Assembly (NCBI RefSeq): GCF_029360775.1 | Contig: NZ_JARKMZ010000007.1 | Span: 1 to 64,000, forward strand | Direction: 5' to 3' | Source of the DNA: Daejeonella sp. H1SJ63 | GTDB taxonomy: Bacteria; Bacteroidota; Bacteroidia; Sphingobacteriales; Sphingobacteriaceae | Length of the DNA stretch: 64,000 nt | In this document: positions 1-64,000 of the stretch, piece after piece | Numbering within the stretch: the first letter of the stretch is position 1 | Layout: each line of letters starts with the position of its first letter | Made by a program: the position numbers and the translations under genes | Notes under the pieces: model-generated | Seen by the model: the letters and a program-made list of their open reading frames with translations, nothing else | What the model was told of the DNA's origin: nothing | The model's database searches: none

Positions 1-74
1 TTTGTAGAAAGTTACCAACTCTTATTTACATGCCCCTGTGTGTGCTAAAATCTCATGTTCGCTTCATCTGTTCA

Positions 75-126
75 TTTTTCCTGTTTTTAATCCCGCACGT
101 GAGGGATGGAGCCTTTGATGATTAAT
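75..126. repeat. Dispersed palindromic repeat, copy 1
   Basis: The core at 90-107 is ATCCCGCACGTGAGGGAT, an 18-base palindrome with one imperfect pair. It is embedded in about 50 bases that match a second copy at 49030-49080 with few differences, including the leading T-run and the trailing CTTT-A-TGATTAA segment. Two related copies 49 kb apart in non-coding sequence suggest a REP-like dispersed element. No transposase is nearby. This copy is degenerate relative to the second. Confidence 0.6.
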
Positions 127-183
127 AATAATCATATTGGGTTCAGTTTGATAAGTGAAAATTAGACCAAACGTATAGAAATC

Positions 184-203
184 ATTGTGACTTAAGTCAC
201 AAT
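184..203. promoter_or_regulatory. CRP/FNR-type operator candidate
   Basis: ATTGTGACTTAAGTCACAAT is a perfect 20-base palindrome containing TGTGA-N6-TCACA, the classical consensus half-sites and spacing for CRP-family regulators. It lies about 215 bases before the preferred start of the exported thioredoxin gene. That a Crp/Fnr-family protein binds here is inferred from the motif alone; no such regulator is encoded in the window. Confidence 0.5.
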
Positions 204-416
204 TGATCAGCGGTTCCGAAAAAAAGCTTAAATCAATGCCGCAGGAGAATTTTAATTTGTAAAAAATTGCAAACTAATGACTTATGAAAAGTTTGAAAGA
301 ACTCATAATTCCATTTAAAGTGTAATAAGTTGTATAAATTGCTCTACATAGTGTGACTCATGTTACACAGCTTGTCCATTCCAGAAACTAATTTTACAAA
401 AGTTAAAACTTTCGAA

Positions 417-995
417 ATGAACCTATTGAAATTCCTTAGATCCAATATCAGCAACATACTATTCTTCTCATTTACGGCACTGTTATTCTTCAGCAACGAT
501 GCCAGAACTATCCTGATTAAAGGCTTACTGTTAACAGGTCTCTACAATGCCGACGCACCTGATTCTGAGAGTTCGGATAATATGATTGCTCCTGAAATAA
601 TTTTCAGATCGCAGGATGGAGAGGTTATAAATATTGGCAGGGATAAAGGAAAGGTTTACTTCATTAATTTCTGGGCTACCTGGTGCCCTCCATGCCGGGC
701 AGAGATGCCATCGATAAACGCACTTTCATCCAAAATTACCGACAAGAGCAAAGTCAAATTTGTGATGGTTGATGTAGATAATAAGATGGATGCATCAGTA
801 AGATATATGCAAAAACGGAAAATGAACCTACAGGTTTATAATGCAGATTCACCAATACCGGAGATACTTTTCAATGGCACATTACCTACCACTGTAATTA
901 TAAATTCAGAAGGGAAAATTGTATTCAGACATAGTGGTATGGCAGATTATGACAGTCAGGAGATGGTAAATTTCATCAACACCCTTATCCCTTAA
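417..995 (+). CDS. TlpA-like envelope thioredoxin
   Basis: A thiol-disulfide oxidoreductase of the TlpA/ResA type, expected to work in the periplasm tethered by an N-terminal hydrophobic segment. The redox motif WCPPC is plain, followed by RAEMP, and the cis-proline region reads LPTTVIINSEGKIV, as in the family. I prefer the ATG at 417 because the membrane segment starts immediately after it. The in-frame ATG at 360 adds 19 polar residues and has no better start context. The protein is a single thioredoxin domain of about 120 residues behind a signal anchor. A rhodanese-like exported protein follows after about 60 bases, so the pair probably handles envelope thiols or sulfane sulfur. A CRP-type palindrome lies upstream. 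The partner it reduces cannot be told from sequence. Confidence 0.85.
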   Translation: MNLLKFLRSNISNILFFSFTALLFFSNDARTILIKGLLLTGLYNADAPDSESSDNMIAPEIIFRSQDGEVINIGRDKGKVYFINFWATWCPPCRAEMPSINALSSKITDKSKVKFVMVDVDNKMDASVRYMQKRKMNLQVYNADSPIPEILFNGTLPTTVIINSEGKIVFRHSGMADYDSQEMVNFINTLIP

Positions 996-1057
996 GTATT
1001 AGCCCGTTTCGCGGACAAAAAAAATGATTACTTTTGGATATAAAGAATAATAAAAAC

Positions 1058-1519
1058 ATGAAAACCGTATTTTTCGCACTATTCATCCTGCTAATGGCAG
1101 GCTCAGGTCTTAAAGCTCAGGGAATTAACCCCAGACAATCATTAGATAAGAGAGATACATGGACACAAAAAGACCTTATGCAGCCTGCCGATCTTGCTGC
1201 TTCGATTGCAAATCCGAAGGCTAAACAAGCATATATTTTCAATATCGGAGTAGTAGAAGATATCAAAGGGGCTAAAAATATTGGCGGAGCAAGCGACAAG
1301 GAGAATCTCAATAAATTCAGACAAGAGTTATCAAAACTTCCAAAGTCTGCTCAGGTAGTAGTTTATTGCGGCTGCTGCCCTTTTGAAAAATGCCCAAACA
1401 TTCGTCCGGCGTTTAATCTGATGAAAAGTATGGGTTACAGTAATGGTAAATTGCTGAATATTCCAACCAACCTCAAACAGAACTGGATTGATAAAGGTTA
1501 TCCAATGGCCAAAAAATAA
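1058..1519 (+). CDS. Exported rhodanese-like protein
   Basis: A small rhodanese-fold protein with a cleavable signal peptide (hydrophobic stretch ending in LKAQ). The putative active-site loop is YCGCCPFEKCP, with several cysteines, downstream of a VVVY strand. This matches the position of the catalytic cysteine in rhodanese domains, but the loop is cysteine-richer than classical CRxGx[R/T] loops. The ATG at 1058 is chosen because it places the signal peptide at the extreme N-terminus; an in-frame ATG at 1034 would add eight polar residues. It follows the TlpA-like gene closely and is probably co-transcribed. Possible roles are sulfur transfer, binding of a thiol or metal, or acting as a thioredoxin substrate. 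The domain family is fairly sure and the reaction is unknown. Confidence 0.75.
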   Translation: MKTVFFALFILLMAGSGLKAQGINPRQSLDKRDTWTQKDLMQPADLAASIANPKAKQAYIFNIGVVEDIKGAKNIGGASDKENLNKFRQELSKLPKSAQVVVYCGCCPFEKCPNIRPAFNLMKSMGYSNGKLLNIPTNLKQNWIDKGYPMAKK

Positions 1520-1864
1520 TTTAAATAAAAATCAAACAATTAGGATAAAGCCTGCTTAAATTAGATTCAGCCTGGCTTTTCATTTATCTGAATACGGGGA
1601 ACTCTCAGCCCTCTGGTCAATATTTTGCCACATCTGTAGAAATAATTCCACACAGAATCCGGATATTTTTCCACAACTTATTCTGCAAAGACTCAGAAGC
1701 TATTTAATAATTATGGCACTGGCATTGCAGTATATTCTGGCTGAACAATTTGATTATTTTATTATTCTTAAGATTAATTTTAATACCAATTTATTAAGTA
1801 TTTTTACTAAATAATGAAATAAAATTTCTCTATTGAGTAAAAAACCAGCGATCATTCATGTTTT
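1520..1864. other. Intergenic region before the EPS operon
   Basis: About 345 bases without a supported gene. A terminator-like hairpin occupies 1547-1580. The 130 bases before 1865 are strongly AT-rich and are the likely promoter and leader region of the exopolysaccharide operon, but no clear -33/-7 pair can be named. Confidence 0.55.
1547..1580 (+). terminator. Weak terminator-like hairpin
   Basis: AAAGCC at 1547-1552 pairs with GGCTTT at 1574-1579, with a partly paired interior and a following T-containing tract. It sits 28 bases after the rhodanese stop codon, where a terminator is expected. The stem is short and the interior loop large, so the call is tentative. Confidence 0.4.
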
Positions 1865-2248
1865 ATGAAAAAACAAATTCTCGTTGTTGATGATGAACTG
1901 AGCATTTTAAAACTGCTCAACTTTATCTTATCAAAGGATTATGACTTGATCATTAAACAAAATGGTGCAGATGCTATTTCATGGCTGGAGGATGGCAATG
2001 ATCCTGCTCTAATCATTTCTGACCTTGAAATGCCATACATAGATGGAGGCTCATTCATCCGAAATTTAAAGATTAGTGGATTTTACAGGAACACCCCTGT
2101 TTTTTTACTTTCGGGCGCTGATAACCTTGAAAAGATTGTTGCTCAGATGCCATTTCGGGCCGATTGTTATTTCAAAAAGCCTTTTAATCCATCTGAATTA
2201 AAATCATCAATAGCCGAAGCCCTTTTACAGCAAGATGTTACAAACTAA
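1865..2248 (+). CDS. Stand-alone response-regulator receiver protein
   Basis: A single REC domain of 127 residues with no output domain. The acidic pocket is D9-D10, the phosphoacceptor is D53 (in ISDLEMP), the switch serine is S83 (in LLSG) and the conserved lysine is K105 (in KKPF), so it should be phosphorylatable. Its last 14 bases overlap the start of the sugar transferase gene, which has its own receiver-like N-terminus. It therefore heads the exopolysaccharide operon and could act by protein contact rather than by DNA binding. No histidine kinase is encoded in the window, so the phosphodonor is unknown. The receiver call is sure; a role in controlling polysaccharide synthesis is inferred from position only. 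Confidence 0.9.
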   Translation: MKKQILVVDDELSILKLLNFILSKDYDLIIKQNGADAISWLEDGNDPALIISDLEMPYIDGGSFIRNLKISGFYRNTPVFLLSGADNLEKIVAQMPFRADCYFKKPFNPSELKSSIAEALLQQDVTN

Positions 2249-3335
2249 GCAGTACAGTCCCCCCTTTAATATAGGAATGCATCTAAGTGTTACTTATATG
2301 GGTACTCCTGCAACTAAAAACATAGTAAATAATCTTCCTGCCGAATTCCGGATCTGCAAAACTGACTCTCTTCATGAACTTCACAAACATCTCAGTAATC
2401 AATCTATTTTAACGCTTCCGGATGTTGTTTTAATGGAGACTGATTCGGATGGAGACTGTTTTACATTTATCGAAAGAATCAAAAAAAATCCGCTTTGGCG
2501 TGAGTTGATTATCGTTCTTATCGGCCCCAAAGAGGTTAAAGGATGGAAAGCAAAAGCGCTTAAATTAAAGGTACATGATTACTATGTCATTCCTTTTCCA
2601 ATTGAACACCTGGTTGAAAGGCTGAGTTTTCTGGTAAAGTTTAAACTCATTAAACCCTCTCTTTCAATTCTGGAAAACGAGGATATAATATATGAGTTAC
2701 CATTTGGTAAAAGACTGTTCGATCTTATCATTGCATCACTATCCATTTTAATCCTGACTCCGGTTCTGCTGCTTACTGCCATTATTGTTAAACTGGATTC
2801 CCGCGGACCAATAATCTACAAAAGCAAAAGGGTAGGCACCGGATATCGGGTTTTTAATTTCTATAAATTCAGGTCCATGTATTCTGATGCCGAACAAAAA
2901 CTGGAAGAACTTACCGGACTGAATTTATATAAGACAGAAGATGATAACGAAGATGAGGAGCAGAAAAAAGCTGCATTTGTAAAATTGATGGATGACCCGC
3001 GTGTTACCAGATTCGGGCATTTTATCAGAAGAACCAGTATTGACGAACTGCCCCAACTGTTTAATGTTCTGAAAGGAGACATGTCGCTGGTAGGGAACCG
3101 CCCGCTACCGCTTTATGAGGCTGAAATGCTTACATCAAATGAATGGTCGATGCGATTTATGGGTCCGGCAGGTGTTACCGGACTGTGGCAAATAAAAAGC
3201 AGAGGGAAAAGAGACATTTCTGAACGGGAACGAAAAAAATTTGATAACTTTTACGCATCTAAATATTCTTTCTGGTTCGATCTGGAAATATTGATTAAAA
3301 CTATACCTGTTATATTACATAAAGAAAGATTTTAA
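2235..3335 (+). CDS. Receiver-like domain fused to initiating sugar transferase
   Basis: The C-terminal half is a bacterial sugar transferase (WcaJ/PglC type) that would load the first sugar-1-phosphate onto undecaprenyl phosphate. It shows the membrane helix after KRLFDLIIAS, the KSKRVG and FYKFRSM segments, and the closing SIDELPQLFNVLKGDMSLVG block. The first 140 or so residues instead resemble a CheY-like receiver (PDVVLMETD strand, LIIVLIGP, HDYYVIPFPIEHL) in place of the usual transmembrane domain. The acidic pocket is not obviously complete, so this may be a pseudo-receiver. The gene overlaps the stand-alone receiver by 14 bases and is followed two bases later by the TolC-like gene. 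It probably initiates assembly of the polysaccharide made by the operon. Confidence 0.88.
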   Translation: MLQTKQYSPPFNIGMHLSVTYMGTPATKNIVNNLPAEFRICKTDSLHELHKHLSNQSILTLPDVVLMETDSDGDCFTFIERIKKNPLWRELIIVLIGPKEVKGWKAKALKLKVHDYYVIPFPIEHLVERLSFLVKFKLIKPSLSILENEDIIYELPFGKRLFDLIIASLSILILTPVLLLTAIIVKLDSRGPIIYKSKRVGTGYRVFNFYKFRSMYSDAEQKLEELTGLNLYKTEDDNEDEEQKKAAFVKLMDDPRVTRFGHFIRRTSIDELPQLFNVLKGDMSLVGNRPLPLYEAEMLTSNEWSMRFMGPAGVTGLWQIKSRGKRDISERERKKFDNFYASKYSFWFDLEILIKTIPVILHKERF

Positions 3336-3337
3336 GC

Positions 3338-4015
3338 ATGTTCAGGAAGTATTTTTTATTAACAGCTCTTTCAATTGTTCTGCAAATCAGCTACACCAGG
3401 GCCCAGGAATCTATGATGACCGAAATCTCCTATGTTTTTCTGGAAAAACTGATTGCAACAGCAAAAGAAAATTATCCACGTATGAATAGTTTTGAGAGCC
3501 GGATAAAATCTGCAAAGACCACCGTTGGGCAGGAGCAGCTCTCCTGGCTGGATGCCTTTTCATTTTCATATATATACAACCCAAATAATACATTAAATGT
3601 TATCGTTCCTCAATTCTTTAACGGGTATCAGGTAGCTTTTAATGTTAACTTAAGCTCCTTTCTGCAAAAACCGGGTAATGTAAAACAGGCAAAAGAAAGC
3701 GTAAAAATTGCCCGGTACGACCTTGAAGAATACCACCTGACATTGGAAACAGAAGTTAAGAGGCGTTATTTCGCTTATATACAGGCAATGTCCAATTTGC
3801 GTCTGCAATCCAAGATATCATCCGACGCCCTTAATATCAGCAGGGAAATCAAAACAAAATACGAAAAAAGTGAAGCTACCTTTGAGCAATATAGTATGTC
3901 ACAAATGTCATATTCAGGTGCCCTGCAGTCTAAAATCACAGCTGAATCAAATTTTTTAATCGCTAAAGCATCACTTGAGGAGTTATTAACCAAAAAGATC
4001 GAGGAAGTTCAATAA
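3338..4015 (+). CDS. Half-size TolC-family outer-membrane protein
   Basis: A signal peptide (ending near TRAQ) precedes one TolC-type repeat. There is a long amphipathic helix around residues 30-60, a beta segment rich in alternating aromatic residues (FSFSYIYNP, YQVAFNVNLSSFL), then two more long helices with the KYEKSEATFEQYSMSQMSYSGA pattern typical of outer-membrane efflux proteins. At 225 residues it is about half the usual 420-480. The next gene begins five bases after the stop, so the short size is not explained by a missing downstream half. It probably supplies the outer-membrane exit for the polysaccharide in place of a Wza-type channel. Family is fairly sure; oligomeric state is unknown. 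Confidence 0.75.
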   Translation: MFRKYFLLTALSIVLQISYTRAQESMMTEISYVFLEKLIATAKENYPRMNSFESRIKSAKTTVGQEQLSWLDAFSFSYIYNPNNTLNVIVPQFFNGYQVAFNVNLSSFLQKPGNVKQAKESVKIARYDLEEYHLTLETEVKRRYFAYIQAMSNLRLQSKISSDALNISREIKTKYEKSEATFEQYSMSQMSYSGALQSKITAESNFLIAKASLEELLTKKIEEVQ

Positions 4016-4020
4016 GGTTC

Positions 4021-6216
4021 ATGGAAGAGATTAAAAAATTTATTGATCTTTTATTGCGTTACAAATTTGTATTAATAACCATTCCGCTTATTACGGTAAT
4101 GGTAACTTTTTATATAGTTAGAAATTTGCCTGATGTTTACCCTGCACAGGCTCAGATTGCAACAGGAATAGTTGATGAGACCCAGCAAATGGCACTTTCT
4201 GAGGCAAGTGTACTTCAGGAAAACCGTATCAACCAGAAATTCATCAATATGGTACAGATCATGCAATCCAAAAGCATGGTTGATCTGGTTTCATACGAGC
4301 TGATTATCCACGATCTTACCTCCAAACCCTTCAGAGAGCCCAGCGACTTATTAAAAACACTGAATCTTGAAGCCCAAAAGCATGCTTTAAGTGTTTTCAA
4401 GGAAAAATATGCTAAAAAAGAGGGATTAAACTTAAGAAATGCAGATGAAGAAGGTCTGCATCGCGTTCTGGGGTCAATGGGATATGATGAATTATCCCTG
4501 AAAAACGATCTTCTTGTTTATCGTGCCGGTACTACAGACTTTATTTTTATTGATTATCAATCAGAAAATCCGGAATTATCTGCTTTTGTAGTTAATACCC
4601 TATCCAATGAGTTTACAGATTATTATACCATTCTGGTAAAGGAAAATCAGCGCTCATCAGTAAACTTCCTCAAAAATCTTCTGAAAGTTAAATCTGACAC
4701 TTTGCAGGCCCGCATAACCGGACTACGCGAGTATAAAATAAAAAACCGGATTCTGAATCTGAATGAACAATCCTCACAAATCTATACTCAAACAGCAGAT
4801 TATGAATTAAGAATGCAGCAGGCAGAGAAAGATATTGTAGCATTAAAAGGGACCATAGCAAATATTGATAAAAAATTCGACCCGAAAGATCGCCGCTATA
4901 TGGAGTCGACTTTTACCAATCTGAATCAAAAAATCATTGGCACACGCGCTGAATTGAATGCCCTGCAGGATAAATACACCAAGAGTGATTTTGATGAAAA
5001 GTATAAAAACTCTATCGACTCCATCCAGCAGGTAATCAGCAATCAGATAAATACAGTTTCAGATAAATACACAGATAATCCGATGAACTCCAAAGCTCAG
5101 CTCATACAGAAAAAGCTTGAGCTGCAGATTGAACTGGATCGTACTGTTTACGGTTTGAACTCTCTGAAAAAACAGCTCAGCGAAATGAGCAGCAAATTTG
5201 AAAGACTTGTTCCTCATGAGGCTGTAATTCAAACTTTTGAACGGGATATCCAAACCGGAAGCGAAGAGTATCAGGATCTTCTGGCACAATACAATAAAGT
5301 AACCATGGAAGCTGAGTTTCCGGTTAAACTCAGACAGGCACAGGTTGCAATGCCCGGACTTCCGCTGCCATCAAAGAAAATGCTTCTTGTTATTATCAGC
5401 GGTATCATGAGTGGTATATTCTGTGTGATTGTTCTGTTCATCATGTTCTTCCTTGATAACCGGATTAAAGTTCCGTCAGACCTTGTATTACTTACCAAGG
5501 CTCCCGTACTGGGTTACCTGAATCTTGTTGGAAAATCCACCCTCGACCTCAAAGGCATCTGGAAGAACCTTCACGGAACACCTGAGATGCGTGAATTTAA
5601 AAAGCAATTACGCTCCACCCGATTCGAGGTAAACAGAGAACTGGCAAGAACTTCAGACCGCGGACAGGTATTAAGTGTTACCAGTATCTCTGAAGGCGAG
5701 GGGAAAACTTTGATTTCTGCATGTATCGCTTATACCTATGTTATGGTAAATAAGAAGGTATTACTGATCGACGGTAATTTCGACAACCCTTCCATCACCA
5801 GAAATTCAAATACTAAATTTTTTCTGGAAGACTTTCTGAATAGTGGAAGCCTTGAAAATATAAATTTAAATTCGGGGATTACGGTCATGGGAAATCATGG
5901 TGGTGATAAATCATTGCTCGAAGTCAGTGATGAAGAAACCATTCTGGAAAGACTTGAACAGCTGCGTTCCCGGTTTGATGTGATCCTTGTAGAGACCCCT
6001 CCACTGGATGCGCTTAACAAAGCCAAAGAATGGATTCTCTTTACGGATAAGACTGTCAGTGTCTTTGAAGCTGAACAGACCATCAATGAAATTAAAAATC
6101 AGCATATTAATTTCCTGACTTCCCTGAACGGCCAGTTTATCGGCTGGATTCTGAACAAGGTAAAACAACAGGGAAAAGTGAGCAATAAAATAGATCATGC
6201 AAATGTTTTAGATTAA
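4021..6216 (+). CDS. Wzz/BY-kinase-like polysaccharide co-polymerase
   Basis: An inner-membrane chain-length/export protein of the PCP-2a type. Transmembrane helix 1 is near residues 13-32, a long coiled-coil periplasmic part spans about 190-440, and helix 2 lies at 454-478. A cytoplasmic P-loop domain follows, with Walker A SEGEGKT (K562, T563) and a Walker A-prime-like LLIDGNFDNP (D584). The Walker B-like VETPP has glutamate (E658) where BY-kinases usually have aspartate. The C-terminal tail has no tyrosine cluster. The nucleotide site may still bind ATP, but ordinary tyrosine autokinase activity looks unlikely. It is spaced five bases after the TolC-like gene and one base before the GT2 gene. 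Confidence 0.88.
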   Translation: MEEIKKFIDLLLRYKFVLITIPLITVMVTFYIVRNLPDVYPAQAQIATGIVDETQQMALSEASVLQENRINQKFINMVQIMQSKSMVDLVSYELIIHDLTSKPFREPSDLLKTLNLEAQKHALSVFKEKYAKKEGLNLRNADEEGLHRVLGSMGYDELSLKNDLLVYRAGTTDFIFIDYQSENPELSAFVVNTLSNEFTDYYTILVKENQRSSVNFLKNLLKVKSDTLQARITGLREYKIKNRILNLNEQSSQIYTQTADYELRMQQAEKDIVALKGTIANIDKKFDPKDRRYMESTFTNLNQKIIGTRAELNALQDKYTKSDFDEKYKNSIDSIQQVISNQINTVSDKYTDNPMNSKAQLIQKKLELQIELDRTVYGLNSLKKQLSEMSSKFERLVPHEAVIQTFERDIQTGSEEYQDLLAQYNKVTMEAEFPVKLRQAQVAMPGLPLPSKKMLLVIISGIMSGIFCVIVLFIMFFLDNRIKVPSDLVLLTKAPVLGYLNLVGKSTLDLKGIWKNLHGTPEMREFKKQLRSTRFEVNRELARTSDRGQVLSVTSISEGEGKTLISACIAYTYVMVNKKVLLIDGNFDNPSITRNSNTKFFLEDFLNSGSLENINLNSGITVMGNHGGDKSLLEVSDEETILERLEQLRSRFDVILVETPPLDALNKAKEWILFTDKTVSVFEAEQTINEIKNQHINFLTSLNGQFIGWILNKVKQQGKVSNKIDHANVLD

Positions 6217-6217
6217 T

Positions 6218-7408
6218 ATGCTGTATCCTTTCATCATATTTTTATGGACTTTGCTCCAGATTTTGATCGGATATAATCTCATTTTACCTCTGCTACTCTT
6301 TTTTTTTTATAAAATCACCGGATTATTTAAAAAACCTGCATTTGTCAGAACTGAGGTATCAGAACATGACTATGCCATCATAGTTACAGCTTATGAGCAG
6401 ACAGAGCTCTTACCGGCTGTCATTGCTTCAATCCTGAAACTCGATTACAATAATTACCTGGTTTATGTTGTGGCTGATAACTGCGATGTTTCGGCACTGC
6501 AATTCGATAAAGATCGGGTAATCATTTTACGCCCCCCGGAAGTTCTGGCCAGCAATACAGGTTCTCATTTTTATGCAATCAACCACTTTAAACGGCAGCA
6601 TGAGCGACTGACCATCATCGACAGTGACAATCTGGTAGACAGGAATTACCTGAAAGCACTCGACTACTGGTTCGATAGAGATTTCCATGCAGTACAGGGA
6701 TTGAGGAAAGCTAAAAACCTTGACAGTACCATTGCGGCATTAGATGCAGCAAGAGATATGTACTATCACTTCTATGATGGTAAGATTCTGTTCAGACTGG
6801 GGTCCTCTGCTACCCTATCGGGATCAGGAATGGCTTTCAGCAGCAGTCTCTATATTGAGGCACTTAAAAACAATCCGATTAAAGGTGCCGGCTTCGATAA
6901 ATTCCTTCAATACGTCCTTGTAAGTAAGGGTTACAGAATCGCCTTTGCAGAAAATGCAATTGTATTTGATGAAAAAACATCCGGAACTGAGCAACTGGTA
7001 AAGCAACGTTCACGATGGATTAATTCATGGTTCAGATACTTTTCTAACGGATTCACATTACTCAGAAAAGGGATCAGCAATACAAACCTGAATCAATTTC
7101 TGTTCAGTATAATTATGTTAAGACCTCCCCTGTTTATCTTCCTGATCCTGTCTTTGATATGTCTGTTGATCAATGCCTTTATTAGCCCTGCAACAGCCAT
7201 TATATGGCTTTTTTCACTGATCTGCTTTATAACAGGCTTTGCACTCAGTATAGTTCAAAAAGGGACAGATCACAGAATATACCTTGCTTTGTCAGGAATT
7301 CCACGATTCATATTTTTTCAGATTCTTTCCCTGCTTAAGATCAGATCTGCAAATAAAATATCAATAGCTACGAGACATGTACACCCTAAAAATACAGAGG
7401 GAATTTAA
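6218..7408 (+). CDS. Membrane GT2 glycosyltransferase, processive type
   Basis: A family-2 glycosyltransferase with N-terminal membrane helices, a GT-A domain and C-terminal membrane helices, as in cellulose or hyaluronan synthase relatives. The metal-binding DSD motif is at residues 135-137 (IIDSDN), SGSGMAF matches the acceptor region, and QRSRW at 263-267 is the QxxRW signature. At 396 residues it is shorter than most synthases. It begins one base after the co-polymerase stop, so it belongs to the same transcript. It probably adds a sugar to the lipid-linked repeat unit on the inner membrane; the sugar cannot be told. Confidence 0.85.
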   Translation: MLYPFIIFLWTLLQILIGYNLILPLLLFFFYKITGLFKKPAFVRTEVSEHDYAIIVTAYEQTELLPAVIASILKLDYNNYLVYVVADNCDVSALQFDKDRVIILRPPEVLASNTGSHFYAINHFKRQHERLTIIDSDNLVDRNYLKALDYWFDRDFHAVQGLRKAKNLDSTIAALDAARDMYYHFYDGKILFRLGSSATLSGSGMAFSSSLYIEALKNNPIKGAGFDKFLQYVLVSKGYRIAFAENAIVFDEKTSGTEQLVKQRSRWINSWFRYFSNGFTLLRKGISNTNLNQFLFSIIMLRPPLFIFLILSLICLLINAFISPATAIIWLFSLICFITGFALSIVQKGTDHRIYLALSGIPRFIFFQILSLLKIRSANKISIATRHVHPKNTEGI

Positions 7409-7428
7409 AACCAATTATTTTTATTCGT

Positions 7429-7557
7429 ATGAGATACAATCACATCAAGGATAAAATGACAAGTGCCGAGATATTTCTCCTGATCAGCAAGTATGGCTCA
7501 TTGGCACTTGCATTCATTACCGTATTTTTCTTTTTTATTAAAATTTTATTCTTGTAA
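7429..7557 (+). CDS. 42-residue membrane peptide
   Basis: A short reading frame beginning MRYNHIKDKM and ending in a continuous hydrophobic helix with a phenylalanine-rich core (TVFFFFIKILFL). It fits exactly between the GT2 gene (20 bases away) and the O-antigen-ligase-like gene (five bases away), matching the operon spacing. One membrane span is predicted, with a basic N-terminal tail. No family is recognised. Position and composition make it a plausible real gene, perhaps an accessory subunit of a neighbouring membrane enzyme, but this is inferred. Confidence 0.55.
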   Translation: MRYNHIKDKMTSAEIFLLISKYGSLALAFITVFFFFIKILFL

Positions 7558-7562
7558 GAAAT

Positions 7563-9059
7563 ATGATTTCGATCAGGCCCGGCTTTAAAGGTATTGGCAC
7601 TGCATTCAGGCTTTTAGCAAAACCTGCAGGATTTGCTATGCTATTAGTTATATCGCTGGTTTTTGCCTATGTGATCAAAAGTATGCAAATCAAAGGAGCT
7701 GCAATCATATTTGTTCTGATGATCGGGCCGCCAATAGCATTTGGAATCATTGCAAAACCCAGGTTCGGTATAACGGTTTTACTGATTGCCGCTTACCTGA
7801 TCATGTGGATTCTTCGAATGGATCTTATTAATTTCCCTTTAGGAACCATCATGGATGCGCTGCTTGCCCTTCTGATCGCAGGTCTGTTTATACAGCTAAA
7901 ATACAGACCAGACTGGTCATTCCTGAGCAGCCCGATCAGCATCATGATTATCATCTGGATTATCTATAATTTCATTCTTGTATTTAACCCTGTTGCTGAG
8001 TCTAAAATGGCCTGGCTGTACACTATCCGCAGTATGGCAATTGTCATGCTGACATATTTCGTGTTCAGCTATCATATTCGCGATATCAAATTTATCAGAC
8101 TGATTATTAAGCTCTGGCTGGGTTTAAGTCTTTTCGCCGCAGCATTTGGATTCAAACAACAATTCATAGGTTTCTTCGCTTATGAGGAAGCCTATCTCTA
8201 TTCTGATCCGCTGATCATGGATCTGCTTTTTATCAATGGTGTTTGGAGAAAGTTTTCTATATTTTCAGATCCCACAGCATTTTCATACAATATGATACTG
8301 AGCAGCCTGCTCTGCATCGGACTGATGTTCAGCCCGATATCCAATTTCAAAAAGTTCATCTTGGCTTGTATGACCATGTTTTTTCTAACCAATATGCTTT
8401 TCTCAGGAACCCGCAGTGCATACGTTTTGCTGCCTGCATCTATGATCATGTTAACAATACTTGTATTTAATAAAAAAATCCTGCTTGCCACCTCAGCTGC
8501 CGGTCTGATCATGGCTGTACTGATATTCATGCCTACCAGTAATCCGGCATTGTACCGTTTCCAATCAGCCTTCAAACCTTCTGATGATGCCTCCTTCAAC
8601 GTAAGGGCAAGAAATCAGAAAATGATACAGCCTTATATCCTGACTCATCCTATTGGAGGAGGATTAGGTTCAACAGGTGTTTGGGGAGCAAAATTTTCGC
8701 CGGGATCATTCCTTGCATCTTTCCCCCCCGACAGTGGTTATGTAAGGGTAGCTGTAGAAATGGGCTGGGTAGGATTATTTTTATTCTGTTTGCTGTTATT
8801 CATGATTCTTAAAACGGGAATCTCTAATTACTTTAAAATACTTGACCCGGAACTAAAGAGTTATTGCCTGGCTATGGTGCTGATGGTCTATGCTCTGACG
8901 ATAGGCAATTACCCACAGGAAGCAATTACTCAATACCCACTGAATGTTTATTTCTTTCTGGTCGCTGCATTAATCAATGCAACTTACCAGCTCGACAAGG
9001 AAAAAAGAAAACTTATAGCCGGTAATAATAATACCATTGGAGGCAGTATCAGACATTAA
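7563..9059 (+). CDS. O-antigen ligase/polymerase family membrane protein
   Basis: A 498-residue polytopic membrane protein with about ten to twelve predicted helices. A large periplasmic loop contains RARNQKMIQPYILTHPIGGGLG and a later SGYVRVAVEMGWVG, the pattern of the Wzy/WaaL O-antigen ligase family. It would polymerise lipid-linked repeat units or join a glycan to an acceptor. Polymerases and ligases cannot be separated by sequence. Its place among a co-polymerase and, further on, a flippase favours a Wzy-type polymerase. Confidence 0.85.
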   Translation: MISIRPGFKGIGTAFRLLAKPAGFAMLLVISLVFAYVIKSMQIKGAAIIFVLMIGPPIAFGIIAKPRFGITVLLIAAYLIMWILRMDLINFPLGTIMDALLALLIAGLFIQLKYRPDWSFLSSPISIMIIIWIIYNFILVFNPVAESKMAWLYTIRSMAIVMLTYFVFSYHIRDIKFIRLIIKLWLGLSLFAAAFGFKQQFIGFFAYEEAYLYSDPLIMDLLFINGVWRKFSIFSDPTAFSYNMILSSLLCIGLMFSPISNFKKFILACMTMFFLTNMLFSGTRSAYVLLPASMIMLTILVFNKKILLATSAAGLIMAVLIFMPTSNPALYRFQSAFKPSDDASFNVRARNQKMIQPYILTHPIGGGLGSTGVWGAKFSPGSFLASFPPDSGYVRVAVEMGWVGLFLFCLLLFMILKTGISNYFKILDPELKSYCLAMVLMVYALTIGNYPQEAITQYPLNVYFFLVAALINATYQLDKEKRKLIAGNNNTIGGSIRH

Positions 9060-9072
9060 TTAAATTTAGAAA

Positions 9073-10161
9073 ATGAATTCAGATTGGATCAGCATATTGA
9101 AATGCCCCATTAGCGGACAGGATCTTGAGGTTCTTGGATCAGATGAGATAATGGAAATCAACCGGGATGCAGACAGGGGGCAGCTCTGGCAGGTCAATGG
9201 ACAGCTCAGGGATAAAGGAATTGAAACAGGTCTTATCACTCTAAACCGTACCTATATCTATCCGGTCATTAATGGAATTGTAATTCTGCTGAAGGATCTG
9301 GCTTTAACCCGCTCAGTTGATTTTATCAATGAACTCCCGGTTGACAAAAACAAACAGCTGGTTCAGGACTTCTATAATCAGAAAGGTTGGTTTACTGATG
9401 AGGAAGGCAATTATGAAGATGCTGTTATTTATGAAGATCTGAGAGATGTGTCGAAAGAATATCTGAAAAAATGCCATAACCGTGTTGCCAGATATTTAAA
9501 TCCGAATGGACTTTATATGCTGGATGCTGCATCCGGGGCTTTACAGTTTGACGATTACCTGCAATACTCAGCCGGGTATAAATACCGGGTATGTGTCGAC
9601 TTCTCGTTTCAGGCTCTTTCTGAAGCCAGAAAAAAACTGGGCGACCGTGGAATATACATACTTGCAGATATGTGCAATATGCCATTTAAAGATAAGGTAA
9701 TGGACGGCTTTGTATCGCTGAACACAATATATCATATTCCCAAAGAGCAACAGGTATTAGCTATCCGTGAATTATACCGTCTGCTGGCAAACAAAGGGAA
9801 GGGAGTAGTAGTTTACGACTGGTATAAACACTCCCAATGGATGAATTTTTTCCTGCTGCCATTCAGAGCCTTTGTATTTCTAAAAAATCGTATACTGAGC
9901 CTTTCAGCAAAAATTTCTGGAGGAGAAGCCCCGAAGAAAAGGCTTTATTTTTATGCCCATACCTATAAATTTTTCTCAGAACAGCTTCCGCCTTTCAAAT
10001 TAGCTGTATGGAGAAGCCTGAGTGTACCTTTTATGCGATATTATATCCACTCTGGTTTGTTCGGGAAACAAATTCTGAACTGGGTATACAATAAGGAAGA
10101 AAAAGAACCCGGGCTTTGTGGACGGAAGGGTGAATATCCAATGTTTATTTTTGAAAAATAA
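9073..10161 (+). CDS. SAM-dependent methyltransferase with Trm112-like N-terminus
   Basis: Residues 1-90 resemble the small Trm112-like domain often found ahead of methyltransferases (ILKCPISGQDLEVL), here with only one clear cysteine. A class I methyltransferase fold follows, with motif I around MLDAASGAL, an acidic VCVDFS strand, and the NMPFKDKVMDGFVSLNTIYHI and RLLANKGKGVVVYDW blocks. The glycine-rich loop is unusual (LDAASG rather than LDxGxG). It lies within the exopolysaccharide operon and probably modifies a sugar or its carrier-linked intermediate. The substrate is unknown. Confidence 0.8.
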   Translation: MNSDWISILKCPISGQDLEVLGSDEIMEINRDADRGQLWQVNGQLRDKGIETGLITLNRTYIYPVINGIVILLKDLALTRSVDFINELPVDKNKQLVQDFYNQKGWFTDEEGNYEDAVIYEDLRDVSKEYLKKCHNRVARYLNPNGLYMLDAASGALQFDDYLQYSAGYKYRVCVDFSFQALSEARKKLGDRGIYILADMCNMPFKDKVMDGFVSLNTIYHIPKEQQVLAIRELYRLLANKGKGVVVYDWYKHSQWMNFFLLPFRAFVFLKNRILSLSAKISGGEAPKKRLYFYAHTYKFFSEQLPPFKLAVWRSLSVPFMRYYIHSGLFGKQILNWVYNKEEKEPGLCGRKGEYPMFIFEK

Positions 10162-10172
10162 AATCAGACGAC

Positions 10173-10796
10173 ATGTCAATTACCTCCATAATCCGCTCCA
10201 ATGACTCCCTGAAAAAGGCAGCACGCTGGGCTATGATTGCACCCAATCAATACCGGCCACGTTTATGGGTAAGAATGTTTCTGAACCCGCTGAAACATCA
10301 CAGAGGCAAGGGCTCCATCATCAGGCGAAGAACCAAGATGGATCTTTTTCCCTATAAAAAATTCTCTCTTGGAGATTATTCTGTCATCGAAGATTTTACT
10401 ACAATCAATAATGGTGTTGGCGATGTTTCGATCGGCAATCGTTCATTCATAGGTGTTTCCAATGTAATCATTGGACCCGTTGAAATTGCAGACCATGTGA
10501 TGACTGCACAAAATGTGGTCATCTCAGGAATGAACCACAGCTATGAGGATATTCACACACCCCCAACCATGCAAAAAGTGAGTACATCCCCGATCCGTAT
10601 TGCCGAAAATGTCTGGCTTGGTGCAAATTCAGTAATTACTGCCGGAGTAAGTATCGGCAGACATACCGTTGTTGGTGCGGGCAGTGTAGTTACCAAAGAT
10701 CTGCCAGAGTATTGTGTTGCTGCAGGTAATCCGGCAAAGATCATCAAACGCTATAATCAGGAAACCGGACTTTGGGAAAAGATTAAGAATTCATGA
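10173..10796 (+). CDS. Hexapeptide-repeat acyltransferase
   Basis: A left-handed beta-helix acyltransferase of the WcaF/maltose-acetyltransferase type. Imperfect hexapeptide repeats run from about residue 65 to 190 (VSIGNRSFIGVSNVIIG, VWLGANSVITAGVSIG, VVGAGSVVTKD). The probable catalytic histidine lies in GMNHSYED, and the family's closing block is AAGNPAKIIK. The expected reaction is O- or N-acetylation of a sugar with acetyl-CoA. The stop overlaps the next start as ATGA, so translation is probably coupled to the following glycosyltransferase. Confidence 0.88.
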   Translation: MSITSIIRSNDSLKKAARWAMIAPNQYRPRLWVRMFLNPLKHHRGKGSIIRRRTKMDLFPYKKFSLGDYSVIEDFTTINNGVGDVSIGNRSFIGVSNVIIGPVEIADHVMTAQNVVISGMNHSYEDIHTPPTMQKVSTSPIRIAENVWLGANSVITAGVSIGRHTVVGAGSVVTKDLPEYCVAAGNPAKIIKRYNQETGLWEKIKNS

Positions 10797-12004
10797 TCCT
10801 GAAGAACCAGCATATCTTTATTCTGGGAACCTCAAAATTTGACGGCCCTGATCAGTCCACCAGCTTCAACATTGCCAGAGAGCTGGCCAAAAACAATAAG
10901 GTTTATTATATTGATTATCCGATCACCTGGAAGGATTATGTACAACAATGGGGCAGTAAACAAATCCGATTCAGAAAGCGTTTTTTCTCTCCGTTTTCAG
11001 ATGGACTCATTCCCGGAGACATTGAGAATCTGAGTATCATTATCTGTCCTCCGGTGATGAGCATTAACTTTCTGCCCGAAGGTAAATTATACCGGGCTTT
11101 GCTGAAGATCAATGAGAAAATTATCAGAGACCGTATTAGCAGGGTGATCAAACTAAAGGGCATCTCTAATTTCATTTATATCAATTCATTCAATTTCCAT
11201 TATCCCCGGATTGCAGACGCCCTGAAACCAGCATTGAGCATTTACCATTGCGTAGATCCTATGATCATACCTTACGATATGAAACACGGGATTATATCTG
11301 AGAATGAACTGGTAGCCAAAAGCGATTTAGTGATCTGTACCAGCCGACAGCTTTATGAAGAAAAGAAGCGGCAGAACAGCAATACCTATTTTATTCCGAA
11401 TGCAGCAGACTTAATCCACAGTTCAAAAGCGCTAAGTGATGAGCTCGAAATACACCCTGTACTATCCTCTATTAAAAAGCCCCGTATAGGCTATACAGGT
11501 GCAATTGAAAGACGCTTTGACTTTGAACTTATACGCACTGTAGCAGAAGCAAACAAAGACAAGAGTTTTATTTTTGCCGGTCAGCTAATCCCCGAATTTG
11601 TACCGGAATGGTTCTTAAGAACTGAGAATATTTACTATATCGGAAGATTACCCTTTGAAGATATGCCTGCATTGATCAGGGGATTCGATGTGGCAATCAT
11701 CCCTTTTAAAAAGGACCGGGTAAGTAAAACCATTTTTCCTCTCAAGCTTTTTGAATATCTGGGTGCAGGTAAACCTGTGGTGGCAAGCAATTTCAATCCG
11801 GACCTGGAGGAATTTACTCATGGATTCGTTTCCTATTGCGATAGTGCAGAGGCTTTCAGCAATGCCATTGAAGACGCCTTAAGATCAGATGATCCGCACC
11901 TGAAACAGGCTATACTTACTATTGCAGCTGAAAATACATGGGAAAAACGCGGTCAGGAGATTGCTGAACTAATCTCAGCAGAACTTCAGAAAAAGCAGAA
12001 ATAG
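10793..12004 (+). CDS. GT4/TuaH-like glycosyltransferase
   Basis: A GT-B glycosyltransferase of 403 residues. The C-terminal nucleotide-sugar domain shows PRIGYTGAIERRFDFEL, IYYIGRLPFEDMPALI and IFPLKLFEYLGAGKPVVAS. The N-terminal half has the YIDYPITW, YHCVDPM and CTSRQLYEEK pattern seen in TuaH-type enzymes. It would transfer a sugar from a nucleotide donor onto the growing repeat unit. It is the last gene of the first + strand run: its stop codon directly abuts the convergent methyltransferase at 12005, leaving no space for a separate terminator. Confidence 0.85.
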   Translation: MILKNQHIFILGTSKFDGPDQSTSFNIARELAKNNKVYYIDYPITWKDYVQQWGSKQIRFRKRFFSPFSDGLIPGDIENLSIIICPPVMSINFLPEGKLYRALLKINEKIIRDRISRVIKLKGISNFIYINSFNFHYPRIADALKPALSIYHCVDPMIIPYDMKHGIISENELVAKSDLVICTSRQLYEEKKRQNSNTYFIPNAADLIHSSKALSDELEIHPVLSSIKKPRIGYTGAIERRFDFELIRTVAEANKDKSFIFAGQLIPEFVPEWFLRTENIYYIGRLPFEDMPALIRGFDVAIIPFKKDRVSKTIFPLKLFEYLGAGKPVVASNFNPDLEEFTHGFVSYCDSAEAFSNAIEDALRSDDPHLKQAILTIAAENTWEKRGQEIAELISAELQKKQK

Positions 12005-12742
12005 TCAGGATTTTACTTTCAGTATCTTACTCTTAAATACAGAACGGCATATATCCAGAAAAGCCGAGAAGCTGGAAGCCCCTTCACTGGCCAGCGACCG
12101 GTTAACAAAAAAACGTTTACAAGCTTCTTCTCCCCATGGTTTTGTAAAATAATCCATATAATAGGAACTGTCAGGATTAACCAGTACTTCGATATCATCT
12201 TTCCATTCCAGTTTCATTAAGGTAAGATCACCGTGCGTTTGCTGCATAATCTTAAAGCCTAATGAATGCTTGGGAAGAAACTCCTGAAAAACATAACCAA
12301 AATCCATGATAGGTTTAAAGCCGATGTACTCTTTATCATACATCACCACCTTATCATCTATCTCCTGCAATATCCAGCGATGAGATTCTTTCGGAATCAG
12401 GAACTCTCCGATAATATTGGGAGTTTCGAGATATCCGGAAGATGCAACCCTTGTTTGCTCCTTAAGAAAGCGAACCGGATCATTGACATGCTCCAGAACC
12501 TGAGCACATATTACATAATCAAATGATTTATCTTCAAAAGGAAGATCTTCTCCATCGGCGTTGATGAACTGCTGATGAGTAAGCACTTTGATATCACCGC
12601 TGCGATGATAATTAGATTCCACAAATTTATCCACGATGATATTGGCCCGGGGGTGTGGATTATGCCCTCCACCAATTTCCAGTACTTTATAATCTGCCTT
12701 TATAGACAAGTCAAATCTCGAATCTGGATTCCTTAATTTCAT
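12005..12742 (-). CDS. Class I SAM-dependent methyltransferase
   Basis: Motif I is VLEIGGGHNPH, followed by NIIVDKF and the EDLPFEDKSFDYVICAQVLEHVNDP block, typical of class I small-molecule methyltransferases. It ends exactly where the convergent glycosyltransferase on the other strand ends, with zero bases between the two stops. It follows the GT4 gene at 13979-12801 after 58 bases, and the two probably form a small minus-strand unit inside the polysaccharide locus. The substrate is unknown; a sugar or glycan terminus is the natural guess. Confidence 0.83.
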   Translation of the reverse strand: MKLRNPDSRFDLSIKADYKVLEIGGGHNPHPRANIIVDKFVESNYHRSGDIKVLTHQQFINADGEDLPFEDKSFDYVICAQVLEHVNDPVRFLKEQTRVASSGYLETPNIIGEFLIPKESHRWILQEIDDKVVMYDKEYIGFKPIMDFGYVFQEFLPKHSLGFKIMQQTHGDLTLMKLEWKDDIEVLVNPDSSYYMDYFTKPWGEEACKRFFVNRSLASEGASSFSAFLDICRSVFKSKILKVKS

Positions 12743-12800
12743 CAGTACTAAGATACTTAAAGCTATTGATTACACAAAAAACAGGAGTAGCCGGATGACA

Positions 12801-13979
12801 TCAGATTTTGCCTGCTGCTTTATAATAAAGCCGCAGTAATTGCGGACCAATCACAGCAGGATGAAACTCCTTTTCATAACAAAGCCTGGCATTCATGGCC
12901 ATCTTCCTGTACTCTTCATCCGGCAAGGCAATTACTGAAGCCATCGCTTCCGCAACTTCTTCATCAGTATTGACAACATAACCCGCACCATAAGCAGATA
13001 TCTTATCATGAGTTGGAACCTGAGAGGAGATAATAACAGGCTTACCGGCCGACAAAGCCTGGATTACACTCAGTCCGAAACCCTCAAATCTTGACAAATG
13101 AATATATGCGATTGACTCCGTAAGAATTCTGTTCCGCTCAACCTCCTCCACCCTCCCGCAAAGAATCACATCCCTGCCGGGAAGTAAATCATTTTCCATA
13201 CATATCCTGCGTCTTAACCGGTCTGAAGCCTCATCAGCAGGACCAACAATCTTAAACTGATATCCTTTTATATCCGGATTCAGATTTCTGAGCCTTGCAA
13301 AACCTCTCAATGCCCTGTCGATCCCCTTTTGGTAAATCTCTGAACGGCCTATAAAACAGAATACAGGTTTTATTACAGACATATCCTGGCTAAGCCCCAG
13401 ATCGCTCACCTGATTCGCAACAACTACAACTTCATTTTTACTGATTAAAGCAAGGCAGGGAAGGCACCGGGGTGTCAGCGCCTGAATCAATGCAGCATGA
13501 TCGAGTACATATTTATCAATTAACCTTACAAACAAATCTCTGTACCATCGTTTAAGAAGCGGACGTGTTGATCTGAACTCATTACAGTAAACATAAGAAT
13601 CATGGGGAGTGATCAGGTATGGAATTTTCATACTCATCAGAAGACGGGCCACCAGGAAATTCCTTACATTATAAATATGATTGAGGTGAAAGACCGAATT
13701 TTCAAAATCCTGAGCTTTCAACCAGAATTTGAACCCGGACGGCAGAGCATTTAAGGAAACATTCAGAGATCCGAAACGGTGAACAATTACCGGTCCCTCA
13801 GGAGCAGAAAAATGATACAGAGACCCTTTATCATTTACAAATTCCAGAAAGTGAAAATCAATGCTTTCTTTCAGCATATTCACATTCTGAAAGTTAAATT
13901 CTCCCAGCCCGTCTGCTGCACCCGGCCTGTAATGACCTAAAACATAAACCTTTAAATTATTTGCCATAGCAATACTCAA
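12801..13979 (-). CDS. GT4 family glycosyltransferase
   Basis: A GT-B retaining glycosyltransferase of the GT1/GT4 Pfam group. The C-terminal domain shows PVFCFIGRSEIYQKGIDRAL, VILCGRVEEVERNRILTESIAYIHLSRFEGFGLSVIQALS and AGKPVII. The EX7E donor motif ends in glutamine rather than glutamate (EGFGLSVIQ), a deviation worth noting. Two starts are possible: the first methionine, or M5 a few codons later, just before NNLKVYVLG. It diverges from the GT2 gene at 14185 across a 205-base AT-rich region that should contain promoters for both directions. Confidence 0.85.
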   Translation of the reverse strand: MSIAMANNLKVYVLGHYRPGAADGLGEFNFQNVNMLKESIDFHFLEFVNDKGSLYHFSAPEGPVIVHRFGSLNVSLNALPSGFKFWLKAQDFENSVFHLNHIYNVRNFLVARLLMSMKIPYLITPHDSYVYCNEFRSTRPLLKRWYRDLFVRLIDKYVLDHAALIQALTPRCLPCLALISKNEVVVVANQVSDLGLSQDMSVIKPVFCFIGRSEIYQKGIDRALRGFARLRNLNPDIKGYQFKIVGPADEASDRLRRRICMENDLLPGRDVILCGRVEEVERNRILTESIAYIHLSRFEGFGLSVIQALSAGKPVIISSQVPTHDKISAYGAGYVVNTDEEVAEAMASVIALPDEEYRKMAMNARLCYEKEFHPAVIGPQLLRLYYKAAGKI

Positions 13980-14184
13980 CAGCCTTGAGACAAATTAAAC
14001 TATTTTCAGGGCATTTCTATAGGATAACGAATGAGTTTTAATTCAATCAGTTTATAATTATATTTATAAGCTAAATAAAATCAGACAATCGATAATTAGT
14101 TTCTTATAAAGAAACCTAAAGATTAGTCCTATAATCAGCAAAACTTTTAACGCAACAACCGGAAACGATACCATAAATCGAAAA

Positions 14185-15045
14185 ATGAATTTTTTCAAGA
14201 ATCCAGACTGGTTAAGCCGGTTTCAGTATCCTTTTTCTGCATTTGAAGAAATACCTGATTATGTTTTCGATGAGATAAACCTGAAACTTGATCGTATTCA
14301 AAGCAAGGCTCCGCTTGTGAGCATTGTTATCGCAGCCTGGAATGAAGAAATGAACATTCTAAACTGTGTGGCCAGCCTTTCGGAAATAAAGACTTCTATC
14401 CCATTTGAGATTCTTGTTGTCAATAATAATTCAACAGATAAGACACAAAAAACACTTGACAAGCTTCACATCAGATCTCTGGTTGAAAAAGTGCAGGGGT
14501 GTGGTCCGGCCCGTCAGCTGGGGCAGGAGAATGCCCTGGGTAAATATATTCTGATGGGTGATGCTGATTGTCTTTATCCGGACTGCTGGATTGATGAAAT
14601 GATCAAAGTATTGAAGCAGCCGGGAGTAGTTTGTGTATACGGTCGTTATTCCTTCATTAGTGGCCCCGGATTTCCCCGGTGGAAGCTCAGCATATTTGAA
14701 CTGATGAAAGACATTATCGCTGAATTCAGACATGTTAATCGTCCTTACTTTAATGCCTATGGAATGAGTATGGCTTATTTAAAAGAACCGGGGCTCAAAG
14801 TTGGCTTCATCAAAGTTAACCGCAGAGGGGAAGACGGACAGTTATGTCTGGATCTGATGCAATACGGAAAAATTAAACAGGTTAAGAAAAACAGGGCCAG
14901 AATATGGACGGGTACCCGTACACTTGAACTTGATGGAAGTATATCCGGAGCTCTTTTCATCCGCCTGTTCAAAGAACTCAGGCGCTTTTTTTATAATTTA
15001 CATTCCAGATTACCTGAAAAAAAGAATGCTGAAAAAAAATCCTGA
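14185..15045 (+). CDS. GT2 family glycosyltransferase
   Basis: An inverting GT-A enzyme. The nucleotide-binding start is PLVSIVIAAWNEEMNILNC, with FEILVVNNNSTDKT next, and the metal-binding motif is GDADCLYPD. The catalytic-base region is probably NRRGEDGQLCLDLMQYG. It is 286 residues with no confident membrane helix. It opens the second + strand run of the polysaccharide locus and is followed 11 bases later by the fused glycosyltransferase. Donor and acceptor are unknown. Confidence 0.87.
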   Translation: MNFFKNPDWLSRFQYPFSAFEEIPDYVFDEINLKLDRIQSKAPLVSIVIAAWNEEMNILNCVASLSEIKTSIPFEILVVNNNSTDKTQKTLDKLHIRSLVEKVQGCGPARQLGQENALGKYILMGDADCLYPDCWIDEMIKVLKQPGVVCVYGRYSFISGPGFPRWKLSIFELMKDIIAEFRHVNRPYFNAYGMSMAYLKEPGLKVGFIKVNRRGEDGQLCLDLMQYGKIKQVKKNRARIWTGTRTLELDGSISGALFIRLFKELRRFFYNLHSRLPEKKNAEKKS

Positions 15046-15056
15046 CAATACCGGCT

Positions 15057-16868
15057 ATGACAATACCCTATTTCTTTAAAGACGTTTGCTTACTGATTAC
15101 CCATTATAACAGAAGCAATTCACTTGAACGCCTTTTAAGAGCATGTAAAAAGCTAAGTTACAGTTTCGGGGAAATTGTGGTTTCTGATGATGGCAGCCAG
15201 GCGGAACATCTGAACTCAGTCAGAAAGCTTCAAAATGAATATCATTTTAAACTGATTACCACCCCTTCAAATAAGGGTCTTGGAAATAATATCAACAAGG
15301 GACAGGCAGCAGTTACCTGTCCATTTACGCTTTATGTTCAGGAAGATTTTGTTCCATTACCGGCCTTCGGCGATCATTTCAAAGATGCTTTGGAGATCAT
15401 GCAAAAGCACAAAGATCTGGACATCATCCGTTTTTATGCTTATATCAGATACCCGCATCTGAAAGCCTTTGACCGGGGCTTTTCAGAAATGGTTTATAAA
15501 CCCTGGTCGCTTCAATACCTGAAGATTTATTACTACAGTGATCACCCGCATTTACGACGTTCGAATTTCATAGAAAAATTTGGAGAATATACAGAGCAAG
15601 TAAGCGTTGACCGTTCTGAATACCGAATGTGCGTTTCATTTATACAGCAACGCGGCAAAGGCTTATTCTTCAATGATTATCAAAGTCTCTTTCAGCAGAT
15701 TAATCCAGAACACGAACCAAGCACTACGTTCAGGAATAAACTTACGCTAAGCGAAAATAAGCTTATAAGCTTTATCCGTGATATTTACCGGCAATTCCGC
15801 TATAATTATGACCTTAGGTTTCTGAGAGTTAATCATGGCTTTGCTATTAAATCAGATATTGCTAAACTGAGGCAAAAAAACAATGCCTTCATAGACCTTT
15901 CAAAGGCTGTAATTAATAAATTTCTCAGCGCCTGGGTAAAGCTGAGATACCCGGGAACAGCCAGAGAATATGCACAATTCTATAAAGACACCTATTACTG
16001 CCGTCTGGTACAGCTGAAATATCTGTTCAGCGATTATATATTCAGAAAGAAATACAAACAAATCTCATTCAGTGGTGAATTTGCCCCTGAGTTGCAGTTT
16101 GTTCTGCCATTTGCTTACTGGCATTATCAGAACGGAACTTTGGATAAGACCATCTCCTCTAAATTTACCCGGGAGCTATACTTTTTCTCTCCAAACCACG
16201 AGGAAAATTTTGATGAACGTTCCAATGAAGGGAACTACAATTTTGAGATACCCCGAATCCTGTACAGCCATGATTACGATATGAATAAATGGGCACAGGT
16301 TCCCATGAAAGAAACATACAGGAATAATATCTATGTTTATAATAAACCGATTCTGGTTATCGCTAACAGATATAATATGGAATGGGATGATGCTCCGGTC
16401 AGCTTTTTTAGTATTCCGGTACTGGATACCATGATCAAAAAACTAAAAAATAAATTTACCATTATCTACAACCGGCCCAGACCACAGAACATTGCAAATG
16501 ATGATAGTATAATCTACGATCTTCACGAATTTGAATGGATTAGGAATGAGCATCCGGACGTGATCCTTATGGAAGATCTTTTTAAAGAAAATAAGGTAAA
16601 GGCAAATAACTTTAATCATCTTCAATTGATGGTTTATGCCAATGCTTCGCATTTTATCTCAACACATGGAGGAACCGGTACACTGGCCAGCTACTTCGGC
16701 GGAATTAATATTATCCTCTCGAAAAAAGGTCCCGAGCACCATTTCAAATGCTATACCAGGTTATATCCCAAATTATCGGGAGCAGCTGTTTATCATGCCA
16801 TAACCGATGAACAGCTGGTAGAACTAATTGACCATCACCTTTTGAGAGGCAAATATTCCCCTGAATAA
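15057..16868 (+). CDS. Two-domain glycosyltransferase (GT2 plus C-terminal GT-B-like domain)
   Basis: Residues 1-220 form a GT2 domain (CLLITHYNRSNSLERLL, IVVSDDGSQ, LITTPSNKGLGNNINKG, YVQEDF). The remaining 380 residues are unlike a plain GT2 enzyme. From about residue 400 there is a fold-like block with KPILVIANRYN, FTIIYNRP and ISTHGGTGTLASYFGG (S535 to G541), reminiscent of nucleotide-sugar-binding halves of GT-B or GT61-like enzymes. The protein may therefore add two sugars. The C-terminal assignment is an inference from motif look only. The gene runs straight into the flippase gene with no spacer. Confidence 0.75.
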   Translation: MTIPYFFKDVCLLITHYNRSNSLERLLRACKKLSYSFGEIVVSDDGSQAEHLNSVRKLQNEYHFKLITTPSNKGLGNNINKGQAAVTCPFTLYVQEDFVPLPAFGDHFKDALEIMQKHKDLDIIRFYAYIRYPHLKAFDRGFSEMVYKPWSLQYLKIYYYSDHPHLRRSNFIEKFGEYTEQVSVDRSEYRMCVSFIQQRGKGLFFNDYQSLFQQINPEHEPSTTFRNKLTLSENKLISFIRDIYRQFRYNYDLRFLRVNHGFAIKSDIAKLRQKNNAFIDLSKAVINKFLSAWVKLRYPGTAREYAQFYKDTYYCRLVQLKYLFSDYIFRKKYKQISFSGEFAPELQFVLPFAYWHYQNGTLDKTISSKFTRELYFFSPNHEENFDERSNEGNYNFEIPRILYSHDYDMNKWAQVPMKETYRNNIYVYNKPILVIANRYNMEWDDAPVSFFSIPVLDTMIKKLKNKFTIIYNRPRPQNIANDDSIIYDLHEFEWIRNEHPDVILMEDLFKENKVKANNFNHLQLMVYANASHFISTHGGTGTLASYFGGINIILSKKGPEHHFKCYTRLYPKLSGAAVYHAITDEQLVELIDHHLLRGKYSPE

Positions 16869-18209
16869 ATGAAGATCCTGAACAAAGACCTCTATTGGAT
16901 CAGATCGGGATTCTTTACCCTGCTCCAGAATCTGTTGGGTGTATTCTTCAGTATTGGAAGCTTTTATATCCTGCTGAGGCTCTTAGGTCAAAACGAATAT
17001 GGCGTTTGGGCCTTATTTATGGTTACAGTTACCATTCTGGAAACTGTACGGGGTGGACTCGTTCAAAATGCACTGATCAAATACCTGGCATCGGAAGAAA
17101 AAGCAGAACATCCGGGGATTATTGCTGCTTCATTTACTATCAGCGGGCTTCTGACATTATTTTGCATCCTGATAAACCTTGGTTTTTCGGAGTTGCTTTC
17201 TGCTCTATGGAAAGCTCCCGAGCTGGTTTCCATATTCAATATGTATTGTATTACATTTATTATTTCAGGCATATTGACCCAGTTTAACTGCATTCTGCAG
17301 GCCAATCTGAAATTCAGAAGCATCTTTATAAGCACCTTCATTTTACAATTCAGCTTTTTTGTATACGTACTTATCTGTTATGTTTTCAAATTCCGGATAG
17401 AATTGATTAATCTGATCTATATGCAGATGTTCAATTATTCTTTAGCTGCTTTCATTGCTTATTTTCAGGTTAAACCATACCTGAGTATCAACTTTAAAAG
17501 CTGCCGCAACTGGATTAGTCGTCTGTTCAATTATGGAAAATATGCTTTCGGAACATCCATCAGCTCAATTCTTTCTGTTACAGTAGATCAAATGATGCTG
17601 GGTGCTATACTTTCGCCGGTACAGGCAGGCGCATTCAATGTGGCGGTACGACTTACCAATCTGCTTGATATACCTACTAATGCTATTGCGGTGATTGTAT
17701 TTCCGCAGAGTGCAAAACGTATCAATACTGAAGGAAAAGAAGGCATTAAATATTTGTATGAAAAATCTGTAGGAACACTCATTGCACTGCTCATACCCGG
17801 AATCCTTTTCCTTTACTTATTTTCAGGATTTGTGGTTAACCTGATTGCCGGAGCAAATTATAAAGACACCATACCCCTGCTGCATATTACCCTGCTCTAT
17901 TGTCTTTTTACTCCTTACGGCAGACAGTTCGGAAATATCCTTGATTCAATAGGAAAAACAAAACTCACTTTTTTAGTTGTATTACTTGTTACCACAATAA
18001 ATATCGGTCTTAATTATCTGTTCATCAACAAATTTGGTGTATTAGGCGCTGCCTATGCCACACTCACTGCACATATCATCGGATTTGGCATCGGGCAAAG
18101 CATTCTGAGAAAAGAGCTTAATGTGAGTATTGCCAATACCATAGTATACGCATGGAGGTTCTATCCTGAGTTCTACAGCAAATACATCAAAAAATCACAA
18201 GCTGACTAA
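16869..18209 (+). CDS. Wzx-type polysaccharide flippase
   Basis: A 446-residue membrane protein with about twelve to fourteen hydrophobic helices, beginning IRSGFFTLLQNLLGVFFSIGSFYILLRLLGQNEYGVWAL in outline, the standard start of the MATE/MOP-superfamily polysaccharide exporters. It would flip lipid-linked repeat units to the periplasm for polymerisation. Translation starts at the base after the previous stop. It is the last + strand gene before the type IX-linked genes, whose OmpA gene converges on it only ten bases away. Confidence 0.88.
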   Translation: MKILNKDLYWIRSGFFTLLQNLLGVFFSIGSFYILLRLLGQNEYGVWALFMVTVTILETVRGGLVQNALIKYLASEEKAEHPGIIAASFTISGLLTLFCILINLGFSELLSALWKAPELVSIFNMYCITFIISGILTQFNCILQANLKFRSIFISTFILQFSFFVYVLICYVFKFRIELINLIYMQMFNYSLAAFIAYFQVKPYLSINFKSCRNWISRLFNYGKYAFGTSISSILSVTVDQMMLGAILSPVQAGAFNVAVRLTNLLDIPTNAIAVIVFPQSAKRINTEGKEGIKYLYEKSVGTLIALLIPGILFLYLFSGFVVNLIAGANYKDTIPLLHITLLYCLFTPYGRQFGNILDSIGKTKLTFLVVLLVTTINIGLNYLFINKFGVLGAAYATLTAHIIGFGIGQSILRKELNVSIANTIVYAWRFYPEFYSKYIKKSQAD

Positions 18210-18219
18210 TTTAGAAAAA

Positions 18220-20310
18220 TCAGTTATTGCAATTTAAAACTGTAATATTTACACCATTCAGCAATACTTCAAACTCAGTTCGCCTGTTCTTTTGCTGTTC
18301 AGATTCAGGACATAGTACACCCTCTTCGCAGGAATTAATCAAGCGGCTCTTGCCGTAATAATGAACCTCAATCCGTCTCCCATCTATACCTTTGGATATA
18401 AGATAATTACGTGCAGCTTCCCCGCGTCTTAGTGAAAGTTCTTTATTGTATCCATCAGAAGCTCTGCTGTCAGTATGGCTTGCAGATATAATACTGATCT
18501 CCGGATTTTGCTTCATTATCTCAGCAATTCCATCAAGTGTTTCAGCGGCGTCCTGACGAATCTCTGCCTGATCAAGATCATAATAGATACTCTCAAGAGT
18601 AAAGTTCTTCTTTAAGGTTTCACAATTATCCATTACCCAGTTCTGCAGGTTCTCGGCTCTGTTCAGCTTCAGGCTTACATTAAGTGTAGTATCGGTAGTA
18701 ATTCCGGTGGTACTGACATACACCTGACGACTCACATAAGACATCCGGTTTCCGCTTAACTCATAATCCATTTCCTTAGCAAGAACTTTGGTAAATTCTC
18801 CTCTGCTATTGGTAACGATGGTATCAATAATTCCGTTATGACGCATAATCACCCTTCCTCCTGACAATGCCTTATTTGTTCCGGCATCAACAATAAGACC
18901 TTTCAGCGTAACTGTATATTTCATATAGTCAAACTGATAGATATCGTCATTCCCTCTTCGGTTAGAGCTGAAGAATCCACGCTTTCCTTCTTCATCCTGA
19001 ATGAATCCGAAATCGTCCCCTGAGGAGTTAATATCTACACCCATATTACATGGATTTCCAATTGCTTTCAGATCTTTTAAAACTACCTCGAAGATATCCA
19101 GTCCACCAAGACCCGGATGCCCTGTAGAAGAAAAATATAATTTCCCGTTATTGTGCAGGTATGGGAACTGTTCATTACCTTCTGTATTGATCTTAGGGCC
19201 AAGATTTACAGGTCTTCCCCATTTTTTCCCTTCACCGGTGCGTACGCAATAGTAAAGATCGGTACCTCCAAACCCTCTGGGCATGTCCGAGGCAAATACC
19301 AGAATATGTCCATCAGGTGATACCGTTGGATGTCCGGTTGAATATTCATTGTTATTATAAGGAAATGGGGTGATTTTTTCCCATCCGCTGCCACTTGCCG
19401 TAAACAATTTCAGTTTATTGATACCCCCCTTACTTTGTGCTGCCTTACCTGAAATATAATTATTTCTCGTAAATATAAGCCCTCCCTCCGGTAACAACGC
19501 AGCAGGCCCCTCATGGTAACTGCTCCTTACCTTTCCTCTAAGCAAATAAGGTTCATTCTCCTGCTGTATTTCTTTTTTTCCTGAAGTCAGCATACCAATC
19601 AATGAACGGTCTTTTGTATCTGTCTGGGCAATATATCTGGTAGCCTTTCTCTTCTCCTCCCTTTTGGCACTATCTGGTTCGCCCTCTGTAATACTTTTCA
19701 GATCATCTACAATATACATATCAGAGTAAGATGTTCTGTCCCACTGAAATACGAATCTTGTTTTCTGAGCACGATTTGAGATAAACAGAAGACCATCTTT
19801 ATAATACATTGGAGAATACTCGGAATCTTCAGAATTAATGTTCAGAAACTTTACTTTATAATCTCCGGCATTAGCATTAATTAAATTAAAATTTGCTTTG
19901 GAGAAGGCATCTGCCCGACGATCAGTCGGTTTCATACTCAGAAATTTGCGATACCACTGCTCAGACTGCTCATATTTTTGTTTATTGGCCAGTGCCTCAG
20001 CATAATACAATGCCCATTCAGGCTTGATATTTTTGTGCTTGCACAATTCCCCATACCAATACATAGCTTCATCGTAGTTTTTGATATTGCGATTACTTCC
20101 GGCTATCATTTCCTGAGCACTTATATTATCAGGTTCCTTCTCCAGTACTCTTTTTAGTTCTTTGATGGCATCAGCAAAGCGAAGATTCTGATATTCAAGC
20201 AGGGCTTTTCTTAACAGTTGATTATTATCTACCTGTTGCGACTTCGCCGGCTGCAAAGCAACTATCATAAGGCAAATAATAAATGTTAAGCTTAATTTCC
20301 TGATTTTCAT
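18220..20310 (-). CDS. OmpA-family protein with TPR and propeller domains
   Basis: A signal peptide ending near AKSQ is followed by TPR-like helices (residues 30-150), PD40/WD40-like propeller blades (about 155-450, with repeats such as HPTVSPDGHILVFASDMPRGFGGTDLYY), a carboxypeptidase-regulatory-like domain (about 470-560) and a C-terminal OmpA domain (about 580-690) with peptidoglycan-binding residues in SASHTDSRASDGYNKELSLRRGEAARNYL. This order matches PorE-like and related OmpA proteins linked to type IX secretion in Bacteroidota. It follows the PorP/SprF gene by 16 bases. A role in anchoring or supporting the secreted adhesin at the cell wall is inferred. Confidence 0.88.
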   Translation of the reverse strand: MKIRKLSLTFIICLMIVALQPAKSQQVDNNQLLRKALLEYQNLRFADAIKELKRVLEKEPDNISAQEMIAGSNRNIKNYDEAMYWYGELCKHKNIKPEWALYYAEALANKQKYEQSEQWYRKFLSMKPTDRRADAFSKANFNLINANAGDYKVKFLNINSEDSEYSPMYYKDGLLFISNRAQKTRFVFQWDRTSYSDMYIVDDLKSITEGEPDSAKREEKRKATRYIAQTDTKDRSLIGMLTSGKKEIQQENEPYLLRGKVRSSYHEGPAALLPEGGLIFTRNNYISGKAAQSKGGINKLKLFTASGSGWEKITPFPYNNNEYSTGHPTVSPDGHILVFASDMPRGFGGTDLYYCVRTGEGKKWGRPVNLGPKINTEGNEQFPYLHNNGKLYFSSTGHPGLGGLDIFEVVLKDLKAIGNPCNMGVDINSSGDDFGFIQDEEGKRGFFSSNRRGNDDIYQFDYMKYTVTLKGLIVDAGTNKALSGGRVIMRHNGIIDTIVTNSRGEFTKVLAKEMDYELSGNRMSYVSRQVYVSTTGITTDTTLNVSLKLNRAENLQNWVMDNCETLKKNFTLESIYYDLDQAEIRQDAAETLDGIAEIMKQNPEISIISASHTDSRASDGYNKELSLRRGEAARNYLISKGIDGRRIEVHYYGKSRLINSCEEGVLCPESEQQKNRRTEFEVLLNGVNITVLNCNN

Positions 20311-20326
20311 GATCCTGGTCTGTAAT

Positions 20327-21265
20327 TTAGAAATATCTGGGTGATAATGTTCTGCTTCGATCGAATGAAAACTCGTATCTCAGCATAAATTCATGACTAC
20401 CCGAATTATAGTTTCTCAAAGAGCTTATACTTTTATCGTAGGCATACCCTATTCTGATTTGCGGTGTAAGTCTTAGTTCCATCAGAGCAGAAATATCCGC
20501 TCCCGTTCTGTACTCAGCTCCGATCGCTATAACTTCTTTAATCCAGAGTGTGGCATTAAGATCTGCCTGAATTGGCGCTCCCATCACCCCCTTAAGAAGT
20601 ACTGAAGTCTTCAGGTTAAAATCCATACCAACAGGAAATACATAACCGGTAGCGAAATAAGCATGAGCCCTTTGTCTGGCAGTGATGTCATCTACTCCTA
20701 TAGAATCGGTATTTAATCGGTTCGGAATAAAATCAAGTACAGAAAAGCCAGAGTAAAAACGTTCTGAACTATAGTAAATACCCGAACCAAAATTATAGAG
20801 GGTTTTATTCACATCTGCAGTAAAGGCCTGGTCTGGAATCGGACCCGCAGGATCGGGGTTGACTGTAGAAAAACCTGCATGGTAATTATTCAGACTGCCC
20901 TGCAAGCCAAATGAGAGACTGCCATCATTGATCGGAATTTTGTAAGCCCCGCTTAATACAAAGTTTGCAGATCTGGTGATTCCAATCTTATCACTGCCCA
21001 CCTGAAAGCCCAGACCTATGCGATCATTAGATAGCGGAGCGTCCATCGTAAAGGTTGTTGTTTTGGGTGCGCCCTCAACCCCAACCCATTGATTTCTGTA
21101 CAAAGCAGTTGCAGCCACCACATTACGGCTGCCCGCATAGGCAGGGTTAAGTGCCAGAGAGTTGAACATGTACTGGGAAAAATGAGCATTCTGCTGGGCG
21201 ACGACAGTTCCATTCAGACTAAAAAACCCAATCAAAATAAGGACAACTCTATCTATTATGCGCAT
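20327..21265 (-). CDS. PorP/SprF-family type IX secretion protein
   Basis: A 312-residue outer-membrane beta-barrel protein. After a signal peptide ending VVAQ comes the family signature QNAHFSQYMFNSLALNPAYAGS, then alternating amphipathic strands to the terminal aromatic residue. PorP/SprF proteins pair with secreted proteins carrying a type B C-terminal signal, as SprF does with SprB. The gene follows the giant adhesin by 18 bases and precedes the OmpA gene by 16, so the three form a dedicated secretion and surface-attachment unit. Which core secretion machinery it uses cannot be seen, since the core genes are outside the window. Confidence 0.93.
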   Translation of the reverse strand: MRIIDRVVLILIGFFSLNGTVVAQQNAHFSQYMFNSLALNPAYAGSRNVVAATALYRNQWVGVEGAPKTTTFTMDAPLSNDRIGLGFQVGSDKIGITRSANFVLSGAYKIPINDGSLSFGLQGSLNNYHAGFSTVNPDPAGPIPDQAFTADVNKTLYNFGSGIYYSSERFYSGFSVLDFIPNRLNTDSIGVDDITARQRAHAYFATGYVFPVGMDFNLKTSVLLKGVMGAPIQADLNATLWIKEVIAIGAEYRTGADISALMELRLTPQIRIGYAYDKSISSLRNYNSGSHEFMLRYEFSFDRSRTLSPRYF

Positions 21266-21283
21266 CTTAAACTAATCTCGGCA

Positions 21284-24200
21284 TTACCTGTTCACAGTAA
21301 TAAAGCCTACATATTTATCCTTTTTATCTATTATAATGATATAGTAATAGGTTCCATCAGGTATACCACTCCCCAGGAAAAATCCTTCAGTAACCTCACC
21401 GCCCCAATCATTTTTATAATCAATTGACTTATAAACAGGGTTACCCCATCGATTATACATCTCCAGTGAAACATGCTTTCCATCTGCATTCTGAACCACA
21501 AACTTATCATTGATACCATCACCATTAGGCGAGAAGCCCTGTGGTACATAGGAAGGAAGCAAGTCAAGCTTGATCTGAGTGCGCTCAGCCGGACTCACAT
21601 CACCTGTTTGTAAAGGATCCGGTTTTAAACCATTGGTAGAAACATCATTTACCTTATAACCTGTAATGTGAGAGGTGCCCTCTGCTGCCGCTGAATTAGA
21701 GAATGTCCCGCCTGCAAGCAACAACTTAACATTAACATCCAGTTCAATCTTAGCTTCTTCAGCCCCAACAAGCTTACTTGAATTCAGCAGAAGTTCAGTA
21801 TCACTGATCCCTGTAAAACCGGTATTCGCACGGAGATTACCGGTAGCAGTAACCGATTTGACCCTGAACTCAGCACCATTGAAAGCCAAAGCCAGATTGT
21901 CTTTCACACTAACCTTATCCAGATCATTTGTTCCGAAATTAGCTACGGTAAAGATGAATTTAAGATCGTAAGTTCCGTTAACATTGGGTTTTGTTGAGGC
22001 AAGCTGTTTTGCCAGACCAATTTTCGCACCGGGATCGCTTGGCTGATTTACCGTAATAATTACCTGAGCATCATTAGCTGCATATTGTGTGCCATCAGAT
22101 GCATTCCATAAGAATGATGTAGTTCCGTTCCAGTGCAATGGCGGCTCAAAAGTTACTACATTGGGAAATTTAACGAGCTCCTGACCTGCAAAGGCGAGAA
22201 TACCGTTTACTCTTAGAATACCAACAGGTGGAAGACTTACAATTTTGATCTTGCTGATAGTATCCGTATCAGCAAACTTAGCAGCAAAATCTACCCTATT
22301 GAATACAATCTGAGAAGCGCTATTGCTTGTTATATATACATTGGAAACTACCGGCGGTATGTTCACCAGTGGAGTTGAAATATTAACAGTAGCTACATTA
22401 CTGTCGTTGTAACCGTCATTTACTTTATAGGTAAAACTGTCGTTTGTGAATGTTCCATTATTATGCACATAGGTAAATGATCCGTTGGCATTCAGGGTCA
22501 AAGAACCATGAGAAGGATTTGAGACTTTAATTGCGGTTAGAGGGTGACCGTCAGCATCGGTATCATTTGCAAGCAAACCGGGTGCTGCAATTGTTAAAGT
22601 ACCGCCTCTGGTAGTAGTATAGGTATCGGCAACAGCTACCGGAGGAATGCCCGGCTCTACCACCGTAATATTAACATTTTTACCGGCTAAAGCATAACCT
22701 ACCAGACAGGATGCATTGTACTGAAAGCTCACAGTTCCGGTAAAATCCGGCCCCGGGGTAAAGCTTAAATTAGCCAGATCTGCGGCAATGATTTCCTGCC
22801 CTGCAGTAACATTTACTCCGCCCAGCTTCAGAATACCGCTTGAAGGAAGCGTTACGATCTTTACTTTCTGCAGATCATGCAGCAGGTCAACAAATTTCTC
22901 AGTAAAGTTTATTGCAGCAAAAGTATAAGTCTGATTCTTAAAGATTGTTTTATTGATATCAGCAATAACCGGCGCAGCTCCCGGCAAAGCAATAGTCAGA
23001 GTTACGGTTACGATATTGCCGTCGACCGTACCATCATTAACTTTATAAGCAAAACTGTCAGAATCATTCGTTCCGCCCCCATGAACATAGGTAAATGAGC
23101 CGTTGCTGTTAAAAGTCAGGGTGCCCTGTGAAGGATTACTAATCTTTATTGCGGTGATGGTATTCCCATCAGAATCAGAATCATTAGAAAGTACTCCAGG
23201 TACAGACACCGCCAGCGTGGAGCCCCTGATTAGGTTATACGAATCGGCAACAGCCACCGGGGCCTGATTGGGACGTACAATGTTCAGCGTTACGGTAACC
23301 GTATTCCCATCAACTTTTCCATCATTTACCTTATAGGTAAAACTGTCGCTTGTAGCCGAACCACCTGTATTCGCATAAGTAAATGAGCCATTGCTATTGA
23401 AAGTCAGGGTACCGTAAGCCGGATTAGAAACCTTGATTGCAGTAAGCGGATCACTGTTCAGATCTGTATCGTTACCCAATACCCCGGGAGCAGATACCGT
23501 TGTTATACCATTATGTGTTACTGTATAAGTATCATTCTGCGCAACAGGAGGATTGTTTGCTGAGCTGATAACTATATTTACAGTTACAGTATTACCATCA
23601 GCGGTACCGTCATTCGCTTTATAAGTAAAACTGTCGCCAGTGGTATTACTTCCATTATGCTGATAGGTAAATGAACCATTACTGTTAAACGTTAAAGTCC
23701 CGTTTGCCGGATCGAGCACTTTTACTGCCGAAAGGGTATTACTCTCAGCATCGGTATCATTTGCAAGTACACCAGGTGCCGCTTGTGTAAGAGTACTGCC
23801 TCTGGTAACAGCATAGCTGTCGGCAACCGTTACCGGAGCAGTATTGGTAGCAGTAACTGTTATGCTTACTGTTACCGTATTCCCATCGGTAATACCATCA
23901 TTTGCTTTATAGCTAAAACTATCAGATGTATTATTCCCGCCTCCATGCACATAAGTAAAAGAGCCATTACTATTAAACGTCAAAGTTCCGTTTGCCGGAT
24001 TACTTACTTTTACCGCTGTAAGCGTGTTATTGTTGGCATCAGTATCATTAGTCAAAACTCCCGGAGCAGGAACATTTAGTGTCCCTCCTTTCAATACTGA
24101 ATACGTATCGGCAACCGTTACCGGAGCAGTATTTCCCGGTACTGCAGCATTGATTGTAATTGTTTTAGCAGCGCTGGCAGTGCAGCCCACTGAAGAAACT

Positions 24201-27200
24201 GTATAGGTAATTGTCGCAGTACCCTGTGCTACACCAGTAACCACACCCGTGCTTGAATTCACTGTTGCCACAGCAGTATTGCTGCTGCTCCATGTGCCAC
24301 CAACCGTTGTATTCGTATACGTTGTGGTTGCCCCTGCATTTAAAGTACTGTTACCCTCTGTTGCAGCTACAGTTGGCAGAGCATTAATAGTTACCGTAGC
24401 AGTGGCAGCACCGGAACATGATCCTGATGTAAATGAATATGTTACTGTATAAGTACCCGGAGTACTGGCAGCCAGATCAATCGTTCCGTTAGAAGAGTTG
24501 ATACTTAAGCCAAGTGTAGAAGAATAAGTTCCTCCGGTAGTTCCGGTATGGGTAACACTTGCGGTTCCTGCTGCACAATAAGGTGTTCCGGCATATGTAA
24601 TTGTTGCAGCCGGCCCGTTGGTGACACTTACCGCAAATGTGCCCGGAAGACTCGGACAAGCATTGGGTCCCGTTGCAACCACACTCCAGCTGCCGCTGGT
24701 AGCATTTGCAGCATAGCTTACTGTAATGGAAGAGGTGCCTCCCCCGGAAGCAATCGACGCCCCGGTTCCGCTATACGTCCATGAGTAGCTTGTATTGGCA
24801 ACACTCGTAACACTATATACGTTAGCGCTTGTTCCTGAACATACTGCAGCATTTCCGCTAATGGCACCTGGTGTTGGTGTTGAATTAACCGTCACTGCAA
24901 GTGTTCGGGCAATACTGGTACAACCTGTGGCTGTATTAGTTGCTGTTACACTCCAGGTGCCACCGACAGCTGTATTAGAATAATTTACTGTAATACTGTT
25001 ACCTTCCGGATTGGCAGTAAATGTTACTCCCGAAGGATTACTGTAGGTCCAGGTATAGGTATGTCCGAGCTCTCTGGTTATGGTATAAGTTACATTTGAG
25101 GTACTGATACAGACTGCATCCAAACCGGTAATGGAGGAAGGTTGGACAGCTCCGTTAACTGTTATGGTAAAGGTTTGTGTGGCATAAGTATCATCCCCGG
25201 TATTGGCTGTACCCCCATTATCCGACAGAACAACACTAACTGTTGCTAATCCATTGGCGCTTGATGCAGGAGTATAAGTTAAATCACCTGTTAGGGGATT
25301 TATAACCGGCTGAACAGTGAATAATGAATTATTATCATTGGTAACCGTAAATGCTAATGTTTGTGCATTTTCATCGGCAGGCCCCTTGCTTAGTGCTGTG
25401 GCCCAGGCCGCTGCCGTCTGAGCTCCGGCACATGCAGTAACCGTTTGATTAGATCCTTTAGTGAAACCTGGTTCATCATTTACTGGATTCACTGTAATGG
25501 TAAAGGTTTGTGTCGCAAAAGTATCATCCCCGGTATTTGCTGTACCCCCATTATCCGACAGAACAATACTAACTGTTGCCGTTCCGTTCGCATTAGCTGC
25601 CGGAGTATAGCTAAGATTACCGCCGGAATTAATGGCCGGTTGTGTGGAAAACAATGTATTATTATCGTTGGTAAGCGCAAAAGTCAGAGTCTGGGCACTC
25701 TCATTTGCCGGTCCGGCACTTATAACTGTAGCCCAGCCCGTTACCGTCTGAACTCCGGCATCTTCATTAACGGTTTGATTAGCTCCTTTTGTAAAACTTG
25801 GTTCATCATTTACCGCAGTAATCGTAATATTTACTGTAGCATCTGCTGCTGAATATAACCCTCCGGCATCGCCTCCACGCCAGGTAAATGATGCTGAACC
25901 ATTATAATTTGCTGCCGGCACAAAGCTTATATTAGCAAGGTTAGCATAAGGGATTACCTGTTCATCAGTAATATCAACACCACTTAATTTTAAAACTCCA
26001 TGCAAAGGATCAGGAAGATTCGTAATCCTCACATTTGCCAGAGCATCACCATTGGGGTCTGTAAAATTAGATGAAGAATAATCTGAGTTATAAAAATCAC
26101 TTTGCGCAAATGGAATGCTTGAATCTTCAAAACCTGATTTCGAAATATCAGATGGAGTATTTGGCGCGAGCGGAGTAGTAGCAGGTACAACAATAGAAAT
26201 AGCCCTGATTTCATGAACATTAACCGAACCGCCGGTTGATGCAGCAAATCCATAACTCAAATTAGCCGGCACAGGCGAACTTGGCACATAGGTATAATTT
26301 TGTATAATGTGATGAGTCGTAGCGGTTGCGGCACCTGTTGAATTCTCTGTTATACGAACGTTAATCTTAAAATTGGATGTTAAGGGAATAGGTTCAATAT
26401 CAATTTTAGCATTACGATACCCACTATTCGAGCCGCTTAAACCCTGAGCCCTGGTAGGGGTAGTAAGAGAAGTTAGCCCGACACCACCGCTTACATTAAA
26501 TGCAGTACCTGCACCTGCATTAGTCATTGCAGTTTGATTCTTGGTTTCAATAGTTATTAAATGCTCATAATTAGTCCCTCCACCGGTACCCAATCCATCA
26601 CCATCACCCCTAAGTGTAACAGATTGTGAAATTGCAGCACTTCCGCTTCCACCGGAATCGCCGGTTCTGATTATATTACCTCCTCCAGCCTTGGATGTTT
26701 GAAAATTTCCAAACTCATCAAAACCTATTCCGAGAAAGCCCTTACTTAATCCGGGAAGAACATTCTGAACATGCTGGGCATAACCAAGTGAGCCTCCAAA
26801 AACTCCAATATTAAATCCGGCAGCGGTATATCCCGCAGCCGTACTGGCTGTTAAATCTCTGTTAACAACTGAAGCGTCATAAAGAAAAAATGAGATACCA
26901 TCGGCAGAACCACCATAGGTATAATAATCAAAACTTATTGACAGACCATTTGAAGAAGGAAATGATCGGGTATTCCTCGCAAATCCGGTCTGATTATTTA
27001 CAGTTCTCGTTAATCGTAAATACCCCGATCCGACGGGATCGGCAGTTACTAGTTGTCCGGAATTTATAGTACCCGTTCCTACTGAACCATAGGCTGTAAC
27101 AGAATCCTGATTTGCTGTTAAGAAAGCATGACTTTGTAATATTGGTCCTGTACCCACAGTCCCGCCAAATATCATGCCCGGCGAAGTAGCATTCATAAAA

Positions 27201-27313
27201 CTGTCTCCGTAAGGGAACTGTGCTTTTACACTGCCGGTCATAAAGACAAACAGAAACAGCAGGATCAGAATGAACCTGAAGTTGAGAAAAGCAGAGTATA
27301 TTCTTTTGAGCAT
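21284..27313 (-). CDS. Giant type IX-secreted repeat adhesin
   Basis: A 2009-residue surface protein. After the signal peptide comes an L-type lectin-like domain (to about residue 380). Next are a cadherin/VCBS-like segment, two near-identical repeats starting [18 protein letters not shown], several PKD/Ig-like modules (SYSWTYSG), a BIG2-like module, and four tandem plus one separate cadherin-like repeats ([28 protein letters not shown]). A DUF11-like segment and a gliding-motility-associated type B C-terminal domain ([30 protein letters not shown]) follow. It probably binds glycans through the lectin domain and is exported by the type IX system with the PorP/SprF partner downstream. The repeats are similar enough in DNA to recombine. 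Confidence 0.93.
22370..24120 (-). repeat. Cadherin-like tandem repeats inside the adhesin gene
   Basis: Four adjacent units of roughly 285-290 bases lie between about 22980 and 24120, each encoding VADxYxxxxGxTL, PGVLxNDx[14 protein letters not shown] and TVTV. A fifth, more diverged unit lies at about 22370-22650. The DNA for the [13 protein letters not shown] strand is nearly identical between units. Unit number is likely to vary between strains through slippage or recombination. Boundaries are approximate. Confidence 0.8.
25140..25830 (-). repeat. Pair of near-identical repeats inside the adhesin gene
   Basis: Two consecutive units of about 330 bases encode NDEPxFTKGxNQTV, a TLxFxxTNDNN block and [14 protein letters not shown] followed by QTFTITVN. 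The DNA around the [12 protein letters not shown] segment is nearly the same in both copies, which points to a recent duplication within the gene. Boundaries are approximate. Confidence 0.7.
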
Positions 27314-27546
27314 TTATCTTATATCAAAACTGTAACATTCCAACCTGAGTAAGAAGCACTATTAACAAAGTCAAATATTACACCAATCAGGCTTTAAACA
27401 CAGATTATCAGAATTTAAGTGCATTTAAACCCGCTCCAGCCTGAATTTATTTTTAAACATATTGCTACACCGCAGTCAGCATCCATTTAAACCTTTTGAA
27501 ACATGCAGAATCTCCACATTTTGAGGAATTTTTTCCCCATAATGAA

Positions 27547-28062
27547 TTATACTCTTCCAGATCTTCTTCCGGTAAAAGTGCTAAACAGTATATAAACACC
27601 AACAAAAGCGATAATTAAAGAAATCACATCCATGATGGTTACACCATCATTTGGATTCAGATAAAACAGGGTAAACATTTCAAAATATGGAGGTGCCGGC
27701 ATGATAATCATCCCAAACCCAAGCAAAATCAGGAGAAGAGCAATCAGAACTCTGAGCCCCAGGCCAATATACCCTGAAACTGCATGCTTACGTTGTGCAA
27801 CTTTATCGGTATTGATAAAAAGCAGCTGGTCAAGATCTTCTTCAGGACCTTCAGTCTGTGCTCTTCTTTTACCTTCCTCCTGATAAGGTTCAGGAACCGT
27901 GATACCGGAAGCATTCCGGATAGCAGAATTGAATTTTTTCTGTAAACCCTGGAGAGTTTCATTATCCATTGGAGTTTCAGAAATAAGAAGAATGAGTTCA
28001 TCCAGCTTGCGGTGAAGTTGATCTGATTCATCCTGAGAGTCGTTGAATTTCAGATTTTCCAA
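27547..28062 (-). CDS. Two-span membrane protein of unknown function
   Basis: A 171-residue protein with an acidic, helical cytoplasmic N-terminus (residues 1-95). Two hydrophobic spans (about 98-121 and 142-161) are separated by a short loop with PPYFEMFTLFYLNPNDG, and the tail is basic (GRRSGR). No known domain is recognised. It stands alone between the adhesin, 233 bases downstream in its direction of transcription, and a 660-base non-coding stretch. The hydrophobic profile and sensible start make it a likely real gene. Function is unknown. Confidence 0.65.
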   Translation of the reverse strand: MENLKFNDSQDESDQLHRKLDELILLISETPMDNETLQGLQKKFNSAIRNASGITVPEPYQEEGKRRAQTEGPEEDLDQLLFINTDKVAQRKHAVSGYIGLGLRVLIALLLILLGFGMIIMPAPPYFEMFTLFYLNPNDGVTIMDVISLIIAFVGVYILFSTFTGRRSGRV

Positions 28063-28725
28063 AATATTTAAATCGTATTAATTTTCTATAGTTATAATCT
28101 TATCGTTTAAAGAAATTGTCCATAAATTAATTAAAGCTGCGGGACATTACCCTAACAGGAACAATTGAACCCTGAGCAATGTAAAAATCCGGCAAATAAA
28201 GTAAAAAATTACCTAAACAAATATAATAATATATTGTAAATCAGCAGAAAAATGAGTCCTTACGCCGATCAAATTTTATTAACAATACCTTAGTTCTTAG
28301 CAATATCATCGCAGCATATTCATCTGCTATAATGCTCTCATGCACCCACACCTCTTTTAATAAATTACAAAAAAGGAAAAATATTTAACTTATTCAGACC
28401 CGCTGTAATACAGTTCTGCAAAGCATGCCTGACGGTCAGATACATTGAATCTGTAATACAAAAAACCGAACGCTCTTACTCCTGATTTTCCTCTGCTGCC
28501 GGAAATACTGGAGCTGCTCCGGCATTAAAGTCCGAAAGCATAAATTCAGGAAATTTCTGAGCGGTTCTAAGAGGAACCGGATGGTTTTCAAATTTCCGGA
28601 TCCACAATAGATGTGGGCACATGATAGCTCTACGGATGAAGCATGAATTACATATTGTTATTCCGGCAGACCGGAGAGGATATAACAATCCGGTATTTTT
28701 TTCTGTAATTTGAAAAGAATATTAA
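28063..28725. other. Long intergenic stretch
   Basis: About 660 bases between divergently placed genes, with no supported coding sequence. A 70-codon minus-strand frame at 28476-28688 lacks coding character. A short palindrome CTGACGGTCAG lies near 28430. Promoters for the minus-strand membrane protein and the + strand GT2 gene should be here; none can be named with confidence. Confidence 0.5.
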
Positions 28726-29628
28726 TTGAAATTGAAAAAAATTTCCATAATCAGCATCAATTTTAATCAGCCTGCACTAACTGAAGATTTTCTTAGTTCT
28801 GTGGCAACTGTTTGCACTTACCCGAATCTGGAAATTATTATTGTCGACAATGGAAGCAGCACTGATCCTTGCCCGGCATGGAGAGAGAAATATCCCCGGA
28901 TCCGATTCATTCGCTCGGAGAAAAACCTGGGTTTTGCCGGTGGCAACAACCTGGCCATCAGGGAAGCAAAGGGCGAGTACCTGTTTTTGGTGAATAATGA
29001 TACTGAATTTAGCCGCGGACTAATCGAAAAGCTGGCAGATGTGCTTAACCAAAACCCTGAAGTGGGAATTGTGAGTCCGAAAATCCGTTATTTCGATAAA
29101 CCTGATACCATTCAATATGCCGGATATACAGCAATGAATTATAATACCGGCAGAAATAAATGTATCGGCCAATTTGAAAAAGACAGAGGGCAATACGACC
29201 ATTCCAAAGGCCCTACAGCTTATATTCACGGAGCTGCTATGATGTTCAGAAGAGAGCTTACCGAAAAAGCAGGCCTAATGAATGAAAGCTTCTTTTTATA
29301 CTACGAAGAAATGGATTGGTGTGAACGAATTAAGCGAAGCGGCTATCAGATATGGATCGAACCCCAGGCACTGATCTACCACAAAGAATCAATATCTGTA
29401 GGGCATAAAAGTGCCCTGAAAGAATATTATATGACACGGAACAGGATTCTGTTTATTCGCAGAAATGCTCCGGCTCTATCCCGGATAATATTTTTTTTTC
29501 ATTTTGTTTTTCTGGTGTCGCCAAGAAATATCCTGAGTTATATTTTTCAGGGAAGGATGGATTTATTAAAAGCATTCAGGAGGGGAGCTGCAGATGGAAT
29601 TGAAGCTTTTGGAACTACTGAGTATTGA
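28726..29628 (+). CDS. GT2 glycosyltransferase, rhamnosyltransferase-like
   Basis: A GT-A enzyme of the WbbL/rhamnosyltransferase-like GT2 group. Visible blocks are ISIISINFNQPALTEDFL, LEIIIVDNGSS, NLGFAGGNNLAIREAKGEYLFLVNNDTEF (NND in the DxD position) and FFLYYEEMDWCERIKRSGY (acceptor/base region), ending with a hydrophobic C-terminus. The frame begins with TTG at 28726, and a second TTG two codons on is equally possible; no ATG lies near, so a non-ATG start is likely. It opens the second polysaccharide block and is followed after 122 bases by another GT2. The donor sugar is not known. Confidence 0.85.
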   Translation: MKLKKISIISINFNQPALTEDFLSSVATVCTYPNLEIIIVDNGSSTDPCPAWREKYPRIRFIRSEKNLGFAGGNNLAIREAKGEYLFLVNNDTEFSRGLIEKLADVLNQNPEVGIVSPKIRYFDKPDTIQYAGYTAMNYNTGRNKCIGQFEKDRGQYDHSKGPTAYIHGAAMMFRRELTEKAGLMNESFFLYYEEMDWCERIKRSGYQIWIEPQALIYHKESISVGHKSALKEYYMTRNRILFIRRNAPALSRIIFFFHFVFLVSPRNILSYIFQGRMDLLKAFRRGAADGIEAFGTTEY

Positions 29629-29750
29629 GTTTGAGATGAATAATTTGAGATGAACAGCACTACCAAGCAAAGAACAAAGAGCCGGGAGCACAAACATTTA
29701 GTACTGATCCGATTTAGCAGCCTTTAATCTAAATACTAACAAAAAAAAGA

Positions 29751-30926
29751 ATGAAAACCGCATTCTGGACCAGTATTTTCATCATATTCTATACCTATTT
29801 AGGTTACGGAATTTTGCTTTATGTACTGATACTTATCAAAAGAATGTTCAGCGGTAAAATAGCTTCAGGAAGTGCGAATGAAAAACGGCTCCCCTCCTGT
29901 ACCCTGGTTATCGCAGCCTATAACGAAGAAGCCTTTATCAGGGAGAAGATAAAAAATACCCTTTCGCTGCGCTATCCGGAAGGAAAACTCAATATCCTTT
30001 TCATCACAGACGGATCAACTGATCGTACTCCCGATATCTTAAGGGAATTTCCCGGAGTTAAACTTCTTCATGAGCCGGAACGCAAGGGGAAAGTGGCCGC
30101 AATACATCGTGCTGTAGAACAGGTTAATACTGAGATCATCATTTTTACGGATGCCAATACTCTTTTAAACAAAGATGCTCTCATCTATATTGCTGAACAT
30201 TATGAAGATCCTAAAACCGGAGCAGTTGCCGGCGAAAAACGGGTTCATCAGGAAGAAAAAGCAGATGCTGGCAGTACAGGAGAAGGTTTTTACTGGAAAT
30301 ATGAATCACAACTAAAGCGATGGGACTCAGAACTTTACTCAGTAGTTGGTGCTGCAGGTGAACTTTTCAGCGTTCGACGTCAGCTTTATCAGCCCGTCCC
30401 GGATGATACCATTCTCGATGATTTTATGATCTCGATGCTGATTGCCGCAAAACATTACCGGATAGTTTATGAACCCCGTTCTTATGCTGTTGAACAAGCA
30501 TCGGCAAATATCAGTGAAGAACTAAAACGAAAGGTAAGGATCGCTGCCGGGGGAATACAGTCTATTCTGCGGCTGAAAAACCTGCTTAATATTTTCAGAT
30601 ACGGAATCCTAAGCTTTCAGTATATCAGCCACAGGGTATTGCGCTGGACGATCACTCCTTTTCTTCTGATTCTTGTTATACTGCTGAATGCAAAACTTTG
30701 TTTTCATAGCAGTGAATTAATTTACCCTCTTTTATTCAGCGGACAAATTGCTTTTTATCTGCTTGCCTTATTTGGAATGATCTTTGAACATAAAAAAATC
30801 AGAATAAAAATATTTTTCGTTCCTTATTACTTCTGTATTATGAACTATGCTGTACTGGCCGGAATAAAGCGTTATATCTACAGACAACAAAGTGCAATAT
30901 GGGAGAAAGCTTCAAGAAAAAGCTAA
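29751..30926 (+). CDS. Membrane-bound GT2 glycosyltransferase
   Basis: A cellulose-synthase-like GT2 enzyme with an N-terminal helix (residues 5-30), a GT-A domain (LPSCTLVIAAYNEEAFI, ITDGSTDRTPDIL, IIFTDANTLLN, DDTILDDFMISMLI, RKVRIAAGGIQSIL) and three C-terminal membrane spans. The DAN triad at the metal site and the RKVRIAAG block in place of a strict QxxRW are common in poly-GlcNAc-synthase-like and related enzymes. It likely acts on a membrane-bound acceptor. A 150-base gap without evident features separates it from the arylsulfotransferase-like gene. Confidence 0.85.
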   Translation: MKTAFWTSIFIIFYTYLGYGILLYVLILIKRMFSGKIASGSANEKRLPSCTLVIAAYNEEAFIREKIKNTLSLRYPEGKLNILFITDGSTDRTPDILREFPGVKLLHEPERKGKVAAIHRAVEQVNTEIIIFTDANTLLNKDALIYIAEHYEDPKTGAVAGEKRVHQEEKADAGSTGEGFYWKYESQLKRWDSELYSVVGAAGELFSVRRQLYQPVPDDTILDDFMISMLIAAKHYRIVYEPRSYAVEQASANISEELKRKVRIAAGGIQSILRLKNLLNIFRYGILSFQYISHRVLRWTITPFLLILVILLNAKLCFHSSELIYPLLFSGQIAFYLLALFGMIFEHKKIRIKIFFVPYYFCIMNYAVLAGIKRYIYRQQSAIWEKASRKS

Positions 30927-31076
30927 AACTGATTGATAATGAATAAGATTACAGGCCAGGATTCTTTTTGTTAATTTGTCTTATACTGAGTTTCATCAGG
31001 AAAAGACTTAGTTCAAAAAGTATAGCCCCGGAAATAATATAGAATCGAGAAGAATATCTGCAGAATTAAAATATTT

Positions 31077-32387
31077 ATGAATAAAAAAGTGCCTGTCTGG
31101 TTTGTTTTACTGATCATTTGGTTTGCAGCGGTCGGGATGATGATGTTTGGATGGGCCGTAGCTTATATCCATGAAGGCGGGCATTTGATAAGTGGCAAAC
31201 CGAAGACCATTATCCTTTCAATAGCCAAATTTCCTGCTTTGGTTAATACCAGCATCAGACAAGTCTTTGCAGATATGCCTGTAATCATTAAAGACAGATA
31301 CCCGGGTATCAGCGGGCTACAGCCGGCAGACAAAAACTATAGAGACAGCAGTTACCTTTTATTATCTGCATTTGATAAAGAAGCCGGACATTCTGCATTC
31401 CGTCTCATCCGGCTTTCAGACCAAAAGGTTTTACACAAATGGGTTCCTGACATCAGATATATCATGAAACTCCGCGATAAAGGCAGATCACTTTCAGAAC
31501 AAAGTAATATTGGTAACCTCGTCCTTTGGCATCCGCTTCCTTCGGCCGATGGTTCACTGATATTCAATACCGAAGATCGTTCGCTGATTAAGATAGACAG
31601 AAACTCAAAAGTATTATGGAGTCTTGACGGAATTTTTCACCATTCTCAGGAATTTGATGCTGAAGGTAATATCTGGGCCTCATCTGTAATTGAACAGAAT
31701 AAACCCTTCATTTCACGTTATTTCAAAGAATACCGTGATGATGCACTGGCTCAGATCTCGCCTGAAGGCACCCTTTTAAAGAAGCTTTCCATCAGTAAAA
31801 TATTGCTTGACAATGGCTACCGCGGACTCCTGTTTGGCATAGGTCCAATGGAAAAAGACCCAATCCATTTAAATGACATTCAGCCGGCCTTAAGTTCAGG
31901 CCCATACTGGGAGAAAGGCGATCTGCTGGTCAGTATCCGGAATAAAAGTACAGTTTTCCTGTATCGCCCCTCCACCAACAAAATCTTATGGCTCCAAACC
32001 GGCCCCTGGCTGAATCAGCATGATGCAGATTTCATAGATGATCACCGGATCAGCATTTTCGGGAATAACATTATCCGCAATGCTTCATACGACTTTATTG
32101 ACGGACATAATGAGGTCTATGTTTATGATTTCAGCAAAGCAGAACTGAGTACTCCCTATACAGAATTCCTGAAAAAAGCCAAAGTCAGAACCATGACCGG
32201 AGGACGTTCAGAGATCCTCCCCAATGGAGACGTATTTATTGAAGAAACAGATTTTGGCAGAATGCTAAGGGGGAATTCCAGGAATACGATATGGCAATAT
32301 GTTGAGCGTGTTGATGAAAATTCTGCATCGGTACTGGGCTGGAGCAGGATACTTAATCCCCTGCCTTTTACATTCTTAAATAACTAA
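31077..32387 (+). CDS. Arylsulfotransferase-family membrane-anchored protein
   Basis: One N-terminal membrane helix (about residues 7-28) precedes a beta-propeller of the arylsulfotransferase (ASST) type. Visible blocks include LVLWHPLPSADGSLIFN, KVLWSLDGIFHHSQEFDAEGNIW, WLNQHDADFIDDHRISIFGNN and ILPNGDVFIEE. Family members move sulfate between phenolic groups without PAPS, using histidines. Whether this one is catalytic is open, because the histidines would need structural alignment. Its position directly upstream of a PAPS sulfotransferase and an APS kinase supports a sulfation role on the periplasmic side. It ends two bases before the small membrane-peptide gene. Confidence 0.8.
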   Translation: MNKKVPVWFVLLIIWFAAVGMMMFGWAVAYIHEGGHLISGKPKTIILSIAKFPALVNTSIRQVFADMPVIIKDRYPGISGLQPADKNYRDSSYLLLSAFDKEAGHSAFRLIRLSDQKVLHKWVPDIRYIMKLRDKGRSLSEQSNIGNLVLWHPLPSADGSLIFNTEDRSLIKIDRNSKVLWSLDGIFHHSQEFDAEGNIWASSVIEQNKPFISRYFKEYRDDALAQISPEGTLLKKLSISKILLDNGYRGLLFGIGPMEKDPIHLNDIQPALSSGPYWEKGDLLVSIRNKSTVFLYRPSTNKILWLQTGPWLNQHDADFIDDHRISIFGNNIIRNASYDFIDGHNEVYVYDFSKAELSTPYTEFLKKAKVRTMTGGRSEILPNGDVFIEETDFGRMLRGNSRNTIWQYVERVDENSASVLGWSRILNPLPFTFLNN

Positions 32388-32389
32388 TT

Positions 32390-32566
32390 ATGCTAATCAC
32401 TATGATCCTCTATTTCATCTTTGCATATGTTGGTCCCGGTTTGGGAGGAGGCTTTATTGCCGCAGTGGCAGGAGTTTTGATTTCTATTTTCCTTGCTCTG
32501 TTTGCAATTTTATGGTATCCCTTTAAAAAGCTGATTCAAAAATTTAAAAAGAAGGAAGAAGAATAA
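32390..32566 (+). CDS. 58-residue membrane peptide in the sulfation module
   Basis: A reading frame encoding one or two hydrophobic segments with a glycine-rich kink (VGPGLGGGFIAAVAG), a second hydrophobic stretch (ISIFLALFAILWYPF) and a strongly basic/acidic tail (KKLIQKFKKKEEE). It starts two bases after the arylsulfotransferase-like gene, and its stop overlaps the sulfotransferase ATG as TAATG, which strongly suggests translational coupling and a real gene. No family is recognised. It may be an accessory subunit or membrane adaptor for the sulfotransferase. Confidence 0.7.
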   Translation: MLITMILYFIFAYVGPGLGGGFIAAVAGVLISIFLALFAILWYPFKKLIQKFKKKEEE

Positions 32567-34017
32567 TGGATCTGATTGCCAATGTCTATTTATTCATTAT
32601 TTTCTTTCTGCTGGCTATGGTGGCAGATCATCTTCCTTTCATCCTAACAGTAAAGCGGATAAACCAAACCAGCCGGGGTTCACTTGCAACCATACAATCT
32701 GAACTTATTGATGATGAGACCAAACAAAAAATACTGTTAAGCAACTCGCTGGCTATCCTGAAAAATTCTTTACTCATTATTGCATTAACCCTGTTCTTAG
32801 TGGCCCTTCTGGTTGCTGCCATTCAGGCCGGCACTCTTATAGAATCACTTAATCCATCCTTCCTGACTAATATACTGATCAGTACTACCGGCATCGCACT
32901 ATCGGTTATTGCCTTCGCCTCTTATTTTCTGATCAAAAAATCAATCTCAGCAAAAAGCAATTCAGATTATACATTTTCATCCAGACTCCTGCACAGAATC
33001 GCTTTACAATCGAAAGCTATGGCAGAGGTATCTTTTGAAATGGATAACAATTTTATCAATAAAAAAGGACCAGGCGTTTCGATAAGTCCTGTCTTTATTT
33101 CAGGGCTTGCCCGTTCAGGCACAACCATGCTGATGAGATATCTCTACGAAAGCGGGCAGTTCAGATCATTGACCTATCTGGATATGCCCTTTGTAATGAT
33201 GCCTAATGTCTGGAAAAAGCTCTCTTTCAGAAAAGTAACGGGAGAACTGAAAGAAAGAGCGCACAAGGATGGTATCATGGTCAGTTTTGAAAGTCCGGAG
33301 GCCTTCGAAGAAGTATTCTGGCGGGTATTTTGCGGAGACCAGTATATTGGGAAAGACCGGCTGGAACTTCAGAAAACAAGTAAATCTGTATCGAAAAAAT
33401 TCAGAGACTATATCCGCAATGTAATTCTTAGTGCTGAAAAACCGGAACAAAACAGATATTTGTCGAAAAACAACAATAATATTCTGCGTCTGCCGGGTTT
33501 ATTTGAAAGCTTTCCGGATGCCCGGTTGATTATACCGTTCAGAGATCCCCTGCAACATGCACTTTCACTCCTGAACCAGCATCTGCATTTTTCAGAAGTA
33601 CAGAGCAAAGACAAATTCTCTCTGGATTATATGAACTGGCTTGGACATTTTGAATTCGGACTTAATCAGAAACCGTTTCACTTTGCTGACAATGAAATCT
33701 TCCATAAAATGCATTCGGCCAATAAAATGTCATTAGATTTTTGGCTGCTGAGCTGGAAAAACTATTATAATTATGCCATAGAAAATGCCGGAGATAAAGC
33801 TCTGTTCCTCTCTTATGAAGAATTCTGCAAGTCGCCCGGCACCGTACTTTCAGTTTTATTCAGAGAGATCAGAGTAAATGCCAATGCAAATGATCTTAAG
33901 TCTTTTAAACCTTCAGAAAAACAGGTTGGCGAATATGATCAGGAACTATTGAAAGAGTGTCAGGGATTGTACAGGAAACTGTTAAACAGATTTAATATAT
34001 GGTATAAATCCAATTAA
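32566..34017 (+). CDS. Membrane-linked PAPS-dependent sulfotransferase
   Basis: N-terminal hydrophobic helices (about residues 5-25, 62-90 and 100-125) precede a cytosolic sulfotransferase domain. The 5'-phosphosulfate loop is SGLARSGTT (S179-T187), and the 3'-phosphate region is LIIPFRDPLQHALSLL. It would transfer sulfate from PAPS to a hydroxyl group, probably a glycan or lipid-linked sugar, at the inner membrane. Four to seven helices before a soluble sulfotransferase is uncommon. The APS kinase gene follows nine bases after its stop, so PAPS supply and use are encoded together. Confidence 0.88.
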   Translation: MDLIANVYLFIIFFLLAMVADHLPFILTVKRINQTSRGSLATIQSELIDDETKQKILLSNSLAILKNSLLIIALTLFLVALLVAAIQAGTLIESLNPSFLTNILISTTGIALSVIAFASYFLIKKSISAKSNSDYTFSSRLLHRIALQSKAMAEVSFEMDNNFINKKGPGVSISPVFISGLARSGTTMLMRYLYESGQFRSLTYLDMPFVMMPNVWKKLSFRKVTGELKERAHKDGIMVSFESPEAFEEVFWRVFCGDQYIGKDRLELQKTSKSVSKKFRDYIRNVILSAEKPEQNRYLSKNNNNILRLPGLFESFPDARLIIPFRDPLQHALSLLNQHLHFSEVQSKDKFSLDYMNWLGHFEFGLNQKPFHFADNEIFHKMHSANKMSLDFWLLSWKNYYNYAIENAGDKALFLSYEEFCKSPGTVLSVLFREIRVNANANDLKSFKPSEKQVGEYDQELLKECQGLYRKLLNRFNIWYKSN

Positions 34018-34026
34018 TAAGAGAAA

Positions 34027-34611
34027 ATGGCAGCACATGTGATAAGCCTTCAGGACAGGAAGGACCTACTGAAACAAAATCCTATCGTGATCTGGTTTAC
34101 CGGACTATCAGGATCAGGCAAGACCACTCTTTCTGACGCACTTGAAAAAGAACTGTTCATTCGCGGATTTAAAACTTATATTCTGGACGGAGACAAAATC
34201 AGAAACGGACTCTGTAAAGACCTTGGTTTCTCTGAAGACGATCGTACAGAAAACATTCGCAGGGTAGCTGAAGTGGCCGGTCTGATGATGGATTCAGGAC
34301 TGGTCGTTCTATCGGCATTTATAACTCCATTCGAAAAAGACAGAGGGATGATCAGAGAAATGATAGGATGTGAAAACCTGATCAGAGTATTTGTTGATTG
34401 TCCTTTAGAAATTTGCGAACAAAGAGACGTTAAAGGACTTTATAAAAAAGCAAGAAATGGCGAAATCAAAAAATTTACCGGCATCAGCTCGCCTTTCGAA
34501 ATACCTTTGGAATCAGACCTGGTATTAAAAACAGCCGAGCAGAGTAAAGAAACTCTTGTGGATATCCTGCTCGATTGTGTTCTTCCAAAAATCTGTTTAA
34601 ATGAACGTTAA
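34027..34611 (+). CDS. cysC: Adenylylsulfate (APS) kinase
   Basis: Phosphorylates adenylylsulfate to PAPS, the sulfate donor of sulfotransferases. The P-loop is GLSGSGKTT, followed by the APS-binding signature LDGDKIRNGLCKDLGFSEDDRTENIRR and the KGLYKKARNGEIKKFTGISSPFE block. At 194 residues it has the normal length of a stand-alone CysC. No sulfate adenylyltransferase (CysDN or Sat) lies in the window, so APS must come from elsewhere. Lying nine bases behind a sulfotransferase gene, it most likely serves glycan sulfation rather than cysteine synthesis. Confidence 0.95.
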   Translation: MAAHVISLQDRKDLLKQNPIVIWFTGLSGSGKTTLSDALEKELFIRGFKTYILDGDKIRNGLCKDLGFSEDDRTENIRRVAEVAGLMMDSGLVVLSAFITPFEKDRGMIREMIGCENLIRVFVDCPLEICEQRDVKGLYKKARNGEIKKFTGISSPFEIPLESDLVLKTAEQSKETLVDILLDCVLPKICLNER

Positions 34612-35013
34612 CCTTTAATTTAAGTTTGTTTTTTGAAAATTTAACTAAAATGGAATAAAGTCAAAGTTAAAATGAATAAACAATAATATTTAAGATATAA
34701 ATTTAACTTTAAGTAAAACTCACTATCTATCTTTAGGCAGCTTGAATTCTTCAAATAGCTGAAGAACAAATCATCTATGATGACAGGAGCGAAACGTAAC
34801 ATTTTTACATTAAAAGATTAGAAACTGATTTCTTAAAGCTGAAAACTAATTAAATTATTTTCAGGAAAAGCTGTACTTATAAATGATCGAATTGTTGTTG
34901 CAATCATAAACAGAATGAGGGAAAAGTGGCTTAAGGCTAATAATTCCTTTTAAATTTAACAGATTGAAACAATTTGTGTTCTTATTTACAGAAGCTCTAA
35001 AATAAATTCAATT
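34612..35013. other. AT-rich leader region before the NRPS gene
   Basis: About 400 bases without a coding frame. It is very AT-rich and includes a nine-base inverted repeat (AAAGTTAAA near 34663 with TTTAACTTT near 34702). This could be a promoter and leader for the NRPS gene, or a remnant. No consensus promoter could be fixed. Confidence 0.5.
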
Positions 35014-38000
35014 GTGACTACTGATATCAACCTGAATACTAAAAAGATGTATGTTCCGGCTACGGAATCACAACAGGAAATATGGATTTCCTGTCTCCTG
35101 GGAGGTGATGATGCCAGCCGTTCTTATAATCTTTCTGTCAGTCTGGATATTTCAGGTCCATTAAACCGTGAGTATCTCGAACAAAGTCTTCAGGAACTGA
35201 TTAACAGACATGAAGCCCTGCGCTGCGTTTTCACAGATGATGCTTCAGAGGTATGTATTCATCCGCAGCAGAATCTTATCTTATATTATGAAGATCTTGG
35301 CCAATCGTCAAAAGAGCAGCAACTCTCGGGCCTTGGTCTGTTCGTTAAACAAGAAACAAACACCGCATTCGATCTGACCAATGGTCCGCTGTATAATTTA
35401 TCCCTGTTCCGTCTGGCAGAAGATCGGCATGTTCTGGTATTCACAGCCCACCATATTATTTGTGATGGCTGGTCGATGGGACTTTTTCTGAAGGAACTTG
35501 GCGACCTGTATTCGGCTTATGTAAGGCATGAAACTCCCTCTCTGCCACATGCCGTGTCATGGATCCAATATGCCCTGAAGCAGAAAAAATTTTCGGGTTC
35601 AAAAGAATATCATAATCTCGGACAATTCTGGATCAGGCAATTTAAAGAGGGTGTCCCGGTTCTGGATATTCCTCCCGATTTCACACGACCTGCAAACAGA
35701 ACTACAAAAAGTGCCTGTTTTGACATTAAAGTTGATCATGTACTTCTGTCAGACATTAAAACATTAAGTACCAGCCAATCATGCAGCCTTCCCATTACTT
35801 TCAGAGCTGCATTTGAGATCATGCTTTACCAGGTAAGCGGACAGGATGAATTGGTGCTTGGCCTTCCTTCAGCAGGACAGCCTTTAACAGGAAATTATAG
35901 TCTGATGGGACATTGTGTCAATCTGCTGCCTTTAAAAAGCAAGCTACAGAGCGATTATTCATTTACAGAATATCTTAGAGAGCGCAAATTATCTACACTG
36001 GATGCATATGATCATCAGCAGTTCACTTTCGGCAGTCTGTTGAAAATACTCAATATCCCCCGCGACCCATCAAGAGTGCCATTAGTTTCTGCAGTATTCG
36101 GTATGGACGCAGGCATAAACAAGGCCTCGCATATGGAGGGGCTTAAAACAAAAGTGATTTACAATAAACGAGATTATGAAAATTTCGAACTGTTTGTCAA
36201 TACAACAGCTGAAGAAGAAGAATTCAAATTTGAATGGACCTATAATACCCAATTATTCAGGGAAGACAGCATACGGGCGATGTCTGACAGGTTTATTTCG
36301 ATCCTTTATACTGTAGTTAAAGATCCTGAAATTAAGATCAACGATTTACTGCAAAAGGGCTCTCCGGAAATTCAGATGGTATCTGCAGAATGGAATAACA
36401 CTGCTGCAGAATATCCCATAAACACTGCCGTTCATGAATTTGTTTCCAGAAATGCTGATCTCCTGCCGGATAAAATTGCATTAAAGTTTAACGACAAAAT
36501 TATCACATACAAAGAATTAAATGAACAGGCTAACAGACTTGCTGCGTATCTGATTAGTAAGGGTATAAAACATGGCGACAAGGTAGCATTGGCATTGGAT
36601 CGCTCAGAAAAAATGCTGATCTGTCTTTTGGCGATCATGAAATCCGGGGCAGCTTATATTCCTGTAGATCCTGATTACCCTAAAAAGCGTATTGAGTATA
36701 TGCTCAGGGATTCTGCTGCAGAGTTCCTGATCAGTTCAGGCAGGTATAAAGGCAATTTCATCATTGCAGATGTCAATGAGATCATCTTTGATGAGATTGA
36801 GGAGCAATTGAGCCAATATTCAGGCTCCGATCCTGGACTAAATGTTAAAGGCAATGATCTGGCCTATGTGATATACACCTCTGGTTCTACAGGGCAGCCA
36901 AAAGGTATCGCCATTGAGCACCATAGTCTGACAAATTTTCTGTGCAGCATGCAGAAAAAGCCCGGTATCAGTGCTGCAGATAAACTACTTGCAGTAACAA
37001 CTATCTCTTTTGACATTTCAGGCCTTGAGCTTTATCTGCCGCTGATTAGCGGTGCAGAGCTGCTGCTGACTGATGCTGAAACAGCGAAAGATGGGAGAGA
37101 ACTTCTCGATCTGATCAGAAAAGAAAGGGTAAGTATCCTGCAGGCTACTCCATCCACATGGAGAATGATGCTTGAAAGCAACTGGACTGAAAAACTTGAG
37201 TTGAAAGCACTCTGCGGTGGAGAAGCCCTGCCCAAAGATCTCGCAGAATCACTCCTGGCAAAATGCAGCTCACTCTGGAATATGTATGGGCCAACAGAAA
37301 CAACAATCTGGTCGGCTTTAAAGGAAATACGGGATACGAAAGACCCAATAAGCATCGGTAAACCAATTGATAATACCCAAATTTACATACTTGATCAGCA
37401 CCTCAATCCGGTTCCACAGGGAAATACCGGTGAAATTTATATCGGTGGTGAAGGTCTTGCCAGAGAATACCTGAATAAACCAGAACTGAGCTCCACTGGT
37501 TTTATTGCTTCACCGTTTAAGACAGGAAGTTCTTCCAGAATTTATCGTACCGGAGACCTTGGTAAATATTTACCCGACGGAGATATCATTTGCTATGGCA
37601 GAATTGATAATCAGGTAAAGATCAGAGGATACCGCATTGAATTAGGCGCCATTGAAGATGCTTTAAACACACAGCCGCTTGTTAAAGAATCGGCTGTTAT
37701 TGCAAGAGAAGACCGTCCGGGAGATCGGAGGCTTACTGCATACATAGTTTCTGAGTCTGCAGAAACAAATAAGGCACAGATTGAGAACTGGAAAAATGGA
37801 ATAAAAGAGGTTCTCCCTCCTTATATGATTCCGGGCGATTTTGTTATTCTCGATAAGCTTCCGCTCTTACCTAACGGAAAAACCGACAGGAAAGCACTTC
37901 CGAAACCGAATCAGATTTCAGATATCGGAAAAACTAAAGAACTGCCAAATACAGAACTTGAGAAGCTGATTTCAGGCATCTGGGAAGATATCCTGAAAAT

Positions 38001-39315
38001 TCAAAACATCGGTGCATCCGATGATTTCTTCGAACTCGGAGGGCATTCGCTGCTGGCCGTACAGGTGATGAGCCGTATCGAAAAAGAGACCGGAATCAAG
38101 CTGCCTTTAACGAGCATTTTCAAGGTTTCAATACTCAGACCATTTGCAGAACTATTCAGCAATGCCGCACCAAATATTCCCGGAACTGAAAAGGATAACT
38201 ATAAATCAGATCAGGAAAGAAAGGAAAAAGAATTTATTGCTCCCCGAACTGATGTAGAGCAGCTTGTGGCAGAAATATGGTCTGAACATCTTGGGATTGG
38301 CAAGATCGGTGTTTATGACGACTTCTTTGAGCTTGGCGGGCATTCACTGCTGGCTGTAAGAGTACTGAATCAGATCGAACGTGAAACCGGAAAACGTTTA
38401 CCGCTTGCTACATTGTTTGAGCATACCACGGTAGAGGCCATGGCAATGATGCTCAAAATGGATGCCAGGTCCATCACCTGGGATTCACTGGTGCCAATCA
38501 AACCGCATGGCCGCAAAATGCCGTTGTACATTGTTCATGGAGCCGGTTTAAATGTATTATTCTTTAATACGCTTGCTAAAAACATGGATCCTGAACAGCC
38601 GGTATACGGACTTCAGGCAAAGGGACTGAACGGAGTAGACGAACCTCTTGAAAAGATTGAAGATATGGCTGCCTATTATATTTCTGAGATAGTCAGGCAA
38701 AACCCCTCAGGACCATATGCTCTGGCTGGATTTTCATTCGGGGGAATCATTGCCTTCGAAATGGCTAAGCAGTTCAAAGCAAGAGGTAAGGAAGTAAAGA
38801 TGCTGGCCATGTTTGATACCTATGCCTATCAATCGCGCAGGTATGACCCAACTTTCAAAAAACTTTTCAAAAGCGCCCGATACTTCAGCAAGCAATTGCT
38901 TTATACCTTCACGCTGTTGAAAGAAGACCCTAAACGGACGATCGAATATAAATCTGAAGCCATAAAAAGAAGGTTAATCCAATTTTACTGGAAACTGAAA
39001 TACGGTGAAAAACAAAATCAGGAAGGCTTTTTCGGATATGCAAATAATATCGACATCAAAAATAATCAAGCCTGGGAAAAATATGTATTTACTCCTTACG
39101 ACGGGGCAATCGAACTTTTCAGAGCAAAAAAACGAACTTTCTATATGGACGATTTCGAGTATCTGGGTTGGAAACCCTTTGCATTAAAAGGAATCAACAT
39201 CCATGAAATTCCCGGCGAACACAATTATATTTTTGCACCACCAAATGATAAGGAATTCGCAGAAATTCTGCAGGAATGCCTGGATCAGGCAGCAATGAAA
39301 AAGAAAAGAGGCTAA
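35014..39315 (+). CDS. Single-module NRPS, C-A-T-T-TE, predicted glycine
   Basis: A 1433-residue nonribosomal peptide synthetase. Domains in order are condensation (about 10-440; HHxxxDG at H146-G152), adenylation (about 455-960; YTSGSTG at 621-627, YGPTE, GKTDRK), two tandem carrier domains (LGGHS with S1012 and S1111) and thioesterase (GFSFG with S1241, closing H1403). Reading the eight or so pocket residues against GrsA by eye gives D-I-L-Q-L-G-M-I-W plus the A10 lysine, which matches the usual glycine code. Translation begins at GTG 35014, or possibly ATG 35047. A condensation domain at the N-terminus implies an upstream acyl or amine partner. No phosphopantetheinyl transferase is in the window. 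The gene ends overlapping the stop of the convergent gene. Confidence 0.92.
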   Translation: MTTDINLNTKKMYVPATESQQEIWISCLLGGDDASRSYNLSVSLDISGPLNREYLEQSLQELINRHEALRCVFTDDASEVCIHPQQNLILYYEDLGQSSKEQQLSGLGLFVKQETNTAFDLTNGPLYNLSLFRLAEDRHVLVFTAHHIICDGWSMGLFLKELGDLYSAYVRHETPSLPHAVSWIQYALKQKKFSGSKEYHNLGQFWIRQFKEGVPVLDIPPDFTRPANRTTKSACFDIKVDHVLLSDIKTLSTSQSCSLPITFRAAFEIMLYQVSGQDELVLGLPSAGQPLTGNYSLMGHCVNLLPLKSKLQSDYSFTEYLRERKLSTLDAYDHQQFTFGSLLKILNIPRDPSRVPLVSAVFGMDAGINKASHMEGLKTKVIYNKRDYENFELFVNTTAEEEEFKFEWTYNTQLFREDSIRAMSDRFISILYTVVKDPEIKINDLLQKGSPEIQMVSAEWNNTAAEYPINTAVHEFVSRNADLLPDKIALKFNDKIITYKELNEQANRLAAYLISKGIKHGDKVALALDRSEKMLICLLAIMKSGAAYIPVDPDYPKKRIEYMLRDSAAEFLISSGRYKGNFIIADVNEIIFDEIEEQLSQYSGSDPGLNVKGNDLAYVIYTSGSTGQPKGIAIEHHSLTNFLCSMQKKPGISAADKLLAVTTISFDISGLELYLPLISGAELLLTDAETAKDGRELLDLIRKERVSILQATPSTWRMMLESNWTEKLELKALCGGEALPKDLAESLLAKCSSLWNMYGPTETTIWSALKEIRDTKDPISIGKPIDNTQIYILDQHLNPVPQGNTGEIYIGGEGLAREYLNKPELSSTGFIASPFKTGSSSRIYRTGDLGKYLPDGDIICYGRIDNQVKIRGYRIELGAIEDALNTQPLVKESAVIAREDRPGDRRLTAYIVSESAETNKAQIENWKNGIKEVLPPYMIPGDFVILDKLPLLPNGKTDRKALPKPNQISDIGKTKELPNTELEKLISGIWEDILKIQNIGASDDFFELGGHSLLAVQVMSRIEKETGIKLPLTSIFKVSILRPFAELFSNAAPNIPGTEKDNYKSDQERKEKEFIAPRTDVEQLVAEIWSEHLGIGKIGVYDDFFELGGHSLLAVRVLNQIERETGKRLPLATLFEHTTVEAMAMMLKMDARSITWDSLVPIKPHGRKMPLYIVHGAGLNVLFFNTLAKNMDPEQPVYGLQAKGLNGVDEPLEKIEDMAAYYISEIVRQNPSGPYALAGFSFGGIIAFEMAKQFKARGKEVKMLAMFDTYAYQSRRYDPTFKKLFKSARYFSKQLLYTFTLLKEDPKRTIEYKSEAIKRRLIQFYWKLKYGEKQNQEGFFGYANNIDIKNNQAWEKYVFTPYDGAIELFRAKKRTFYMDDFEYLGWKPFALKGINIHEIPGEHNYIFAPPNDKEFAEILQECLDQAAMKKKRG

Positions 39316-40076
39316 TCAGCACATGCTAAAATCCGGAGTTGACAATCAGATTTCCGTTTCAACTCTCTGCTCCAGACCTCATAAATCGGATTTCCGGTAG
39401 AGCTTAACCCTGAGTGATGCCAATTCCCGTCTGCCAGTTTACCATCAAATGTGAGGGATGCACCAACCCTGCTGTTATCTCTGGAAAAAAACTCAATTTT
39501 CTCTGTGTACTTCCCTTTTTCGAAGGTATAAGTACCACCACCGGTACCAAAAAACTCTTTCGTTTCAGCGTTAATAGCCGCCCATTGAAATCTGGTTCCG
39601 GTAAGAACTTTTAATGTCTTGCGGGCACGCGGAGGGCTATAAGTAATCTTCCCATCCTGTTTGCGGCCAGACATCCGCCAGGTTCCGGCAATCTCTCCCT
39701 CCCCCTTGTCCAGCATCATCCAGGAAAGTTTTTTGCCACTGATATCAGAATTTGACTTCCCCTTGCTTACAGCAAAAATATAACTCAGAGATTGCCCGAT
39801 CTGTTCCTTATCATGAGTATTAAATTCAATTTTTACATTCAGATTCTTACCTGAGATTTCATAAGTTCCCCCTCTGCTCTGAATAAACTGTTTATTTTGG
39901 ATATCGTAAACAGTATGCATGAAATACCCGTCTGAAAAAAGTAAAGCCTGTTCCAGCGTACCCTCCTGGGTCTTCCAGGCACCATTGAATGAAAAATCAT
40001 CAGAAACAAGCCCTGATGTAAAACTGCTCATCAGAAGAAACAATCCGGCAAAGAAAAGTTGAATGGTTTTTAGCAT
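39312..40076 (-). CDS. Secreted protein with duplicated lipocalin-like domain
   Basis: A signal peptide (ending near SFTSG) precedes two related blocks of about 110 residues. The first has NGAWKTQEG, GYFMHTVYD, SRGGTYEISGKNLNVKIEFNTHD and GQSLSY. The second has AGTWRMSGRK, TRFQWAAINA, GTGGGTYTFEKGKYTEKIEFFSRD and GASLTF. The parallel GGTY-x-K-EF pattern indicates an internal duplication of a small beta-barrel domain like those in lipocalin-like secreted proteins. The stop codon overlaps that of the NRPS on the other strand within CTAA. No enzymatic function is visible. A link to the NRPS product is speculation. Confidence 0.65.
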   Translation of the reverse strand: MLKTIQLFFAGLFLLMSSFTSGLVSDDFSFNGAWKTQEGTLEQALLFSDGYFMHTVYDIQNKQFIQSRGGTYEISGKNLNVKIEFNTHDKEQIGQSLSYIFAVSKGKSNSDISGKKLSWMMLDKGEGEIAGTWRMSGRKQDGKITYSPPRARKTLKVLTGTRFQWAAINAETKEFFGTGGGTYTFEKGKYTEKIEFFSRDNSRVGASLTFDGKLADGNWHHSGLSSTGNPIYEVWSRELKRKSDCQLRILACAD

Positions 40077-40246
40077 AATGATCAGACTTCATACTAAAAT
40101 AATAAAAATAATTCGTTCATTTCGAAGGAGGTACGATGAGAAACCTCATCTTCAAAGCCTCTGCTTCACAGCTACCGATTTCTCTTAGCGATAAATTATT
40201 CCCAAACTCAACAATTCTGTTTGCTCCCCGGCGAGGGGCTCAGAAA

Positions 40247-41212
40247 TTACATCAGGCTCTCAATTGATTTCCAGATAATTCTCAGACTGGAGATAATCAC
40301 CAGAATACCAACACCAATAAACATCTTTTTAACCGGCAGTTTTCCTGCAAGACGTGCAGCAAGAGGCGCTGCAAGTACCCCACCTACAATAAGGCCTAAA
40401 ACCGTTTGCCAATGACTGACACCCAGAATAACAAAGAAGGTAAGGGCGCTGGCCATTGTTACAAAAAACTCTGTAAGACTTACTGAACCAATCACATACT
40501 TTGGCGTACGGCCTTTTGAAATCAGTGTACTTGTCACTAATGGCCCCCAGCCTCCTCCACCGAATGAATCGAGGAAGCCACCCGCACCGGCAAGCCATCC
40601 TGCATGTTTAACTTTCTGAGCTTTCTTTTTTTCCTTGAAAGCATTAAGCAGGATTCGAAGACCAAGCAATAAAGTATAAACTGAAATTACCGGCCGTATC
40701 ATTTTTCCGTAATTTTCACCTGCATACCCCAGTAGCACTGCCCCTATAATCGCTCCCAATACTCCCGGAATAAGCAATGTTTTAAAAAGCTTCATGTTAA
40801 CGTTACCAAAACGGTAATGACTAAAACCGGATGCACCGCTTGAGAACATTTCTGCAGTGTGAATACTACCGGAAATCACTGCCGGATTTAATCCTCCTGA
40901 AAGCAGAAAGGATGTTGAAACCACTCCATAACCCATTCCGAGTGCACCATCAACCAATTGAGCAAAGAAGCCGGCAAACAGCATCAGCAGAAATTTTTCG
41001 TCCAGACCTGAAGACACATCCTTTCCGATTTTAACTACTGAATCATAGCTGATATAAGAGTATACAGCATAAACTATAAAAAGAACCGCCAAACTAAACA
41101 AAGAAAGGTAGGCGATTCTTTTCCAGCGTTTTTCCTGGGCACTTTGTGTTACTTTCACTGCAGATCCTGCATTTTCTCTTGCTTGCATTATTTCTTGTCT
41201 AAATGAGAACAA
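40247..41212 (-). CDS. TauE/SafE-family membrane permease
   Basis: A 321-residue polytopic membrane protein with about eight helices. It carries the family's duplicated motif: GFFAQLVDGALGMGYGVVSTSFLL in the first half and AGAGGFLDSFGGGGWGPLVTSTLI in the second. TauE/SafE proteins are proposed to export sulfite or other sulfur-containing anions, though substrates differ. The start at 41212 is taken; the ATG eight codons later is also possible. The gene lies near the sulfation module but is on the opposite strand and alone, so a functional link is only suggestive. Confidence 0.88.
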   Translation of the reverse strand: MFSFRQEIMQARENAGSAVKVTQSAQEKRWKRIAYLSLFSLAVLFIVYAVYSYISYDSVVKIGKDVSSGLDEKFLLMLFAGFFAQLVDGALGMGYGVVSTSFLLSGGLNPAVISGSIHTAEMFSSGASGFSHYRFGNVNMKLFKTLLIPGVLGAIIGAVLLGYAGENYGKMIRPVISVYTLLLGLRILLNAFKEKKKAQKVKHAGWLAGAGGFLDSFGGGGWGPLVTSTLISKGRTPKYVIGSVSLTEFFVTMASALTFFVILGVSHWQTVLGLIVGGVLAAPLAARLAGKLPVKKMFIGVGILVIISSLRIIWKSIESLM

Positions 41213-41513
41213 TCCGGTACAACACTACTGAATTATCAGGTAATTATTCATGATTTAAATCATTAGAATAAAGTGCTAAAAAGATTGTGGAATATGTTTT
41301 GATAAAAGATTGATAATACAAAATCTATGGATTTAGTCGACAATTATAAATCTTTTTTCCTTTTGCCTCCTAATTTATTTTGATTTTTTTTGCGTAAGTC
41401 CCCTAAATGATACTTAAAGGCTTTTTTACAAAAGTATGGATCAGGCATCGGGCAGCTTAGATCATTCATTTGCTAATTTAAAAACAGCTCATTTCATCTG
41501 AAGTACTCCTCCT

Positions 41514-41538
41514 TTTGACAAATAGGCAAATTGTCAAA
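41514..41538. promoter_or_regulatory. Palindromic operator before dinB
   Basis: TTTGACAA, nine bases, then TTGTCAAA form a perfect inverted repeat of 8-bp arms. It ends 57 bases before the dinB start codon and about 30 bases before a TAAATTTG box, so it overlaps the expected -33 region. This geometry suits a repressor. A LexA- or XRE-type SOS regulator is a natural candidate, but the motif is not a known LexA box and the regulator is not in the window. Confidence 0.5.
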
Positions 41539-41568
41539 TCATTTTTCTGTTTACTAAAAATTTTAGCA

Positions 41569-41576
41569 TAAATTTG
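41569..41576 (+). promoter_or_regulatory. Bacteroidota -7 box candidate for dinB
   Basis: TAAATTTG matches the TAnnTTTG -7 consensus of Bacteroidota housekeeping promoters and stands 19 bases before the dinB ATG. No good TTTG -33 element lies at 19-21 bases upstream, so the call rests on one half of the promoter and on position. Confidence 0.4.
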
Positions 41577-41595
41577 TTTCCCCGATTTTTCACTT

Positions 41596-42753
41596 ATGCT
41601 AAAGGAAACACATATTATTCATATTGATCAGGATGCTTTTTTTGTATCTGTTGAACTCTTAAAGAATTCTTCCCTTGCAGGCAAACCGGTAATCATCGGA
41701 AGTATTTCCGACCGCGGAGTGGTGGCATCCTGCAGTTATGAAGCACGGAAATTCGGCATCCATTCTGCCATGCCCTCCAGAATGGCCCGGCAACTATGCC
41801 CTCATGCTGTATTCATTCGTGGGAATATGGATGAATACAGTAAGTACTCGCATATGGTAACCGACATTCTTCAGGAAAGGGTTCCCGTACTTGAAAAAGC
41901 ATCCATTGATGAGCACTATATTGACATGACCGGTATGGACCGCTTCTATGGCTGCATGAAATTTGCCCATGAATTAAGGCTTCATGTGATGAAAGAAACC
42001 GGATTACCGCTATCCTTCGGACTTTCGGTAAACAAAACTGTGTCAAAGATCGCCACGAATGAATGTAAACCCAACGGAGAACGACAAGTACCTTATCAGG
42101 AAGTGCAACCTTTTTTGAATCCCCTGTCGATCAAAAAAATTCCGGGGCTGGGGCAGGCCACATACCTTAAACTGAGCGAAATGGGCGTACGCTATATTTA
42201 CACGTTGGCCGGGATTCCACAGGAGCAGTTATTCAGGGTATTAGGGAATAATGGCATAAGCCTCTGGCAAAAAGCGCATGGAATAGATAATTCACCGGTA
42301 ATACCTTATCATGAACAAAAATCGATCGGAACACAAAGCACTTTCGAAACAGACAGCATCGACACAGGTAAGATCAAACAACTTCTCACATCTATGGTGA
42401 TGGATCTGTGTTTTCAACTAAGATCGCAACGAAAACTGGCAGCCTGTATTACTGTAACCATACGCTACTCCAATTTTGAGACCCATAGCAGGCAAAGCAA
42501 AATACCCTATACAAGTCTTGACTCCTTTATCATCAGCAGGACAAAAGACTTATTCGACAAAGTTTACAACCGGCGCATGCTGGTACGCCTGGTAGGTGTT
42601 AAGCTTTCGCAGCTGGTTAACGGACATGAACAGATCAGCCTGTACAATACTTCTGAAGAGCAATATAAACTGTATCAGGCGATGGACCGTATCCGGAACA
42701 GGTTTGGGGAGAAATCACTTAAGCTGGCATCTACTATTGATCTCAAGCTCTGA
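41596..42753 (+). CDS. dinB: Y-family DNA polymerase IV
   Basis: A translesion DNA polymerase of 385 residues. The metal-binding start is HIDQDAFFVSVE (D11, D13), the second catalytic block is SIDEHYID (D105, E106), and little-finger-like sequence follows. A probable sliding-clamp motif QISLY occurs at residues 346-350. The usual SIDEAYLD reads SIDEHYID here. It is followed three bases later by a DnaE-type polymerase, so both should be made together. The family is secure. It may be closer to the DinB partner of DnaE-type mutagenesis cassettes than to a stand-alone Pol IV; this is inferred from context. Confidence 0.93.
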   Translation: MLKETHIIHIDQDAFFVSVELLKNSSLAGKPVIIGSISDRGVVASCSYEARKFGIHSAMPSRMARQLCPHAVFIRGNMDEYSKYSHMVTDILQERVPVLEKASIDEHYIDMTGMDRFYGCMKFAHELRLHVMKETGLPLSFGLSVNKTVSKIATNECKPNGERQVPYQEVQPFLNPLSIKKIPGLGQATYLKLSEMGVRYIYTLAGIPQEQLFRVLGNNGISLWQKAHGIDNSPVIPYHEQKSIGTQSTFETDSIDTGKIKQLLTSMVMDLCFQLRSQRKLAACITVTIRYSNFETHSRQSKIPYTSLDSFIISRTKDLFDKVYNRRMLVRLVGVKLSQLVNGHEQISLYNTSEEQYKLYQAMDRIRNRFGEKSLKLASTIDLKL

Positions 42754-42756
42754 GCC

Positions 42757-45684
42757 ATGTACCTGAATGTTCATTCCTCTTACAGCCTTCGCTATGGCAC
42801 CATGACAATCGAAAAACTGGTTGCAGAGGCTGCGGCAATGGGCATTGAACAAATGGCACTGACTGATATCAATAATTCGACCGGAGCCATGGAGTTTATC
42901 AGGGAATGTCAGGACAAAAAATTAAAAGCAATTACAGGAATCGAATTCAGAAGATCCGGCCGTATCCTTTATATCGGTATTGCCCGTAACCGTGAGGGGA
43001 TGAAGGAGCTGAATGATTTCCTGACTTTCTACAACCTGAACGGCATGGAACTGCCCGACAAGCCATGGGACTTCCGGAACGCATATATCATCTATCCCTA
43101 CAGGGGAGAACAGCCTGTACTTAAAGAGAATGAATTTCTGGGCATCGCCTACCGTGACCTGAACAGCCTTTTCGGGAAACCATTATCGCAAATCAAAGAA
43201 AAGATAGTGGCTCTGCACAGCGTAACCGTAGGAAATAAGATCGAACACCGTCTGCATACCTATCTGAGAGGAATAGACCTGAACACCTTGCTCTCAAAAA
43301 TCGGAGAAGATGACCGTTGCCATGAGCAGGAAATATTCCTTCCTGAAAATAAGCTGAAACAACTTTACCAGGCTTATCCTTTCATCATCAGCAATACTGA
43401 AAAACTGATGAACAACTGCAGCAGCAGCTTTGAAAAGGGCTCAAAAAACCGGAAGACATTTACCGGATCGGCCAAAGATGATAAAGAGCTGCTGGAAAAA
43501 CTCGCTATGGAAGGAATGGAATACCGATATGGGAGATCGAACAGGGAAGCTTTAGAACGGGTACAGAAGGAGCTGTCGGTTATTGATGAGCTGCACTTCT
43601 CAGCTTATTTTCTGATTACCTGGGATATTATCCGCTACTCCATGTCCAGAGGCTATTACCATATCGGACGGGGTTCAGGCGCCAACAGTATTGTTTCCTA
43701 TTGTCTGCGCATCACAGATGTAGACCCGATAGAACTCGATCTCTATTTTGAACGTTTCCTGAACCGGCAGCGGAGCAGTCCGCCTGACTTTGACATTGAC
43801 TACAGTTGGGATGAACGCGGAGATGTGCAGAACTATATCTTCAGGCGTTATGGCGATAAGCATACTGCATTGCTCGGCACAATGAGCACCTTTAAAGACC
43901 GCTCAATCATTCGCGAGATCGGCAAAGTTATGGGTTTGCCAAAGCAGGAGATTGACAGTTTTACTGATCCGACACGATTAAATGAGAATCGGGATAATGC
44001 AACTTTCAAAAAGATTATGGCTATTCAAAGCATGATGAAGGATATGCCTAACCAACGATCCATTCATGCAGGTGGCATACTGATATCGGAAGAACCGGTT
44101 ACTTATTATACCGCTCTCGATCTTCCGCCCAAAGGAATGCCAACGGTACAATGGGATATGTATGAGTCAGAAGCTATCGGATACGAGAAGTTTGATATTC
44201 TTAGTCAGAGGGGAATCGGACATATCAGGGAAGCGGTAGATCTGATCCGGTCAAATCAGAAAGAAAAGCTGGATATCCATGCAGTCAGCTCGTTCATGAA
44301 AGACCCAAAGATCAATGCAAGACTGAAGACAGGAAATACGATTGGTTGCTTTTACATTGAATCGCCGGCCATGCGGCAGCTGCTGAAAAAACTGGGATGT
44401 GAGGATTATCTCACGCTCGTTGCCGCAAGCTCAATCATAAGACCGGGGGTAGCTTCATCCGGAATGATGAGTGCATTTATCCGCAATTACCATGCTCCGG
44501 AAAAAGTAGAGTATCTGCATCCGGTAATGAAGGAACATCTTCAGGAAACCTTTGGAATAATGGTTTATCAGGAAGATGTGATCAAAATCTGTTATCATTA
44601 TGCCGGGCTCGACCTCAGCGATGCCGATGTTTTGCGACGGGGAATGAGCGGGAAATACCGCTCCAAAAAAGAATTCGACCGCCTGGTTCAACGATTTTTC
44701 GATCGTGCAAAAGAGATCGGCAGGGATGAGAAAACTACCGAAGAAGTCTGGCGGCAGGTTTCATCATTTGCAGGTTACAGCTTTTCAAAAGCTCACTCCG
44801 CTTCCTTCGCTGTAGAGAGCTGCCAGAGCCTCTTCCTGAAAACCTATTATCCGCTTGAGTTTATGGTGGCTGTACTGAATAATTACGGCGGCTTTTACCA
44901 GCGCTGGGTATACGTTCATGAACTGCAAAGATCAGGAGCCCGGATACATTTACCCTGTATAAACAATAGCGAAGCAAAAGTCACCATTAAGGGTAAAGAG
45001 GTATGGCTGGGCTTTATCGGATTGCAGGGGCTTGAAGCGCAGCTTATTGAGCTGATCCCGGCAGAACGGATGGCAAACGGCCCCTACCTTAATCTTCAGG
45101 ATTTCATTAAAAGAACCTCTGTATCACTTGACCAGGCAATTATCCTGATCCGTATCGGCGCTTGCGGGAAGAATAAAAAAGAGCTCTTATGGGAAGTTCA
45201 CAATTACTTGGGCAGCAAAACAGCCCCTAAACAAAGCACTGAACTGTTCTGCACAGAAGTCAAAGAATTCTATCTGCCCGAACTGGAAAGCTCCCTGCTG
45301 GAAGATGCCTATACTGAACTTGAACTATTAGGTTACCCTCTCAGTATGAATATGTTCGACATGATCAGATCTTCTTACCGCGGAGATGTTCAGGTAAATA
45401 AACTCTCAAAAAATATCGGAAAAACTGTACGAATAGTAGGAAATTATGTTTGTGAAAAGACCGTACGAACCAGAAACAATAAAAAAATGTGGTTTGGCAC
45501 CTTTCTGGATGCTGAAGGCGATTTTATGGATACCGTACATTTCCCTGATAATACTCCATCCTATCCTTTCAGAGGAAAAGGCTGTTATCTGATTGAGGGA
45601 AAGGTAGTTGATGATTTTGGTTCTCAGAGCATTGAGGTTATTAAATTCGCCAAGCTGCCGATTAGGGATAACCCCTTTATATAA
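42757..45684 (+). CDS. dnaE: DnaE-type DNA polymerase III alpha, error-prone form
   Basis: A 975-residue C-family polymerase. It has an N-terminal PHP domain, palm with PPDFDID (D346, D348), fingers, helix-hairpin-helix-like region and a C-terminal OB domain (from about residue 880). It is shorter than replicative DnaE (about 1160), close to the DnaE2/ImuC size. The PHP metal site is degenerate: YLNVHSSYS lacks the first histidine and ALTDINN has isoleucine where ALTDH is expected. Proofreading through PHP is therefore unlikely. It is three bases behind dinB, an arrangement typical of damage-induced mutagenesis cassettes; no imuA or lexA gene is adjacent. Confidence 0.9.
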   Translation: MYLNVHSSYSLRYGTMTIEKLVAEAAAMGIEQMALTDINNSTGAMEFIRECQDKKLKAITGIEFRRSGRILYIGIARNREGMKELNDFLTFYNLNGMELPDKPWDFRNAYIIYPYRGEQPVLKENEFLGIAYRDLNSLFGKPLSQIKEKIVALHSVTVGNKIEHRLHTYLRGIDLNTLLSKIGEDDRCHEQEIFLPENKLKQLYQAYPFIISNTEKLMNNCSSSFEKGSKNRKTFTGSAKDDKELLEKLAMEGMEYRYGRSNREALERVQKELSVIDELHFSAYFLITWDIIRYSMSRGYYHIGRGSGANSIVSYCLRITDVDPIELDLYFERFLNRQRSSPPDFDIDYSWDERGDVQNYIFRRYGDKHTALLGTMSTFKDRSIIREIGKVMGLPKQEIDSFTDPTRLNENRDNATFKKIMAIQSMMKDMPNQRSIHAGGILISEEPVTYYTALDLPPKGMPTVQWDMYESEAIGYEKFDILSQRGIGHIREAVDLIRSNQKEKLDIHAVSSFMKDPKINARLKTGNTIGCFYIESPAMRQLLKKLGCEDYLTLVAASSIIRPGVASSGMMSAFIRNYHAPEKVEYLHPVMKEHLQETFGIMVYQEDVIKICYHYAGLDLSDADVLRRGMSGKYRSKKEFDRLVQRFFDRAKEIGRDEKTTEEVWRQVSSFAGYSFSKAHSASFAVESCQSLFLKTYYPLEFMVAVLNNYGGFYQRWVYVHELQRSGARIHLPCINNSEAKVTIKGKEVWLGFIGLQGLEAQLIELIPAERMANGPYLNLQDFIKRTSVSLDQAIILIRIGACGKNKKELLWEVHNYLGSKTAPKQSTELFCTEVKEFYLPELESSLLEDAYTELELLGYPLSMNMFDMIRSSYRGDVQVNKLSKNIGKTVRIVGNYVCEKTVRTRNNKKMWFGTFLDAEGDFMDTVHFPDNTPSYPFRGKGCYLIEGKVVDDFGSQSIEVIKFAKLPIRDNPFI

Positions 45685-45688
45685 AAAT

Positions 45689-45716
45689 GACTTCCGGGTT
45701 TATAAACCCGGAAGTC
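45689..45716. terminator. Perfect palindrome, probable bidirectional terminator
   Basis: GACTTCCGGGTTT with its exact complement AAACCCGGAAGTC around a two-base centre forms a 28-base perfect palindrome. It lies four bases after the dnaE stop and 29 bases before the convergent lactonase stop. AT-rich tails on both sides supply weak U-tracts. It should stop transcription from both strands. Confidence 0.75.
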
Positions 45717-45745
45717 GTTAAATGCAGGTATATATTCCTGATGAA

Positions 45746-46891
45746 TTAATATTGAATTAAACAGGTAACACCCGGAATAGTATACTGCTGTCCGTTAGGT
45801 TTCAGCTTTCCGGTTTTAGCATCCCTGTCAAAGATTACCACATTATCAGTATTCATATTTCCTACCAGTGCGAACTTACCCTCGCTATCTATCATAAAAT
45901 TTCTGGGATGTTTGCCTCCTGTTGGCTCGTGCCCAACCAAAGTGAGCTTACCATTTTTATCATTTACCTTAAAAATAACAAGACTTTCATGCCCCCTGTT
46001 TGATGCATAGATAAATTTCTGGTCAGGAGAAAAATGGACGTCAGAAGCATGACTTACCTCCTTAAAATCGCCAGGAAGCATATTCAAGCGCTCAATAGTA
46101 GTCAAAGCACCGGTTTTTTTATTCACTTTAAAACCAACAATCGTACTTGACAACTCATCTACAGAATAGGCAAACTTTCCATTCTTATGGATTTTAAAGT
46201 GTCGCGGACCGGAGCCTGGAACTACATCTGCATAAGGAACCTGTGCAGGTTTAAGTCTGCCGGCAGCCAATACCTGGTAGATCACGATCTTATCTGTACC
46301 CAAGTCTGAAACATACAGAAACTTACCATCTGCTGAAGGGATTGAAGAGTGCGGATAAGGCCTGGTCTGACGCTGCTGATCAATACTCTTACCGGTATGT
46401 TTAATATATTCAGAAGCTTTAGCCAAAGTACCATCAGAGTTAATCGGGAAAACAGTAACACTTGCATCGCCATAATTGGAAACATAGGCAAAGCGACCCA
46501 GAGGATCAATGCTGACATGTGCAGGACCCTTACCCCCTACTGATTGTTCATTAAGTTTTTTCAAAAAACCAGTGAATGGATCGATAGAAAATGACATTAG
46601 TGCTCCGTTTCCATCGTCAAGAGTTCCCTTTCCATAAATTGAATAGAGAAACTTCTTATCAGGGCTTAAGGCTAAAAAACCTGGACCATTCCCCTCATTT
46701 ACCGTTTGCAGTTCCCGCAATTTTCCTGCAGAACGATCGAACTCCAGAACATAAATTCCCTTACTTCCCCGTGCAGAAGAAGTACCGGCATAGATAATCT
46801 CTTTTGAATCTGACTGGGCAAAAAGATTTGCTAAACCTGTAAAGAACAGAACAGCTGTAATACAAAACGAAATAAACTTCCTCATAATCAT
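45746..46891 (-). CDS. Exported lactonase, seven-bladed propeller family
   Basis: A 381-residue protein with a signal peptide (ending near LFAQ) and a seven-bladed beta-propeller of the 6-phosphogluconolactonase-like (YbhE/Pgl) family. Repeats read GFLALSPDKKFLYSI, GPAHVSIDPLGRFAYVSNYGDASVTVFPI, GPRHFKIHKNGKFAYSVDELSSTIVGF and HPRNFMIDSEGKFALVGNMNTDNVVIF. Cytosolic relatives open sugar lactones. An exported copy could open lactones formed by the envelope dehydrogenase encoded upstream. It is the last gene of the minus-strand utilisation locus, with a bidirectional terminator just beyond. Confidence 0.85.
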   Translation of the reverse strand: MIMRKFISFCITAVLFFTGLANLFAQSDSKEIIYAGTSSARGSKGIYVLEFDRSAGKLRELQTVNEGNGPGFLALSPDKKFLYSIYGKGTLDDGNGALMSFSIDPFTGFLKKLNEQSVGGKGPAHVSIDPLGRFAYVSNYGDASVTVFPINSDGTLAKASEYIKHTGKSIDQQRQTRPYPHSSIPSADGKFLYVSDLGTDKIVIYQVLAAGRLKPAQVPYADVVPGSGPRHFKIHKNGKFAYSVDELSSTIVGFKVNKKTGALTTIERLNMLPGDFKEVSHASDVHFSPDQKFIYASNRGHESLVIFKVNDKNGKLTLVGHEPTGGKHPRNFMIDSEGKFALVGNMNTDNVVIFDRDAKTGKLKPNGQQYTIPGVTCLIQY

Positions 46892-46934
46892 GTTTTTAGT
46901 AAATGATTCTTAAAAATAAAAAAAGGATTCGTTA

Positions 46935-47378
46935 TTAATTATTAAAAATTTTGAAAGGATTTTTTTGTTGGTCAAAAGGCCTGGAAAGATCGCGGATATA
47001 CTCTACCAGCTGCCAGTGCTGCTCGTCTGACAATTTTGATTTAAACCCCCGCATAATTCCCCGGCCTTCGCGTATTTTCCAGTACAAAGCGCCATCGCTT
47101 TGCTGTTTCACATGGTCATCCTTAAAATCAGGCACTTCCTGATTAGTATGCTCCAGTGGATACCCCTCACCCTGATTACCATGACAGGAAACACAATACA
47201 GATTATATACTTCCTGTGCCTGTGGCAGGGTCAGCGGTTCAACATGGTAAGGGTTGTACAAAGTATCAGTCCATGAAGGAGCTGTCCACGGCTGCTGCAG
47301 TGCTTCGATATTCCCCGTAAAAGAGATAAGGGACATCGCCAGTCCGGCAAGAATAAACACAAATTTGCTTTTTGACAT
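46935..47378 (-). CDS. Periplasmic c-type cytochrome
   Basis: A 147-residue single-heme cytochrome c. After the signal peptide the heme motif is C62-V-S-C65-H66 (in YCVSCHGNQGEG), and M109 in GRGIMRG is the probable axial ligand. The VEYIRDL block near the C-terminus is typical of class I cytochromes. It lies between the lactonase and SelA-like genes, so it probably takes electrons from a dehydrogenase of the same locus and hands them to the respiratory chain. Confidence 0.88.
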   Translation of the reverse strand: MSKSKFVFILAGLAMSLISFTGNIEALQQPWTAPSWTDTLYNPYHVEPLTLPQAQEVYNLYCVSCHGNQGEGYPLEHTNQEVPDFKDDHVKQQSDGALYWKIREGRGIMRGFKSKLSDEQHWQLVEYIRDLSRPFDQQKNPFKIFNN

Positions 47379-47419
47379 TATCTTAAATTTATCCGGACTG
47401 AACCCGGATATACTTACTT

Positions 47420-49021
47420 TTATCCTCTTGAACGCGGAGAGCCTGCCGGACGATACTCATGCCTTTGGGCTGACCACTCAGCATCACCATACTCGCTCAA
47501 ACTCACTTCGCCCTGCATGGTATTACCCTGAACTGTTCCTGTAAATGTATAATTTATCCGCACCCCGTCTTTGGTATAAGAGCTCCTGATCAAAACATCA
47601 TTGCCATGCAGAGTACCGTCAAGATCGCGTGATCCGATGCTGGCAATGTGAGTCCCGATTAATGTTGATCCTTCCTGCTCAAGGATCAGGACCTGATCCA
47701 CTGTACTTGCAGAGAACTTCATTTTAAGATCCCACTGACCGGTCAGATTAGTTCCCGGAGCTCCTGCTGCCCGCTTAATCATTGGCGGTTTAGACAGGAT
47801 CGAGAATAGCTTTTCAGCAATGATCTTTTCTTCACCTGCCTGAAGTGATGAAGTAGCTACGCTGATATTCGGCTGAAGATTCGGAGGGAAAGGTAAAAAG
47901 CTTCCGGCACCGCTTACTGCAATTCTCGGACTTCCATCCCATAAAAGCTTTTCCAAATCCTCGCCGGTGAGCTGAATAACAGAGTTATCCCACTTTACCG
48001 TAACAGATGGAGCCCGGTTTGAACGTGCTTTCGGTTCAACCAGTGTAGTGCTTACACCCGGAATTTTAGAAAGTCGCTGGATAATATGATTTGCCCATGA
48101 AACCCAGGTTTTCCATTCTCCGGCATGATCGCGCTTATGCCATGTTTCTACGGCAGCAAGCATGCCCATGATCTCCTCCCGGCCCACTTTAAATCCACGG
48201 CCAAAACCATGATGCGGACCTGCATTAATACGGGCAGCAATGATCAGATCTTTACGGCCAATCAGCAAACCGGCACACTGTGGTCCGCGAAGGTATTTGC
48301 CTCCACTGTATGCTACAAGGTCAGCTCCCTGACTAATATGAGGATTAGGCAGCTCAAGCCCCTCTGCGGCAGCATCCACAAGGATCGGCACACCTAAAGG
48401 CTTCGCCACTGAAGAAATTTCTCTCAAAGACAAAGGACCATTTTCAGAGCGTGATCCAGCCAGAACAAGGATCATAGCTGTACGCGGACCAATAGCCAGC
48501 TTCAGATCATTAAGGTCAGATACCTCGACCATTCGAACACCCACCGCCTTTGCCGCAGCATCATAAGCTGTACGCGAATAAGCAGGAATAATCACTTCAT
48601 CCTTCATTCCTGTAAGATCCGGAATCATCCATAATTTATCAGGATCACCTCCGGTTACACAACCCGCGGTTCCGGCAGTGATTGCAGCTGAAGCACCCGA
48701 ACTGACATAGCCATATTCAGCTCCGGTCAGCTTGCCCAGTCTTGCCCCTACAGCATCCATCAGCTCATCAATCTGAACATATTCCTTCACCGCTTCATCC
48801 ATCGCCTGCTGAACTTCAGGTAATATCTGGCTTGCTCCTACAACGGTAACTGTACCACGGGCATTAATCAGCGGACGAACACCAATAGCCTCATATATAC
48901 TTTGCCCGGCTTTTTGCTGAGCTAAAGGTGCCGCTGCAAACGCTGATTGCATGGAAGTTCCTGAAACCGCACCTGCAATCGGCAACAGACTCAGGCCTTT
49001 GATTAATTCTCTTCTTTTCAT
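47420..49021 (-). CDS. Exported SelA-like PLP-dependent enzyme
   Basis: A fold-type-I PLP enzyme of the SelA-related group that includes D-glucosaminate-type ammonia lyases. K242 in LVAYSGGKYLRGPQCAGLL is the probable PLP lysine. Substrate- and cofactor-binding blocks appear as YVSSGASAAITAGTAGCVTGG and ILVDAAAEG. The N-terminus KRRELIKGL with a hydrophobic stretch looks like a twin-arginine signal, suitable for a folded cofactor enzyme. The C-terminal 100 residues are an extra beta-rich domain. Its partner, an amidohydrolase, is immediately upstream; related gene pairs occur in many bacteria, but as cytosolic enzymes. The true reaction is unproven. Confidence 0.8.
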   Translation of the reverse strand: MKRRELIKGLSLLPIAGAVSGTSMQSAFAAAPLAQQKAGQSIYEAIGVRPLINARGTVTVVGASQILPEVQQAMDEAVKEYVQIDELMDAVGARLGKLTGAEYGYVSSGASAAITAGTAGCVTGGDPDKLWMIPDLTGMKDEVIIPAYSRTAYDAAAKAVGVRMVEVSDLNDLKLAIGPRTAMILVLAGSRSENGPLSLREISSVAKPLGVPILVDAAAEGLELPNPHISQGADLVAYSGGKYLRGPQCAGLLIGRKDLIIAARINAGPHHGFGRGFKVGREEIMGMLAAVETWHKRDHAGEWKTWVSWANHIIQRLSKIPGVSTTLVEPKARSNRAPSVTVKWDNSVIQLTGEDLEKLLWDGSPRIAVSGAGSFLPFPPNLQPNISVATSSLQAGEEKIIAEKLFSILSKPPMIKRAAGAPGTNLTGQWDLKMKFSASTVDQVLILEQEGSTLIGTHIASIGSRDLDGTLHGNDVLIRSSYTKDGVRINYTFTGTVQGNTMQGEVSLSEYGDAEWSAQRHEYRPAGSPRSRG

Positions 49022-49029
49022 CCGTTTAG

Positions 49030-49080
49030 TTTTCTTGTTTTTAATCCCGCACGTGCGGGATGCAGACTTTAATGATTAAA
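49030..49080. repeat. Dispersed palindromic repeat, copy 2
   Basis: The core at 49044-49061, ATCCCGCACGTGCGGGAT, is a perfect 18-base palindrome. It is set in about 50 bases closely matching 75-126. The repeat fills almost all of the spacer between the amidohydrolase and SelA-like genes. In RNA it would form a strong hairpin that could trim or differentially stabilise the operon transcript. Confidence 0.65.
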
Positions 49081-49083
49081 AAA

Positions 49084-50355
49084 TCAGAGTGCAGGAAGTC
49101 CGCCTGCTACTCTCGGGAGTGGATTAGTTAACCCATTCAGATCATAAAATACCCTTCCGCCTTTGATCGTTACTTCACACTCAAACTTTTTGTTTCCTTC
49201 AAGTTTCTGTCCCATCTGGTCAAAAACTCCAAACTTACCTTTACGGATACGCAAAACTGTAACATCCCCCTCTGAACCTACCGACAAATTACCAAGCTGC
49301 TCTCTGTGAATTACCTGTGCCGGCTTCCATGTCACCGAATTGATGATCGCCGGAACTTCCATTCCAAGGGTCAGGAACTTGTTCATCACATTCAAAATAT
49401 CTTTCATGGCAGAATTCATACTTCCTCCATGATGGTCAGTACTGATCACATCTGGGAAGAATCCTTCCTTTGTTGCAGGAATTGCATGAGCAAATGAAAA
49501 ACTGGCAGCACCATGACCAACATCCCAGATCACACCTCTGTTTCTTGCCTCAAAAACGAAAGGACGAAGTTTCTTTGTTTCCTCATCAGTAATTGCTTCA
49601 CGCTCTTTGCCTCCGCCACCATACGTATGGGTATAAATATCTCCCGGACGGAATTTCTTCATGGTAAGTTCTTCAAGCGATAAACCTCCGCCTCCGAAAT
49701 CCACGATTACCGGAATATTTCCTGCGACCTTACCGGCTTCAATAGCCCGGTCAATCGGAACCCAATCCGGTTTATTGTAATGTGCCACCTTGAAACCAAC
49801 AATTTGCTCCTTGTATTTCAGAGCCATATCTGCTGATAATCGGGCGTCCATATCTTCGTTATTTTGCTCGGTGGCACCGCCGGCCATTCCTTCACCAACA
49901 ATATTCAGAAATGCAAGCACCCTGGTTCTTGCCCTGTCAATGGTCTGATCCTTAAACTTCTCGAAGTTTCTCCAGCCTGCACTCCCGGCATCCACTACTG
50001 TAGTAACCCCTGTGCGGAAAGTAAAGCCATCCGGCTGATTGGCATAATAACTGTTTCTCAAATACTTGTCAGGCTCAGTCCCGGCGAAATTATGAGTATG
50101 CATATCAATGATACCCGGTGTTACATACAAGCCCTTTGCATTCACCACACGCGCTGCAGATTCTGGATCAATATTTTTTGAAACGGCTGCTATCTTACCC
50201 GCCTTATCGATGGCCACATCCATCACTTCGTTGATGCTGTTCTTCGGGTCAATCACATGTCCACCCTTGATAATTATTGCATACATTGGATCTGCCTTCT
50301 GAGCCATAACCTGAATGCTTAAAATGGAAAAAAGTAACAGAAATAATTTTTGCAT
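49084..50355 (-). CDS. Exported amidohydrolase/deacetylase family metallohydrolase
   Basis: A 423-residue member of the amidohydrolase superfamily, closest by motif to the deacetylase group typified by EF_0837/AHA_3915. The signal peptide (FSILSIQVMAQ) shows export. The metal site includes H86-T-H88 in IIDMHTHNF, a lysine in VGFKVAHYN that may be carbamylated, and a later STDHHGG block with the conserved aspartate. It would remove an acyl group from, or hydrolyse, a small amide. Position before the SelA-like lyase suggests deacetylating an amino-sugar acid before deamination; this is inferred. Confidence 0.85.
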   Translation of the reverse strand: MQKLFLLLFSILSIQVMAQKADPMYAIIIKGGHVIDPKNSINEVMDVAIDKAGKIAAVSKNIDPESAARVVNAKGLYVTPGIIDMHTHNFAGTEPDKYLRNSYYANQPDGFTFRTGVTTVVDAGSAGWRNFEKFKDQTIDRARTRVLAFLNIVGEGMAGGATEQNNEDMDARLSADMALKYKEQIVGFKVAHYNKPDWVPIDRAIEAGKVAGNIPVIVDFGGGGLSLEELTMKKFRPGDIYTHTYGGGGKEREAITDEETKKLRPFVFEARNRGVIWDVGHGAASFSFAHAIPATKEGFFPDVISTDHHGGSMNSAMKDILNVMNKFLTLGMEVPAIINSVTWKPAQVIHREQLGNLSVGSEGDVTVLRIRKGKFGVFDQMGQKLEGNKKFECEVTIKGGRVFYDLNGLTNPLPRVAGGLPAL

Positions 50356-50565
50356 TATGAATGTTCTGATTAATTAAATGAGATTTGATCTCTCCTGAAT
50401 AAAAAGCTAAATATTAGGAAAAATACTGAATTTTTGCGGCTGCTTATGTAATTTTTCAATGATTTTGGGGATTCTCAAAACGTTCCTGCATACCTGTGAA
50501 ACAACAAATTAAAAACTCCCTGTTCATATTATAAAATACAAACAAGGAAGCTCATAATCCAATTC

Positions 50566-53500
50566 TTATTCCCTGATATTTGAAAAATAAATCCAGTCTA
50601 TATCGAATAAACCTTTCTTCCCTGCTGTATCTGTAAAAACAAAATAAAGATCGTGTACTCCGGAAGTTTCATTCAGATCAGCCATAAACTCTTTCCATGA
50701 AGCCTGAACACCTGCAGGTCTTGAAGGAATATTCAGCGAACTGATAAGAGGCCCGTCCATCCGGCCAATCCGAACTTCTATTTTCCCTCCGGCCTGTGCC
50801 TGAACCCTGTATTTCAATTGCTTTACATGGCTAAGGTCGATTTTATTAAAACGCATAAAACTGTTATGACCAATACCTGTGGCATACGTAAGAAAAACTG
50901 TTGTGATGGTTCCTAAGCGTACATTGCCCTCATCAAAATCTTCAGCCTGCACAAGAGGGTTTCTCAAAGCAATATAATCGCGACTTTGAATGGGTTCAAT
51001 CCCATTTGCTCCCTGATCAGTATAACTTGCGTTCAGCAGGTAAGTACCTTCTGTTCCCTTTCCTATATGATCTTTTAACACAATTCTATCATTCAAAGCT
51101 TGTTTTTCAGGTTTTTCGGATACCGAAAGGATATAATTAACGATTTCCTCAGCATCAGCTTTAGAAAGCTCAGGATGAGGCGTCATGGCTCGTTCACCCC
51201 AAACTCCGCTGCCACCCTTTATGATTTTATCGCTCAGGCTTGCAACTGCTGCTGCTTTGCCTTTATAGCGCGTTGAAATAGCCTGATATGTGGGCCCTAC
51301 AGATGCCTTATCCAGAGAATGACAGGCTCTGCAATCCAGAGTGGCTGCAAGTTGTTGCCCCTTTAAATATCCCGAACTTCCGGCATCCTGATTTCTGCTC
51401 AAAATTACAGCAAGGTCCTTCCCGCGCGGTATGTAGCCAAAAGAGACTTTTACTTTTTCAGGGTTAATTATTTTTTCTTCCTGATCGTTAACAAGCACCT
51501 GATAGTCGAGCAAGGAATTATCCCAGTAAAAACTACGGTTGGCCGATGTTGCAATCCGGATCTCGGGTGGAGTATTCCCCGCAAAAACCTGTGATGTTAC
51601 AATACCTTTTCCACCTTTATTGTCGCTGACTGTTAGCGTGACTGTATGAACCCCGGATTTGACAAACGTATAACTTATCGTTTCACCTTTCAAATCTTTG
51701 CCATCCAGATTCCAGCTATAACTTAACTGATCATCAGGGTCATGATCTAGAGATTTTTTACCTGAAAAATGTACCGTAAATGGAGCCGCTCCATATTGTT
51801 TATCTATAGCTATCTCTGCTACCGGATTTCTGTTCCCTTCCATGTATTCAATTCGAACAAGCTTCGCATCGATATTTTTAGAGAACCAGTTAGTACCATA
51901 TTCCAGTACATACAAAGCCCCGTCAGGCCCAAACTGCATATCAACCGGAGCCTTAAATTTAAGATGCTCCAGAAAAGGCTCCATCCGAAGGTAATTCCCA
52001 TTTTCGTCGAGGCTTACTGCCATGATCCATCCCCGGATCCATTCATAGATAAATAATTTACCATTGTAATAGTCGTGCAATTTATAAGGAGAGCCGGGAT
52101 ATTGATCGCTGTAATAAACAGGTCCGGCCATTGCGGAAGCCCCTCCATTACCAAGCAGAGGAAAGCGCTTCGATGTCTTTTTACCAAACCAGATCATAGC
52201 CGGCTGTGCAGGAGGTAAAATGCGCTCTCCGGTATTATTCGGCGAGTCGTTTACCGGATTGGAAGGATCCTTCTTTGCCCCCGGCTGCTTTGTTGCAAAA
52301 TCGTACTTCGGGAACGCTTCGTTATTACCTAAAAAATAGGGCCAGCCATAAAAGCCCGGCTTTCTGGCCTGATTGATTTCATCATAACTCATAAACTCTC
52401 CTTCTTGTCCCATTACTTTGGTATCCGGACCAACATCCCCCCAATACAAATAATTACTTTTCTTATCCACACTGAATCGGTAAGGATTTCGGGAGCCCAT
52501 GATATAAATTTCCGGCCGACCTTTGGGATTCCCTTCGGGAAACAAATTACCCTCAGGAATAGCATAAGTTCCATTATCCAAAGGCTTAATGCGCAATATT
52601 TTTCCTCTCAGATCATTGGTATTTGCCGCTGTAGCCTGATCATCAGCCAGGGAATGTCCCGGGCGCTCATCAACCGGAGTATATCCTTCAGTTTCTTCAG
52701 CATTCGTATTATCACCGGTTGAAAGATACAACAGGCCATTCTTATCAAATGTAATATAGCCTGCTGAGTGACAGCAATATTTTCTCTGGGTAGGAATTTC
52801 CATGAGAATTTTCTCCGAACTCATAACCAGACTATCACCACTCAATTCAAATCTCGACAAACGGTTAACAGCTCTTTCACCTGCCACCGAATAATAAAAA
52901 TACATCCAGTGATTTTCTTTGAACCGGGGATCAGCCGCTAATCCTAAAAGGCCATCCTCAATGCCACTGAATACATTAAAATTAGTGATGGTTCGTATTT
53001 GCTTAGTTTCACGATTGTAGATTTTTAAACTTCCTTTACGCTCGGCAAGAACTACGTCATTGTTTGGAAGTATTGCCATCGCCATGGGCTCATCAAAACC
53101 CTGTGCCAGAACTGTCCGGATATATCTGCTGCTGTCAGGTACATTTGAGGTTGTTACATGTGCATAATCAGGAGTCTTATTCTTTGCTATGTTCTCTGCA
53201 AGCGACTTTCTCAGATCATCTGCATTGTAGTTAATTTCTATCCTCCTGACCCAGCCTTTATCCTGTTTCCACTCATCCCCCTGATCATTCCATGCACTCA
53301 ACCAGGGCCATTGCTGAGTCAACACAGTGTCCCGGATCGTGATTATTCCACCTCTCCCTGCTTCCAGATAACGTTTCAGTTCAGGAACAGACCTGTATCC
53401 CAACCTGTTAACGGATGAATATGGCAGAAATATCGCATCCATCCCTGAAAGTGAATCCTGAAGAAAATAATTTTCATTGTTAGTCAAAATAATTTTCCAG

Positions 53501-53649
53501 CCATTGGCTCTGCCTGCAATTTTCAGATTTTCTGCATGCCGGCCGGTAGTATCTTTAGAAAAATAAAGCACCCTGAATGGCTGACGATGCGGAGAACAGG
53601 AAGAAATGATCAGACCAGCTAATAGAAAGAGAATATATTTTTTCATCAA
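50566..53649 (-). CDS. Lipoprotein fusion: ThuA, sugar dehydrogenase, PKD, cytochrome c, CBM-like
   Basis: A 1027-residue surface or periplasmic lipoprotein (lipobox ending at C18). Segments in order are a ThuA-like glutamine-amidotransferase-fold domain (20-190) and a glucose/sorbosone-dehydrogenase-type propeller (about 195-600; VLAQGFDEPMAMAILPNNDVVLAERKG, GSRNPYRFSVDKKSNYLYWGDVGPD). A PKD domain (605-700), a cytochrome c domain (C773-x-x-C776-H777) and a C-terminal CBM6-like beta-sandwich follow. The dehydrogenase could oxidise a sugar with PQQ and pass electrons to its own heme. A terminator precedes the gene at 53725-53753, so it probably has its own promoter. Confidence 0.85.
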   Translation of the reverse strand: MMKKYILFLLAGLIISSCSPHRQPFRVLYFSKDTTGRHAENLKIAGRANGWKIILTNNENYFLQDSLSGMDAIFLPYSSVNRLGYRSVPELKRYLEAGRGGIITIRDTVLTQQWPWLSAWNDQGDEWKQDKGWVRRIEINYNADDLRKSLAENIAKNKTPDYAHVTTSNVPDSSRYIRTVLAQGFDEPMAMAILPNNDVVLAERKGSLKIYNRETKQIRTITNFNVFSGIEDGLLGLAADPRFKENHWMYFYYSVAGERAVNRLSRFELSGDSLVMSSEKILMEIPTQRKYCCHSAGYITFDKNGLLYLSTGDNTNAEETEGYTPVDERPGHSLADDQATAANTNDLRGKILRIKPLDNGTYAIPEGNLFPEGNPKGRPEIYIMGSRNPYRFSVDKKSNYLYWGDVGPDTKVMGQEGEFMSYDEINQARKPGFYGWPYFLGNNEAFPKYDFATKQPGAKKDPSNPVNDSPNNTGERILPPAQPAMIWFGKKTSKRFPLLGNGGASAMAGPVYYSDQYPGSPYKLHDYYNGKLFIYEWIRGWIMAVSLDENGNYLRMEPFLEHLKFKAPVDMQFGPDGALYVLEYGTNWFSKNIDAKLVRIEYMEGNRNPVAEIAIDKQYGAAPFTVHFSGKKSLDHDPDDQLSYSWNLDGKDLKGETISYTFVKSGVHTVTLTVSDNKGGKGIVTSQVFAGNTPPEIRIATSANRSFYWDNSLLDYQVLVNDQEEKIINPEKVKVSFGYIPRGKDLAVILSRNQDAGSSGYLKGQQLAATLDCRACHSLDKASVGPTYQAISTRYKGKAAAVASLSDKIIKGGSGVWGERAMTPHPELSKADAEEIVNYILSVSEKPEKQALNDRIVLKDHIGKGTEGTYLLNASYTDQGANGIEPIQSRDYIALRNPLVQAEDFDEGNVRLGTITTVFLTYATGIGHNSFMRFNKIDLSHVKQLKYRVQAQAGGKIEVRIGRMDGPLISSLNIPSRPAGVQASWKEFMADLNETSGVHDLYFVFTDTAGKKGLFDIDWIYFSNIRE

Positions 53650-53724
53650 ATTGGATTATTACATTGAGTGCAACACGCAAAATTATAAATGGAAATGATA
53701 ATCCTTTAAAAGTAATCAAATAAA

Positions 53725-53753
53725 AAGGCCGTAATCTTTTCAATTACAGCCTT
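53725..53753 (-). terminator. Rho-independent terminator after the DUF1080 gene
   Basis: On the minus strand AAGGCTGTAAT and ATTACGGCCTT form an 11-base stem with one imperfect pair and a seven-base loop, directly followed by TTTTTATTTG. It lies 19 bases downstream of the DUF1080 stop. This is a textbook intrinsic terminator, and it separates the SusC-to-DUF1080 genes from the ThuA fusion gene. Confidence 0.75.
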
Positions 53754-53771
53754 CTGTTGCAAACCTGATTA

Positions 53772-54533
53772 TTATGGCAGTAATGGCGCAATCTGTTCAG
53801 ATGAGGTAACTCCTGGTGCAAGTTCAATAACCCTGAAATTACGGAAATACATTTGTGCACCCTCAGCCTCAAGACACAGGTATCCCTTTTTCTGAGTGGA
53901 TTTACTGATACCATTCACGAATTTTCCGTTAACGGCAAGCTTGATCACACCATCAACACAAACCACATCATAGGTATTCCATTCTCCCCTGCCCTTAGCG
54001 CGGTTTTCTATCGACTTACTTCTTTCCCCTCTTGGATTGTCGGGCGTAGTATTTACTCCCTGAACTCCAAAAAGTTCACCATGAACGTAGGCTATCGGAG
54101 GTTTAACCCCATCTCTCAAATTAAGATTCACCCAATCAAGTTCCAGCATCTGTACTTCAACCCCGTCAGGAAGAGGATTTTTACCCTTAGGATTAGCACC
54201 ACTCCATACAAACACACCAGAATTACCTCCTGGTTCCATATGCTTCCATTCCACATGGAGAATAAAATTCTCATATTGTTTTTCTGAACGCACAACTCCA
54301 ATTGGAAGTCCGGTATTGGAAAGTGTTCCATCTTTCATCACCTTCCAGGTATCTTTTGTCGTGTTGACGTTTATCCATTTTAATTTGCTCTCTTTCTCTT
54401 TTGATTTAGATAACACCGCATCCATACTGGTTGATGTTCCAAATTCAAACATTGTTTCCTGCGAATAAGATATCTTGCTACCAATCAGCAGAATCCCAAG
54501 CAACATTAGTCCTCTTTTTAATGAGCTATTCAT
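53772..54533 (-). CDS. DUF1080 / 3-keto-disaccharide hydrolase-like protein
   Basis: A secreted protein of about 253 residues with a concanavalin-like beta-sandwich, the DUF1080 family recently linked to hydrolysis of 3-keto-glycosides. Blocks seen are [69 protein letters not shown] and [19 protein letters not shown] start at the ATG at 54533 because a clean signal peptide (ending ISYSQ) begins there; the frame extends nine codons further up. It would act after a Gfo/Idh-type oxidoreductase that makes the 3-keto sugar, and such a gene lies upstream. Confidence 0.85.
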
Positions 54534-54560
54534 AATTTGTTTTTTCAGTCCTAAAATCAT

Positions 54561-54803
54561 TCTATATTTTTTGTTGTATTTTGTTTCTAGCTGCTAAGAA
54601 TTATATAAAATTTTAGCACTTGCAAAGATGTTAAAGTGTAAGGCTTATAAATCATTCATGAAAGATTTCCCCCTTTTTGCGTCTTAGCGTCTTTGCGAGG
54701 CCTTTTTTAAAAAAATATTACAATTGACGACTTTATAATTTCTACTACCAATATTATTACACAAAACAAATAACCTCTCGCAAAGACGCTAAGACGCAAA
54801 GGT
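54561..54803. other. Repeat-rich spacer downstream of the GxxExxY gene
   Basis: AT-rich non-coding sequence containing a 24-base arm at 54676-54699 that is the exact inverted complement of 54777-54800, separated by 77 bases. Apart from this inverted repeat and the DUF1080 promoter region, nothing else was found. Confidence 0.6.
54676..54800. repeat. Perfect 24-bp inverted repeat
   Basis: Arms TTTGCGTCTTAGCGTCTTTG plus CGAG (54676-54699) and its exact complement (54777-54800) flank a 77-base AT-rich centre. The right arm doubles as the left boundary of the GxxExxY unit. Perfect 24-bp complementarity is far beyond chance and implies a mobile or REP-like origin. Confidence 0.8.
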
Positions 54804-55202
54804 TTATAAATTATTAACAATTCTAGTTATTCCATTTTTAATAAAGGGTTCGTTGAAATTAATTAGCAATCCAAGTCTGATTCCCGCAACTTTTAAATAC
54901 GTTAGTAATTGCTTAGGATGAACTGGTGCGATCGTTTCAACTGATTTCAATTCAACAATTACTTTGTTTTCAATAATTAAATCTGCCCTAAAACCAATTT
55001 CCATTTTCAACTCGTCCCAAATTATCGGAATACTTTGTTGTCTTTCAACATTTAATCCCTGTTTACGTAACTCATAATACATTATTTCTTCATAAACCGA
55101 TTCGAGCAAACCTGGCCCAAGTTTATAATGAACATGGTAAGCCGTGTTTACAATTATTGATGATATTTCGTTTTCTGTCATTCACTTAGCGTCTTGGCGA
55201 GA
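54776..55202. mobile_element. Candidate GxxExxY inverted-repeat unit
   Basis: A 427-base unit consists of the GxxExxY gene and inverted ends: TCTCGCAAAGACGCTAAG at 54776-54793 and its complement with one mismatch at 55185-55202. The gene fills the unit almost completely, with its stop three bases from the left repeat and its start four bases from the right. No target-site duplication is evident. It sits between two genes that otherwise belong to one utilisation operon. There is no transposase, so any movement would depend on another enzyme or on the encoded nuclease-like protein. Confidence 0.5.
54804..55181 (-). CDS. GxxExxY family protein (PD-(D/E)XK-like)
   Basis: A 125-residue protein. 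The family signature G-L-L-E-S-V-Y stands at the end of a first helix (LGPGLLESVYEEIMYYEL), and a nuclease-like core follows: GFRADLIIENKVIVELKSV, giving D, then E-x-K, then a helix with HPKQLLTYLKVAG. The D-ExK pattern matches the PD-(D/E)XK nuclease fold. Such proteins are small, often multi-copy, and of unknown role. The gene is bounded tightly by inverted repeats and interrupts the otherwise co-directional series of sugar genes, suggesting a passenger or selfish origin. Confidence 0.9.
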   Translation of the reverse strand: MTENEISSIIVNTAYHVHYKLGPGLLESVYEEIMYYELRKQGLNVERQQSIPIIWDELKMEIGFRADLIIENKVIVELKSVETIAPVHPKQLLTYLKVAGIRLGLLINFNEPFIKNGITRIVNNL

Positions 55203-55208
55203 CAAACC

Positions 55209-56516
55209 TTACAAAACTTTAGTCACACCCGGTATTGCGGGTGGTGGAACCGGCCATTTTAAATCCCAGCTATACTGATAAAAATCGGGGCCCAGAACCT
55301 GATTGGAATTCATTGCCTGTTCCCATGTTATATTCTGACCACTGTAAGCTGCCATCCTGGCCATAATTCCCAGCATGGTACTATTAGCCATCATCTCTCC
55401 ATCATTCATAGGCTTTCCGGCTCTGATTGATTCAAAAAGTTCATTATGCTGTACCTGATACATATCTTTCTTTTCGCCCTGATACTCCCAGTTATTTTTA
55501 CCGCTGATTTTGTGAACGTTACCCTGATAAAAGGCCGTACCTTCAGAGCCTATGATTTCAACAGAATTTTTGGAAGCACATCCATCCTGCTGACGGCAGA
55601 AATTATATCCCTTGATACCGCCGGCAAAGTCAAACTCCAAGGCAAAATGATCGTAAATATTACCGAACTTCTCTTCAACTCTGGATTGTCTTCCTCCGGT
55701 GCCAAAAGCTTTCAAAGGCATCTGGCTGCCTATAGCCCAGGTCATCATATCCAGATTATGGACAACCATTTCAACGATAAAATCGCCCGAAAGCCAATCG
55801 TAATAGTACCAGTTACGCATCTGATATTCCATCTCTGTCCATTCCGGTTTACGCTCGAAATACCAGAGTCCTCCACCATTTCTTGTAGAATTAACCATTT
55901 TCACATCCCCAATCTCACCATTCTGAACCCGGCCAAACAACTCACGTTTCGGTTGGTCATAGCGGAAAGTGAATCCTGAAACCAGCGACAAACCTTTCTC
56001 TTTGGCCTTCTTTGCAGCTGCCAGAACTTTTCTTACTCCCGGAGCATCAACCGCAACCGGTTTTTCACAGAATATATGTTTACCGGCATTCACGGCAGCT
56101 GTTAACTGCTCCGGACGAAATGCAGGCGGGGTGGTCAGTAAAACCACATCAACCCCTGAGTCAATCAAACGCTGGTAAGCATCAAAACCAACAAATCTGT
56201 TTTCGCTGGGAACCTTTACTTTATCCGGATGTGCTTTAAGCAAAATATCATAAGATGAATCCAGGCGATCCTGAAAAACATCAGCCATTGCTGTAAGAAT
56301 AACGTTCGGATCTGCTTTTAAAGCCTGACTGGCGGCACCGGTACCTCTTCCTCCACATCCGATTAAACCTACTTTCAATGTGTTTTTACTTCGGGCAAAT
56401 GTGGGATTTTGAAATCCCACATTTAACCCAATTGTACTTCCAAGTACTACAGCGCCGGTTGATTTCAAAAATGATCTACGGTTTGTAGCCCAGTATCCAG
56501 GCATATTTTCTTTCAT
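55209..56516 (-). CDS. Exported Gfo/Idh/MocA-family oxidoreductase
   Basis: An NAD(P)-type sugar oxidoreductase of 435 residues. The twin-arginine signal is NRRSFLKSTGAVVLG. The Rossmann loop is VGLIGCGGRGTGA, and the conserved CEKPVAVD stands at the domain junction. The substrate domain has WYYYDWLSGDFIVEMVVHNLDMM, with the catalytic histidine in that block. Tat export with cofactor is common for this family in Bacteroidota. It may oxidise C3 of a glycoside, giving the substrate for the DUF1080 protein. A 28-base perfect palindrome lies in frame within the region coding for the end of the signal peptide. It follows SusD by 13 bases. Confidence 0.9.
   Translation of the reverse strand: MKENMPGYWATNRRSFLKSTGAVVLGSTIGLNVGFQNPTFARSKNTLKVGLIGCGGRGTGAASQALKADPNVILTAMADVFQDRLDSSYDILLKAHPDKVKVPSENRFVGFDAYQRLIDSGVDVVLLTTPPAFRPEQLTAAVNAGKHIFCEKPVAVDAPGVRKVLAAAKKAKEKGLSLVSGFTFRYDQPKRELFGRVQNGEIGDVKMVNSTRNGGGLWYFERKPEWTEMEYQMRNWYYYDWLSGDFIVEMVVHNLDMMTWAIGSQMPLKAFGTGGRQSRVEEKFGNIYDHFALEFDFAGGIKGYNFCRQQDGCASKNSVEIIGSEGTAFYQGNVHKISGKNNWEYQGEKKDMYQVQHNELFESIRAGKPMNDGEMMANSTMLGIMARMAAYSGQNITWEQAMNSNQVLGPDFYQYSWDLKWPVPPPAIPGVTKVL
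56397..56424. repeat. In-frame 28-base palindrome within the Gfo/Idh gene
   Basis: AAATGTGGGATTT and AAATCCCACATTT, separated by two bases, form a 13-base perfect stem inside the coding sequence. They encode the residues NVGFQNPTF just after the Tat hydrophobic region, which is cut off on export. A perfect palindrome is not demanded by the protein sequence, so an inserted palindromic repeat tolerated at a dispensable site is likely. Confidence 0.6.
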
Positions 56517-56529
56517 GACTATTGATAAT

Positions 56530-58074
56530 TTAATAATTTGGATTTTGAGTTATTTTGTCATTAATTTCCATTTCTACTTGGGGAATAGGCCATAGATAGT
56601 CCCTGTCAGCTCTAAATTTTCTTACAAAGCCATTATTCCAAATTATCCAATTCGTGCTACCCTGAGCCTGGTAATACATTCCTTGTACCAGCCCAGCTTT
56701 TTCATCACCAATTTTCCACCGGTTCATATCAAATAGACGCAACCCTTCAAACGCCAGTTCCACGGCACGTTCATTTCTGACTATTTGCCTTAATTCAGAT
56801 TGAGTCTTACCCGTAGTAATGGGAGGCATTTCAACACTAGGTCGTCCACGAACATCATTTATTGCCTTGTATACTGATTGGTCAAGCTCATTCAATTCAA
56901 TTTTTGCTTCAGCGTACATTAAAAGTACGTCAGCATATCGTATAAGAATCATATTAATGGCTCCAATTCCCGGATTACCCTTATCCAAGTCATAGTCAAT
57001 CCATTTTTTAAGATTATAGCCATGATCAGTAGCCCATTCATTAGCACTTACCCTATCAGTCGTTTTACTATCCGGCCAGGAGTTATATACACTGTTACCG
57101 ATGGGCTCTCCGGTGTAATAAGCAGTAAAGTTCCATCGAGGATCAATGTTCTCATAAGGATTATTTGGATTTACCGTCCCCTTGTATTCATATTTTTTAA
57201 ACAAATTATGAATTGGTTCTACAACAGAACTTCCACCTATGGTAGCCGCAGAGTAAGCAAAAGCATTATATGTATTACCACCTACTGTGTATTGCCTGTC
57301 AAAAATTACTTCTTTAGAATTTTCACCGGCATACTGAAACAGCTTACCATAATTCGGATACAACTCATATACTCCTAAATTCATCACCGCTTGTGCAGCA
57401 TCGCGCGCTACCCCAAACCGACCATTACGGAGAGCTATTCTTGCTTTTAATGCTAATGCTGCTCCATGGGTTACCCTTCCGACATCAGCACTGCTATAAC
57501 TTTTGGGAAGAGCATTGGAAGTAATAATAAGGTCTAATTCACTAATTACAAAATCAACCACTTTGACTTTAGCATCACGACCTCTATGGTCATTGATTTC
57601 TAATGGTTCCAATATTAATGGGACATCACCCCACAAACTGGATAGTTGTGTGTAATAAAAAGCGCGCAGAAATCTGGCTTCGGCTTTCAATCTTGCCAGC
57701 ACTTTAGCATCACCAAGTTTAATGCGATCAATATTGGTAATCACATCATTTGCTTTTCGAACACCTCTATAATATCGATTCCACTGAGATGTTATCGCAT
57801 CATTTACCGGGTCTATTGTACCCGCACCTACATCATGGAATGTTCCGGGACCTGATGAAGCTCGAAATCCTATATCTGTAACTGCGTCTAACTCTTGAAC
57901 CATCTGTGGGCCATCTAATTCACTGTAAACAGCGTTTACCGCCAATAGTGCATCTCTTTCCTGTTGCCAATAAATCGTTTGAGAGGCTTCGCCAGGAGAG
58001 ATTAAATTCAAATCATCCTCGCACCCCCAAAAAACGAAAATACATAGCAATATACTTATATTAACTTTTTTCAT
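56530..58074 (-). CDS. SusD/RagB-family glycan-binding lipoprotein
   Basis: The lid-like outer-membrane lipoprotein that captures substrate for the SusC channel. The lipobox ends at C18 (VFWGC), followed by TPR-like helices and the closing RagB region (RNERAVELAFEGLRLFDMNRW, DYLWPIPQVEMEINDKITQNPNY), as expected. At 514 residues it is of normal size. It begins 30 bases after the SusC stop, forming the standard pair. The ligand is unknown; the neighbouring enzymes suggest a sugar or amino sugar. Confidence 0.95.
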   Translation of the reverse strand: MKKVNISILLCIFVFWGCEDDLNLISPGEASQTIYWQQERDALLAVNAVYSELDGPQMVQELDAVTDIGFRASSGPGTFHDVGAGTIDPVNDAITSQWNRYYRGVRKANDVITNIDRIKLGDAKVLARLKAEARFLRAFYYTQLSSLWGDVPLILEPLEINDHRGRDAKVKVVDFVISELDLIITSNALPKSYSSADVGRVTHGAALALKARIALRNGRFGVARDAAQAVMNLGVYELYPNYGKLFQYAGENSKEVIFDRQYTVGGNTYNAFAYSAATIGGSSVVEPIHNLFKKYEYKGTVNPNNPYENIDPRWNFTAYYTGEPIGNSVYNSWPDSKTTDRVSANEWATDHGYNLKKWIDYDLDKGNPGIGAINMILIRYADVLLMYAEAKIELNELDQSVYKAINDVRGRPSVEMPPITTGKTQSELRQIVRNERAVELAFEGLRLFDMNRWKIGDEKAGLVQGMYYQAQGSTNWIIWNNGFVRKFRADRDYLWPIPQVEMEINDKITQNPNY

Positions 58075-58104
58075 GATAACTTTCTTGTTTATATATTTTT
58101 AATA

Positions 58105-61100
58105 TTAAAACCTAACATTCACACCTACACTAACTATTTTAGTGTGCGGGGAGAACTGACTCCTTCCTCTGGGAGTTTCAGGATCAAAAAACTTTGTGGG
58201 GGTAAAGGTTAACATATTTTCACCCGATACATGGACACGTAAACTTGCCACCTGCTTCTGAGGGATTGTATATCCAATTTGTAAATTTTTCAACCTGAGA
58301 TATCTTGTATCCTGAAGCCAAAAATCAGACAAATTAAGATTCCAGGTATTACCAGCTGTTACCAGCGGCCAGGATCCAACAGGGTTTCTTACCGGGTGAT
58401 ACGTTTCTCTGGCCATTTCTGCAGAAATAAAATTTTGCCAGTTAGGCCCTTCTATCAGCGCTCCATCCATAGTATGCTCCTGTTGTAAAACACCTTGCCA
58501 GAACATTGCAATGTCGAAACCACGATATGAAGCATTGGATCTGATACCAAATTCATATTTGGGATCTTCATTTGCCATAATATATTGATCACCTGCCGGA
58601 AACATAGACTGGGAGATTACACCATCTCCATTCAAATCTTCATAAATAATATCTCCAATTTTTACCTTAGGATTGAGAGTTGCAGGATATTTTTTCAGAT
58701 CAGCATCTGTGCGGTAAAGACCTGGCGATTTCAAACCCCGTAATGAATTAATAGATTCGCCTTCTGTCCATACAGTGAATTTATCAGGGAAAAATGGACC
58801 AGCTCCTTTCAAATCTTCTATTTTGTTAACCACATTCGAAAAGTTGACACCTACTGAATATTGAAACCCCTTGTCCGTTCTGGGAGCACTACTGTAATTT
58901 ACGGCCACTTCCCAACCTTTATTAGATACTGCTGCCGCATTTTGTAAAGGAGCAGCTACACCTATGGTGCTAGGAATGGGTAAATTAAGTAAAATATCGT
59001 CTGTGTATTTCCAAAAATATTCGGTAACCACCTCAAGTCTATCATTCAGAAACCCCATATCCAGACCTATATTTGTCATGGTTGAGGTTTCCCATGTGAT
59101 GTCCGGGTTTCCGGCGTTTGTAACAGCAGCAGCAGGAACCACAACACCGCCAAATTGATAACTCTGACTGAGGTTGTAATTATTTTGAAACCTATAAAGG
59201 CCAATGTTTTGATTCCCTAATTGTCCCCAGGACCCTCTGAGTTTCAGAGTATTAATTATTTTGCTGTCTTTTAAGAATTTTTCTTCGGAGATGCGCCATC
59301 CTGCAGAAAATGAAGGGAATAGCCCCCATCTATTACCCTCTCTAAATCTAGAAGATCCATCATATCTTATGTTAGCCTGAAATAAATATTTATCGTCAAA
59401 CGAATAATTTATTCTGCCAAAAAAAGAACGAAGTCGCCATTCCTCTATAGAACCGCCAGTAGTCTGATTTTTTACGGCTCCTGCACTTAAATTCCGGAGA
59501 TCATTGCTAAAAAAGTTATCCCTGGATGCAGCTGTCTGTTTAAGATAGTTGCCTATTTCTTCATATCCGGACATTGCCTGAACTTTGTGCTTATCAAAAG
59601 TATCATTATAATTCAGGTATGCCCTTTGGCTTAGTTCCTTTTGATTAAGTTGAGTTTCACGTAAGGTGTTCGTGGCAAACCATCCGCCTACCGGAACCAG
59701 GTTGCCGGTCAAATAATTTCTCATACCAGCAAGCCCGTCGTTGAATACAAATCCGCTGGTCCCTCTTGAATTAATGGAAACATTTCCCTCAAGTGAAAGG
59801 ACTTTGTGAATAGCGTAAGTAAAGCCCACCTGACCAATAATATCATCACTAACACTACTGGTCTCACCCAGACTTACCATTGCACGTGGATTCCATTGAC
59901 CACTTACCAAGTCATACGTTCCATCAGGATATTCACTTACAATACTCCTATTTGTGTGCAGAAGACCCTGGACTATTTGTTGACCTGTAAATCCAGGTCC
60001 ACTGAAATCTCTATTTCTGTACATTAGATTCGTATTGAGAGTTAGTTTTTTAGATACGTACAGGTCAGAATTAAGACGTAAACTTATCTGTTTATTATTA
60101 AAATTCTGGAGAATACCATCCGAATCAAAATAGTCTGCTGAAGCAAACATTTTCCCATTCGCTCCACCACTTGATATGGTGACGGAATGACGCTGATCGG
60201 GAGCATTGTAATTAAATATTCCATCTTCCCAATTGGCGAAAGGAAATTCTAAAGGATTGGTGCCAGCCGCAACATTTTCAATATACTTCTCGCTAAATGC
60301 AGGAGCACCACCAGCATTTACCTGTGCTTCATTTTCCAGTCTCAACCAGCTGACAGGATCGGCTTTTTCAGGAAAAATAGTTTGATTCTTCCACCCTATA
60401 TTATTGTTATAAGATACCGAAATGCCACTTTCGGCACCCCGCTTGGTTTTAATTAGAATAACACCGTTTGCTGCCCGCGAACCATAAATTGCAGCGGACG
60501 CAGCGTCCTTTAAAACGGTAAGTGATTCTATGTTACTGGGTTCAACAGTTGAAAGTGACTGCTCAATGCCATCCACTAAAACTAATGGGTTGGAATTGCC
60601 CAAGGTACCAACTCCCCGAATTCGTACCCCAACGTTTTCTCGTCCGGGTTCTCCTCCTCCATTTAGAATAGTTAATCCCGGACTCATCCCTTGCAATGCC
60701 AATGCAGTATTCGTAGCAGGACGTTTTGCAAGAACCGCACCTGATACTGTACTAATAGCACCCGTGAGATCGGCTTTCTTCTGCGTACCATACCCTACCA
60801 CCACCACTTCAGTCAATGCCGTTGATTCTGCTTCAAGTTTTACGTTGATAGTACTACGTCCATTAATGGGAACTTCCTGTGTGGTAAACCCGACGTAAGT
60901 AAAGACAAGAATGCTGTTGTTATCTGCAACATTGATGGTGTACCTTCCATCCAGATCAGTGGTAGCTCCAATTGTGGTTCCTTTAAGTTTAACGCTTACC
61001 CCGGGAAGTGTTTCACCTTTGGCATCGGTAACGGTACCGCTAACTTTGATGTCTCTAACTTCGCCATTTTGGGGAGAAATAACCACCAATCCATTTTCCA

Positions 61101-61440
61101 GAACACGAAATCCAAGTTTTGTATCCTTTAAGATCATACCCAGAACATCCATTACCGGTGTGTCTTTAACTGACAAGGTAATTGATCTGTCTGCAGGCAG
61201 ATTTTGTTCGCTGTATAACAAGCGAATATTACCTTTTTGCTCAATAATAGAAAGGACCCGCTTAAATTTCACGTTTTGGAAATCCAGATCAACTTTTAAG
61301 TTCTGTGAATAACTGCTCGCTGATACCTTCAAGACAAGCAGGAAAGTAAGAGTGATTGTCCAGTTTAGCATTAATAAGAGTTTTTTTTTTGTAGAATCAG
61401 GTAACAGAACTGTTTTGCATAATAGTTCTCGTTTTTTCAT
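58105..61440 (-). CDS. SusC-type TonB-dependent receptor with STN domain
   Basis: A 1111-residue outer-membrane importer. After the signal peptide come an N-terminal STN domain (about 48-105; VDLDFQNVKFKRVLSIIEQKGNIRLLY), a carboxypeptidase-regulatory-like domain (about 130-215, with the GVSVKLKGTTIGATTDLDG signature), the plug (about 225-330; VVVGYGTQKKADLTGAIS and AAIYGSRAANGVILIKTKRG) and the barrel ending in VNVRF. The STN domain is what talks to a FecR-type anti-sigma factor, and fecR and sigma genes lie just upstream. Uptake of the ligand should thereby induce the locus. Long substrate channel with SusD partner downstream. Confidence 0.96.
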   Translation of the reverse strand: MKKRELLCKTVLLPDSTKKKLLLMLNWTITLTFLLVLKVSASSYSQNLKVDLDFQNVKFKRVLSIIEQKGNIRLLYSEQNLPADRSITLSVKDTPVMDVLGMILKDTKLGFRVLENGLVVISPQNGEVRDIKVSGTVTDAKGETLPGVSVKLKGTTIGATTDLDGRYTINVADNNSILVFTYVGFTTQEVPINGRSTINVKLEAESTALTEVVVVGYGTQKKADLTGAISTVSGAVLAKRPATNTALALQGMSPGLTILNGGGEPGRENVGVRIRGVGTLGNSNPLVLVDGIEQSLSTVEPSNIESLTVLKDAASAAIYGSRAANGVILIKTKRGAESGISVSYNNNIGWKNQTIFPEKADPVSWLRLENEAQVNAGGAPAFSEKYIENVAAGTNPLEFPFANWEDGIFNYNAPDQRHSVTISSGGANGKMFASADYFDSDGILQNFNNKQISLRLNSDLYVSKKLTLNTNLMYRNRDFSGPGFTGQQIVQGLLHTNRSIVSEYPDGTYDLVSGQWNPRAMVSLGETSSVSDDIIGQVGFTYAIHKVLSLEGNVSINSRGTSGFVFNDGLAGMRNYLTGNLVPVGGWFATNTLRETQLNQKELSQRAYLNYNDTFDKHKVQAMSGYEEIGNYLKQTAASRDNFFSNDLRNLSAGAVKNQTTGGSIEEWRLRSFFGRINYSFDDKYLFQANIRYDGSSRFREGNRWGLFPSFSAGWRISEEKFLKDSKIINTLKLRGSWGQLGNQNIGLYRFQNNYNLSQSYQFGGVVVPAAAVTNAGNPDITWETSTMTNIGLDMGFLNDRLEVVTEYFWKYTDDILLNLPIPSTIGVAAPLQNAAAVSNKGWEVAVNYSSAPRTDKGFQYSVGVNFSNVVNKIEDLKGAGPFFPDKFTVWTEGESINSLRGLKSPGLYRTDADLKKYPATLNPKVKIGDIIYEDLNGDGVISQSMFPAGDQYIMANEDPKYEFGIRSNASYRGFDIAMFWQGVLQQEHTMDGALIEGPNWQNFISAEMARETYHPVRNPVGSWPLVTAGNTWNLNLSDFWLQDTRYLRLKNLQIGYTIPQKQVASLRVHVSGENMLTFTPTKFFDPETPRGRSQFSPHTKIVSVGVNVRF

Positions 61441-61504
61441 ACTTTTGTGAATTACAAGGTTAATAATCTGATTATGTAGTTTGCGCTACGATTGGAAAAT
61501 TAAG

Positions 61505-61530
61505 GCAGGGAATGTTGGCGCATTTCCTGC
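61505..61530 (-). terminator. Hairpin between fecR and susC genes
   Basis: GCAGGGAATG (61505-61514) pairs with CATTTCCTGC (61521-61530) with one mismatch and a six-base loop. On the minus strand it is followed by an AT-rich tract, and on the plus strand by TTTTTT. It lies nine bases after the fecR stop and would end the sigma/fecR transcript or attenuate read-through into susC. Confidence 0.5.
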
Positions 61531-61538
61531 TTTTTTGT

Positions 61539-62597
61539 TTAGTAGATTCTTATTTCATTTTCTTTCTGTTCATAGTTAAAGGATTTGATTAATTGCATGG
61601 CCTCTAAAGCCTGTAAAATATTTTCATCTACAAAGACCCCGGTAAAACGAAAAGATCTGATCAAAGGATCATTCAGCACTATTTTAACATTATACCAGCG
61701 TTCAAGCCTCGGGATCAGGTCTTCCATCGTTTCATTCTGAAACACAAACTTGTTCTCTGTCCAGGATATTTCCTCAATGTATTCCTCATTACCCAATTTT
61801 AAAGGAGAAATATTGTCGATCATCAAAACCGAGCTATGATTCACATCTACTTTCTTTGAATCATCTTTGACCAATGCAAGCTTTTCTGAAGGCTTAAGAA
61901 TAAATTTTTGTTCAGTACGTCCGTTAATGGTCAGCTCAATTGAGCCCTGCATTAAAGTAGTTTCAGATTCCTTATCGCCGGGATAGTCTCTAACGTTAAA
62001 CTCTGTACCCAGAACCTTAATCGCAACTTCATTGGTCTTAACTATAAAAGGGCGCTTCTTATCATGAGCCACCTTAAAGAATGCCTCACCGGTCAGCACA
62101 ACATTTCGCTGCTCCTGGCTTTGCATATCAAGGTCGTATGAAAGTTTACTGTCACTGTTAAGGCGAACCAGAGTTCCATCAGGTAATTTTACTTCCTTGC
62201 GAATACCCTTTCCTGCAATGATGTCTACTCTTACGTCTTTTTGTTTAAACTGGCGAAAATTAAAGAAGTAAAGCGATGCAGATATCAATATGCAGATTAG
62301 CATAGCATAAGCTATAATGGGTTTTTTAAGGATAGAAAATAAAGACCGCTCCTCCCTTACCTCAACAAACTCAAGCTCCGTTTTATATTTCAGCTTATGC
62401 TTCTCAAAAGCTTGCTGCACATCTTCACTTTCATCTCTTTTTCCCAAATCCCATACCTGATCAAGCAAAGCCTCATAGTAAACCGCATCGGGATATTTAG
62501 ACAATAAATAAGAAAGTTCCCCCAGTTCTTCCGGAGTAGCTTCCCCGGCAATTTTGCGGGTTAACAATTCAACTATGCGCTTTTCGTGCATGACCAT
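61539..62597 (-). CDS. FecR-family anti-sigma factor
   Basis: A 352-residue inner-membrane regulator. The N-terminal cytosolic anti-sigma region (1-85) is followed by a membrane helix (PIIAYAMLICILISASLYFF, about 90-112) and the periplasmic FecR domain with VDIIAGKGIRKEVKLPDGTLVRLNSDSKLSYD and a conserved C-terminal secretin-like part. It should hold the ECF sigma factor encoded upstream inactive until the STN domain of SusC signals. It is 86 bases downstream of the sigma gene. Confidence 0.93.
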   Translation of the reverse strand: MVMHEKRIVELLTRKIAGEATPEELGELSYLLSKYPDAVYYEALLDQVWDLGKRDESEDVQQAFEKHKLKYKTELEFVEVREERSLFSILKKPIIAYAMLICILISASLYFFNFRQFKQKDVRVDIIAGKGIRKEVKLPDGTLVRLNSDSKLSYDLDMQSQEQRNVVLTGEAFFKVAHDKKRPFIVKTNEVAIKVLGTEFNVRDYPGDKESETTLMQGSIELTINGRTEQKFILKPSEKLALVKDDSKKVDVNHSSVLMIDNISPLKLGNEEYIEEISWTENKFVFQNETMEDLIPRLERWYNVKIVLNDPLIRSFRFTGVFVDENILQALEAMQLIKSFNYEQKENEIRIY

Positions 62598-62683
62598 TCA
62601 GACTCTTTATTGTGGTTTTATTTGAAGGACAACGAAAAAAGAAAAACTCCCTAGTCTGATTGAAAATATTTTCCGGAAGGGAA

Positions 62684-63256
62684 TTATTTAATTTGAAACT
62701 CTGCCTTAAAAATGAGTGCAAGTTTCTGCGTGGCTGCTACCAGATGGGCATCAACAGTTTTAACTGATATGGAAAGTACTTCTGCTATTTCTTTATAACT
62801 CAGATTATTTTCCTTGGCAAGCTTGAACACCAGCTGGCACTTAGGAGGCAAGCTCTGAATTGCACGTTCAAGTCTCTGTTTTAACTCGTTGTCAATAATG
62901 ATTTGCTCAGGACTCGAGCTGTCGAAGAAAAAATTTATATCCACATCGTCAATAGATGCAGTTTTATTCTTTGAATTTTTACGAAGTATGTTTAAAGATA
63001 AGTTCTTGGCAATAACAAGTGCATAGACATGTATGTTATTGATCTGCGGCAATGAATCCCTTTGCTTCCAGAGTGTGATCATGACATCTTCAGCCACCTC
63101 TTCTGCCTCTTCATTAGATTTAAGTATGCAAAATGAAAACTTTTTAGAAGGAAGGTACAGTAAATTAAACAGCTCACGATAAGCCTGTTCACAGCCTGAC
63201 AATGCCAAACGGCTTACTATTTCAGGAAGCTGATTAAACTGATTTTTCACAAGCAT
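62684..63256 (-). CDS. ECF RNA polymerase sigma factor, Bacteroidota type
   Basis: A 190-residue sigma-70 factor with region 2 (about 25-95; LKSNEEAEEVAEDVMITLWKQRDSLPQ) and region 4 (about 130-185; LPPKCQLVFKLAKENNLSYKEIAEVLSISVKTVDAHL, a clear helix-turn-helix). It is the regulatory head of the utilisation locus and is expected to transcribe susC and downstream genes. No autoregulatory promoter could be read. Confidence 0.94.
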   Translation of the reverse strand: MLVKNQFNQLPEIVSRLALSGCEQAYRELFNLLYLPSKKFSFCILKSNEEAEEVAEDVMITLWKQRDSLPQINNIHVYALVIAKNLSLNILRKNSKNKTASIDDVDINFFFDSSSPEQIIIDNELKQRLERAIQSLPPKCQLVFKLAKENNLSYKEIAEVLSISVKTVDAHLVAATQKLALIFKAEFQIK

Positions 63257-63332
63257 TAAAGTTCTCCTAACCTAAGGTAACAGAAATTTAACAAATGCAA
63301 AAAATAATTCACTACAGGATAATTTCTGAAAA

Positions 63333-64000
63333 TTATCCCCTGAGTGCAGACATGATCACATCATAAACCTTTGTTGCAGGGATTGAATCTACCGTATGTT
63401 TATAATCAGAAATCAATACAGGCTGATATTCGGGAAGGGCCCCGGTTCTGCCATGCGAACCTTTAATCAGAGATGCATCCAAAGGAATAACATCCATCAC
63501 ATATCTGAACCCTGCCTTTTTCTTAAGGAGCTTATACCCTGCACGAAGTTTGGAACTCATAAACATCTCAACCGGATCATAGCCTGGTTTTTTATGAATA
63601 TCCACACACCGTGCATAATCAGGTGCTTTCTCATCGTCGAGCCAGAAATAATAAGTAAACCAGCTGTCTTCATCAGCCATAAGTACCAGATCTCCTGAAC
63701 GTTCATGATTTATATGATGCTCAGCCTGTTGCTCTTTATCCAGAATCAATTCTACCCCCTTCACCTCTTGCAGCAATGAAATTACCTGGTTTTTCACTGA
63801 TGGATCATTGATATATACATGAGCAACCTGATGGTCAGCTACCACAAAAGCTTTGGAAGCACCCGGATCCAACAGTTCGAGACCTCTTTCCTCGCGGATA
63901 CCCAACAATCCATGTTCTCTGAATAAACGGTTCAGATGCAATGGATGTTTAACCGGAGCTATCCCATATTCTGAAAGCAGAATAACTTTAGCTGATTTTT
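63333..64000 (-). CDS. Alkaline-phosphatase-superfamily protein, 3' part
   Basis: The frame is open from the stop at 63333 to the window edge, so the 5' part lies beyond 64000. Upstream of an internal TTG at 63941 the same frame reads VILLSEYGIAPVKHPLHLNRLFREHG, which fits the nucleotide pyrophosphatase/type I phosphodiesterase group of the alkaline-phosphatase superfamily. Later blocks include LMADEDSWFTYYFWLDDEKAPDYARCVDIHKKPGYDPVEMF and SLIKGSHGRTG, where the metal-binding histidine would stand. No signal peptide can be judged because the N-terminus is missing. It is probably an independent gene from the sigma factor. Confidence 0.75.
   Translation of the reverse strand, partial: KSAKVILLSEYGIAPVKHPLHLNRLFREHGLLGIREERGLELLDPGASKAFVVADHQVAHVYINDPSVKNQVISLLQEVKGVELILDKEQQAEHHINHERSGDLVLMADEDSWFTYYFWLDDEKAPDYARCVDIHKKPGYDPVEMFMSSKLRAGYKLLKKKAGFRYVMDVIPLDASLIKGSHGRTGALPEYQPVLISDYKHTVDSIPATKVYDVIMSALRG

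Follow-up and report, generated by a model that had tools for sequence, protein, structure and literature searches.

The window, that is the whole stretch of 64,000 nucleotides analysed from Daejeonella sp. H1SJ63 (contig NZ_JARKMZ010000007.1), was found to contain a GxxExxY gene lying between inverted repeat arms within a row of genes of one direction (Table 1). The row was found to include SusC- and SusD-like genes, the former being presumably SusC as judged from its TonB plug and carboxypeptidase-like domains, and between 49084 and 61440 every gene, that of the nuclease among them, was located on the minus strand. An earlier, sequence-only reading had described the unit as splitting otherwise co-directional genes; it does interrupt the row, but the direction is unchanged. 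The GxxExxY gene was found 27 bp downstream of the oxidoreductase gene and 243 bp upstream of the hydrolase gene, and was the sole open reading frame of at least 70 aa inside the unit. No DDE or serine/tyrosine enzyme was encoded in the window unit, and no Cas1, helicase or phage genes were present among the scanned neighbours of the window gene.

Table 1. Features at the GxxExxY locus of the window (positions are those of the window)
Feature	Position	Strand	Remarks
3-keto-disaccharide hydrolase-type (DUF1080) gene, downstream neighbour	53772..54560	-	
Arm 3	54676..54708		direct repeat of arm 1
Spacer, 59 nt, between arms 2 and 3 in the neighbouring gene-less hairpin	54709..54767		
Arm 2, 3′ of the GxxExxY gene	54768..54800		pairs with arm 1 over 54776-54793 and with arm 3 over its whole length
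GxxExxY gene, 125 aa, PD-(D/E)XK nuclease fold (predicted)	54804..55181	-	E27, D67, E77, K79, Q91...Y95 motif
Arm 1, 5′ of the GxxExxY gene, outer end of the unit	55185..55202		
Gfo/Idh/MocA-type oxidoreductase gene, upstream neighbour	55209..56516	-	

Arm 1 was located 3 nt ahead of the GxxExxY start codon and 6 nt past the stop codon of the upstream gene. It forms with the inner part of arm 2 an 18-nt pair of which 17 nucleotides are complementary, the two being 391 nt apart, so that the unit of 427 nt with 18-nt inverted ends and one mismatch was borne out as first read. A second inverted pair was formed by arm 3 and arm 2 (33 nt, 88%, 59 nt between), within which 54676-54699 and 54777-54800, lying 77 nt apart, were found to be complementary at all 24 positions; the third arm that had been noticed 77 bases farther is thus real, and it forms a hairpin with arm 2 and not a separate end. 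A direct repeat of arm 1 of the arm 3 type was present in two related genomes (G019 and G011) too. Folding of 54676-54800 as single-stranded DNA gave -28.7 kcal/mol as compared with -10.0 +/- 2.4 for shuffles (z -7.7), and the single arms folded no better than shuffles (z 0.36 and -0.30) and are therefore not palindromic individually. No Rfam family was found at gathering score within 54000-56000, the weak microRNA matches there being the hairpin itself. The arm core GCGTCTTTGCGAGA, with at most one mismatch, gave 222 matches in 20 congeneric genomes, whereas the reversed control gave 6. The inverted-arm pattern of the window is not due to chance, because the hairpin folds better than its shuffles and the arm core far outnumbers its reversed pattern.

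The window protein was assigned to TIGR04256 (GxxExxY) with 145.2 bits at a cut-off of 35, as well as to PF13366, and was found to contain the PD-(D/E)XK residues, in keeping with the nuclease-like gene proposed earlier. The residues E27, D67, E77 and K79 were found to be invariant in 69 sequences, followed by the presence of the Q91/Y95 motif, and in 28 diverse sequences E27, D67 and K79 were invariant with E77 in at least 90%; the motifs are what we take to be E, D, ExK and QxxxY. The AlphaFold2 model (pLDDT 94.7, pTM 0.87) gave weak Foldseek matches, the best with Cas4 SSO0001 (E 1.3e-3) followed by lambda-type exonucleases, and further weak ones with the homing endonucleases I-Bth0305I (E 0.5) and I-Ssp6803I (E 0.79). 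In VIA-align, SSO0001 reached Z 9.4, above the tool's 'common' level, and the Holliday-junction resolvase Hjc reached Z 6.8, not above it. By sequence, no relative of solved structure was found up to E = 1. The 125-aa protein was found to contain 0 cysteines and would therefore have no Cas4-type iron-sulphur cluster. On the strength of the model, GxxExxY is predicted to be a minimal stand-alone Cas4/lambda-exonuclease-like PD-(D/E)XK nuclease in which the active-site residues are kept, its activity being likewise predicted.

Relatives of the protein were present in 8 of 72,556 plasmid records, and one weak PHROGs match was obtained, to a CRISPR-associated family (E 5e-4). A phage origin was rejected, one relative having been found in the IMG/VR scan and none in 50,697 phage records, and so was a known anti-phage defence, 0 families having been matched by the PADLOC defence models. 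In the open-access literature (PMC open subset, with subscription journals outside the search), no role for GxxExxY proteins and no association of them with repeats was found to be described, and the arm strings occurred there only in unrelated contexts.

The genome sample comprised 41 genomes, the window's own (G000) and 40 relatives. GxxExxY genes were present in 25 of these, with 84 matches in total and up to 20 per genome, fragments included, and 66 of the 84 were examined, partial or weak ones being excluded. Inverted arms with a score of at least 15, a threshold fixed after the scores had been seen, were found at 50 of the 66 loci as against 0 of 118 shifted windows of those loci. Scores above the 95th percentile of mismatched flanks were found at 51/66 loci in inverted orientation and at 18/66 in direct orientation. 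A named set was made of the best 80 of 582 confirmed stretches and one viral contig, labelled Bacteroidota, Cyanobacteria, Planctomycetota, Acidobacteria, Desulfobacteraceae, Nitrospiria and others, from which 7 of 81 loci were excluded for short flanks, leaving 74 usable. Inverted arms at the same threshold were present at 47 of the 74 as against 3 of 266 shifted windows (Fisher p = 1e-34). Mismatched flank pairs of this set reached the threshold in 11.8% of cases, because a (CGCAAAGN)n theme is common to many arms; under the stricter null, 32/74 loci exceeded the mismatched-pair 95th percentile (18) in inverted orientation and 19/74 in direct orientation. Inverted arms at threshold were absent from 16/66 loci of the related genomes and from 27/74 of the named set, and the two sets overlap by at least two loci (L152 = L027, L202 = L127), to judge from the length of the contig and the location on it. 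The repeat ends that the sequence-only reading had proposed to look for at other GxxExxY copies are thus present at many of them, and inverted repeat arms are a general pattern of much of the GxxExxY family.

The ends expected to be shared across the copies were found to be so as to the arms, which are common to many, but not as to the arm sequence, which differs between genes. The arms were found to contain repeats of the types (CGCAAAGA)n, (CACAGAGA)n, (CACATAGA)n, (CGCAACGGG)n, (TAGGATTA)n, (TACGAAA)n and more, and their pooled self-match peaks at 8-10 nt (0.33-0.36 vs about 0.25). The similarity of the arms was found to correlate with protein identity (Mantel r = 0.52, p = 0.001, 105 of 145 units), shared ancestry contributing to this value. 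When whole flanks, and not arms preselected for mutual likeness, were compared, with the nearest relative taken below 90% identity, the flanks of a unit were more alike to each other than to the corresponding flank of that relative in 76/105 cases upstream (p = 0.003) and in 66/105 downstream (p = 0.02). The proteins of L115 and L124 of G031 are 92% identical, and at either end of the unit the repeats were found to be mainly of the CACAAAG type in L115 and of the CGCAAAG type in L124. When the arms of 9 units from 7 genomes were searched in those 7 genomes, 122 of 124 matches, the units themselves and their local arrays included, fell in the genome with the cognate gene, the two others being located at G025:C71:173032 and G031:C39:73468. 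Arm mismatches compatible with G-U pairing and other mismatches were found at 85 vs 101 (p = 0.27) in 95 units, and this absence of a G-U bias argues that the arms act at the level of DNA rather than RNA. Beyond the GxxExxY arms of L115, L124 and L139 of G031 lies an outer motif that reads TTACTGTTCAGGT or, in complement, ACCTGAACAGTAA; its presence, on both sides in L115, suggests nesting within another repeat element.

The arm was also found to be dispersed through genomes as pairs that enclose no gene. At least 4 arm-core matches were present in 12 congeneric genomes, of which G009 is the most arm-rich; the window-type gene has been lost there, and 20 fetched regions were found to contain 21 inverted-pair units of 78-93 bp with a variable spacer and 4 lone arms, some flanks directly outside these gene-less arms resembling each other too. 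In G031, all 9 of the dispersed matches to the L122 arm that were viewed were read as inverted pairs, in two of which an arm is interrupted. Among 20 dispersed arms of six genomes, a script found for 15 an inverted partner exceeding what shuffled flanks give, one more (L318) was read as a hairpin, and four were without a partner. The GxxExxY gene of G008 was located among gene-less units arrayed in a row, each 90-100 bp long (4 aligned units), and the gene-less units of G008 and G016 (1) were found to contain arm 1, followed by the presence of about 35 nt alignable to the 5′ end of the gene and then the 3′ arm. Because they align to the 5′ end of the gene, they seem to have arisen from the gene-bearing unit by internal deletion.

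Some further intergenic elements were observed beside these units. At L081 (G008:C93:891-5168) the row of gene-less hairpins flanks the GxxExxY gene on both sides, like a BIME or REPIN cluster. The window genome was found to contain three copies of a conserved gene-less element of about 150 bp (L004, L007 and L009, at G000:C20:29934, C3:3198 and C13:120927), in which the number of octamers in the arm varies between copies. Other palindromic intergenic elements, carrying GGTCGGTGTT...AACACCGACC and AACGCTGACAGGGTT...AACCCTGTCAGCGTT, adjoin GxxExxY or gene-less units at L075 (G006) and at L372, L373, L377 and L378 (G017, G011, G010 and G007).

The site of the window unit was located in other genomes with the orthologue of the upstream oxidoreductase (IDH) as anchor. 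This orthologue was present in 11 genomes, 10 of which also had the second flank, the sequence of G016 ending inside gene-less units at a contig edge. The gene was present in G000, G019, G008 and G011, in the last with an in-frame stop. By reading, remnants of the gene start were found in G017 (about 22 nt) and G002 (about 13 nt), a single arm in G006 and G009, and neither gene nor arm in G010 and G003, so that congeneric genomes without the unit at this position, the empty sites on which the earlier proposal partly turned, do exist. The lone arm of G006, also by reading, is bordered on its left as arm 1 is and on its right as arm 3 is, the outcome expected of a deletion between these direct repeats. 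In the IDH tree, rooted on the most divergent genome (G003), the gene carriers fall on both sides of the first split of the ingroup, for which one old insertion followed by several losses would be the simplest account, repeated gain being also possible. The window copy is thus probably an old one, in place already in an ancestor shared by much of the genus, and its course since then is probably in the main one of loss.

A second orthologous site, followed in 12 genomes between a gene that we take to be of the GMC type and a putative Gfo/Idh-type gene, was found in G006 and G009 to contain the complete unit, its arms being of the CACATAG type. In G019 it was found to contain a decayed gene with an extra arm, and in G011, G007, G010, G008 and G002 a gene-less unit in which 27-28 nt separate these arms. 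One weak arm (3 mismatches) was present there in G000 and none in G003, G016 and G017. At a third site a gene-less unit was present in G009, G007 and G017 and absent in G006, G011 and G000. In the one alignment of an occupied with a vacant site, whose junction is strongly diverged, no clean insertion junction or target-site duplication was read.

Near copies of the whole unit at unrelated places were all found in one genome, G031. There L122 and L130 are 89.6% identical over 483 bp comprising the arms, the gene and about a dozen bases to the left, and L115 and L124 are 84.8% identical over 513 bp, including the outer motif about 40 bp outside the upstream arm; the DNA beyond is unrelated in both pairs. 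The further pairs L145/L146 and L129/L139 of this genome are too diverged for an edge to be placed. In distant genomes (L161, L158, L155, L157, L162, L202 and L180) similarity to the window unit was found to end at the outer tip of the 3′ arm (54776, within one base), and among the matches listed it continued past this tip in 0 of 35 loci. On the 5′ side it mostly begins at the start codon or within arm 1, not at its outer tip. The near copies of G031 and the edge at the 3′ tip support the view that GxxExxY units have moved, as judged from the comparison of sequences. The flanks of three Nostocales units and of several Flavobacterium units are alignable, which points to conserved sites and therefore to rare movement. 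The description of the unit as a minimal mobile one is accordingly supported for such units as a kind, but not, in the form in which it was put, for the copy in the window, which is probably old.

The same layout was found around an unrelated protein. Genes for four-helix bundles of TIGR02436, which is presumably the S23 family, were present in 38 of the 41 genomes, the window's own included (G000:C54:157837-158154 and seven other places in G000). Thirty loci were fetched (L233-L262) as the best-placed of many matches and two were excluded; inverted arrays, differing per gene, were present at 20 of the 28 usable ones, a rate that may be high because of this choice. The arrays have a strict period of 7 nt (self-match 0.76 at period 7), and in 20 units the G-U-compatible and other arm mismatches stood at 13 vs 9. 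With the same layout at TIGR02436 genes, units of this kind do not in general require the nuclease. The two proteins, small and unrelated, either act in analogous fashion, each on repeats of its own, or depend as guests on a common mechanism. Movement of the unit by its own encoded protein, as first suggested, can be put forward only as a proposal.

The reading that we favour, at a probability of somewhat under six in ten, is that the GxxExxY unit is the gene-bearing 'master' of a REPIN-like system with the arms as cognate sites and the gene-less pairs as derivatives. The arms, inverted arrays of gene-specific repeats of about 8 nt, would be the cognate DNA sites of the nuclease, and the gene-less pairs of about 65-100 bp would be versions of the gene-bearing unit with its interior deleted, which spread through the genome and are kept there. 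The nuclease would most likely bind the repeat arrays and nick or cut at the arms or at an extruded hairpin, whereupon host repair may copy, move or delete the unit; binding, cutting and movement driven by the protein are here what we infer. Only tentatively would we go on to a stronger claim, which we think the less probable outcome, that GxxExxY, as a minimal Cas4-like nuclease, is the sole enzyme of an undescribed self-mobilising class of bacterial mobile DNA, recognising lineage-specific 8-nt arrays and spreading both the gene and gene-less hairpins with no transposase of known type, the four-helix genes being a parallel 7-nt class.

The presence of the same architecture at four-helix-bundle genes makes a shared mover the main rival, which we consider unlikely. 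The arms would then be the substrate of other machinery, be it an unknown recombinase or the processing of inverted tandem repeats during replication and repair, with the small genes as passengers or local helpers. That two unrelated families have one layout, each with its own period (7 nt vs 8-10 nt), would fit well with this, as would the persistence of the repeats in the absence of the cognate gene, which is a second counter-observation to the favoured reading: 8 of the 12 arm-rich congeneric genomes were without the window-type gene, one of them, G016, being 82% complete with its site cut by a contig end, and only 4 of the 12 were found to contain it, one with the in-frame stop. The machinery would, however, have to act on arms that are gene-specific and track the protein, the conserved active site is not explained if another enzyme moves the units, and inverted arms at threshold were found in only 0 of 118 and 3 of 266 shifted windows. 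PD-(D/E)XK homing endonucleases exist, and the weak structural matches to two homing endonucleases would suit a system in which the nuclease cuts gene-less units, used as landing pads, and the gene is copied in via the arms. The second orthologous site, where the gene-less form is the more widespread in the genus (5 genomes vs 2 and 1 decayed), speaks for such homing, but the direction at the window site looks like loss, to judge from the gene-start remnants and the chimeric arm, and the gene-less units of G008 and G016 align to the 5′ end of the gene as deletions would, which leaves homing distinctly improbable.

An element working at the level of RNA, the arms pairing in the transcript for the processing or stability of the mRNA like the intervening sequences of 23S rRNA, is rated lower still. 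The stem would indeed enclose the mRNA, and an intervening sequence of Coxiella with an S23 ORF is described in an excerpt of PMC4990558; RNA structure as the cause of the inverted arms was nevertheless rejected, neither the GxxExxY nor the four-helix units having an excess of G-U-compatible mismatches and no Rfam family having reached gathering score at the locus. Chance or composition, that is short low-complexity repeats near AT-rich genes, could draw on the mismatched flanks of the named set that reach the threshold through their shared theme, but it is next to inconceivable against the counts in the shifted windows and in the reversed pattern.

A Y1 transposase (RAYT) as the driver of the arms was considered apart and rejected. 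Four arm-rich genomes were without a Y1 transposase, and of 45 Y1 loci only L369 was found to match any of 7 arm patterns, a dispersed unit lying about 1 kb away in that contig. In a coarse test 9 of 39 Y1 loci had inverted repeats of their own, as IS200-like genes would, with a sequence other than that of the arms.

If the gene and the repeats are one system, a common explanation would be given for a whole family of 'hypothetical' proteins and for many scattered intergenic repeats. The recurrence of the layout in much of a large family suggests an undescribed type of small mobile DNA, and the four-helix-bundle match suggests that single small genes may more generally exist in this manner, each enclosed by its own repeats. 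A Cas4-type nuclease acting on its own repeats, if this is true, is directly testable with the purified protein.

Among the known systems, the intervening sequence of Coxiella 23S rRNA, 428 nt long and carrying an S23 ORF in the excerpt of PMC4990558, is alike in its size of about 430 nt and its single ORF, and it bears on the TIGR02436 units; it differs in that its protein is unrelated to GxxExxY and in that it sits in rRNA, from which RNase III excises it as RNA. The Cas4, lambda exonuclease and RecB-type nucleases share the predicted fold and the order of the motifs, whereas GxxExxY is a protein of 125 aa with flanking repeats of its own and with none of the four cysteines by which Cas4 binds its iron-sulphur cluster. 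As in MITEs and insertion sequences, the gene-less elements with internal deletions share the ends of the gene-bearing element, but the GxxExxY unit is without a known transposase, and a target-site duplication was not seen in the single diverged alignment of an occupied with a vacant site. The closest likeness in working is to REPIN/RAYT, for which inverted pairs, gene-specific repeats and clusters beside the gene are described in an excerpt of PMC3116915: in both, a repeat-flanked gene is accompanied by dispersed inverted hairpin pairs with variable spacers, by a gene-specific repeat and by clusters beside the gene, as in G008. The enzyme of the one is a PD-(D/E)XK nuclease and that of the other a Y1 HUH transposase, REP itself is palindromic whereas the GxxExxY arm is a non-palindromic tandem array of about 8 nt, and the GxxExxY arms were not found at the Y1 genes of these genomes, one locus excepted. 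The GxxExxY unit is thus akin to REPIN/RAYT in its working but is not REPIN/RAYT, having no HUH enzyme and arms that are not palindromic.
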